The position numbers and the translations under genes were made by a program. From Clostridia bacterium (GTDB taxonomy: Bacteria > Bacillota > Clostridia > Acetivibrionales > JAFADI01), in assembly GCA_026417615.1 (NCBI GenBank), contig JAOACY010000035.1:1-41403 (forward strand): 41,403 nt of DNA. Reading direction: 5' to 3'. Below, one piece after another: positions 1-41,403 of this stretch (its first letter is position 1; each line of letters opens with the position of its first letter). Under the pieces are notes generated by a model, which saw only the letters and a program-made list of their open reading frames with translations, was not told the origin of the DNA and ran no database searches.

Positions 1-64
1 ATGCTTCTTTTTAGCAATACAAATCCGGGGTACCTTTCTTTTTCATGTCACTTCACATAATTAT

Positions 65-85
65 GCACTGCAACGGTGCTTTTTT
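65..85 (+). terminator. weak terminator-like hairpin upstream of rpmG
   Basis: GCAC (65-68) can pair with GTGC (76-79) across a seven-base loop and is followed directly by six T residues. A four-pair stem is short, so this may be chance or the end of a gene lying outside the window. Apart from the promoter at 160-188, nothing else is recognised in bases 1-282. Confidence 0.25.
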
Positions 86-159
86 AAAAAAATTCTTGAT
101 GGGAATTACATTCAAGATGACTATTCGTGATTTTACCGTGAAGGTTATAAAAATGTTCC

Positions 160-188
160 TTGACTTTTATTTCAATATGTGTTAGATT
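160..188 (+). promoter_or_regulatory. promoter of rpmG-secE-nusG
   Basis: TTGACT at 160-165 and TAGATT at 183-188 are separated by 17 bases, a good housekeeping sigma (SigA-type) promoter. It lies about 95 bases upstream of rpmG and probably drives the rpmG-secE-nusG transcript. Confidence 0.65.
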
Positions 189-282
189 ATTTATTGCTCC
201 TTTGCATAGGCTTTTTTTTTATGCACAAGATTATATTGCATTAAACATATGAATTTTTTACCAGGGGCTGGAGGTGTTAAGA

Positions 283-432
283 ATGAGAGTTAAGATTACA
301 ATGGCATGCACAGATTGCAAGCAAAGAAATTACAATACCATGAAAAACAAGAAGAACGATCCTGACAGGCTTGAAATGAAAAAGTTCTGCAGGTTCTGCC
401 GTAAACACACGACACATAAGGAAACAAAATAA
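283..432 (+). CDS. rpmG: 50S ribosomal protein L33
   Basis: This 49-residue protein is the bacterial L33, a small component of the large ribosomal subunit near the E site. Two CxxC pairs (Cys9/Cys12 and Cys36/Cys39) mark it as the zinc-binding (C+) form. The length is normal. ATG 283 follows a good GGAGGTG ribosome binding site at 270-276. It is the first gene of a short operon with secE and nusG, the order found in most Firmicutes, where L33, the SecE translocase subunit and the transcription factor NusG are co-expressed. The gene is too short to be picked up by length-limited ORF calling. Confidence 0.95.
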
Positions 433-465
433 TAAATCCTTTTTTGGATTGGAGATGTGAGCATT

Positions 466-690
466 ATGGCTGATGAAGCAAAGCTTTCAAAATTTACTGA
501 GGCTAAAAAGAACACAGTAAGGTTCTTTAAAGAAATAAAAAACGAACTGAAAAAGGTCATTTGGCCCAACAGGACACAGCTGATAAATAACACAATTACA
601 GTGCTGCTTTCCTGTTTTGTTGTAGGTTTACTTATCTGGGTAGTGGATCTCGGTCTTGAGAAACTTACACTTTTGGTCTTTACGAAATGA
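466..690 (+). CDS. secE: preprotein translocase subunit SecE
   Basis: SecE is the small essential subunit that clamps the SecY channel in the SecYEG translocon of the cytoplasmic membrane. The 74-residue protein has the short, single-span architecture usual in Gram-positives: an amphipathic N-terminal half carrying the conserved KEIKNELKKVIWP motif, then one hydrophobic membrane helix (about residues 44-66). ATG 466 was chosen because GGAG at 451-454 sits 11 bases upstream. An in-frame GTG at 457 would add three residues but lies only two bases from that site. It sits between rpmG and nusG, the standard arrangement. Confidence 0.95.
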   Translation: MADEAKLSKFTEAKKNTVRFFKEIKNELKKVIWPNRTQLINNTITVLLSCFVVGLLIWVVDLGLEKLTLLVFTK

Positions 691-710
691 TGAAGGAGGC
701 ATAGAGCTTG

Positions 711-1244
711 ATGCTTCCAAATGATGTGGCAGAGAGTGCAAAATGGTACGTGGTCCATACCTATTCCGGCTATGAGAATAAGGTTAAGGCTAATTTGGAA
801 AAAATAGTGGAAAACAGGAATATGCAGGAGTATATTCTTGATATAGTAGTGCCCATGGAGGAACAAATCGAAATCAAGGACGGCAAGAAAAAAGCAACCT
901 TGAGAAAGGTATTCCCGGGGTATGTCCTTGTCAAGATGATTATGTCCGACGAATCCTGGTATATTGTAAGAAACACCAGAGGCGTCACTGGATTTGTAGG
1001 CCCTGGGTCAAAACCTGTACCTTTGACTGATGAAGAAGTAAAGGCAATGGGCGTTGAGGAATTCGAACCTGTTGTTGACTACGAGGTAGGTGACAATGTA
1101 AGGGTTGTTTCCGGCCCTCTTGAAAACTTCATTGGCATAGTCGAAGAAATCAATATGGAAAAGAAGAAGGTACGCGTCGCCGTATCCATGTTCGGAAGGG
1201 AAACCCCTGTAGAATTGGAGCTGTTGCAGATACAGAGGATTTAG
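711..1244 (+). CDS. nusG: transcription termination/antitermination factor NusG
   Basis: NusG binds RNA polymerase, modulates pausing and termination, and can couple transcription to the ribosome. The 177-residue protein starts with the NGN domain (KWYVVHTYSGYENKV near the N terminus) and ends with a KOW domain (GDNVRVVSGPLENFIG, about residues 125-140). Length is typical. An AAGGAGG site lies at 693-699. ATG 711 is 11 bases downstream, and an in-frame TTG at 708 with an 8-base spacing is an alternative start that adds one residue. It is the last gene of the rpmG-secE-nusG unit and is followed by a hairpin-rich gap before rplK. Confidence 0.95.
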   Translation: MLPNDVAESAKWYVVHTYSGYENKVKANLEKIVENRNMQEYILDIVVPMEEQIEIKDGKKKATLRKVFPGYVLVKMIMSDESWYIVRNTRGVTGFVGPGSKPVPLTDEEVKAMGVEEFEPVVDYEVGDNVRVVSGPLENFIGIVEEINMEKKKVRVAVSMFGRETPVELELLQIQRI

Positions 1245-1331
1245 TATATAATAAGCTGTTTATTATATAAATTTGAATTGACGATTCAACTTATGGACTG
1301 TTCTTCATTGGTTAATTGTCAATTTACAGTC
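1245..1331 (+). promoter_or_regulatory. three hairpins in the nusG-rplK gap
   Basis: Three inverted repeats follow one another. A perfect 10-pair AT-rich stem joins 1245-1254 to 1260-1269. TTGAAT (1273-1278) pairs with ATTCAA (1284-1289). GACTGT (1296-1301) pairs with ACAGTC (1326-1331). None is followed by a T run, so they do not look like simple terminators. They may be the leader of the L11-L1 transcript or mRNA processing sites. No clear promoter was found here. Confidence 0.45.
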
Positions 1332-1354
1332 GTAAAAATTGGGAGGTGGATAAG

Positions 1355-1780
1355 ATGGCAAAGAAAATTACTGGATACGTAAAACTTCAGATTCCTGCAG
1401 GAAAGGCAACTCCGGCTCCACCGGTTGGACCAGCTTTAGGACAGCATGGCGTTAACATAATGGGATTTTGTAAGGAGTTTAATGAAAGAACTGCGAAGGA
1501 CGCAGGCTTGATTATACCTGTAGTTATTACGGTATATGCTGACAGGTCCTTCTCGTTTATCACAAAAACCCCGCCCGCTTCAGTCCTGCTGAAGAAGGCA
1601 TGCAAAATAGAAAGCGGTTCAGGCAAGCCAAACAAGGAAAAAGTAGCCAAGATTTCAATGGCTGAAGTAAGAAAGATTGCAGAACTGAAAATGCCCGACC
1701 TGAATGCGGCAAGCGTTGAAGCGGCTGCAAGCATGATTGCCGGTACGGCAAGAAGCATGGGTATTGTTGTGGAAGGATAG
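1355..1780 (+). CDS. rplK: 50S ribosomal protein L11
   Basis: L11 forms the base of the ribosomal stalk with L10-L7/L12 and helps the GTPase translation factors act; with 23S rRNA it forms the thiopeptide-binding site. The 141-residue protein has the N-terminal [20 protein letters not shown] motif with the conserved prolines (about residues 10-29) and the C-terminal rRNA-binding domain ending in [11 protein letters not shown] 1355 follows GGGAGGTGG at 1341-1349; a longer reading from 1316 has no ribosome binding site and is rejected. It pairs with rplA downstream, as usual. Confidence 0.96.
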
Positions 1781-1790
1781 TTACAAGATT

Positions 1791-1823
1791 ATGGTGGGAG
1801 GAAGCCAGGCACTGAAATTCCAT
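1791..1823 (+). promoter_or_regulatory. putative ribosomal protein L1 operator in the rplK-rplA gap
   Basis: The segment contains GGTGGGAGG (1793-1801) followed by TGAAAT (1813-1818) and CCAT (1820-1823), and ATGG at 1791-1794 can pair with that CCAT. The same two motifs, GGUGGGAGG and UGAAAU-CCA, face each other in the L1-binding helix of 23S rRNA (helices 76-77). L1 is known to repress its own operon by binding an mRNA copy of that site. Position and motif order support the same role here. The inner helix is not clear by eye. Confidence 0.6.
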
Positions 1824-1941
1824 ATTTGCAGCAGGATTTGACGCAAAGAGGAGTTTTAGGCCTTGGGTGCGGTGCTTTCCGATAAGCGGGGAGTATTTGC
1901 CGGCTGTTTCCGTAAAATTTACCACGAAGGAGAGGATATTG

Positions 1942-2637
1942 ATGAAAAGAGGAAAGAAATATCTTGAGAGCTCAAAGCTCGTTGATAGATTAAAGCTGTA
2001 TGACACATCGGAAGCTTTAGAGCTTGTTCAAAAGACAGCAAAGGCAAAGTTTGACGAAACTGTTGAAGCTCATATCAAGCTTGGTGTTGACTCAAGACAC
2101 GCAGACCAGCAGGTAAGAGGCGCTGTTGTTCTCCCTCACGGAACAGGCAAAAAGGTAAGGGTGCTTGTTTTTGCCAAGGGTGAAAAGGCAGTAGAGGCTG
2201 AAAAGGCTGGAGCCGAATTTGTAGGGGCGGAAGATCTGGTAGCAAAGATTCAGAATGAAAACTGGTTTGAATTCGATGTGGTTGTTGCCACTCCAGACAT
2301 GATGGGTGTTGTCGGAAGACTCGGTAAAATTCTCGGTCCGAAGGGTTTGATGCCAAACCCAAAGGCAGGTACGGTTACAATGGATGTTGCAAAAGCCATT
2401 GCGGATATCAAAGCCGGTAAAATCGAATACAGGCTTGACAAGACAAATATAATCCACTGCCCTATCGGAAAGGCATCATTTGGCACAGAAAAGCTTGCTG
2501 ATAATTTCCACACGTTAATGGATGCCATAGTAAAGGCAAAACCCGCTGCCGCAAAAGGCCAATACTTAAAGAGTGTGGTAATCTCCTCAACAATGGGGCC
2601 GGGGATAAAAATCAATCCCTTGAAAGTTGCGGAATAA
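1942..2637 (+). CDS. rplA: 50S ribosomal protein L1
   Basis: L1 forms the mobile L1 stalk of the large subunit, which moves deacylated tRNA out of the E site, and it also represses translation of its own mRNA. The 231-residue protein is of standard length and carries the family signature around [17 protein letters not shown] (roughly residues 121-137) and the [14 protein letters not shown]-like N-terminal block ([20 protein letters not shown]). ATG 1942 follows AAGGAGAGG at 1927-1935. An upstream in-frame extension to 1867 runs through the putative L1 operator region and has no ribosome binding site. A promoter for the next operon begins directly after it. Confidence 0.96.
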
Positions 2638-2654
2638 ATTAAGATAATATACTC

Positions 2655-2683
2655 TTTACAAAACATATATTGTAGTGTATTAT
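2655..2683 (+). promoter_or_regulatory. promoter of rplJ-rplL
   Basis: TTTACA (2655-2660) and TATTAT (2678-2683) have a 17-base spacing. Transcription would begin just upstream of the L10 leader, which fits a leader-controlled rplJ-rplL transcript. Confidence 0.65.
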
Positions 2684-2699
2684 AACAAATGTCAAATTC

Positions 2700-2829
2700 A
2701 TATTGGTGCAGCCATAGACAGCAGGTGCCTGAAGAGGCCTAACGGGCTTGAACCCTCCTGCCGAGGTAGCGAATCATTCCAGCCAGGAATTATTGCCCTT
2801 GTGTGTCTATGTGCGCACAAGGGTTTTTT
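2700..2829 (+). ncRNA. L10 leader (autoregulatory leader of rplJ-rplL)
   Basis: The leader shows the recognisable L10-leader pattern: CAGGTGCC (2720-2727), a GAGGCCTAA segment, and a CCTCCTGCC segment near 2754-2762 that can pair back with the first block, followed by an intrinsic terminator at 2796-2829. In Firmicutes this element is bound by the L10-(L12)4 complex, which lowers rplJL expression when the proteins are in excess. The assignment rests on position, primary motifs and the downstream attenuator; a covariance-model search was not possible. An 80-codon frame crossing this region (2675-2917) is not believed to be a gene. Confidence 0.85.
2796..2829 (+). terminator. attenuator terminator of the L10 leader
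   Basis: CCCTTGTGTG (2796-2805) pairs with CGCACAAGGG (2814-2823) in a 10-pair stem with an 8-base loop, followed by TTTTTT (2824-2829). It lies 91 bases before rplJ, so it must be read through for rplJ-rplL expression, as expected for an attenuator. Confidence 0.85.
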
Positions 2830-2920
2830 GATAACGGGAGACATTTCCAAACGCAAAAGGAATACCCGCGAATCTCAAAGGAGTGTCGCCTTACATTCTT
2901 TCAAGGAGGTGAAATAATAA

Positions 2921-3451
2921 ATGCCAAGTGAAAGCGCATTGCAGCAAAAGAAAGAGGTAGTCAGGGAGATAAGTGAAAAGATCAAATCAGCAAAGGCAAT
3001 GGTTTTTGCCGATTACAGAGGACTTACTGTCGAACAGGATACCGAGCTCAGAAATGCTTTGAGAAAAGCCGGGGTTGAGTATAAGGTTGTAAAAAACACA
3101 TTAACAAGGTTTGCTGCCAAAGAGAACGGATTGGATGCTCTGGATTCTTATTTGAACGGTCCGACATCCTTGGCTCTGAGCGAAACTGATCCGGTTGCTC
3201 CCGCTAAGGTAATGGCTGAATACGCAAAGAAGTTTGACAAGCTGGAGCTCAAGGTGGGTGTTGTAGAAGGAAGGATTATTGATATTGAAGGGGTCAAGGC
3301 CCTTGCGGAACTGCCTTCAAGAGAGGTGCTCATCGCAAAGGTTCTGGGCGGATTCAATGCTCCTATATCCGGTCTGGTAAACGTGTTGAACGGAAACATA
3401 AGAGGTCTAGTTGTGGCTTTGAATGCCATAGCGGAAAAGAAAGGCGCATAG
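2921..3451 (+). CDS. rplJ: 50S ribosomal protein L10
   Basis: L10 anchors the L7/L12 dimers to the ribosome via L11 and 23S rRNA, forming the stalk that recruits EF-G and EF-Tu. The 176-residue protein has the N-terminal rRNA-binding domain with the AKAMVFADYRGLTVEQ and EYKVVKNTLTRFA motifs, a central GPTSLALSETDPVAPAK block, and a C-terminal helix (about 150-174) that carries L12 dimers. ATG 2921 follows GGAGGTG about 10 bases upstream. It is controlled by the leader directly upstream and is followed by rplL after 66 bases. Confidence 0.96.
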   Translation: MPSESALQQKKEVVREISEKIKSAKAMVFADYRGLTVEQDTELRNALRKAGVEYKVVKNTLTRFAAKENGLDALDSYLNGPTSLALSETDPVAPAKVMAEYAKKFDKLELKVGVVEGRIIDIEGVKALAELPSREVLIAKVLGGFNAPISGLVNVLNGNIRGLVVALNAIAEKKGA

Positions 3452-3517
3452 TCGCTTGAGACAATTAAATTAAATTAAAATAAAATTTCAAATCAAAATT
3501 TACGGAGGTATTTTAAA

Positions 3518-3898
3518 ATGGCTAGTGATAAAGTTGTAAAGCTGATTGAAGAAGTGAAGGCGTTAACAGTACTTGAATTGTCAGAATTAGTAAAGGCTCT
3601 TGAAGAAGAATTCGGAGTATCCGCGGCAGCTCCTGTGGCAGTTGCGGCAGCACCTGCAGCTGCAGCAGCGGCTCCGGTGGAAGAAAAGACTGAGTTCAAT
3701 GTAATCCTTAAGGAAACCGGCGCAGACAAGATCAAGGTTATCAAGGTGGTAAGAGAGCTCACAGGACTCGGACTCAAAGAAGCTAAGGACCTTGTTGATG
3801 GAGCTCCCAAGACAGTTAAGGAAAACGTATCAAAGGACGAAGCTGCTTCAATACAAGCTAAATTCAAGGAAGTCGGAGCAACTGTTGAAATTAAGTAA
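3518..3898 (+). CDS. rplL: 50S ribosomal protein L7/L12
   Basis: L7/L12 is the multicopy stalk protein that contacts translational GTPases. The 126-residue sequence shows all three parts: the N-terminal dimerisation helices (about 1-30), an Ala/Pro/Val-rich flexible hinge (about 34-52), and the C-terminal factor-binding domain with [20 protein letters not shown] (about 72-91). The GGAGGT site at 3504-3509 is well placed. The longer gap after rplJ and the strong site fit its four- to six-fold higher stoichiometry. A strong terminator follows. Confidence 0.97.
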
Positions 3899-3918
3899 TT
3901 ATTCAACAAGCATAAAGA

Positions 3919-3956
3919 AAATATCCTCTTGTCGCTTGACAGGAGGATATTTTTTT
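3919..3956 (+). terminator. intrinsic terminator after rplL
   Basis: A 15-pair stem joins 3919-3933 to 3938-3952 (one G-T pair) with the four-base loop GCTT, and T residues continue to 3956. This separates rplJL from rpoBC, which has its own promoter at 3985. Confidence 0.95.
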
Positions 3957-3984
3957 AAATTTATAATTAAATTTTCGGTTAAAG

Positions 3985-4013
3985 TTGACAAGGTGAATTT
4001 GGTGTGTTAAAAT
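3985..4013 (+). promoter_or_regulatory. promoter of rpoB-rpoC
   Basis: TTGACA (3985-3990) and TAAAAT (4008-4013) are 17 bases apart, a near-consensus promoter located just after the rplL terminator. Transcription from it gives a leader of about 300 bases ahead of rpoB. Confidence 0.8.
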
Positions 4014-4020
4014 TATAAAC

Positions 4021-4224
4021 TGCGTTGTATTTTTAACTTAACCATTTCTTCCCTTTAATATAATGCTTATTTCTATAACGAGATTATACCATAAGGGAAT
4101 AAATAAGACAATAACTGTTAATAATATTTTGTGGTTGCATTATAGCAAGCCACCTTTAGTATATGTACTTTATTGAATTTTATACAACGCAAAAAGCAAA
4201 CCGCCTGTACATATCGAGCGGTTT
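4021..4224 (+). promoter_or_regulatory. long structured leader of rpoBC
   Basis: The untranslated region before rpoB is highly foldable. TGCGTTGTAT (4021-4030), near the predicted 5' end, pairs perfectly with ATACAACGCA (4182-4191), closing a 170-base domain. Inside it TTCCCTT (4049-4055) pairs with AAGGGAA (4093-4099), and GTGGTTGC (4131-4138) pairs with GCAAGCCAC (4145-4153) with one bulge. A separate hairpin follows, AAACCGC (4198-4204) with GCGGTTT (4218-4224). No known riboswitch class was recognised and no T run follows, so control, if any, may be through RNA stability or translation. Confidence 0.55.
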
Positions 4225-4317
4225 AATTCATTTAGTTTCCAGAGAAAAGCAGTTTATACCGGATGCAAAGGCAGCATGGCCTTAGGAAAAAGTCAAAACT
4301 TATGAGGTGATATTTAA

Positions 4318-7300
4318 ATGGTACATCCCGTACGAATGGGTAAGAACATAAGAATGAGCTATTCAAAGATCGATGAAGTTCTTGACATGCCAAATCTGAT
4401 TGAAGTTCAGAAAAATTCCTACAAGTGGTTTCTGGAGGAAGGTTTAAGAGAAGTCTTCAGGGATGTTTCTCCAATTACGGATTATACCGGAAATCTGATT
4501 CTTGAATTTGTCGACTATTCTCTCGACGAGAACCCGAAATATAGTGTCGAAGAATGTAAGGAAAGGGATACTACCTTCTCGGCTCCCCTAAAAGTTAAAG
4601 TACGGCTGATCAATAAGGAAACAGGAGAGGTCAAGGAGCAGGAAATATTTATGGGAGATTTCCCTCTCATGACAGATAACGGGACCTTTATAATCAATGG
4701 CGCAGAGAGGGTTATCGTAAGCCAGTTGGTCAGGTCACCCGGCATCTATTACACCATGAAGTTTGACAAGACAGGTAAAAAGCTGTTTTCCAATACGGTT
4801 ATCCCTAACAGGGGAGCATGGCTTGAATATGAAACTGATTCAAATGATGTGATGTATGTAAGGATAGACAGAACCAGAAAGCTGCCCATTACCGTTCTAA
4901 TAAGAGCTCTTGGGTATGGCACCGACTTTGAAATACATCAGCTTCTGGGTGAAGATGAGAGAATTTTGGCCACGATTCAGAAGGATAATGCAAAAACCGC
5001 TGATGAGGGGTTGCTTGAAGTATATAAAAGGCTGAGGCCGGGAGAACCCCCAACGGTCGACAGCGCGCAAACTCTTTTGAAGAGTCTGTTCTTTGACCCC
5101 AAAAGATATGACCTTGCAAAGGTTGGAAGGTTCAAATTCAACAAGAAGCTTGCACTTGCTGCCAGAATAACGGGCCTTAGGGCGGCAGAGGATATTGTTG
5201 ACCCGGGAACTGGCGAAATACTGGCTGCAGAAAATGACAGGATAGACAGAAGCAAGGCGGAAGAGATACAAAATGCAGGCGTAAACATCGCTTATGTATA
5301 TGTTGAAGACAAGAAAATCAAGGTTATAGGAAATAATACTGTCGATATTTCTGCTCATGTCAGCTTTGATGTCAGTGGGCTGGGGATCACTGAAAAGGTG
5401 AGGTTTGATGTTTTAACCAGAATACTTAATGAGAACAACAGTGAAGAGGACATAAAAAAGGCTCTCAAGGAAAACCTTGATGAACTTATACCTAAATACA
5501 TAACTGTTGAAGATATAATTTCATCTATAAACTATATTATTAACTTGAGCTACAATATTGGCACTGTGGACGATATAGACCACCTTGGCAACAGAAGGCT
5601 GCGTTCAGTGGGAGAGCTGCTTCAGAACCAGTTCAGGATTGGCTTGGCCAGAATGGAGCGAGTGGTCAGGGAAAGAATGACCATCCAGGATATTGATATT
5701 GTAACTCCGCAGGCATTAATCAATATAAGACCTGTGGCCGCATCAATAAAGGAGTTTTTCGGAAGCAGCCAGTTATCGCAATTTATGGATCAGACAAATC
5801 CTCTGGCAGAGCTGACGCATAAAAGAAGACTCAGCGCGTTGGGCCCGGGTGGTTTGAGCAGGGAGAGAGCGGGCTTTGAAGTCCGTGACGTTCACCACTC
5901 CCACTATGGCCGAATGTGCCCAATAGAAACTCCTGAAGGTCCGAACATAGGCCTTATAGGGTCCTTGAGCACATATGCGAGAATAAATGAATATGGCTTT
6001 ATAGAAGCTCCTTATAGGAGAGTGGACAAGGAAAAGGGCATTGTTACCAATGAAATTGTCTACCTTACCGCAGACGAAGAGGATGAATTTATTGTTGCCC
6101 AGGCTAACGAGCCTCTTGACGAACAAGGCAGATTTATAGATAAGAAGGTTGCATGCAGGTACAAGGAAGAAATCCTTGAAGTCGAAAGCTCAAGGATTGA
6201 CTTTATGGACGTTTCGCCGAAGCAGTTGGTATCCGTTGCCACAGCTATGATTCCATTCCTTGAAAACGATGATGCCAACCGTGCGTTGATGGGCTCAAAC
6301 ATGCAGCGTCAGGCGGTGCCGCTAGTAAGGACTGATGCCCCCATTGTGGGAACCGGCATTGAATATAAGGCTGCAAAGGACTCCGGCGTAGTTGTTGTTG
6401 CCAGAAATGCGGGTGTAGTCGACAAGGTATCTGCAAATGAAATAATTATAAAGACAAAAGAGGGAAGGAAGGACGTTTACAAACTTTTGAAATACCTCCG
6501 TTCCAATCAGGGCACATGTATAAACCAAAGACCCATAGTGAGGAAAGGAGATAAAATCGACAAGGGTGACGTAATAGCAGACGGACCTTCTACAGATAAC
6601 GGCGAAATAGCGCTTGGAAGGAACATCCTTATAGGCTTTATGACATGGGAAGGATATAATTACGAGGATGCTATACTAATAAGCGAGAAGCTGGTGAAAG
6701 AGGATGTGTTTACATCCATACACATTGAGGAATATGAAGCAGACGCCAGAGATACCAAGCTGGGGCCTGAGGAAATAACAAGAGACATACCGAATGTCAG
6801 CGAGGATTCATTGAAAGACCTGGATGACAGGGGAATCATAAGAATCGGAGCTGAGGTAAGATCTGGAGATATTCTGGTAGGCAAGGTTACTCCAAAGGGA
6901 GAAACCGAGCTTACAGCCGAAGAAAGACTCTTGAGAGCCATCTTTGGCGAGAAGGCGAGAGAGGTCAGAGACACTTCTCTTAGAGTTCCTCACGGAGAAT
7001 CTGGCATTATAGTAGATGTTAAGGTATTTACCAGAGAAAACGGAGATGAGCTGCCACCCGGAGTTAATCAGCTTGTAAGGGTATATATTGCCCAGAAGAG
7101 AAAAATCTCAGTCGGAGACAAGATGGCGGGCCGCCATGGTAACAAGGGCGTTATTTCCAGGATACTTCCCGAAGAGGATATGCCTTTCCTTCCGGATGGA
7201 ACCCCCCTTGAAATAGTATTAAATCCTCTGGGTGTTCCGTCGCGTATGAATATCGGTCAGGTGCTTGAAGTGCATCTCGGTTATGCTGCAAAAGCACTTG

Positions 7301-8052
7301 GATGGGAAATCGCCACGCCTGTTTTTGACGGAGCGACGGAAGAAGATATTATTGAGACATTAAAGAAGGCAGGATTGTCAGAAGACGGCAAGACGGTATT
7401 ATATGATGGCAGAACCGGCATGCCCTTTGACAACAGAGTTACTGTCGGTTACATGTATATACTTAAGCTGGCTCACCTTGTAGATGACAAGATTCATGCC
7501 CGTTCAACAGGTCCGTACTCCCTTGTCACACAGCAGCCGCTGGGCGGCAAGGCCCAATTCGGCGGACAGCGTTTCGGAGAGATGGAGGTTTGGGCTCTTG
7601 AGGCATACGGAGCAGCCTATACTCTGCAGGAAATCCTAACTGTCAAGTCCGACGACGTGGTAGGCAGGGTTAAAACGTACGAGGCAATCGTAAAAGGTGA
7701 GAACGTACCGGAGCCAGGCATTCCTGAATCGTTCAAGGTTTTGATAAAGGAACTTCAGAGCTTGTGCCTGGATGTAAAGGTGTACTCCGAGGAACAGGAG
7801 GAAATAGCCATAAAAGAGTCGGTTGAAGATGAGCTTGAAGAGCTGAACGTGAATATTGAGGGAAGAGAAGACGAAGCGCCTTTAGGCGATTACGATGAAT
7901 TAGGCGACGACGTCCTTGAAGATGAAATCGATATAGACGAGTTTGATCTCACAGATCTCAGTACCGCCGACAATCTGGACGAAGGGCTGGTTGACGACCT
8001 TTTTTCAGAGGACGAGGAAATTGACGAAGAATTTGAAGAAGATGAATTCTAA
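4318..8052 (+). CDS. rpoB: DNA-directed RNA polymerase subunit beta
   Basis: This is the beta subunit of RNA polymerase, 1244 residues, full length. The rifampicin-binding cluster ([23 protein letters not shown]) starts near residue 482 and carries the usual rifampicin-sensitive residues. The C-terminal catalytic blocks, including [15 protein letters not shown] and the [20 protein letters not shown] region, are intact. The last 60 or so residues form a very acidic tail rich in Asp and Glu. ATG 4318 follows GAGGTGA at 4304-4310. It has its own promoter and long leader, and rpoC follows after 17 bases. Confidence 0.98.
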
Positions 8053-8069
8053 GGAAGGGAGAGAAGTGC

Positions 8070-11000
8070 ATGTTTGAACTTAACAATTTCGACTCAATGA
8101 AAATTGGCTTGGCTTCTCCGGAAAAGATAAGAGAATGGTCCAAGGGCGAGGTTAAAAAGCCTGAGACTATCAACTATAGAACTCTTAAGCCTGAAAGGGA
8201 CGGTCTTTTCTGCGAAAGGATTTTCGGACCCCAGAAGGACTGGGAATGTCACTGCGGAAAGTATAAAAGAATACGATACAAGGGCATAGTTTGTGACAGA
8301 TGCGGAGTTGAAGTTACCCGTTCAAAGGTAAGAAGGGAAAGAATGGGGCACATAGAGCTGGCCGCCCCCGTATCGCATATCTGGTATTTTAAAGGAATAC
8401 CAAGCAGGATGGGACTCATACTTGACATGTCTCCCAGAGCACTTGAGAAAATACTGTATTTTGCTTCATATGTTGTGATTGACCCAGGGCTGACCCCCCT
8501 TTCAAAAAAACAAATACTGTCCGAAAAGGAATACAGAGACAGTGTTGAGAAGTTTGGCTACAAATTCAAGGCCGCAATGGGCGCTGAAGCAATAAAAGAA
8601 CTTTTGGCTGAAATTGATCTTGATGAGCTGTCAAAAGAATTGAGGGCAGAACTGAAGGATTCTTCAGGCCAGAAAAGAATAAGGAACATCAAAAGGCTGG
8701 AAGTTGTCGAAGCCTTCAGGCTGTCCGGAAACAGACCGGAATGGATGATACTGGACGTAGTGCCGGTAATTCCTCCAGAGCTAAGGCCTATGGTGCAGCT
8801 GGACGGAGGAAGATTTGCAACCTCAGATCTCAATGACCTTTACAGAAGGGTTATAAACAGGAACAACAGACTAAAGAGGCTTTTGGATCTTGGAGCTCCT
8901 GACATTATAGTCAGGAATGAAAAACGTATGCTTCAGGAGGCTGTTGACGCTTTAATAGACAACGGAAGAAGAGGCAGACCTGTTACCGGACCCGGCAACA
9001 GACCGCTCAAGTCGTTGTCAGACATGCTGAAAGGCAAGCAGGGACGATTCAGGCAGAACCTGCTGGGTAAGCGTGTTGACTATTCAGGACGTTCTGTTAT
9101 AGTTGTTGGACCCGAGCTTAAGATTTATCAGTGCGGTCTCCCAAAAGAGATGGCATTGGAGCTGTTCAAGCCGTTTGTAATGAAAAAGCTGGTAAATGAC
9201 GGTCTTGCACATAATATTAAAAGCGCCAAGAGGATGGTTGAAAGAGTAAAAAATGAAGTTTGGGACGTACTTGAGGAAGTAATCAAGGAGCATCCGGTTC
9301 TTTTAAACCGCGCACCAACACTTCACAGGCTTGGAATTCAGGCTTTTGAGCCGGTTCTTGTTGAAGGAAGAGCCCTTAAGCTGCATCCGCTGGTATGTAC
9401 GGCATATAACGCAGACTTTGACGGTGACCAGATGGCTGTTCACGTGCCCCTTTCGGCTGAAGCTCAGGCTGAAGCCAGGTTCCTTATGCTGTCAGCAAAT
9501 AATCTGCTCGCTCCCAAGGATGGCAGGCCAATAACCGTTCCTACCCAGGATATGGTGCTTGGCAGTTATTATCTGACAATAGAGCGTGAAGGTGAGAAGG
9601 GAGAAGGAAATGTATACAGTGATCCACATGAAGCTGTTCTTGCATATGAAAGCGGTGCTGTAGGCCTTCATGCAAAGATTAAGGTAAGAGTAACCAAAAT
9701 TATTGACGGAAAGAAAGTAACAAAGATTATAGACGCTACGCCGGGAAGAATTATTTTCAACGAAGCAATCCCTCAAGATCTGGGGTTCGTTGACAGAACC
9801 CAGCCGGGCAAGGAATTTGATCTTGAAATCATGTTCCTTGTAGACAGGAAGGCATTGGGAAGAATAATAGATAAATGCATAAGAGTCCACGGAACCACTG
9901 AAACCGCTGTAATTCTTGACAAGATAAAATCACTGGGCTTCAAATTCTCCACCAGAGGAGCTATTACCATAAGCGTATCGGACATGGTAATACCCGAAGT
10001 TAAGCAGCGGTTCCTGAAGGAAGCCGATGAGAGGGTTGAAAACATAGCAAAGCAGTACAAGAGAGGACTTATATCTGAAGAAGAAAGAAAGAGCGCTGTA
10101 ATTTCTACTTGGACAGAAACTGTTGAAAATGTAACAAAGGCTTTGATGAGCAATCTGGACAGGTTTAATCCTGTTTACATGATGGCTCACTCGGGAGCGA
10201 GAGGTAACGTTAACCAGATAAGACAGCTGGCAGGTATGAGAGGACTTATGGCTGACACATCCGGCCAGACAATCGAAATACCTATAAGAGCAAACTTCCG
10301 TGAAGGCTTGAACGTTCTCGAGTACTTCATATCAACCCACGGCGCCAGAAAAGGTCTGGCGGACACCGCTCTAAGGACCGCCGACTCAGGCTACCTCACA
10401 CGCAGGCTTGTTGACGTCAGCCAGGATGTAATAGTAAGGGAAGTAGACTGCGGAACAAGAAAAGCAATTGAAGTTTCGGACATCAAGGATGGCAATGAGA
10501 TAATTGAAGGAATTGCGGAAAGAATTATCGGCAGATATACGGTTGAGGACATAAAACACCCGGTCACAGGGGAAGTTCTTGTTGCCGCCAATAAAATGAT
10601 AAATGACAGGGAAGCTGAAAGTATAGCAAAAGCCGGAATCAAGAAGGTAAAAATCAGATCCGTGCTTACTTGCCACTCCGAGTTCGGTGTTTGTGCAAAA
10701 TGCTACGGCGCTAACCTCGCAACGGGCCAGGATTGTAATGTCGGTGAAGCGGTAGGCATTATAGCGGCTCAGTCCATAGGTGAACCCGGAACACAGCTGA
10801 CCATGAGAACCTTCCATACCGGTGGTGTTGCCGGCGATGACATCACACAGGGTCTCCCGCGTGTGGAGGAATTGTTTGAAGCAAGAAAGCCCAAGGGACT
10901 TGCAATAATCTCTGAAATAGGCGGTACCGTAAAGATTGTTGAAACAAAGAAGAAGAGAGAAGTTGTTGTTACATCGGATGAGGGTGATTCAAGAAGCTAC

Positions 11001-11567
11001 CTTATCCCATATGGATCAAGGCTGAAGGTGCAGGATGATGACAGGGTTGAACCAGGAGATGAGCTCACTGAAGGTTCAGTAAATCCTCATGACATTCTGA
11101 AAATCAAAGGGCCGACAGGAGTTCAGAGATATCTGCTCCAGGAGGTGCAGAGAGTTTACAGGCTCCAGGGTGTTGATATCAGCGACAAGCATATCGAGGT
11201 TATCGTAAGGCAGATGATGAAGAAAGTCAAGGTTGAAGATGCCGGCGATACCAATATGCTCCCAGGCGGCCTGATAGATCAGCTGGATTTCGAAGCTGAA
11301 AATGCGAGAGTTGTAGCTGAAGGCTTAAGGCCGGCCACAGGCAAGCCGACATTGCTGGGTATAACCAAGGCTTCTCTAGCCACAGAGTCCTTCCTGTCGG
11401 CAGCATCCTTCCAGGAAACCACAAGGGTGCTGACTGAAGCGGCAATAAAGGGCAAGGTAGATCCGCTGGTTGGTTTGAAGGAAAATGTAATTATAGGCAA
11501 GCTCATACCCGCCGGTACAGGCATGAGCAGGTACAAAGACATTAGTATCAGCACGGTTGTTGAATAG
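8070..11567 (+). CDS. rpoC: DNA-directed RNA polymerase subunit beta'
   Basis: This is the 1165-residue beta' subunit. The N-terminal zinc ribbon is complete (Cys60, Cys62, Cys75, Cys78). The catalytic NADFDGD motif, whose three aspartates hold the active-site magnesium, is at about residues 447-453. The second zinc site has [13 protein letters not shown], and the trigger-loop and bridge-helix region ([19 protein letters not shown]) is intact. ATG 8070 is 17 bases after the rpoB stop, with a GGAAGGGAG site, so rpoBC form one operon. A new promoter starts immediately after its stop. Confidence 0.98.
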
Positions 11568-11570
11568 AAG

Positions 11571-11600
11571 TTGACAAGATAAGCACAGCGGTGATAGAAT
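11571..11600 (+). promoter_or_regulatory. promoter of the str operon
   Basis: Consensus TTGACA (11571-11576) and TAGAAT (11595-11600) with an 18-base spacer lie three bases after the rpoC stop codon, about 40 bases upstream of the L7Ae-like gene. It probably starts the L7Ae-like-rpsL-rpsG-fusA transcript. Confidence 0.75.
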
Positions 11601-11639
11601 ATCATAGTGCGAAAATGGGGTGTAACAGGGGGGTAAGTT

Positions 11640-11882
11640 GTGCCGGAAAATTTAAAAAGCAGTAAGAAGGTGGTAGGCATCAAGCAATCTGCCAAAGCCC
11701 TCGAAAATGGAACTGCAGCGCTTGTGTTTGTAGCCCGCGACGCTGACCCCAGGGTTATAAAAGGCATCATAGAGCTTTGCACAAAAAACTCTGTGGAAAT
11801 CGTCTATGAAGAAAGCATGAAGCAGCTGGGCAAGGCTTGCGGCATTGAAGTAGGCGCCGCTGTAGCCTGCATAGTGAAGTAA
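11640..11882 (+). CDS. rplGB: L7Ae-family RNA-binding protein (YbxF/RplGB-like)
   Basis: The 80-residue protein is a bacterial member of the L7Ae/L30e/S12e family, small proteins that bind kink-turn RNA. The family pattern is visible: a Gly-Ile-Lys-Gln N-terminal block, AALVFVARDADPRVIKGI, and the conserved CGIEVGAAVACIV near the C terminus. In Bacillus the homologue (YbxF, also called RplGB) lies between rpoC and rpsL, exactly as here, and binds kink-turns, though its cellular role is not settled. The start is GTG 11640 with an AGGGGGG site about seven bases upstream. It heads the str operon with its own promoter. Confidence 0.9.
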   Translation: MPENLKSSKKVVGIKQSAKALENGTAALVFVARDADPRVIKGIIELCTKNSVEIVYEESMKQLGKACGIEVGAAVACIVK

Positions 11883-11937
11883 ATTTAGCAAGGCTGATTT
11901 CAGTATAAGAAATCATCTTAGTATAAAATGGTTACAT

Positions 11938-11994
11938 CCCCTAAATTACAAAGGATATCTGATACAAATAGGGGAGTGTTCCAAAACATTGGAA
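11938..11994 (+). promoter_or_regulatory. inverted repeats before rpsL
   Basis: CCCCTA (11938-11943) pairs with TAGGGG (11969-11974), and TTCCA (11979-11983) pairs with TGGAA (11990-11994) immediately before the rpsL ribosome binding site. The second hairpin could limit ribosome access. No terminator T run is present, so this gap looks like a translational or processing control site within the operon. Confidence 0.4.
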
Positions 11995-12011
11995 AAGGAG
12001 GTGAAAAAGGA

Positions 12012-12440
12012 ATGCCTACGTTTAACCAGCTGGTTAGAAAAGGAAGAGAAGTATTGGAAAAGAAGTCTACTGCTCCTGCTTTACAGAGAGGCTTCAACTC
12101 TTTGAAAAAGGCGCCGATAGATATGAGCAGCCCGCAGAAGCGAGGCGTGTGCACTGTTGTTAAGACTACAACTCCAAAGAAGCCTAACTCTGCTTTGAGA
12201 AAGGTTGCCAGGGTTCGTTTGACAAACGGCGTTGAAGTAACTGCTTATATTCCAGGTATAGGACATAATCTTCAGGAACACAGTGTTGTTCTAATAAGGG
12301 GCGGTAGGGTAAAGGATCTCCCTGGCGTAAGGTACCATATTATCAGGGGAACCCTTGATACTGCAGGTGTCGCAAAAAGAATGCAGGGCCGTTCCAAGTA
12401 TGGAGCCAAGAGGCCCAAGGCAGGCGCAGCCAAGAAGTAA
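12012..12440 (+). CDS. rpsL: 30S ribosomal protein S12
   Basis: S12 sits at the decoding centre of the small subunit and controls accuracy; it is the classic streptomycin-resistance target. The 142-residue protein is of the Firmicutes type, with the insert around [17 protein letters not shown] and the conserved [13 protein letters not shown] and [13 protein letters not shown] motifs. The lysines equivalent to E. coli K43 and K88 are present, so a streptomycin-sensitive form is predicted. ATG 12012 follows GGAGGTG at 11998-12004; an upstream extension to 11928 has no support. Confidence 0.97.
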
Positions 12441-12535
12441 GAATCGTACAACGTGCAGAGCACGAGGTATGGGGAATTGAATAAGTGCTAAGTACGTTGA
12501 CTTTATATAATTATACAGCAACTACCAAGCACTGA

Positions 12536-13105
<570 letters not shown>

Positions 13106-13186
13106 AAAACAGTTGCGAATCACCAAAAAAGTTCGTAATTTGAAACTGGAATTTGGACTATCGCAGAAAAGAAAGGAGGGTAAAAA

Positions 13187-15262
13187 ATGCCCAGGCAATA
13201 TAAATTGGAAAACACAAGAAATATTGGGATAATGGCGCATATAGATGCTGGAAAGACTACGACAACAGAACGTATCCTGTTTTACACCGGAAGGGTTCAT
13301 AAAATAGGTGAAGTTCATGAAGGCGCTGCTACCATGGACTGGATGGAGCAGGAGCAGGAAAGGGGTATAACAATAACCTCAGCCGCTACTACTGCTGAAT
13401 GGAAAGGTAACAGAATAAACATCATAGATACGCCGGGGCACGTTGACTTCACTGTTGAAGTTGAAAGATCCCTAAGGGTTCTGGATGGTTCAGTAACACT
13501 ATTCTGCGCAAAGGGTGGAGTTGAGCCCCAGTCTGAAACCGTTTGGAGACAGGCTGACAAGTATGGCGTACCAAGAATTGCATTTGTTAACAAAATGGAT
13601 ATTATGGGTGCGGATTTCTATAACTGCATAAACATGATGAAAGACAGGCTCCAGGCAAATGCAGTGCCCATTCAGCTTCCTATTGGAAGAGAAGATACCT
13701 TCCAGGGTACGGTTGACCTTGTCACAATGAAGGCTTATTTCTATAAGGATGATCTAGGCAAGGTAATTGAAGAAGGTCCCATACCAGAAGATATGAAGGA
13801 TGTTGTTGAAAAATATCGCGGCATTTTGTTAGAAGCTGTTGCTGAACAAAACGAAGAATTAATGATGAAATACCTCGAGGGCGAAGAGCTTACTGAGCAG
13901 GAGATACGCGCAGGCATAAGAGCTGCTACCATAGCGGTAAAGATGATACCGGTTACATGCGGCTCTGCTTACAGGAATAAGGGTGTACAACAGCTGCTTG
14001 ACGCTGTTATTGATTACATGCCTTCACCGCTGGATATACCGGCTATAAAGGGTGTGTCTGTTGACGGAGAGGAAGAAATGGAAAGACCTGCGGATGACAA
14101 TGGGCCTTTCGCAGCCTTGGCGTTCAAAATAATGGCGGACCCATATGTCGGAAAGCTTTGCTTCTTCAGGGTATACTCAGGAAAGTTAAGCTCCGGTTCC
14201 TATGTGTTGAATTCCACCAAAGGCAAAAGAGAGAGAATAGGAAGAATACTTCAGATGCACGCAAACCACAGGGAAGAAATCGACATGGTTTATTCGGGTG
14301 ACATAGCTGCAGCTGTCGGATTAAAGGATACTACAACAGGAGATACTCTATGTGATGAGAACAATCCTGTAATTTTGGAGTCGATGGAATTCCCCGAACC
14401 AGTTATATCTGTTGCTGTCGAGCCTAAGACAAAGGCAGGTCAGGAAAAGATGAGCATCGCATTGCAGAAGCTGGCCGAAGAAGATCCTACCTTCAGGGTT
14501 CATACGGATCCGGAGACAGGCCAGACAATAATTTCAGGTATGGGAGAGCTCCATCTTGAGATCATAGTTGATCGTATGCTAAGGGAATTCAAGGTAGAAG
14601 CAAATGTTGGCAATCCTCAGGTTTCATACAAGGAAACCATCAGGAAAGCCGTCAGAGCGGAAGGCAAATTTGTCAGACAGTCCGGCGGACGCGGACAATA
14701 CGGACACTGCGTGCTTGAAATTGAACCTAAGGAGCCGGGAACAGGCTATGAATTTGTTAATAAAATCGTTGGTGGTGCTATTCCTAAGGAATACATCGCC
14801 CCGATTGACGCAGGTATTCAGGATGCCATGAATAACGGAGTTCTTGCTGGGTATCAGGTTGTTGACGTAAAGGTAACTCTTGTTGACGGCTCGTTCCACG
14901 AAGTCGACTCTTCAGAAATGGCATTCAAAATTGCGGGATCAATGGGCTTCAAGGAAGGCTGCCGCAAGGCAAACCCTGTTCTGCTCGAGCCTATAATGAG
15001 GGTAGATGTACAGGTGCCTGAAGAATACATGGGCGATGTAATGGGTGACCTCAACTCCAGAAGAGGAAGAATAGAAGGTATGGAAGCTCGTGCCGGTGCC
15101 CAGAACATAAGAGCATTTGTTCCGCTGTCCGAAATGTTCGGGTATGCAACAACTCTTCGTTCCAGAACTCAGGGAAGAGGTACCTTCAGTATGCAGACCA
15201 GCCACTTTGAAGAAGTTCCCAAGAACATTATGGATAATATCGTTAAAAACAAAGAGTCCTAA
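13187..15262 (+). CDS. fusA: translation elongation factor G
   Basis: EF-G is the GTPase that drives tRNA-mRNA translocation and, with RRF, ribosome recycling. The 691-residue protein has all five domains. G motifs are intact: [12 protein letters not shown] (about residues 17-28), [17 protein letters not shown] and NKMD. Domain IV carries the SGGRGQYGH region. ATG 13187 follows AAGGAGGG at 13173-13180. It lies between rpsG and tuf as in most bacteria, with a long hairpin after its stop codon. Confidence 0.98.
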
Positions 15263-15267
15263 AACAT

Positions 15268-15307
15268 AATACATGAATCAATACCTTAGGGCATTGATTC
15301 ATGTATT
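15268..15307 (+). terminator. strong hairpin between fusA and tuf
   Basis: A perfect 15-pair stem (15268-15282 with 15293-15307) with a 10-base loop follows the fusA stop codon. Only three T residues come after it, ahead of an A run, so it is a poor terminator and may instead be a partial terminator or an mRNA processing and stabilising site that lets tuf be expressed at a level different from fusA. Confidence 0.5.
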
Positions 15308-15339
15308 TAAAAAACAAACTACAAAATTAATAAATAAAC

Positions 15340-15358
15340 ATCAGTAAAAGCTACTGAT
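15340..15358 (+). promoter_or_regulatory. small hairpin at the tuf ribosome binding site
   Basis: ATCAGTA (15340-15346) pairs with TACTGAT (15352-15358) across a five-base loop, ending three bases before the AAGGAGG site (15362-15368) of tuf. It may keep the site exposed or modulate initiation. No convincing separate tuf promoter was seen in the gap. Confidence 0.35.
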
Positions 15359-15377
15359 ATTAAGGAGGAGTTAAAAA

Positions 15378-16580
15378 ATGGCAAAGGCAAAATTTGAAAG
15401 AACAAAACCACACGTTAACATTGGTACAATCGGCCACGTTGACCATGGCAAGACATCCTTGACTGCTGCTATAACAAAGGTTCTGGGATACCAGGGAAAA
15501 GCTCAGTTCATGGCATATGACCAGATTGACAAGGCTCCCGAGGAAAGGGAAAGAGGTATCACTATCAACACCGCTCACGTTGAATATGAAACAGATAAGA
15601 GACATTATGCTCACGTTGACTGCCCCGGACATGCTGACTACGTAAAGAACATGATCACCGGTGCTGCTCAGATGGACGGCGCTATACTTGTTGTTTCTGC
15701 TGCAGATGGCCCTATGCCTCAGACAAGAGAACATATTCTTCTTTCACGTCAGGTTGGTGTACCATACATAGTTGTTTTCTTGAACAAATGTGATATGGTA
15801 GACGACGAAGAGCTTATCGAGCTCGTAGAAATGGAGCTTAGAGAGCTTCTGACAACTTATGAGTTTCCTGGCGATGAAACTCCTATCGTAAGAGGTTCCG
15901 CACTGGTTGCTCTTGAGTGCACATCACAGGATCCGAATGCTCCTGAATATGCTCCTATTTTAAAGCTTATGAGCACTATAGACGAATACATTCCAACTCC
16001 GGAAAGACCTACTGACAAGCCCTTCATCATGCCTGTCGAAGACGTATTCTCCATCACAGGCCGTGGTACTGTTGCTACCGGCAGGGTTGAAAGAGGAGTT
16101 GTTAAGGTTGGAGACGAAGTTGAAATAGTTGGACTTATGGACGCTCCTAAGAAGACAGTTGTTACAGGCGTTGAAATGTTCAGAAAGCTCCTTGACCAGG
16201 CCGTAGCCGGTGACAACATCGGTGCCCTCTTGAGAGGTGTTCAGAGAAATGAAATTGAAAGAGGTCAGGTTCTTGCCAAGCCAGGCTCAATCAAGCCTCA
16301 CACACATTTTAAAGGCCAAGTGTACGTTCTTACCAAGGAAGAAGGCGGAAGACACACTCCTTTCTTCAACAACTACAGACCTCAGTTCTATTTCAGAACA
16401 ACTGACGTTACAGGCATTGTTGAGCTTCCTCAGGGAACAGAAATGTGCATGCCTGGTGACAACGTAACAATGACTATCAAGCTCATCACTCCCATAGCTA
16501 TGGAAGAAGGCTTGAGATTCGCTATTCGTGAAGGCGGCAGAACAGTTGGCTCAGGAGTTGTTACTGCTATATTAGAGTAA
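15378..16580 (+). CDS. tuf: translation elongation factor Tu
   Basis: EF-Tu delivers aminoacyl-tRNA to the ribosome as a GTP complex. The 400-residue protein has intact G motifs ([10 protein letters not shown] at about residues 18-27, [17 protein letters not shown]) and domains 2 and 3 through to the end. ATG 15378 follows a near-perfect AAGGAGG. It is the last gene of the str operon and is closed by a strong terminator. Codon use is biased towards a narrow set (CTT, GTT, AGA), as expected of a very highly expressed gene. Confidence 0.98.
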
Positions 16581-16606
16581 TTTGTGATTTTAAGATAATA
16601 GCCAAT

Positions 16607-16640
16607 AAAACCCCCGGTGAATGAGTTCACCGGGGGTTTT
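16607..16640 (+). terminator. terminator of the str operon
   Basis: A perfect 15-pair stem (16607-16621 with 16626-16640) has the four-base loop TGAG, a GC-rich core (CCCCCGGTGAA) and flanking A and T runs. It can act in both directions, so it also insulates the minus-strand DUF192 gene that ends at 16664. Confidence 0.95.
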
Positions 16641-16663
16641 CACACTGCATGGAAGAAAGAAAA

Positions 16664-17005
16664 TCAAAAAAATATAATAGCATCTCCTATAGAAGTATTA
16701 GTGGATTTTATAGTCCCTACAGGCACCTCGATTGCGCTTTTGGCACCGAAAATGATTTTGGAAACTTTCCAAGGTGGCATATTTTCTATAAGGTGAGCAA
16801 CCCTGTTGTGTCTATTAATAAATATAATATCCAGAGGAAAGGACATAAAGAACATATGTATTGAATTGCATGGGACAATAAGCAGAGCATGTCCGGGTTC
16901 TAGACATTTTTTCCCCATAAGTCCCATGAAGCGGGACGTGAATTTGTCTGCAAGAATGCAGCTTTCTGCAAGCACTGTTCCTTTTGTATCGTTTCGTACA
17001 ATCAT
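16664..17005 (-). CDS. DUF192 family protein
   Basis: The 113-residue protein matches the DUF192 family: an N-terminal AESCILADKFTSRFMGLMGKK block (family pattern A-x-T/D...RxxGLMGR), then SIHMFFMSFPLDIIFIN in place of the common WMKNT-x-x-PLDIIFID motif, and a C-terminal AIEVPVGTI. The family is widespread and its biochemical role is unknown. No signal peptide is visible, so a cytoplasmic location is likely. It is transcribed convergently to tuf and divergently from the anti-sigma-like gene at 17187; the 181-base gap between those two is AT-rich with TATAAT-like boxes but no promoter I would defend. Confidence 0.85.
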   Translation of the reverse strand: MIVRNDTKGTVLAESCILADKFTSRFMGLMGKKCLEPGHALLIVPCNSIHMFFMSFPLDIIFINRHNRVAHLIENMPPWKVSKIIFGAKSAIEVPVGTIKSTNTSIGDAIIFF

Positions 17006-17186
17006 TTAACCCTCCCGAGCTTGTTTTCAATAATTCAGAGTATCTATCCTGAAATCATAATCGGTTCATTTATAATATGATATTATAGGTAATTAATGCT
17101 AATAGATATATATAAAATTCAGACACCTAGGAATAATTAACGTAACATATATGTATATAATACAGAAAAGCGAAAGGTGAGAGTGT

Positions 17187-17729
17187 ATGAATTGCAAAAA
17201 AGCAGGCGACCTCATTATCAGGTGTTTTGATGGGAATGCTCTAGAGAACGAGGTTATTGAGCTTGAAAGGCATTTAAAAAGCTGTGAAACATGCCTTGAA
17301 GTGTATAATAACCTGGCAGACATTTTTGTGGATTATCAGAGCTTGGAAGAAATTGAACCTCCACGGGGTTTTGAAATAAATGTAATGGATAAGGTAAATT
17401 CCTTTGAACTGGGCCGAAAGAGAATGGCGGATGCCTTCCTGGCGGCTGTGTACTCTGCTTGTGTCGCAGGAGTTATGCTAATGATAATGCAGACTTCGGC
17501 GAGTTTCAAAAATCTGACTCTGGGAAGTATGATTGAGAATGCAGGTGTTTTTATCGATAGCGTTATTGGAATATTGTTATCCTTTTACAAAATATTTATG
17601 GTTCTTGGTAATGTTACGGACGTAATTAATACTGTTTATCAAATGTTCATAGTTGCCTTCGGTATTTGGTCAGCTGTGTGGGTTTTCTTTCAATACAGGC
17701 ACTTGTGCTGGGCAAAAATCAATGTTTAA
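17187..17729 (+). CDS. zinc-finger (zf-HC2) anti-sigma-like membrane protein
   Basis: The 180-residue protein begins with a ZAS-type zinc-binding domain: Cys3, then His29, Cys33 and Cys36 in the H-x3-C-x2-C arrangement of anti-sigma factors that hold ECF sigma factors. Two or three hydrophobic segments follow (about residues 81-102 and 117-175), giving a cytoplasmic sensor head on a membrane anchor. No sigma factor gene lies beside it in this window, which is unusual for the family, so its partner is unknown or elsewhere. It probably forms an operon with the next gene (30 bases apart). ATG 17187 follows an AAAGGTGAG site. Confidence 0.75.
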   Translation: MNCKKAGDLIIRCFDGNALENEVIELERHLKSCETCLEVYNNLADIFVDYQSLEEIEPPRGFEINVMDKVNSFELGRKRMADAFLAAVYSACVAGVMLMIMQTSASFKNLTLGSMIENAGVFIDSVIGILLSFYKIFMVLGNVTDVINTVYQMFIVAFGIWSAVWVFFQYRHLCWAKINV

Positions 17730-17759
17730 TTTATGGATACACTCCGGGAGGTTTTCAAA

Positions 17760-18995
17760 GTGACACATAAATTTCAAAAAAGACTATTTGCAATAGTTTT
17801 GATTTTTTTATTGCTGCTGATGTCTGCAGCTGCTTATGCAGAAATTGAAAGCGGGAATGTTAAGCAAGGTCAGATTGTACAGGATGACTTTTTTACGGCT
17901 GGGCAGAGTGTAAGGAATGAGGGTGTAATCAAAGGTGACTTCATTGCTGCGGGGCAAAAGGTATATTCTCAAGGTTCAGTCGAAGGGGATATTATTTGTG
18001 TTGCCGGAGATGCAATGATTGAAGGTGCTGTTAACGGAGACATACGCATAGGTGCGGGAAACGCTGCAGTTGGATGCAAAGTTAACAAAAATGCAAACAT
18101 AATAGCAGGAGACATAAAAATATATGAAAATACTTCCATAGAAAAAAATCTGATTGCAGCCGGCGGAACAGTAGAGATTGACGGGAAAATACGAGGCAAT
18201 GCAAGGCTGTATGGAGACAGAATAATTCTTAAGGGCGAGTTCGATGGAAATGTTGAAGTGAATATTGGCAAAGGAGACAATCAAACCAGGAGGGAGCTGA
18301 TAGTTCTGCCAGGTGCCGTAGTGCACGGGAAGCTTACCTATACAGGTGCAAATGAAGCTGTTATACATAACGGGGCAGTAGTTAAGGCATTGGAATGGAA
18401 AAAGCCTGAGACGGAAGAAAAAAAGGATGGAAAGGAAAGTTTTTTTGATTATGCCCGAAAGTTTGTTAAAAGCACCTTTACTGCACTTCTGTACTTTTTG
18501 ATAGGAATGCTGTTGTTTAAGTTTTTTAACCCGTACTTTATCAAGCAGGCGTATTACATGCAAAAGAAGCCAATAAGCGTGTTCGGAACAGGCTTGGCGG
18601 CTTTTGCGTCAATTATTCTGTCAGGAATGGTATTTGTTCTTCTGATATTAATGTCGCTAATATTAATTTCACCCTCAATTGCATTAACATTTGGAGCCTT
18701 GGTATTATTTGCATATATCTTTTTATTCTTTTTTGCCACTATTCCCGTCTCCCTTTGGCTGGGCAATATTTTACTGAAAGAGAGCAGCTATAGTGTGCCT
18801 CAAAGATTCGGAACCGGTCTTGCCCTGATAACAGTGGCTGCGTTTGCTTTTGATTTGGCCTCAAAGCTTCCCGTGGTTGGAATGCTTTTTGGAGTAACAT
18901 CATTTTTTGCCGGATTTGCAATAATAATTTTTGGAATTGGTACAGAGCTTCATATCATAAAAGATATGCTTACAGCATTGAACAAAAAAGAGTAA
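17760..18995 (+). CDS. exported polymer-forming (bactofilin-like) membrane protein
   Basis: The 411-residue protein starts with a clear signal peptide (about residues 1-27, ending AAAYA). The middle, about residues 28-215, is made of short Gly-rich beta repeats with 'G.I.GD..' periodicity, as in bactofilin/DUF583-type right-handed beta-helices. The last third holds several hydrophobic membrane segments. GTG 17760 was chosen because GGGAGGT at 17746-17752 lies seven bases upstream and gives a perfect signal peptide; an ATG at 17733 has no ribosome binding site. The exact substrate or polymer is unknown; an envelope scaffold or sensing role with the anti-sigma-like protein upstream is inference. 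Confidence 0.75.
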   Translation: MTHKFQKRLFAIVLIFLLLLMSAAAYAEIESGNVKQGQIVQDDFFTAGQSVRNEGVIKGDFIAAGQKVYSQGSVEGDIICVAGDAMIEGAVNGDIRIGAGNAAVGCKVNKNANIIAGDIKIYENTSIEKNLIAAGGTVEIDGKIRGNARLYGDRIILKGEFDGNVEVNIGKGDNQTRRELIVLPGAVVHGKLTYTGANEAVIHNGAVVKALEWKKPETEEKKDGKESFFDYARKFVKSTFTALLYFLIGMLLFKFFNPYFIKQAYYMQKKPISVFGTGLAAFASIILSGMVFVLLILMSLILISPSIALTFGALVLFAYIFLFFFATIPVSLWLGNILLKESSYSVPQRFGTGLALITVAAFAFDLASKLPVVGMLFGVTSFFAGFAIIIFGIGTELHIIKDMLTALNKKE

Positions 18996-19051
18996 ATCAG
19001 TATGAATATAAGTTTATGATGCGCCCATAATAATCACACGGAGGTGATTGT

Positions 19052-19315
19052 ATGAGTGCAGAGTTCAACGGAAATAAAACAATGCCGGCTCAAAGGGCTT
19101 ATATAGTTCTAGGCTGGCTTTTTGCTGCACTGGCCGCATTTGCGTCTCCTTATTTCGCCATTATCGGAATAGCCTTCGGAGCATTGTCAAACAAACAATC
19201 CAGAGGAAGCGGGAATTATATTATTATTGCAAACATTGCCCTGTCGTTTATGAATTTTTTAATAGGTTTATTCAACATATACTTTATTATGCTTTTACAG
19301 AGATGGAGGTGGTAA
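19052..19315 (+). CDS. small two-span membrane protein of unknown function
   Basis: This 87-residue protein has two hydrophobic helices (about residues 17-44 and 55-82) joined by a polar KQSRGSGN loop, a layout typical of short DUF4190-like membrane proteins, though the match is not certain. ATG 19052 has a strong GGAGGTG site. It lies 56 bases after the bactofilin-like gene and one base before the VanW gene, suggesting co-expression. No catalytic motif is visible. Confidence 0.65.
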   Translation: MSAEFNGNKTMPAQRAYIVLGWLFAALAAFASPYFAIIGIAFGALSNKQSRGSGNYIIIANIALSFMNFLIGLFNIYFIMLLQRWRW

Positions 19316-19316
19316 T

Positions 19317-20138
19317 ATGATGAAAATATTGCTGCCCGTACTGGTAGTGATGTCAATTCTGTTTTCCGGCTGCAGTTTTGAGAGGTCTGTAAGAAAGGAT
19401 GTGCAGCTTGAGGGAGAAAACATAGGAGGGATGAAAGAAAGTGAAATATTAAAAAAGCTCGACCGCTATGAGCAAAAAATATTTGATCCTCCTAAAGATG
19501 CCAGGCTTAATGAAAAATGGGAGGTAATTGAGAGTGAGCACGTGGGGAAAAAGCTGAATACAAAGCTTACTCTGCAAGAAATAATTAATTCTCCAGAGGG
19601 TAAAAGGGTAAATATTATTGTTGAAGAGCTCAGACCGGGAATAACAGCCGAACATCTAAAAAGCAACATCATAGAGATTGGCAGTTTCACGACACCATTG
19701 CTTGACAGGCAGGAAGCCAGGATAAACAACATTGAACTGGCTTCTGAAAAGATAAACTATAAGGTTCTTGCCCCCGGAGAGGAATTCTCGTTCAATGGTG
19801 TTGTTGGAAAGCGTACCGTTTCAAAGGGATATGAAGAGGCGCCAATAATCATAAGGGCAGAGGACGGATATAAAAAAGGCTTTGGTGTTGGAGGCGGCAT
19901 ATGCCAGCTTGCCAGCACCATTTACAGCTGCGCCGTAAAAAGCGGGCTTGAAATAACAGAACATCATATGCATTCAAAGGATGTAGGGTATATTCCCAGA
20001 GGTCAGGATGCCGCTGTGTCCTATGGAACCGTAGATCTGAAATTCAAAAATTCAAGAAGCTTTCCTGTGATGATAAGGGTATGGAGGGACAGCAAGAACC
20101 TTACGGTTAAAATGTTTGAAAACCGTAATAATATATAG
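19317..20138 (+). CDS. VanW family lipoprotein
   Basis: The 273-residue protein has a short hydrophobic N terminus ending in a lipobox-like LFSGC, so it is probably lipid-anchored outside the membrane. Residues from about 120 onward are the VanW domain: FTTPLLDRQEARINNIELA, then KINYKVLAPGEEFSFN, GVGGGICQLASTIYS, and the C-terminal AVSYGTVDLKF. VanW proteins are common in Gram-positive envelopes and their activity is unknown; the name comes from a vancomycin gene cluster and does not imply resistance here. GGAGGTGG precedes a double ATG at 19317/19320; either start is possible. Confidence 0.88.
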   Translation: MMKILLPVLVVMSILFSGCSFERSVRKDVQLEGENIGGMKESEILKKLDRYEQKIFDPPKDARLNEKWEVIESEHVGKKLNTKLTLQEIINSPEGKRVNIIVEELRPGITAEHLKSNIIEIGSFTTPLLDRQEARINNIELASEKINYKVLAPGEEFSFNGVVGKRTVSKGYEEAPIIIRAEDGYKKGFGVGGGICQLASTIYSCAVKSGLEITEHHMHSKDVGYIPRGQDAAVSYGTVDLKFKNSRSFPVMIRVWRDSKNLTVKMFENRNNI

Positions 20139-20147
20139 GTTTTAATG

Positions 20148-20189
20148 TTGCGTACATTCTGATATAATTTATATACGCAAGTATATAAT
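20148..20189 (+). promoter_or_regulatory. promoter region with inverted repeat before the HPr-like gene
   Basis: TTGCGTA (20148-20154) and TACGCAA (20174-20180) form a perfect 7+7 inverted repeat that brackets a TATAAT at 20163-20168. A second TATAAT is at 20184-20189. Neither has a good -35 box. The arrangement resembles an operator overlapping a promoter, but no known repressor site was recognised. Confidence 0.4.
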
Positions 20190-20216
20190 AGGATTATTCA
20201 GGAGGAATAATAATAT

Positions 20217-20486
20217 ATGATTTCCAGAGAAGTGATTGTCAAGAATGGAGCCGGGCTTGATTCCAAGCAGGCAGCATTCCTTATTCAGAAGGTGTCAAAT
20301 TTTAAATCTTCCATATATGTTGAAAAGGATGAAAGGAAAGCCAACGCTAAAAGTCTGCTCGGACTTCTTTCGCTTAGCATAGCCAGCGGCATGAAAATCG
20401 TTATCAGGGCAGAGGGAGAAGACGAGGAATTGGCTGTTCAGGAGGTTGAGGAGTACTTCAATTCAGGTCTGGGTGAAGCAATATAA
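20217..20486 (+). CDS. HPr/Crh-like protein lacking the PTS histidine
   Basis: The 89-residue protein aligns along its full length with HPr of the phosphotransferase system. At position 15, where HPr carries the histidine phosphorylated by enzyme I, this protein has Asp (GLDSKQAA instead of GLHARPAA), and Arg17 is Lys. The regulatory serine is kept exactly at position 46 (NAKSLLGLLSL). It therefore cannot pass phosphate to sugars but could be phosphorylated by HPr kinase, like Bacillus Crh, which has Gln15 and acts only in CcpA-type catabolite control. It sits just upstream of uvrC. ATG 20217 follows a strong GGAGGAA site. Confidence 0.88.
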   Translation: MISREVIVKNGAGLDSKQAAFLIQKVSNFKSSIYVEKDERKANAKSLLGLLSLSIASGMKIVIRAEGEDEELAVQEVEEYFNSGLGEAI

Positions 20487-20555
20487 TTCCATTGACAGGG
20501 TTTCTTTTAGTGGACAAATCAACTCAAAGGGGTGCGGCATGAAAGGAGTGGAGGA

Positions 20556-22406
20556 TTGTCCTCTTTCAATATTAAGGATGAGTTAAAGAAGCTGCCGGAT
20601 AAACCGGGAGTTTATATAATGAAGGACGAATATGGAAATGTAATATATGTAGGCAAGGCTGTTGCTTTAAAAAAAAGAGTGAAGCAATACTTCCAGCCTT
20701 CATTGAATCATACTGCCAAGGTAAAGGCTATGGTGCCCAGAATAAAGGAGTTTGAGTACATTGTTACTGACTCGGAGCTGGAAGCCCTGATTTTAGAGTG
20801 CAACCTGATTAAGAAACATAAGCCCAAATTCAACATACTTCTCAAGGATGACAAGAGCTATCCATATATAAAGGTTACTATGAACGAGGATTACCCCAGG
20901 ATTATAATGACGAGGAGAATCGATAAGGACGGGGCAAAGTACTTCGGACCATATTCAAATGTTGTGGCTGTAAGGGACACTATAGACCTTATAAAAAAAA
21001 TATTTCCCATAAAGACATGCAATAAGGTGCTTCCGAGGGACATAGGAAAGGACAGGCCCTGCCTAAATTTTTACATGCATCAGTGTCTGGGGCCATGTAA
21101 GGGTGATGTGAACAAGGAAGAGTACAGGGTACTTATGAGAGATATATGCAGTTTTTTGGGAGGCAAGCAGGAGGATGTTGTAAAAAGGCTTGAAGCTCAG
21201 ATGAATGCAGCTGCAGAAAAGCTGGAATTTGAAAAGGCTGCCTCTATCAGGGATAAGATAAGCAGCTTGAAGCATATAGCCGAGAAGCAGAAGGTTCTGT
21301 CAACAACTGCTCAAGACCAGGATATAATTGCTTTTGCCAAGGATCATACAGACTCCTGCATACAGGTATTCTTCATAAGGGGAGGAAAGCTGATAGGAAG
21401 GGAGCATTTTATACTGGAGGATGTAGCAGATACAAGCGATGGAGAGCTGATGTCATCCTTTGTTAAGCAGTTCTACTCGTCGGCAGCTTTTGTGCCTGGG
21501 GAAATTGTGCTGCAGGAAGATATAGACGAGATTGAAATAATTGAAAAGTGGCTGAGCGACAAAAAAGCTTCAAGGGTTCATATAAAAGTTCCAAGAAGGG
21601 GAGAAAAGCTTCACCTGGTGGATATGGTAGCTAAAAATGCTCTTATTGCTCTGACCCAGTTCAAGAATAAGATTAAAAGCGATGAGGATATGGTAAAAGA
21701 GGGCATGAAGGTTCTTGAGGATATGGGGAGACTTGAAGCCGCACCGCAAAGAATAGAAGCTTTTGACATATCAAACACCGGTTCGACGGAAATAGTTGCG
21801 TCAATGGTGGTTTTTGAAAAGGGACGGCCCCAGAACAGGGAATACAGGAGGTTCAAAATAAAGTCCGTTTCCTGCGCCAATGATTATGCCGGCATGCAGG
21901 AAGTAATATTCAGAAGGTTCAAGCATGCCCAGAAGGAAAACAGCCAGCAAAATGAAATTGAAAAAAAATTCAGCAAGCTGCCGGATATAGTGTTGGTGGA
22001 TGGCGGGCTTGGACATGTGAAGGCAGCTGTTCAGGCAATGAAGGAAGCAGGGGTTTATATACCTGTATTGGGTATGGTTAAGGATGACAAGCACAAAACA
22101 AGGGGTTTGGTATCGCTGGATGAATCAATTGATCTGCGTGACAAGCTGAATGCTCTAAGATTTATAACATCAATACAGGATGAAGCACACAGATTTGCAG
22201 TTGAATACAATAAGAAGCTAAGGCTAAAAAGATACTCAGGCTCCGTACTGGATGAAATTGAAGGAATCGGACCAAAACGTAAAAAGGCCCTAATTAGGCA
22301 CTTCGGATCTTTGGCAAAAATAAAGAGCGCCGGAATCGATGAGCTTATGGAAGCAGAAGGAATAAGCCGCCCATTAGCAGAAAAGATATATGAACATTTC
22401 AGATAA
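20556..22406 (+). CDS. uvrC: excinuclease ABC subunit C
   Basis: UvrC makes both incisions in UvrABC nucleotide excision repair. The 616-residue reading has the N-terminal GIY-YIG nuclease domain (KPGVYIMKDE and IYVGKA, residues 16-35), four cysteines in the CNKVLPRD/CLNFYMHQCLGPC region that probably bind an Fe-S cluster as in other UvrCs, the UVR helical motif (EAQMNAAAEKLEFEKAA), the RNase H-like second nuclease domain (AFDISNTG, VDGGLGH) and C-terminal HhH motifs (LDEIEGIGPKRKKALIRHFG). TTG 20556 is preferred since AAGGAG lies seven bases upstream; an in-frame GTG at 20532 would add eight residues but has poor spacing. Confidence 0.95.
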   Translation: MSSFNIKDELKKLPDKPGVYIMKDEYGNVIYVGKAVALKKRVKQYFQPSLNHTAKVKAMVPRIKEFEYIVTDSELEALILECNLIKKHKPKFNILLKDDKSYPYIKVTMNEDYPRIIMTRRIDKDGAKYFGPYSNVVAVRDTIDLIKKIFPIKTCNKVLPRDIGKDRPCLNFYMHQCLGPCKGDVNKEEYRVLMRDICSFLGGKQEDVVKRLEAQMNAAAEKLEFEKAASIRDKISSLKHIAEKQKVLSTTAQDQDIIAFAKDHTDSCIQVFFIRGGKLIGREHFILEDVADTSDGELMSSFVKQFYSSAAFVPGEIVLQEDIDEIEIIEKWLSDKKASRVHIKVPRRGEKLHLVDMVAKNALIALTQFKNKIKSDEDMVKEGMKVLEDMGRLEAAPQRIEAFDISNTGSTEIVASMVVFEKGRPQNREYRRFKIKSVSCANDYAGMQEVIFRRFKHAQKENSQQNEIEKKFSKLPDIVLVDGGLGHVKAAVQAMKEAGVYIPVLGMVKDDKHKTRGLVSLDESIDLRDKLNALRFITSIQDEAHRFAVEYNKKLRLKRYSGSVLDEIEGIGPKRKKALIRHFGSLAKIKSAGIDELMEAEGISRPLAEKIYEHFR

Positions 22407-22417
22407 AGGAGCAGAAC

Positions 22418-23116
22418 ATGTCGGTATTTGCTATCTCAGACCTACACCTGTCTTTAAGCATTGACAAACCCATGGATATATTCGGAACAGCGTGGAAAGA
22501 CTATATGGGCAGGATTCAGGCAAACTGGGTGGAAACCGTCTCAAGTAAGGATTATGTAATAATACCGGGAGATATATCCTGGGCAACATATCTTAGTGAG
22601 GCTGAGGCTGATTTCCGGTTCATAGAGAAATTGCCGGGCAGGAAAATAATTTCCAAAGGAAACCATGATTACTGGTGGACAACAATGAGCAAGCTTAATA
22701 AGTTTATTTCGGAGAACAATTATTTAACAATAAGCTTTATGCAGAATAACAGCTTTGTCATAGGGGATAGTGTCCTGTGCGGCACCAGGGGGTGGAAGTG
22801 CCCAGGTGATGAAGGCTTCGGGGAGGAAGACCGGAAAATATATGAAAGAGAGCTGCAAAGGCTGGAGCTGTCTTTGAAAAGCATTGGACCTGCCCATGGT
22901 AATATAACTGTGGCGCTGCATTACCCGCCTTTCAACTCAAAGAAGGAACCATCATATTTTGTGGAAATTATGAACAGGTATGGGGTGAAACGGTGCGTCT
23001 ACGGACACTTGCACGGTGAGGGCTTTAAAAATGCTGTGACAGGAGAAGTGTCGGGAATAAAGTATAATTTGGTTTCGGCGGATTATTTGAACTTTAAGCC
23101 GCTGAAGATTTTTTAG
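22418..23116 (+). CDS. calcineurin-like metallophosphoesterase (COG1768-like)
   Basis: The 232-residue protein carries all metal-binding motifs of the family: DLHL (Asp8, His10), GDISW (Asp52), GNHDYWW (Asn82, His83), ALHYPP and the terminal GHLHG. The length and the GNHDYWW form resemble the predicted phosphohydrolases of COG1768. The substrate is unknown. There is no signal peptide, so it is cytoplasmic. ATG 22418 starts 11 bases after uvrC with an AAAGGAG site, so the two are probably co-transcribed. Confidence 0.85.
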   Translation: MSVFAISDLHLSLSIDKPMDIFGTAWKDYMGRIQANWVETVSSKDYVIIPGDISWATYLSEAEADFRFIEKLPGRKIISKGNHDYWWTTMSKLNKFISENNYLTISFMQNNSFVIGDSVLCGTRGWKCPGDEGFGEEDRKIYERELQRLELSLKSIGPAHGNITVALHYPPFNSKKEPSYFVEIMNRYGVKRCVYGHLHGEGFKNAVTGEVSGIKYNLVSADYLNFKPLKIF

Positions 23117-23123
23117 CTTATTG

Positions 23124-23152
23124 TTGGAAATAAAAATTCATTGTGATATAAT
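23124..23152 (+). promoter_or_regulatory. promoter of tig
   Basis: TTGGAA (23124-23129) and consensus TATAAT (23147-23152) are 17 bases apart and lie about 125 bases upstream of tig, giving a structured leader. Confidence 0.65.
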
Positions 23153-23172
23153 ATAGTGGTTAATTTTGAAAT

Positions 23173-23244
23173 GGGGACAAAATCTCCTTGGAAGGAATGC
23201 CTGGCTCAGTGGAAGTGTTCCCGTTCATCACAGGGAATAGCCCC
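23173..23244 (+). promoter_or_regulatory. structured leader of tig
   Basis: Two alternative pairings share one arm. GGGGA (23173-23177) can close a local hairpin with TCTCC (23183-23187), or its GGGG can pair with CCCC at 23241-23244 to enclose the leader. A further hairpin, TTCCC (23218-23222) with GGGAA (23233-23237), lies inside. The leader ends before the GGAGGAA site of tig. No known riboswitch or thermometer class was recognised. Confidence 0.4.
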
Positions 23245-23273
23245 GTACATTAAGATTGGAGGAAATAAGTTAA

Positions 23274-24560
23274 ATGAATGTCAAGGTAGAGAATATTGAA
23301 AAAAATGTAGTTCAACTGGAGATAGAAGTTGACGCAGCAAAGTTTGAAGAGGGTATGCAGAAGTCGTTCATCAAGAACGCAAAAAAATTCAACATACCCG
23401 GATTCAGAAAGGGTAAAGCTCCAAGAAAGATGGTTGAAAGGTACTACGGAGAGCAGGCTCTTTATGAGGATGCTATAAATTTTGTGTGCCCGGAGGCTTA
23501 TGACGAGGCTGTTGAAAAAAATAACATTCACCCGGTTGAAAGGCCGGAAATTGATATAATACAGATTGGAAACGGCGATAACCTCATATTTACGGCAAAG
23601 GTAACAGTTAAGCCCGAGGTTGAGCTGGGGAACTATAAAGGAGTAGAGGTTGAAAAAATTGAAGTAAACGTTGCCGATGAAGATGTTGAAAAAGAACTGA
23701 ACAAGGTGGCTGAAAAGAATGCAAGGATTATAACCGTTGAGGACAGGCCTGTTCAATCGGGCGATACCGCAGTAATTGATTTTGAAGGATTTATTGACGG
23801 TGTGGCTTTTGAAGGCGGAAAGGGAAGCAATTACAGCCTTGTTATAGGCTCCGGCCATTTCATACCAGGCTTTGAAGAACAGTTGATAGGTGTGGCTTCA
23901 GGTTCTGAAGTAGATGTCAATGTTTCCTTCCCAGATGACTACGGCAATGATGAATTGGCCGGGAAGCCTGCTCTCTTTAAAGTGAAGGTTAATGAAATCA
24001 AAGTCAGGGAGCTTCCGGTGCTTGATGATGAATTTGCCAAGGATGTGAGTGAATTTGATACCCTTGACGAATACAAGCAGGACCTCAAAAAGAAGCTGGT
24101 GGAAAAGGCGGAGCACGATGCAAAGCACCAGACTGAAGACAATATAATTAAAAAGGTAGTTGAGAACGCAGCGGTTGATATTCCGCAGGTTATGATAGAA
24201 AGACAGATTGACAGGCATGTTCAGGACTTTGACCTAAGGCTGAGGTATCAGGGCCTTGACCTTAAGAAATACCTTGAAGTAATGGGCATGGAAAACGATG
24301 CTTTCAGGGCTCAGTTTGTAAAGAGAGCTGAAAATGAAGTTAAGACCCACCTTGTGCTTGAAAAAATAAGCAAGGTTGAAAATGTACAGGCTTCGGAGGA
24401 AGAACTCCAGCAAGAAATAAAGAAAATGGCGGGAAATTATAGACAGAGCGAAGAAGATTTTAAGCAACATTTAAGGGAAGAAGATATAGAATATATTAAA
24501 GACTCTGTAATTATCCGAAAGACGGTGGACATTCTGGTTCAGAATGCAAAAATAGTATAA
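23274..24560 (+). CDS. tig: trigger factor (ribosome-associated chaperone, prolyl isomerase)
   Basis: Trigger factor binds the ribosome exit tunnel and shields nascent chains. The 428-residue protein has the N-terminal ribosome-binding domain with the signature FNIPGFRKGKAPRKM (about residues 40-54, matching GFRxGKxP), a central FKBP-type prolyl isomerase domain (GDTAVIDFEGFIDG, GSGHFIPGFEEQLIG) and the C-terminal helical chaperone arms. The length is normal. ATG 23274 follows GGAGGAA. It heads the tig-clpP-clpX-lonB neighbourhood, a conserved folding and proteolysis group. Confidence 0.97.
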   Translation: MNVKVENIEKNVVQLEIEVDAAKFEEGMQKSFIKNAKKFNIPGFRKGKAPRKMVERYYGEQALYEDAINFVCPEAYDEAVEKNNIHPVERPEIDIIQIGNGDNLIFTAKVTVKPEVELGNYKGVEVEKIEVNVADEDVEKELNKVAEKNARIITVEDRPVQSGDTAVIDFEGFIDGVAFEGGKGSNYSLVIGSGHFIPGFEEQLIGVASGSEVDVNVSFPDDYGNDELAGKPALFKVKVNEIKVRELPVLDDEFAKDVSEFDTLDEYKQDLKKKLVEKAEHDAKHQTEDNIIKKVVENAAVDIPQVMIERQIDRHVQDFDLRLRYQGLDLKKYLEVMGMENDAFRAQFVKRAENEVKTHLVLEKISKVENVQASEEELQQEIKKMAGNYRQSEEDFKQHLREEDIEYIKDSVIIRKTVDILVQNAKIV

Positions 24561-24664
24561 AAATAAATCTATTGGCGGTTTATTTTATAAGTCAATTGGG
24601 AATCAATATATGAAGCGCATTAAAGGGAAAAATTCAATTGTTTATATAAAAAGGAGGGTTTGAT

Positions 24665-25249
24665 ATGAGTCTTGTACCAATAGTAGTAGAACAGACAAAC
24701 CGCGGTGAGCGGTCCTATGATATCTATTCCAGGCTGCTTAAGGATAGAATAATTGTCCTGAGCGATGAAGTAAATGATGTTACTGCCAGCCTCGTCGTAG
24801 CGCAGATGCTCTTTTTGGAAGCGGAAGATCCTGAGAAGGATATCCAGCTTTATATAAACAGCCCGGGAGGATCGGTAACCTCAGGCTTCGCGATTTATGA
24901 CACAATGCAGTATGTTAAGCCTGACGTATCCACAATTTGTATTGGTATGGCCGCCAGCATGGGAGCGTTTCTTCTGGCTGCCGGGGCAAAAGGCAAAAGG
25001 TTTGCGCTGCCCAACAGTGAGATTATGATCCATCAGCCTCTTGGAGGAGCCCGCGGACAGGCTACGGATATAAAGATACATGCGGAGCAGATTATAAAAA
25101 TTAAAAACAGACTAAATAAAATTTTGAGTGAGAGAACCGGTCAACCCCTTGAAAGAATAGAAAGGGACACCGAGAGGGATTTCTTCATGTCCGCAGATGA
25201 CGCCAAAGCATATGGCATAGTTGACGAAGTAATGGTAAGAAGAAAATAA
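24665..25249 (+). CDS. clpP: ATP-dependent Clp protease proteolytic subunit
   Basis: ClpP forms the 14-subunit proteolytic barrel that works with ClpX and other Clp ATPases. The 194-residue protein has the full catalytic triad Ser98 (GMAASMG), His123 (MIHQPLGG) and Asp172. The N-terminal segment ([22 protein letters not shown]) is the usual mature start. ATG 24665 follows AAGGAGGG. It is 13 bases upstream of clpX and certainly co-expressed. I looked for CtsR and CIRCE operators in the 104 bases upstream and saw none. Confidence 0.98.
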
Positions 25250-25262
25250 ATGGGGTGTAAAG

Positions 25263-26558
25263 ATGTCAAGATATGATGAAAAGAAGCAGCTTAAATGCTC
25301 CTTCTGCGGAAAGTCCCAGGAACAGGTAAAGAGACTTGTTGCAGGTCCCGGCGTATACATTTGCGATGAGTGTATTGAACTCTGCTCTGAGATTATAGAG
25401 GAGGAGTTCGAGGATGTCAGAACGGATTATGATAACAACGATATACCCAAGCCCAGGGAAATAAAGGAAATACTAGACCAGTATGTCATAGGTCAGGAAA
25501 CTGCGAAAAAGTCATTGGCAGTAGCGGTTTATAACCATTACAAGAGAGTTAATTCGGAAATAAAATCTGGAGATGTTGAGCTTCAAAAGAGCAATATTTT
25601 AATGCTGGGCCCTACAGGATCCGGAAAAACTCTGCTTGCACAGACCCTTGCAAGGATACTGAATGTGCCTTTTGCAATAGCTGACGCCACGTCTTTGACA
25701 GAGGCGGGGTATGTTGGCGAAGACGTAGAGAATATCCTGTTAAAGCTGATTCAGGCTGCAGACTACGACATCGAAAGAGCAGAAAAGGGAATCATATACA
25801 TTGATGAAGTGGACAAAATAGCCAGAAAGTCTGAAAATCCATCGATAACAAGGGATGTAAGCGGAGAAGGCGTGCAGCAGGCTCTGCTCAAAATCCTTGA
25901 GGGCACAGTTGCATCGGTTCCTCCCCAAGGCGGACGTAAGCACCCGCACCAGGAATTTATACAAATTGATACAACCAATATACTTTTTATATGCGGCGGG
26001 GCTTTTGACGGAATCGAGAAAATAATTCAGAACAGAATAGGCAAAAAAACCATGGGCTTCGGAGCAAAGATTGAAAGCTCCAAGGAGAAGGATGTGGGAG
26101 AAATCTTAAACCATATACTTCCCCAGGACTTGCTGAAATTCGGCCTTATACCTGAATTTGTGGGAAGGCTGCCAATTGTGGTGACCTTGCATTCTCTTGA
26201 CAAACAATCATTGGTTCGGATACTGACAGAGCCAAAAAATGCTTTGATTAAGCAGTATCAAAAGCTCTTTGAAATGGATGATGTCATACTTGAGCTGGAG
26301 CCGGACGTCCTTGAGGCAATAGCAGAAAAGGCCATATCAAGGAATACTGGGGCAAGAGGACTTAGGGCAATCCTTGAAGAAATGATGCTTGATGTAATGT
26401 ATGATATTCCGTCTTCGACTAATGTTGAGAAGTGCATAATTACAAAAGAAACAGTAGACGGGAATATTCCTCCCAGAATTGTTATAAATGAAAACAAAAA
26501 GCCTTTGAAGAAGACTGGCGGGAGAAAATCTAAAGCTAAAAGAGAATCGGTTTCCTAG
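25263..26558 (+). CDS. clpX: ATP-dependent Clp protease ATP-binding subunit ClpX
   Basis: ClpX is the hexameric AAA+ unfoldase that feeds substrates such as ssrA-tagged proteins to ClpP. The 431-residue protein has the N-terminal zinc-binding domain (Cys12, Cys15, Cys34, Cys37), Walker A GPTGSGKT at about residues 116-123, Walker [11 protein letters not shown] near 181, and the ClpP-binding IGF-type loop region ([24 protein letters not shown], seen in two parts). It follows clpP by 13 bases, with a weak GGGGTG site, and is ended by a terminator. Confidence 0.98.
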
Positions 26559-26597
26559 CAAGAAACTTAATGAGCTTCATAATAGATGACTCAAAGA

Positions 26598-26634
26598 AAA
26601 ACGCTTGTTACAGCATAGCAGGCGTTTTGTTTTT
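26598..26634 (+). terminator. terminator after clpX
   Basis: AAAACGCTTG (26598-26607) pairs with CAGGCGTTTT (26619-26628) with one G-T pair and an 11-base loop, followed by GTTTTTG. It separates clpPX from lonB. Confidence 0.8.
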
Positions 26635-26715
26635 GCCTTTATTATATTTGCCGGGATAAAATAAAAGCCAGTGCAAATAATAATTAAGTCAGAAACAATT
26701 TGGAGGTTTGATATT

Positions 26716-28392
26716 ATGTTAACAAGCACCTTTTTTATCATACAATTCTTTTTCTCGATAATCATTGGATTATACTTCCTTAATATGCTTAAATCCCAGC
26801 AGGTAAACAAAAACGCAATTGAAAAGGAGTCCAAAAAAGAGCTTGAAAAGCTCCGCAGATTAAGGGAAATAAGGCTTTCCGAACCTCTGTCGGAGAAAAC
26901 GAGGCCCACAGAATTAAAGGACATTATAGGACAGGAGAATGGTATAAAGGCACTGAGAGCTGCTTTGTGCGGACCCAACCCACAGCATGTCTTAATATAC
27001 GGGCCTCCCGGAGTGGGCAAAACCGCCGCAGCAAGGGTAATACTGGAGGAAGCAAAAAGAATTGCAGTTTCACCCTTTAAGAAGGAAGCAAAATTTGTTG
27101 AATTGGATGCAACCACCCTTCGGTTTGATGAGAGGGGAATTGCCGACCCTTTGATTGGTTCTGTTCATGACCCCATATACCAGGGAGCGGGAGCGTATGG
27201 AGTGGCCGGAGTTCCGCAGCCAAAGCCGGGAGCGGTTACTAAGGCGCATGGAGGAATACTTTTCATTGATGAGATAGGTGAATTGCATCCAATACAAATG
27301 AACAAGCTGCTAAAGGTTCTGGAGGACAGGAGGGTATTCCTCGAAAGTGCCTATTACAGCTCTGAGGACAATAATATACCTTACCATATTCATGAGATTT
27401 TTCAAAAAGGCCTCCCTGCAGATTTCCGTCTTGTAGGCGCTACAACCAGAGCTGCAGAGGATATTCCCCCTGCTATAAGGTCCAGGTGCGTGGAGGTTTA
27501 TTTCAGGCCCCTTACGGCAGAAGAAATAGCTTTAATAGCACGAAATGCTGCTGCAAAAGGCGGTTTTAAAATTGAAGACGGCGTAGATGCGTTGATTGCC
27601 AAGTACGCCCAAAATGGCAGAGAGGCTGTCAATATAATTCAGACTGCGGGCGGAGTGGTACAGGTTGAAAACAGAAACATTATCACCAGAAAGGATGTTG
27701 AATGGGTTATTGAGTTTGGCCATTACAGTCCCAGGATTGAGAAGAGAATTTCTGCCGGGGAGCAGGTGGGCTGCATAAATGGGCTTGCTGTTTTCGGGAA
27801 TTGCACAGGTATGGTAATGGATATTGAGGTATCAGCCATCAGGGTTGGTGCAGGCAAAGGCAATATAAAGATTACCGGTATAATAGAAGAGGAGGAAATG
27901 GACGGCAGGGGGCAGAAGCTTAAAAGGACCAGTTCAGCCAGGGCATCTGTTGAGAACGTTTTGACGGTTTTAAAAAAGTTTATGGATATTGACTACAGGG
28001 AATATGACATTCACATGAATTTCCCCGGAGGGATTCCGATTGATGGGCCTTCGGCAGGCATAGCAATGGCAACTGCCGTGTATTCGGCCGTCAAAAACAT
28101 ACCTATACCCAGTGACATTGCAATGACGGGCGAGATATCCATAAGGGGAAAAGTAAAGCCTGTGGGAGGCGTTGTTGCAAAGGTGGAAGCAGCAAGACTT
28201 GCCGGAATAAAGAAGGTGCTCATTCCAAAGGAGAACTGGCAGGAATTGTTTGAATCAATGGATATAGAAGTAATTCCGGTTGATAATATTGATGAGGTTA
28301 TGGGAATCGCTCTCAATGTAAAGCCATCAAGGATAGAAGAGATTACGATCAGCAATCAGGCAGCAAATGTGATTGCCGCATCAGGCACTTAA
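26716..28392 (+). CDS. lonB: membrane-anchored ATP-dependent protease LonB
   Basis: The 558-residue protein is a LonB-type protease. One N-terminal membrane helix (about residues 3-24) replaces the large Lon N domain. A Lys/Glu-rich linker, an AAA+ domain (Walker A GPPGVGKT at about 96-103, Walker B GGILFIDEIGEL) and a Lon protease domain follow. The catalytic dyad is Ser446 (DGPSAG) and Lys489, spaced 43 residues apart as in E. coli Lon. In Bacillus, lonB likewise follows clpX and its product acts in the forespore during sporulation. ATG 26716 has a GGAGG site at 26702-26706; a longer reading from 26671 is rejected. Confidence 0.93.
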   Translation: MLTSTFFIIQFFFSIIIGLYFLNMLKSQQVNKNAIEKESKKELEKLRRLREIRLSEPLSEKTRPTELKDIIGQENGIKALRAALCGPNPQHVLIYGPPGVGKTAAARVILEEAKRIAVSPFKKEAKFVELDATTLRFDERGIADPLIGSVHDPIYQGAGAYGVAGVPQPKPGAVTKAHGGILFIDEIGELHPIQMNKLLKVLEDRRVFLESAYYSSEDNNIPYHIHEIFQKGLPADFRLVGATTRAAEDIPPAIRSRCVEVYFRPLTAEEIALIARNAAAKGGFKIEDGVDALIAKYAQNGREAVNIIQTAGGVVQVENRNIITRKDVEWVIEFGHYSPRIEKRISAGEQVGCINGLAVFGNCTGMVMDIEVSAIRVGAGKGNIKITGIIEEEEMDGRGQKLKRTSSARASVENVLTVLKKFMDIDYREYDIHMNFPGGIPIDGPSAGIAMATAVYSAVKNIPIPSDIAMTGEISIRGKVKPVGGVVAKVEAARLAGIKKVLIPKENWQELFESMDIEVIPVDNIDEVMGIALNVKPSRIEEITISNQAANVIAASGT

Positions 28393-28401
28393 TTATATAA
28401 T
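28373..28401 (+). promoter_or_regulatory. candidate promoter of the thermonuclease-like gene
   Basis: TTGCCG (28373-28378) and TATAAT (28396-28401) are 17 bases apart. The -35 box lies inside the end of lonB, 56 bases before the next start codon. Confidence 0.5.
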
Positions 28402-28433
28402 GGTGTATATATGATTTTTGTGAGGTAGACAGA

Positions 28434-29072
28434 ATGAAGAAAAGAGCGGCAGTTTCAGCTGCAGCACTGCTTATAGCAGCCGCGGGGTATATATTTGGCA
28501 GCATCGGGATTTTTACAACCGAAAATCAGGCATTAATTGAGGAAATAAGGGAGCTGCCTGCGCAGATTGCCCAGGCACAAAAGGCGGGTATTGTTCCCGG
28601 AGGGGAGATAGAGGCTGAAGTTACGAAAATAACTGATGGTGACACAATAGAGGCAAGCTATAAAAATAAAAAGTATAAGGTCAGGCTGCTGTGTGTTGAT
28701 ACACCTGAAAGTGAAAAGCCCGGTGTTCCTGTTCAGCCGTACTCCTTGGAAGCATCAGACTTTATGAAGAAGAATGTACTGAACCGTAAGGTCAGGTTAA
28801 TATTTGAAAAGGAAGTAAGAGACAGGTATGAAAGACTTCTGGCATACGTTGTGCTGGAGGACGGAAGATTTATCAACGCCGAATTGGTAAAAAACGGCTT
28901 TGCAAGGGTTGAGACGGTATCGCCAAACAGGGTTAATGAAAAATATTTTTTAGAGCTTCAGAGCAAGGCAATAGCGGAAAAAAAGGGGATGTGGGCTCTC
29001 CCCGAAGATGAGCAGCCCTTTGTGAAAGGCAAAATCGGCCAGTATGTTCCAAGGTACTGGTCTGATAAATAA
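28434..29072 (+). CDS. membrane-anchored thermonuclease (SNase-like) protein
   Basis: The 212-residue protein has an N-terminal signal or anchor (about residues 4-27), then a staphylococcal-nuclease-like OB-fold domain. Its catalytic set matches staphylococcal nuclease: Asp68 (DGDT), Arg84, Asp89-Thr90 and Glu92 (VRLLCVDTPE), and Arg134 (RDRYERLLAY). It should be an active, calcium-dependent sugar-nonspecific nuclease on the outside of the cell. The anchor lacks an obvious signal-peptidase site, so it may stay membrane-bound. ATG 28434 has a GAGGT site. Roles in DNA scavenging or competence are possible but unproven. Confidence 0.88.
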   Translation: MKKRAAVSAAALLIAAAGYIFGSIGIFTTENQALIEEIRELPAQIAQAQKAGIVPGGEIEAEVTKITDGDTIEASYKNKKYKVRLLCVDTPESEKPGVPVQPYSLEASDFMKKNVLNRKVRLIFEKEVRDRYERLLAYVVLEDGRFINAELVKNGFARVETVSPNRVNEKYFLELQSKAIAEKKGMWALPEDEQPFVKGKIGQYVPRYWSDK

Positions 29073-29098
29073 ACCTTGCAGGAAATATTTTATAAATA

Positions 29099-29127
29099 TT
29101 TACAAACAGGGTTTGAGGTAATATCAT
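29099..29127 (+). promoter_or_regulatory. candidate promoter of uppP
   Basis: TTTACA (29099-29104) and TATCAT (29122-29127) have a 17-base spacing and lie 40 bases upstream of the uppP start codon. Confidence 0.5.
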
Positions 29128-29166
29128 TTAAGAGTGGGCAAAATTTTGTAGAGGAGAGATATTACA

Positions 29167-29973
29167 TTGGATATATTTCAAGCTTTTATTCTGGGAGTTA
29201 TTCAAGGTCTGACGGAGTTCCTTCCAATCAGCAGTTCGGGACATCTTGTTTTAGTTCAGAGGCTTTTCGGCATCAGCGAAGGAGCTCTGACCTTCGGAAT
29301 AGCAGTGCATTTGGCTACACTCCTTGCGGTTATGGCGGTTTTGTGGGAGGATGTTGTCAATATATTAAAAAAGCCCTTCGGGAAGCTTCCTCTTTTAATT
29401 ATAGCCGGCACCATACCGACAATTGTAATTGCGGTAGCTTTTAAAGACCTTTTTGAAAAGCTTTTCAACACAGGCTCCACCCTCGGTCTGGAATTCATAT
29501 TTACGGGACTAATCCTATGGTTCTCAGACAGCATGAAAAGCAGAGGCAAGGTTCTGGAAAAAACCAGCTATGCTGACGCAGCAATTATAGGCCTGGCTCA
29601 GGGTGTAGCCATCCTTCCGGCTGTTTCCCGCTCAGGTCTTACGATAGCAGGAGCGCTGTTTAGAGGACTGGACAGAGAATTTGCAGCAAGATTCTCCTTC
29701 CTGCTTTCAATTCCTGCCATACTTGGAGCGGCTGTTTTTGACGGATATGACCTGATAAAGAATTCGGCAGCGCCAGGCGGCGGGATAGATTTTCTTCCCC
29801 TGGCTGTAGGCATGGTTGCAGCGGCTGTTTCGGGCTATTTTGCTGTAAGGTTTATGATTAAGCTTCTTTCCAAGGGAAGCATGAAGGTTTTCTCTTATTA
29901 TGTTTTCATTCTGGGAGCTCTGGTGCTTTTTGAGCAGATTTTTATCGGCAGGCTTTTTGGCAGGCTGTTCTAA
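29167..29973 (+). CDS. uppP: undecaprenyl-diphosphate phosphatase
   Basis: UppP (BacA) removes a phosphate from undecaprenyl diphosphate at the outer face of the membrane so the lipid carrier can be reused for peptidoglycan and teichoic acid synthesis; extra copies give bacitracin tolerance. The 268-residue protein is strongly hydrophobic, with about seven or eight spans and both signatures: QGLTEFLPISSSGHL (residues 13-27) and PAVSRSGLTIAGAL. The start is TTG 29167, with GAGGAG upstream; the conserved N terminus MDIFQAFILG supports it. Confidence 0.95.
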   Translation: MDIFQAFILGVIQGLTEFLPISSSGHLVLVQRLFGISEGALTFGIAVHLATLLAVMAVLWEDVVNILKKPFGKLPLLIIAGTIPTIVIAVAFKDLFEKLFNTGSTLGLEFIFTGLILWFSDSMKSRGKVLEKTSYADAAIIGLAQGVAILPAVSRSGLTIAGALFRGLDREFAARFSFLLSIPAILGAAVFDGYDLIKNSAAPGGGIDFLPLAVGMVAAAVSGYFAVRFMIKLLSKGSMKVFSYYVFILGALVLFEQIFIGRLFGRLF

Positions 29974-29975
29974 AA

Positions 29976-29999
29976 TATATAGGACTTTAGACCTATATA
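29976..29999 (+). repeat. short perfect inverted repeat after uppP
   Basis: TATATAGG (29976-29983) and CCTATATA (29992-29999) form a perfect 8+8 dyad around an eight-base centre, three bases after the uppP stop. There is no T run, so it is not a typical terminator; it may stabilise the mRNA end. Confidence 0.4.
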
Positions 30000-30081
30000 A
30001 TGGGTACCGTAGGACTATAGGAATTATCGGCATTATTTGGTATTATATAGTAGAACATTAGCATTTCTCCTATTTTTTGGG

Positions 30082-30107
30082 CATGGAGTTCGCGCTCCAT
30101 GTTTTTT
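30082..30107 (+). terminator. terminator between uppP and the DUF39 operon
   Basis: CATGGAG (30082-30088) pairs with CTCCATG (30095-30101) across TTCGCG and is followed by TTTTTT (30102-30107). Confidence 0.85.
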
Positions 30108-30129
30108 GTTTGCTTTTTTCCGTAAAGCA

Positions 30130-30158
30130 TTGAAATGTATATTGCATATGCCTATAAT
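30130..30158 (+). promoter_or_regulatory. promoter of the DUF39-NIL-UPF0280 operon
   Basis: TTGAAA (30130-30135) and consensus TATAAT (30153-30158) are 17 bases apart, just downstream of a terminator and about 50 bases before the first gene. The leader is short; no S-box or T-box was seen. Confidence 0.7.
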
Positions 30159-30209
30159 AGGTTATAAATATACAAATCGACATTAATTCAGAAAGAAGAG
30201 ATTTTCACA

Positions 30210-31376
30210 ATGGGGTACAAGAGTTTTGATGAGATCAATGAGAAGATAAAGAGTGGCAAGGCTGTTGTTTTCACCGCCGAGGAAATAATAGAAGTAGCCG
30301 CGGAAAAGGGTATAAAGCAGGCAGCAAAAGAAGTTGACGTTGTTACAACTGCTACTTTCGGGCCAATGTGTTCAACTGGGGCCTTCATTAATTTTGGACA
30401 TTCTGATCCTCCGATAAGAATGAGCAAAGTGTGGCTTAACGACGTACCCGCTTATGCCGGGATTGCGGCTGTTGATGCTTATATCGGGGCTACTGAGCTG
30501 TCTGAGACAAGGGGTATGGAATATGGCGGAGCTCATGTTATTGAGGATCTTATTGCAGGCAAGGACATAAGGCTCTATGCAGAAAGCTATGGCACTGATT
30601 GCTATCCCAGAAAGGAAATCAACACAGTTATAAATAAAAGCAATATTAATCAGGCATTTATGTTCAATCCCAGGAATGCTTACCAGAACTATGGGGTTGC
30701 AACAAACACATCGGATAAAACCTTATACACTTATATGGGCACATTGCTTCCCCAGTGCGGAAATGTTACTTACAGCACATCGGGAGAGCTTAGCCCTCTG
30801 CTCAATGATCCTGAATACAGGACTATTGGCATAGGTACAAGAGTGTTTATTGGCGGGTCTCAAGGATATGTTGCATGGGAGGGTACACAGCACAATCCGG
30901 CTCAAAAGCGTGGAGAAAACGGAGTACCAACGGCTGCGGCGGGAACACTGGCCCTGGTTGGCGATCTTAAACAGATGGATAAGCGATTTATAAGGGCTGC
31001 AGTCTTTGAAAGATATGGCATAACTATATTTGTCGGAATAGGCATTCCCATTCCCATAATTGATGAGGAAATGCTGGTCAAGACAACGGTGAGAAACTCG
31101 GAAATATTCTCCAACATATATGATTATAGTGTGCCAAGAAGGTCAAAGCCTGTTCTGGGAACGGTTTCATATGAGGAGCTTCGTTCCGGCGTCATTGAAT
31201 TGAATGGGAAAAAGATTCCAACGGCACCTCTTTCGAGCATGAAAAAGGCAAGGGAAATTGCCGCCGTGCTGAAGCAACAGATCGCAGCGGGAGAGTTTTT
31301 CATTACCCAGCCTGTAGCAAGCCTTCCGGCAGAAAATAAAATCAATACCCTTGAAGTGAGGGAGAGCTCATTATGA
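30210..31376 (+). CDS. DUF39 homocysteine biosynthesis protein (HcyBio family)
   Basis: The 388-residue protein belongs to the DUF39/HcyBio family. Together with a NIL-ferredoxin it was shown in Methanosarcina acetivorans (MA1821, MA1822) to be needed for making homocysteine from aspartate semialdehyde and sulfide, without O-acyl homoserine. Two cysteines in conserved contexts, Cys54 (FGPMCSTGAF) and Cys131 (GTDCYPRKE), are candidates for persulfide chemistry; I recall equivalent cysteines mattering in the archaeal protein but cannot verify it here. No C-terminal CBS domains are present, unlike some archaeal forms. The stop codon overlaps the next start (ATGA at 31373). The ribosome binding site is weak. 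Confidence 0.88.
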   Translation: MGYKSFDEINEKIKSGKAVVFTAEEIIEVAAEKGIKQAAKEVDVVTTATFGPMCSTGAFINFGHSDPPIRMSKVWLNDVPAYAGIAAVDAYIGATELSETRGMEYGGAHVIEDLIAGKDIRLYAESYGTDCYPRKEINTVINKSNINQAFMFNPRNAYQNYGVATNTSDKTLYTYMGTLLPQCGNVTYSTSGELSPLLNDPEYRTIGIGTRVFIGGSQGYVAWEGTQHNPAQKRGENGVPTAAAGTLALVGDLKQMDKRFIRAAVFERYGITIFVGIGIPIPIIDEEMLVKTTVRNSEIFSNIYDYSVPRRSKPVLGTVSYEELRSGVIELNGKKIPTAPLSSMKKAREIAAVLKQQIAAGEFFITQPVASLPAENKINTLEVRESSL

Positions 31377-31780
31377 AAACGATAAAGGTATCTTTATATT
31401 ACCCGGCCAACACAGTAGCAAAGCCGATAACCTACAAGCTGGTAAAAGACTATGACCTCCAGATAAACATACTTCATGCGGACATCAGCCTTAACAAGGT
31501 AGGAAAGCTGGTTATTGACATAACGGGGACTGAATGGAATATTGAGGCCGGATTAAAGTTTATTGAGGATCAGGGTATAAAGTACAAGCTGTTTACCAAG
31601 ACAATCATCTGGCAGGAAGACAGCTGTGTGCATTGCGGTGCTTGCACTGCGGTATGCCCTTCCGGTGCCTTGAGCATGGACAAAAAAGAATGGACACTCA
31701 CCTTTGACAAGGAGAAATGCATGGTCTGCGAGCTCTGCGTAAAAGCATGCCCGCTGAATGTAATGTGCGTCAGCATTTAA
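31373..31780 (+). CDS. NIL domain and 2[4Fe-4S] ferredoxin protein
   Basis: The 135-residue protein joins a NIL domain (about residues 1-75), a small ACT-like fold also found at the end of methionine ABC transporter ATPases, to a bacterial-type ferredoxin domain. Both cluster motifs are complete: Cys85, 88, 91, 95 and Cys116, 119, 122, 126 (CxxCxxCxxxCP). In Methanosarcina the homologue MA1822 works with the DUF39 protein in homocysteine synthesis, probably supplying electrons. The four-base overlap with the DUF39 gene implies translational coupling and a matched complex. Confidence 0.9.
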   Translation: MKTIKVSLYYPANTVAKPITYKLVKDYDLQINILHADISLNKVGKLVIDITGTEWNIEAGLKFIEDQGIKYKLFTKTIIWQEDSCVHCGACTAVCPSGALSMDKKEWTLTFDKEKCMVCELCVKACPLNVMCVSI

Positions 31781-31862
31781 GGTTGGGAGACAAACCCTTG
31801 TAATAAATGGCATTCCTTTTACGTTAAGCTGTGTGCGCATAAAAGACGCCTAAGGAGGTTTT

Positions 31863-32585
31863 ATGTACGAGGAGAGAAGCTATAGAAAAAGATTCAGGGG
31901 CGTGAACCTTGAATTTTTTAATGTATGTGTGCTTGAAACTGATCTTTCTATAGGAGCTGAAAGCAACCTTTACAAGGAGGCGCTTTGTGTTGTCGAAAAA
32001 TACAGAGCACAGCTGGAGAGTTATATAAAGGAGCATCCTTTGTTCAAAACAAGCTTGGAACCTGTTGAACCTTTGCCCGGAGCTCCGCAAATCGTTATGA
32101 AAATGTGCGAGGCGGCAAAAAAAGCAGGCGTGGGCCCTATGGCGGCTGTAGCAGGAGCCTTCAGCGAGCTGGTGGGACAGGAGCTCTTGAATTTCTCAAA
32201 GGAAATTATAGTTGAAAATGGAGGAGACATATATTTAAAGTCTGAAAGAATCAGAACCATCGGAATATATGCGGGGAAATCTCCCCTAAGCGACAAACTG
32301 GCTGTTGAAATTCTTCCGCAGCAAACACCAATGGGAATATGCACTTCGTCAGGAACTGTGGGTCATTCCTTAAGTTTTGGAAAAGCTGACGCAGCTGTAA
32401 TTCTTTCAAGGGATACCTTTCTGGCTGATGCTTTAGCCACCGCCGTGGGGAATATGGTTAAAGCAAAGGAGGATATAGAGCCTGCGCTGAATTATGCTAC
32501 AAGCTTTGAAGACGTTTTAGGAGCGCTTGTCATTATCGGAAGCAATGCAGGAGTAAAAGGTCAAATGAAAATTGTCGAATTATAA
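31863..32585 (+). CDS. UPF0280 (COG2122) family protein
   Basis: The 240-residue protein is a UPF0280 member, a family distantly related to ApbE, with the hallmark segments GPMAAVAGAFSELVG, ENGGDIYLKS and GICTSSGTVGHSLSFGKADA followed by AVILSRDTFLADALATAVGN. In methanogens a member of this family has been linked genetically to sulfide incorporation during cysteine and homocysteine synthesis. Its place third in this operon, 82 bases after the NIL-ferredoxin gene and with a perfect AAGGAGG site, supports the same pathway. The reaction it performs is not known. Confidence 0.88.
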   Translation: MYEERSYRKRFRGVNLEFFNVCVLETDLSIGAESNLYKEALCVVEKYRAQLESYIKEHPLFKTSLEPVEPLPGAPQIVMKMCEAAKKAGVGPMAAVAGAFSELVGQELLNFSKEIIVENGGDIYLKSERIRTIGIYAGKSPLSDKLAVEILPQQTPMGICTSSGTVGHSLSFGKADAAVILSRDTFLADALATAVGNMVKAKEDIEPALNYATSFEDVLGALVIIGSNAGVKGQMKIVEL

Positions 32586-32600
32586 ATACCATGCTATAAT
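32572..32600 (+). promoter_or_regulatory. promoter of the DUF486 gene
   Basis: TTGTCG (32572-32577) and TATAAT (32595-32600) are 17 bases apart; the -10 is preceded by TGC, an extended -10 motif. The -35 lies in the last codons of the UPF0280 gene. Confidence 0.55.
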
Positions 32601-32646
32601 ATTATCTGGGCTAAGGACGGAAATAAGTATGCCCGGGGGGATTAAA

Positions 32647-32976
32647 ATGCTGGCAATAGTTTTACTTGTAATTTCTAATATTTTTATGACGTTCGCATGG
32701 TATGGACATCTCAAGTACAAAAGCACGGCGCTGCCTGTCGTGATACTGGTAAGCTGGCTTATAGCGTTCGTTGAGTATTGCTTTCAGGTTCCTGCAAACA
32801 GAATAGGAAGCAATTATTTCAGTGCTTCGCAGTTGAAAATAATACAGGAGGTCATTACTCTTTCTGTTTTTGGTGTTTTTTCAGTCCTCTACCTGAAGGA
32901 ATCCTTCAAATGGAATTATGCTGCGTCCTTTGTATGTATTCTGGCAGCTGTGTTCTTTGCTTTTAAGAAATTCTAA
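32647..32976 (+). CDS. DUF486 (DMT-like) small membrane protein
   Basis: The 109-residue protein matches DUF486, a four-helix family related to small drug/metabolite transporters. Conserved segments seen are SNIFMTFAWYGHLK, SWLIAFVEYCFQVPANRIG and LKIIQEVITLSVFGVFS, then a last hydrophobic helix. Substrate and direction of transport are unknown. ATG 32647 follows GGGGGGA at 32634-32640; a longer reading to 32572 overlaps the UPF0280 stop and its own promoter and is rejected. Confidence 0.88.
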   Translation: MLAIVLLVISNIFMTFAWYGHLKYKSTALPVVILVSWLIAFVEYCFQVPANRIGSNYFSASQLKIIQEVITLSVFGVFSVLYLKESFKWNYAASFVCILAAVFFAFKKF

Positions 32977-33021
32977 ACAACAAAAACTTTGTAAAATATT
33001 TAACAAATAATTTGAAATATA

Positions 33022-33030
33022 TGCTATAAT
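33022..33030 (+). promoter_or_regulatory. extended -10 promoter of the NifU-like/GGGtGRT operon
   Basis: TGCTATAAT at 33022-33030 is a perfect extended -10 element, in a very AT-rich stretch and about 84 bases before the first start codon. There is no good -35 box, as is common with extended -10 promoters. Confidence 0.5.
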
Positions 33031-33113
33031 TTATGCTGTAATTTTTACGGAATTACTATAGCACAAAAAATAAGCTATATAAACTATTATTCATGTAAAG
33101 GGGGATAAGATTC

Positions 33114-33809
33114 ATGAACAATTATTCACACGAAGTTGAACAAATGATTTGTGTAAAAAAAGGCCCAAATCATGGACCTGCTCCAATACCTGAAGAAGGC
33201 AAGTGGGTGAAAGCAAAGGAAATTACCGATATATCCGGTTTGTCCCATGGCATAGGCTGGTGCGCACCCCAGCAGGGCTGCTGCAAGCTGACTCTTAATG
33301 TTAAAAACGGTATTATCGAGGAAGCTCTTGTTGAAACACTTGGCTGTTCAGGTATGACTCACTCTGCTGCGATGGCAGGAGAAATTCTCGGCGGAAAGAC
33401 AATTCTTGAAGCTCTCAACACCGACCTTGTGTGTGACGCGATCAATGTGGCTATGAGAGAAATCTTCAAACAGCTGGTTTACGGAAGAACACAATCGGCT
33501 TTCTCGGAAGGCGGCCTTCCAATCGGCGCAGGGCTTGAAGACCTTGGAAAAGGACTTCGCTCACAGGTTGGAACGATATTCGGAACAAAGGACAAGGGCG
33601 TCAGGTACCTTGAAATGGCTGAAGGCTACATCCTCAATGTTGGTCTTGATGCTGACAATGAAGTAATAGGCTACAAGTTTGTTCACCTGGGGAAAATGAT
33701 GGATATGATCAAAAAGGGCGTGGATCCCAAGGAAGCCTATGAAAAGAACATAGGCACTTATGGAAGATTTGCCGAAGCAGTTAAAGTAATAGATCCAAGA
33801 CATGAGTAA
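33114..33809 (+). CDS. divergent NifU/IscU-like protein paired with GGGtGRT protein
   Basis: The 231-residue protein resembles the NifU/IscU scaffold fold in its middle: CCKLTLNVKNGIIEEALVETLG, then GCSGMTHSAAMAGEILGGKT, aligning with the scaffold CGD...GC..A..S...GKT pattern. Differences matter: the CGD motif is replaced by CCK (Cys56, Cys57), so the key Asp is missing; Cys50, Cys78 and Cys107 are also present. About 90 extra C-terminal residues are not part of a standard scaffold. Databases usually label such proteins as Fe-S assembly scaffolds, but function is unproven. It is in an operon 22 bases ahead of the GGGtGRT gene. ATG 33114 follows AAAGGGGG. Confidence 0.8.
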   Translation: MNNYSHEVEQMICVKKGPNHGPAPIPEEGKWVKAKEITDISGLSHGIGWCAPQQGCCKLTLNVKNGIIEEALVETLGCSGMTHSAAMAGEILGGKTILEALNTDLVCDAINVAMREIFKQLVYGRTQSAFSEGGLPIGAGLEDLGKGLRSQVGTIFGTKDKGVRYLEMAEGYILNVGLDADNEVIGYKFVHLGKMMDMIKKGVDPKEAYEKNIGTYGRFAEAVKVIDPRHE

Positions 33810-33831
33810 AAAGAAGGAGAGGTGAGTTGGA

Positions 33832-34833
33832 ATGGTTAGATTTGAAGGTTATGAAAGAAGAATTGGCAAGATAAATGAATGCATGGCGGAATATGGCTTC
33901 AAGAGCCTTGAAGAAGTAAGAGATTTCTGCCTTTCAAAGAATATCGATGTTGAAAAAATCGTCAGAGGAGTACAACCTATCGCTTTTGAAAATGCTGTAT
34001 GGGCATACACGCTTGGCTGCGGCGTAGCACTGAAGAAGGGAGTTAAAAATGCTGCAGAAGCTGCGGAGGCTATTGGCATAGGTCTTCAGGCATTCTGTAT
34101 CCCCGGCTCTGTTGCTGACTCAAGAAAGGTTGGTATTGGGCACGGAAACCTTGGCTCAATGCTTCTTAAGGAAGAAACAAAGTGCTTCTGCTTCCTGGCA
34201 GGACATGAATCCTTTGCTGCTGCCGAAGGTGCCATAGGTATTGCAAAGACAGCAAACAAGGTAAGAAAGGAGCCTCTCCAGGTTATCCTCAACGGTCTTG
34301 GAAAGGATGCGGCTTACATAATTTCAAGGATAAACGGCTTTACGTATGTTGAAACTGATTATGACTTTGCAACCGGCGAATTGAAGGTTGTAAGAACCAA
34401 GGCATATTCTAGCGGTGAAAAAGCCAAGGTCAGAGTGTATGGCGCAAACGACGTTCTTGAAGGTGTTGCGATTATGATAAAGGAAGACGTTGACGTTTCC
34501 ATCACAGGCAATTCGACAAATCCCACAAGGTTCCAGCACCTTGTTGCAGGCACATACAAGAAGTGGGCCGGCGAAAACGGCAAGAAGTACTTCTCAGTCG
34601 CATCAGGCGGCGGCACAGGCAGAACGCTGCATCCGGACAACATGGCAGCAGGCCCTGCTTCCTACGGTCTGACAGACTCGATGGGAAGAATGCACGGCGA
34701 TGCACAGTTTGCAGGTTCATCATCAGTTCCCGCACACGTTGAAATGATGGGCCTCATAGGTATGGGCAACAACCCGATGGTAGGCGCTACAGTTGCGGTA
34801 GCTGTTGCTGTTGAAGAGTCAATTAAGGGATAA
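33832..34833 (+). CDS. GGGtGRT protein, conserved and of unknown function
   Basis: The 333-residue protein carries the motif SGGGTGRTLHPD (about residues 258-269) that gives the family its name, in a Gly-rich second half (MAAGPASYGLTDSMGRMHGDAQFAGS). The first half is helical with several cysteines (17, 33, 63, 89, 118, 120) and a GIGHGNLGSMLL segment. It is soluble with no signal peptide. The family is nearly always next to the NifU-like partner upstream; the two probably act together, but no substrate is known. ATG 33832 follows AAGGAGAGGTG. Arginine is mostly AGA, as in the ribosomal genes here, hinting at high expression. Confidence 0.85.
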   Translation: MVRFEGYERRIGKINECMAEYGFKSLEEVRDFCLSKNIDVEKIVRGVQPIAFENAVWAYTLGCGVALKKGVKNAAEAAEAIGIGLQAFCIPGSVADSRKVGIGHGNLGSMLLKEETKCFCFLAGHESFAAAEGAIGIAKTANKVRKEPLQVILNGLGKDAAYIISRINGFTYVETDYDFATGELKVVRTKAYSSGEKAKVRVYGANDVLEGVAIMIKEDVDVSITGNSTNPTRFQHLVAGTYKKWAGENGKKYFSVASGGGTGRTLHPDNMAAGPASYGLTDSMGRMHGDAQFAGSSSVPAHVEMMGLIGMGNNPMVGATVAVAVAVEESIKG

Positions 34834-34835
34834 TG

Positions 34836-34941
34836 CAAGGTGACAGTCCCTCCGAGAAATAAGCTTTGGTGACACACCACTAAATATAATGGTCATCCTT
34901 GTTTAGGTGTGTCTCTTAAGGGGAGGGAAGGTCCCTTTTTT
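34836..34941 (+). repeat. compound dyad element after the GGGtGRT gene, with terminator
   Basis: TCCCTCC (34847-34853) pairs with GGAGGGA (34922-34928) and encloses GACACACC (34871-34878) paired with GGTGTGTC (34906-34913). A competing pairing joins CAAGGTGAC (34836-34844) to GTCATCCTTG (34892-34901). The right end overlaps a terminator stem. The layout resembles a decayed short palindromic element or an attenuator-like fold. Whether related copies exist elsewhere in the genome cannot be seen from this window. Confidence 0.45.
34918..34941 (+). terminator. terminator of the NifU-like/GGGtGRT operon
   Basis: AAGGGG (34918-34923) pairs with TCCCTT (34932-34937, one G-T pair) across an eight-base loop, and the T run continues to 34941. 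The upstream arm TCCCTCC at 34847 could compete with this stem. Confidence 0.6.
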
Positions 34942-35035
34942 AATTTATCAGCCTGATATTATATGTTCCACAGTCGTTTGCTGCTCCTGAAGTTTCGCCT
35001 TTCATATTGCAGGTGATAAAAGCCCTGTGACAAAA

Positions 35036-35103
35036 GCCTTTCCGCCGGGGGTTGACACCCCTTCAAGGAAGAAGGCCGCAAAAATAGGTGTTTATTCCTT
35101 GAA
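35036..35103 (+). other. intergenic segment with two mutually exclusive folds
   Basis: Fold A: GCCTT-TCC (35036-35043) pairs with GGA-AG-AAGGC (35067-35076, two-base bulge) and encloses GGGGT/ACCCC (35048-35052 with 35057-35061). Fold B: TTCAAGGAA (35062-35070) pairs perfectly with TTCCTTGAA (35095-35103), which breaks fold A. Such alternatives are typical of regulatory RNA, but I recognise no known class and see no convincing promoter between the terminator at 34941 and this segment, so transcription is uncertain. The rest of the 34834-35191 gap holds only the dyad element and the promoter at 35127. Confidence 0.4.
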
Positions 35104-35126
35104 AGCAAGCGGGGTTTTGACTATTT

Positions 35127-35155
35127 TTGAATAAGCCCTTGCGATATTGTATAAA
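35127..35155 (+). promoter_or_regulatory. promoter of the 45-residue membrane protein
   Basis: TTGAAT (35127-35132) and TATAAA (35150-35155) are 17 bases apart and lie about 37 bases upstream of the miniprotein start at 35192. Confidence 0.55.
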
Positions 35156-35191
35156 CTGTATATTGATAATCAGATATCGGGAGCGGCTGCT

Positions 35192-35329
35192 ATGGGAAGG
35201 ATTTTCAGAAGCAAAATATTTGTGCTTTTTATTTGCATGTTCCTTGCCGGGTTCTGCCTAGGCTACGCTTATACCCTTCTTGAGGCCCGGCATCCAAACG
35301 GCATATATACAAATACAATAAAAAAATAA
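35192..35329 (+). CDS. 45-residue single-span membrane miniprotein
   Basis: The reading frame encodes a basic N terminus (MGRIFRSK), one hydrophobic helix (about residues 9-27, rich in Phe, Cys and Gly) and a short polar tail ending in NTIKK. ATG 35192 has a GGGAG site at 35179-35183 with eight-base spacing and a suitable promoter upstream. An in-frame TTG at 35147 would lie within that promoter. I do not recognise the family. It precedes proBA but has a separate promoter between. Coding status rests on start signals and the clean membrane topology. Confidence 0.5.
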   Translation: MGRIFRSKIFVLFICMFLAGFCLGYAYTLLEARHPNGIYTNTIKK

Positions 35330-35352
35330 TGGAATTAATAAAAGAGAAGTAG

Positions 35353-35431
35353 TATAATGTTGTGGAACACTTGCTCTTAGAGTTTAGGCGGCTTTGTTTG
35401 TTTGAGGAGTAGCCTCCTTTTGATAAGTGTT
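35353..35431 (+). promoter_or_regulatory. promoter and attenuator-like leader of proBA
   Basis: A TATAAT at 35353-35358 (weak -35) would start a leader in which AACACTT (35366-35372) pairs with AAGTGTT (35425-35431), enclosing AGGCGGCT (35386-35393) paired with AGCCTCCT (35411-35418, one mismatch) and followed by TTTT. The inner hairpin with its T run looks like a weak attenuator. I looked for a proline T-box, common before proBA in Firmicutes, and saw no AGGGTGGAACCGCG-type motif. Confidence 0.45.
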
Positions 35432-35464
35432 TTCATATAATTTGTGCAAGGGGTTTATGGAGAT

Positions 35465-36304
35465 ATGGGGTCTTATAGGGATAGGCTTAAAGAGTGTAAA
35501 AGAATAGTTATAAAAGTTGGAACATCAACATTGACATATACTACGGGCAAGGTGAATTTCACCAGGATAGACAAGCTGGCCAGGGTCATTTCCGATCTGA
35601 TGAATCAAGGCAAGGAGGTTGTTCTGGTATCCTCAGGGGCTATAGGTGTTGGAGTTGGAAAGCTCAAGCTTAAGGAAAAGCCTAAAACCGTCAGAGAAAA
35701 GCAGGCGGTTGCAGCTGTCGGCCAATGCGAGCTCATGCATATTTACAGCCGTTTCTTTTCTGAATATGGACATACAGTGGGACAAATTCTATTGACCAGG
35801 GATGTTGTAGAAGACGGCCATAGCAGAGAAAATGTAATAAATACCTTTGAAACTTTAATTGAAAATGCAATACTTCCTATTGTAAATGAAAACGACTCCG
35901 TGGCAATTGATGAAATCGAATACGGTGAAAAGAGGGTATTCGGGGACAATGACACTTTGTCAGCTATTGTTGCAGAGCTTGTCAAGGCAGATTTGCTAAT
36001 TATTCTTTCTGATATTGACGGGTTTTATAATTGCGACCCAAGAGTTGACTGCAGCGCAAGCATTCTTTCCGTTATTGAGGAGGTTACTCAGGAAATTGAG
36101 GATTGCGCAGGCGGTGCGGGGAGCAACAGAGGCACAGGGGGAATGGTCACAAAGCTGTCTGCCGCAAAAATTGCCACCCAGGCTGGAATTGACATGATAA
36201 TTGCCAACGGGGACAAACCCGAGGTAATTAACAGTGTCCTTGAAGGACAAGATATTGGCTCTCTATTCGTATCACGCAAAAAAAGGGGGACGAGGCATGA
36301 GTGA
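35465..36304 (+). CDS. proB: glutamate 5-kinase
   Basis: ProB phosphorylates glutamate to gamma-glutamyl phosphate, the first step of proline synthesis and the usual point of proline feedback inhibition. The 279-residue protein is an amino acid kinase with [33 protein letters not shown] and FGDNDTLSA motifs, and [15 protein letters not shown] near the end. It lacks the C-terminal PUA domain of the longer E. coli-type enzyme. ATG 35465 matches the family start, with AAGGGG 11 bases upstream; a GTG at 35444 would add seven residues. It overlaps proA by eight bases, so the two are translationally coupled. Confidence 0.95.
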
Positions 36305-37541
36305 ACTGATATTAAAGGGTGAGCTTGCCAAAAAAGCTTCATACAAGCTTTCAAACCTTTCATCCGCTGCAAAAAACGAAGGACTGAAAAAAATAGCAGA
36401 AGCCCTTGTTAAAAAAGAAAAAGAGATAATAGGCGCAAACGCAAAAGATGTTGAAAGCGCAAGAGCAAAAGGGGTAACAGGAGCCTTGCTGGACAGACTT
36501 ACTCTTAACAGCAAAAGAATAGCTTCCATGTCAGAAGGGCTTATGCAGATTATTTCCTTGCCGGACCCAGTTGGAGAAGTGATTTCCATGTGGAAAAGGC
36601 CCAACGGGCTTCAAATTGGCCAGAAAAGGGTTCCACTGGGGGTCATAGGGATAATATATGAGGCAAGGCCCAATGTAACCGTAGATGCCGCGGGCCTTTG
36701 CATAAAGGCGGGAAATGCTGTGGTTTTAAGGGGAGGAAGCGAGGCTATCAACTCCAACAAAACCATTGTCGGAATCATTGGTGAAGCCTTGAAAGAGGCT
36801 GCATTTCCTGAAGGGGCCGTTCAACTGGTGGAGGATACGAGCAGGGAAACTGCCGTTGAAATGATGAAGCTCAATAAATACATTGATGTGCTTATTCCCA
36901 GAGGAGGAGCAGGACTTATTCAATCTGTGGTCCAGAATTCCACAATACCAGTAATTGAAACCGGTGTGGGCAATTGTCATGTATATGTGGACAGGGAATC
37001 AGACCTGGATATGGCTGAGAAAATTATAATCAACGCCAAAACAAGCAGGCCGGGAGTGTGCAATGCTGCCGAAACCCTTCTGGTAGATGAAGCAATAGCA
37101 CAGGCCTTCATTCCCAGGGCGCTGAAAGCGCTGTCTGATTTAAAGGTTGAGATCAGAGGCTGCGAGAAGACAAGGGATTTATTCATGGGGGCCAAGGTGG
37201 CTGTAGAAGAGGATTGGTATAAGGAGTATCTGGATTATATTCTGGCGGTTAAGGTTGTATCAGGGATAGACGAGGCTATTGAACATATAAACAAATATGG
37301 GTCAAAGCACTCTGAGGCAATAGTAACCACCTCATACAGCAAGTCACAGAGATTCCTGCAGGAAATTGATGCTGCCGCGGTATATGTCAATGCTTCTACA
37401 AGGTTTACCGATGGTTTTGAATTTGGCTTTGGAGCAGAAATAGGAATCAGCACCCAAAAGCTTCATGCCAGAGGCCCAATGGGGCTAAAAGAACTAACCA
37501 GCATTAAATATATAGTATATGGTGAAGGACAGATAAGATGA
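36297..37541 (+). CDS. proA: gamma-glutamyl phosphate reductase
   Basis: ProA reduces gamma-glutamyl phosphate with NADPH to glutamate semialdehyde, which cyclises on the way to proline. The 414-residue protein is an aldehyde dehydrogenase superfamily member with the catalytic cysteine in the [14 protein letters not shown] motif, [17 protein letters not shown] for cofactor binding, and the C-terminal family signature around [19 protein letters not shown] 36297 follows AAGGGGG and overlaps the end of proB. A proC gene, the last step, is not in the window. Confidence 0.97.
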
Positions 37542-37556
37542 AGGTAAGGGAAATCC

Positions 37557-37589
37557 GCTCATGACATGTGCAGAACACAGGTCATGAGC
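37557..37589. terminator. hairpin between convergent proA and L,D-transpeptidase genes
   Basis: GCTCATGAC (37557-37565) pairs with GTCATGAGC (37581-37589), and inside it TGTG (37567-37570) pairs with CACA (37576-37579) around CAGAA. It lies just after proA and includes the stop codon of the minus-strand gene. Neither strand has a T run, so it may be a factor-assisted terminator or an mRNA-end stabiliser shared by both genes. Confidence 0.6.
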
Positions 37590-38415
37590 CGTTCTGGTTT
37601 GAAGGATAAATCGGCTGCTTTATGCCCCATTTGTTCAACTCACTATCTTCACCAATCCACACCGGGGTATTGACAGGAACTATTTTATAAAGATATTCCA
37701 CATCAGAATTTATCATTCTGATACAGCCGTGGGAAGCGTATGTGCCAATTGAGTATGGGCTGTTGTTTCCGTGTATTCCATAGTCGCCTCCTCCATTAAT
37801 TGATAATCCCATCCATCTGTAGCCAAGAGGGTTTTCAGGGATGCCGCCTGCAACAGGCTTTGCATATCCACCGCCTCCCCAAACAGGGTCAACGACTTTA
37901 ACTGCAATTTGGAATTTTCCGCTGGGAGTAGGCGTTGAAGATGTGCCGACAGCTACAGGGTATTTTCCCACAACTTTTTTCCCTTCGTATAGTGTAAGAA
38001 TTCTTTTGGATTTATTAATTGCAATCCAATTATTTTCGGCTGGAGGGTTTTCCACAATGTCCGTATAATTCATAGTGCCGTCGCCCAGCCTTCTTTTTAG
38101 CGCCAGGAGACATTCGCTGTCCCACAATCCCGTCACGCTCATGTTGATATCACTTTGGAAACGAAGGATTGCATGCCTTAAATTCAGATCATTGTCTGAA
38201 AAATCATTTTTATAGTAACCCATTTTCTTTAGTTCTTCAATATAATCTACGATTACAGGATTAATTTGCTGCGGCTTGAGCTTATTTTGAACCGCCTCGC
38301 GTGATTGTGTTACCGCTTCAGTGGTAAATAGCTGACAGGCTTTGTTGTCAGGTGTGTCGGATATACTCATTGACACAGAAAAAAACATATACATTACAGC
38401 AAAGGCTTCTAGCAT
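37582..38415 (-). CDS. L,D-transpeptidase (YkuD) with peptidoglycan-binding domain
   Basis: The 277-residue protein has a hydrophobic N terminus (signal or anchor, residues 1-18), a PG_binding_1-like domain (about 55-108, with MGYYKN, LRHAILRFQ, VTGLWDSECLLAL) and a YkuD catalytic domain (about 128-255). The active site is intact: HGNNSPYSIG then ASHGCIRM, with His229 and Cys231. Such enzymes form 3-3 peptide cross-links in the wall, use tetrapeptide donors, and are insensitive to most beta-lactams except carbapenems. A GGAGG site precedes ATG on the minus strand. It stands next to a class A PBP on the same strand. Confidence 0.92.
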   Translation of the reverse strand: MLEAFAVMYMFFSVSMSISDTPDNKACQLFTTEAVTQSREAVQNKLKPQQINPVIVDYIEELKKMGYYKNDFSDNDLNLRHAILRFQSDINMSVTGLWDSECLLALKRRLGDGTMNYTDIVENPPAENNWIAINKSKRILTLYEGKKVVGKYPVAVGTSSTPTPSGKFQIAVKVVDPVWGGGGYAKPVAGGIPENPLGYRWMGLSINGGGDYGIHGNNSPYSIGTYASHGCIRMINSDVEYLYKIVPVNTPVWIGEDSELNKWGIKQPIYPSNQNGS

Positions 38416-38433
38416 TTTCAGTCCTCCGGTTTA

Positions 38434-38462
38434 TTAATATGGTTTAATTTATAAGCTGTAAA
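38434..38462 (-). promoter_or_regulatory. candidate promoter of the L,D-transpeptidase gene
   Basis: On the minus strand TTTACA (38457-38462) and TATTAA (38434-38439) have a 17-base spacing, about 20 bases upstream of the start codon. The -10 is close to the GGAGG site, leaving a very short leader. Confidence 0.4.
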
Positions 38463-38516
38463 TATATATGTTCATGCAACGGCAGTATATGACAGGATAT
38501 AAGGATGAAAAGGCAT

Positions 38517-38560
38517 AAAAAAGGCCCTGAGAATGAGCTGCCAATCTTTAGGGGCCTTTT
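38517..38560 (-). terminator. terminator after the penicillin-binding protein gene
   Basis: AAAAGGCCC (38519-38527) pairs with GGGCCTTTT (38552-38560). Read on the minus strand the stem ends in a run of six T, 27 bases after the PBP stop codon. It can also work on the plus strand more weakly. Confidence 0.85.
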
Positions 38561-38586
38561 ATCAAAAGAGACGGGTTTAAAGTGTA

Positions 38587-40983
38587 TTAATGATCCTCAT
38601 TGACATTTATGCCTTCATGGGTTACAGCTTTTGGATCAGTATCAGTTGCAGGTGAATTGATGCCAAGGGAATGTACGTTGCAGTATTCTCCCAGCGGAGC
38701 CTCATACTTCATATCTCTTGGATATGGATCATCGGCACTGGAAGGAATAAACGGGGTCTTGCGCCGGATAAATACTGCCTCAAGCATTGAATCAACCGGG
38801 CAATTAGGCCCGAAAAGCAGGTTTCTGTTGTAAACATCCTTGCTGTCCTTGCAGACATTTAGAGCAACATGTACGTCACAGGGGTCATCATCTCTGGGTT
38901 CAGTTCCCTTTATGAAATATTCTCCCGGTCTTACTGCATTGTTTCGCGGGTCTTTTGAACACAGGTCTGAAATAACCTTTCCGGAGTATATACATATAGT
39001 TTTCCTTACCAGTCCTGGAGGCTCGGGAAACTCAACAGGCTTAAGGTTCTTATGAACTCTTTCCATTACTTCGTGCCATATTTTGAGGGCTTGGCTATAT
39101 TCTGTATTAATCAGCTGAGTAGGGGTGTCATAGCCGTACCAGGTAGCGGCAACATAATAAGGTGAGTACCCCACAAACCATTTATCCTTGTTATCGCTTG
39201 TGGTACCGGTTTTGCCGGCTGAAGGCATGGAACCCTTTTGAAGAAGACCATAGGGATAGGCAGTTCCAAGCCGACAGACATCCCTCATCATATTTGTCAT
39301 TATAAAAGCCGTAGTCTCTTCATATACAATTTCGTTCTTAGGCTTTTTTTCGAGGATGACCTTTCCGTCCATGTCTAAAACCTTTGTATAGGTAGTCGGC
39401 TGAATATATACACCCTTATTCACAAAGGGCACATAGGCCGCAGCCATTTCAAGCGGGCTGACGCCTGTATAAAGTCCGCCCATTGCTATGGATATATAGC
39501 GCTCCTTTTCTCTGCTGATCCCTGATTTTTTAAGATATTGGAGTGAAATCCCAGGCTGGTATTGCTCCAAATCCATCCATACCTTTGCTGCAACTACGTT
39601 GATGGAATCACGGATGGAATCACGAATATTTGTAAGCCCCCTGTAGCTCAGATCATAATTCAAGGGGTACCTTTTATTCTTTTCCTGGGGATTCAAGTAT
39701 ACTGGCACATCATCGTAAACTGTGGCGGCTGTAATGATTTTTTCATTCAATGCCGGGCCATAAACTACGAGCGGCTTAAGGCTTGAGCCAGGCTGCCTTT
39801 GAATCTGTGTCGCCCTGTTCAAGGTATTGCCCTGCTTTTCTCCGAAGCCGCCGTACAAAGCCTTGACCTGTCCTGTTTTTGGATCAATTATGACCATGCC
39901 CGACTGAGGCTGACCTGCTTTTTTATTTACTATCGGGAAAAACTTTTCGTCCTTGTAAACCGCATCCATTTCCTTTTGCAAGGCAGAATCCATGGTGGTG
40001 TAAATTTTCAGGCCATTATTGTATATGGTTTTGAGCGCTATCTGCTCAGACATGCCCTGAGCCATCAAATCCCTTTTGACATCGCTTATAACCTTGTCAA
40101 CAAAGTAACTCTGTTTGCTTGTGCTTTTAGGCTGTGCGGCGTTTCCCTGTACAAAGTTCAGTTTTTCATTTATTGCCTTGTCATATTCCTCCTGGGTAAT
40201 TTTTTTAAGTTCCAGCATTTTGTCAAGAATTACCCTTTGACGTTCCAGATTATGCTTTATCCCTTCTGTGGTAGTCGGAGTATATTTTGCAGGCCAGTTT
40301 GTTATTCCCGCCAGTGAGGCGCACTCTGCCAGGCTCAAATCCCAGACGTCCTTGTTGAAATAGGCTCTGGCAGCAGACTGGACACCATGGATGTTTTGGC
40401 CGCCCATATAAATGAGGTTCATATAAAGCTCAAGAATCTGCCACTTGTCCAGTTTCTTTTCAAGCTGGATTGCACGCCACTGCTCCTGGATTTTTCGCTG
40501 CAGGGTTCTTTGGGTTTCCCCTGTTAGATTACGGACTACCTGCTGTGTAATGGTGCTTGCTCCGCCGGATTTGCCAAGAGAGATAATAGAGCTGGCTATT
40601 CTCTTAAGGTCTATACCCGGGTGATCGTAGAAACGCTCATCCTCGATCGCAACAAAGGCATCCTTAAGGTACTTTGGGATATCCTTGTCATCGACCCATA
40701 CCCTGTTTTCTTCTCCCTTCAGTTCAGCTATAACGGTTTCTTTTGAGTCATCATATACAAAGGATGTAAATTTTTTGAGTTTTATCTGGTCTTCAGTTAT
40801 CAACGGCGCAGTTTTTATGTATCCGTAAAGCGCACCGCCTACAATGCCTAATACTGCACAGGATATGGCTACAAAAAATACAATAAGTATTTTTGTTACA
40901 GTCAGTACAAACCTCACAACAGGTGAAACAGGCCTTTTGTGCCTTTGAGCCGCGGAGGAAGCTTTTTTTTGCTTTGAGTTCAT
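38587..40983 (-). CDS. class A penicillin-binding protein (bifunctional PBP1A-type)
   Basis: The 798-residue protein builds and cross-links peptidoglycan. After a basic cytoplasmic tail and a membrane helix (about residues 26-55) comes the GT51 glycosyltransferase domain, with catalytic Glu114 (IEDERFYDHPG), GGASTITQQ and Glu175 region LEKKLDKWQILELYMN. The transpeptidase domain has Ser400-x-x-Lys403 (PGSSLKP), Ser460-Ile-Asn462 and Lys591-Thr-Gly (KTGTT). A C-terminal tail of about 140 residues contains five or more cysteines, probably in a PASTA-free extension. ATG at 40983 follows AAGGAGG on the minus strand. Confidence 0.95.
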   Translation of the reverse strand: MNSKQKKASSAAQRHKRPVSPVVRFVLTVTKILIVFFVAISCAVLGIVGGALYGYIKTAPLITEDQIKLKKFTSFVYDDSKETVIAELKGEENRVWVDDKDIPKYLKDAFVAIEDERFYDHPGIDLKRIASSIISLGKSGGASTITQQVVRNLTGETQRTLQRKIQEQWRAIQLEKKLDKWQILELYMNLIYMGGQNIHGVQSAARAYFNKDVWDLSLAECASLAGITNWPAKYTPTTTEGIKHNLERQRVILDKMLELKKITQEEYDKAINEKLNFVQGNAAQPKSTSKQSYFVDKVISDVKRDLMAQGMSEQIALKTIYNNGLKIYTTMDSALQKEMDAVYKDEKFFPIVNKKAGQPQSGMVIIDPKTGQVKALYGGFGEKQGNTLNRATQIQRQPGSSLKPLVVYGPALNEKIITAATVYDDVPVYLNPQEKNKRYPLNYDLSYRGLTNIRDSIRDSINVVAAKVWMDLEQYQPGISLQYLKKSGISREKERYISIAMGGLYTGVSPLEMAAAYVPFVNKGVYIQPTTYTKVLDMDGKVILEKKPKNEIVYEETTAFIMTNMMRDVCRLGTAYPYGLLQKGSMPSAGKTGTTSDNKDKWFVGYSPYYVAATWYGYDTPTQLINTEYSQALKIWHEVMERVHKNLKPVEFPEPPGLVRKTICIYSGKVISDLCSKDPRNNAVRPGEYFIKGTEPRDDDPCDVHVALNVCKDSKDVYNRNLLFGPNCPVDSMLEAVFIRRKTPFIPSSADDPYPRDMKYEAPLGEYCNVHSLGINSPATDTDPKAVTHEGINVNEDH

Positions 40984-41055
40984 AACAGCCTCCTTACAAG
41001 TGTTAAAAAGCTACATATAATTGACGAGTACTTGTCTAACAAGTTCCCTTCGCCT

Positions 41056-41086
41056 ATTATACCATAAATCATTTTATATTTCCCAA
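41056..41086 (-). promoter_or_regulatory. candidate promoter of the penicillin-binding protein gene
   Basis: On the minus strand TTGGGA (41081-41086) and consensus TATAAT (41056-41061) are 19 bases apart, about 73 bases before the start codon. The spacing is longer than ideal. An ACTTGT/ACAAGT inverted repeat lies between it and the gene. Confidence 0.45.
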
Positions 41087-41121
41087 TAAAATGTTATGAC
41101 CCTTCATTTTTTTAAAATAAA

Positions 41122-41172
41122 AGGGCAAGCTTCGCCATCTGCATTTTTATCTGCAGCGGTTTTGCTTACCCT
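41122..41172 (-). terminator. minus-strand terminator upstream of the PBP gene
   Basis: AGGG-C-AAGC (41122-41130) pairs with GCTT-A-CCCT (41164-41172), enclosing CTGCA/TGCAG. On the minus strand the stem is followed by TTTATTTTAAAAAAA, so it would stop transcripts coming from the right, beyond the IS element end. Confidence 0.6.
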
Positions 41173-41274
41173 ATAAACGTTTTCAGCTCATATCTGCGAC
41201 GAGTCAGTACATAAAAGCCTTAAACTATTTTTGATATTGCATTGACACCCAAATCAAACTGACCCTACTCCGAT

Positions 41275-41304
41275 TTGATAGACACCCAGAATGGCTGGTA
41301 TAAT
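41275..41304 (+). promoter_or_regulatory. promoter of the transposase gene
   Basis: TTGATA (41275-41280) and TATAAT (41299-41304) are 18 bases apart, 22 bases upstream of the transposase start codon. Confidence 0.6.
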
Positions 41305-41326
41305 AAAACCAGTGGAGGTGTCAAAA

Positions 41327-41403
41327 ATGTCAGTAAAACGTTATGACAAAAATTACAAAATCGAGGTAGTTCGCAGAGCCATATCAAAGGATAAGACGGT
41401 ACC
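41327..41403 (+). CDS. transposase OrfA-like protein, N-terminal fragment
   Basis: Only the first 25 codons are in the window. They read MSVKRYDKNYKIEVVRRAIS and a few more residues, the pattern (KRYxxxFKxExVxxxxS) found at the start of the helix-turn-helix OrfA transposase subunit of IS3-type elements. ATG 41327 follows GGAGGTG at 41314-41320. The gene runs off the right edge, so integrity and family cannot be judged. Confidence 0.65.
   Translation, partial: MSVKRYDKNYKIEVVRRAISKDKTV

Follow-up and report, generated by a model that had tools for sequence, protein, structure and literature searches.

In the genome of a Clostridia bacterium, the genes rplK and rplA of the ribosomal proteins L11 and L1 are separated by 161 nt, and the question arises whether this gap carries an operator through which L1 controls its own synthesis and, if so, which nucleotides belong to it. 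L1 autoregulation as well as sites close to rplA are established: such sites are found upstream of rplK in Proteobacteria and upstream of rplA in Actinobacteria and Cyanobacteria, and at times each of the two genes is preceded by one, e.g. in Firmicutes (2024 review, PMC10931766, section 3.1; for the latter citing reference 84). Since the review reports L1 sites before rplA, an operator at this place would represent a known arrangement.

The stretch of 41,403 nt that was analysed, hereafter the window, starts with the gene order rpmG-secE-nusG-rplK-rplA-(L10 leader)-rplJ-rplL-rpoB. An earlier note on this DNA had proposed a compact 33-nt hairpin (1791-1823) as an mRNA mimic of the L1-binding site of 23S rRNA, formed by ATGGTGGGAGG (1791-1801) and TGAAAT (1813-1818) and closed by ATGG pairing with CCAT (1820-1823). 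The letters are as claimed. From a comparison of sequences we conclude that the gap very probably holds an L1 (uL1) operator, albeit one other than the proposed hairpin.

Sites Before rplA in Related Genomes

Across 80 clostridial loci collected by scanning genomes, and across the genomes of the window's order described below, one motif was present in the gap almost everywhere: GUGG-GA-G...C-G-(about 6 to 12 nt)-CCAC, with the Shine-Dalgarno sequence immediately behind it. With the window added, 81 loci with both gaps readable divide into 44 with sites before both rplK and rplA, 22 (the window among them) with a site before rplA only, 12 with a site before rplK only and three with a site before neither gene. 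The order of the window was sampled with 53 genomes, including L003, the one available family relative. A GUGG-GA-.../CCAC site stands directly before rplA in 52 of these 53 relatives, L132 being without one, and a covariance model matches 51 of them, with one match apiece. No L1 site was found in the rplK leaders of this order (0 of 51 readable), nor in the window upstream of rplK (1245-1354), even with the model filters off. The sites of the order relatives bear out the earlier note in placing an L1-site mimic between rplK and rplA, and its suggestion that L11 may escape L1 control agrees with the rplK leaders of both window and order.

In a draw of 199 genomes across the phylum, the window's own included, the model had a match in 140. 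The best 30 of these hits all lie before rplA, and six of the 30 are accompanied by a second site before rplK. A predicted site proximal to rplA is hence the usual case in the sampled Bacillota genomes and not an unusual arrangement. Within the order of the window, the model also recovers the site of L112, which overlaps the rplK stop, and that of L130, which carries GUAG/CUAC. In L081, where about 800 nt lie between rplK and rplA, a compact site is still found directly before rplA, in keeping with an element that goes with this gene.

Several further observations were made in these loci. The long gap of L081 contains an extra coding sequence, YbjQ-like by eye, upstream of the L1 operator. In L095, an order relative, the 3' part of the site is lengthened by a long stretch that holds a second CCCG...TACCAC-like 3' strand, and in four Clostridia (L026, L056, L073 and L132) neither rplK nor rplA is preceded by a recognisable L1 site. 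In L046, L037, L051, L059 and L068, the two L1 sites within a genome are far more like each other than like the sites of different genomes (a likeness this high was reached in 0 of 2000 permutations); L046 has a similar long apical extension in both its rplK and rplA leaders, and this likeness suggests duplication or gene conversion between its two operators. The rplK start region, in the window (1339-1350) as in order relatives, shows a strikingly conserved extended Shine-Dalgarno sequence, TTGGGAGGTGGA, without an L1 site.

The Probable Operator and Its Surroundings

Both strands of the irregular stem with its asymmetric internal loop, GUGG-GA- and -CCAC, are present in the window (Table 1). 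The 5' strand, GTGGGAGG (1794-1801), is nearly invariant in relatives and had been correctly recognised in the earlier note. For the other strand, the family relative L003 reads GTGGGAGGAAACTTTGTTTCCGAAAAAATTTACCACGAAGGAG, and the window reads GTGGGAGGAA, then 104 nt, then TTCCGTAAAATTTACCACGAAGGAG. From this alignment it follows that the 3' strand is TTCC-G-TAAAATTTA-CCAC (1908-1925), about 110 nt beyond the 5' strand, with the conserved TACCAC at 1920-1925 beside the rplA Shine-Dalgarno sequence. The TGAAAT-CCA that had been taken for the 3' strand falls within the insert, and a search of 57 other genomes of the order found this insert in none of them. The 3' side of the internal loop measures 10 nt in the window, about 9-12 nt in most order relatives and mostly 6-8 nt elsewhere, which makes it about 3 nt longer in the window than in most other Clostridia.

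Table 1. Features of the rplK-rplA region of the window.
Feature	Position	Strand	Basis or remark
rplK (L11)	1355-1780	+	Pfam PF03946 and PF00298; upstream gene
Lower helix, 5' strand GUGG	1794-1797	+	Nearly invariant in relatives
Internal loop, 5' side GA	1798-1799	+	Conserved GUGG-GA-G in relatives; same in 23S rRNA of order relatives
Upper helix, 5' strand GGAA	1800-1803	+	Pairs with 1908-1911; homologous to GGAAAC/GUUUCC of L003, L004 and L006
Apical-loop insert, 104 nt	1804-1907	+	Predicted two-armed closed domain; contains TGAAATTCCAT of the earlier note; no match in the other genomes searched in the order
Upper helix, 3' strand UUCC	1908-1911	+	Comparison with relatives and folding
Internal loop, 3' side GUAAAAUUUA, 10 nt	1912-1921	+	Comparison with relatives
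Lower helix, 3' strand CCAC	1922-1925	+	Nearly invariant; UACCAC common to the 23S L1 site of order relatives
rplA Shine-Dalgarno GAAGGAG	1926-1932	+	Abuts operator; same adjacency in relatives
rplA (L1)	1942-2637	+	Pfam PF00687, E 1.9e-75; regulated gene and proposed repressor

The rplK-rplA gap gave 0 matches to the covariance models of Rfam 15; the L1 sites of 20 relatives were likewise without a match, and no named L1 leader was found there. Further downstream, Rfam 15 places an L10 leader (RF00557, 63.4 bits) at 2694-2838, in which a terminator-like hairpin (2795-2824) precedes rplJ.

Covariation and Folding

From 41 compact sites without the window, RNAalifold returned GUGG/CCAC and a three-pair upper stem unprompted. 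This upper stem covaries, with 21 cells changed on both sides versus 5.5 in shuffles, and its pairing breaks when the partner is slid (97.6% of cells paired versus 40-68% after the slide). The lower stem is almost invariant and yields little covariation evidence, partly because the sites used for the model were picked by the GUGG/CCAC motif; the compensated change from G-C to A-U in L130 supports the pair. Of the two motifs named in the earlier note, the one on the 5' side is nearly invariant in relatives, and the one on the 3' side is unique to the window genome among those searched in the order. Since the model was built from compact sites and the 104-nt insert is too long to be scored, it neither supports nor refutes the site of the window, which itself stands outside the model alignment.

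The leader of the window folds better than 200 of 200 shuffles (z -3.62). Its best fold reaches -52.0 kcal/mol, and the canonical L1 fold, when enforced, -50.0 kcal/mol, i.e. within 2 kcal/mol of the best. In the best fold of the naked RNA the register of the lower stem is shifted by two (UGGUG/UACCA at about 0.5 versus GUGG/CCAC at about 0.1-0.2), so that the unbound RNA is predicted to slightly prefer the former register. This preference counts against the proposed operator, as does the longer 3' internal loop.

Resemblance to 23S rRNA of Order Relatives

The assembly of the window genome gave no match to its own 23S rRNA. In three order relatives, the 23S rRNA reads AGGUGGGAG...UUGGGAUACCAC, with the core GGUGGGAG...GGGAUACCAC; GGUGGGAG and UACCAC are common to these molecules and the mRNA of the window, and the covariance model finds the 23S sites of these relatives weakly (8.7-10.1 bits). 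The L1 site of 23S rRNA (H76-H78) differs from that of the window in its upper stem and apical part, and its 3' loop reads GGGAUA in place of the 10 nt listed in Table 1.

Proposed Mechanism and Alternatives

With a probability of about 0.88, we regard the rplK-rplA gap as an autogenous L1 operator that would occlude the Shine-Dalgarno sequence of rplA. In this operator, GUGG would pair with CCAC, next to which an asymmetric internal loop (GA facing GUAAAAUUUA on the 3' strand) and the upper stem GGAA/UUCC would follow, capped by the 104-nt apical domain. L1 in excess of free 23S rRNA would bind to this leader and lock the stem abutting GAAGGAG, which would block ribosome entry on rplA. The output of L1 would then track rRNA supply, and L11 would be affected at most indirectly. 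The position, the two strands, the covariation, the resemblance to the 23S rRNA of order relatives and the lack of a detectable rplK site come from comparison; the blocking of the ribosome-binding site is what we infer, and it would be the simplest reading because the stem ends right at GAAGGAG.

One could imagine that, because of the insert, the operator of the window genome is no longer functional and that both strands are mere relics. The insert was indeed found in this genome only, and the compact-site model gives no match, but neither strand is damaged, and the site still abuts the Shine-Dalgarno sequence. Furthermore, the insert (1804-1907) is predicted to form, at -42.7 kcal/mol, a closed domain whose ends meet, with two arms at a three-way junction, in which 1812-1821 (CTGAAATTCC) pairs with 1850-1859 (P ~1.0 in the leader ensemble). 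The sites of L016, L033, L042 and L046 also carry long apical extensions, and a broken operator is accordingly unlikely. As a repeat or mobile element the insert was rejected, as it is single copy in its own genome and unmatched in the other genomes of the order.

It is similarly improbable that the rplA leader acts by transcription attenuation or mRNA processing instead of covering the ribosome-binding site. The neighbouring L10 leader with its terminator-like hairpin would fit such a mode, for which the B. subtilis rplJL leader provides a precedent (reference 219 cited in PMC10931766). However, a consensus scan of the gap (1781-1941) found neither terminator nor promoter, and the missing terminator-like site speaks against attenuation, as does the conserved element abutting the Shine-Dalgarno sequence in nearly all relatives.

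Equally doubtful, in our opinion, is that the insert serves as a functional second domain, grafted onto the apical loop of an otherwise ordinary operator, where it would tune the binding of L1 as an additional sensor or as a stability element. Lastly, the compact hairpin can hardly be the L1 site itself: ATGG and CCAT are able to pair, and TGAAAT(-CCA) resembles the 3' strand of the 23S L1 site of some other bacteria such as Thermus more than that of this order, but the order relatives have GGGAUACCAC and not GAAAUACCAC. With the closing helix, moreover, UGG would separate the stem from GA, an arrangement that differs from the relatives. The pair probability of this helix in the leader ensemble is 0.0, enforcing it costs about 18 kcal/mol (-33.7 vs. 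-52.0), and as a unit the hairpin (39-nt fold) does not surpass shuffled sequences, of which 144 of 200 fold as well (z +0.63).

Comparison With Known L1 Operators

If the autogenous operator proposed here is correct, L1 feedback in this clostridial order would be placed on rplA alone, which predicts separate control of L1 and L11, in contrast to the E. coli arrangement. The element itself is also of practical interest, since it is widespread in Bacillota and yet unmatched by Rfam 15 in the sequences scanned, so that a covariance model would be useful.

Overall, the operator of the window is like the rplA-proximal L1 operator of Bacillota in its position within the rplK-rplA operon and its irregular stem with an internal bulge, and like that of the Bacillota relatives read here in its GUGGGAG/UACCAC strands and the adjacent Shine-Dalgarno sequence. 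The apical insert is, in brief, its sole local oddity; the full list of differences adds the longer 3' internal loop and the rplA-only rule of the order, in which a single site is found and none before rplK. With the L1 operator of E. coli, as a representative of the Proteobacteria, it would share the same protein and the same principle of rRNA mimicry; the E. coli operator, however, lies before rplK, where no such site was detected in the window, and controls both genes.
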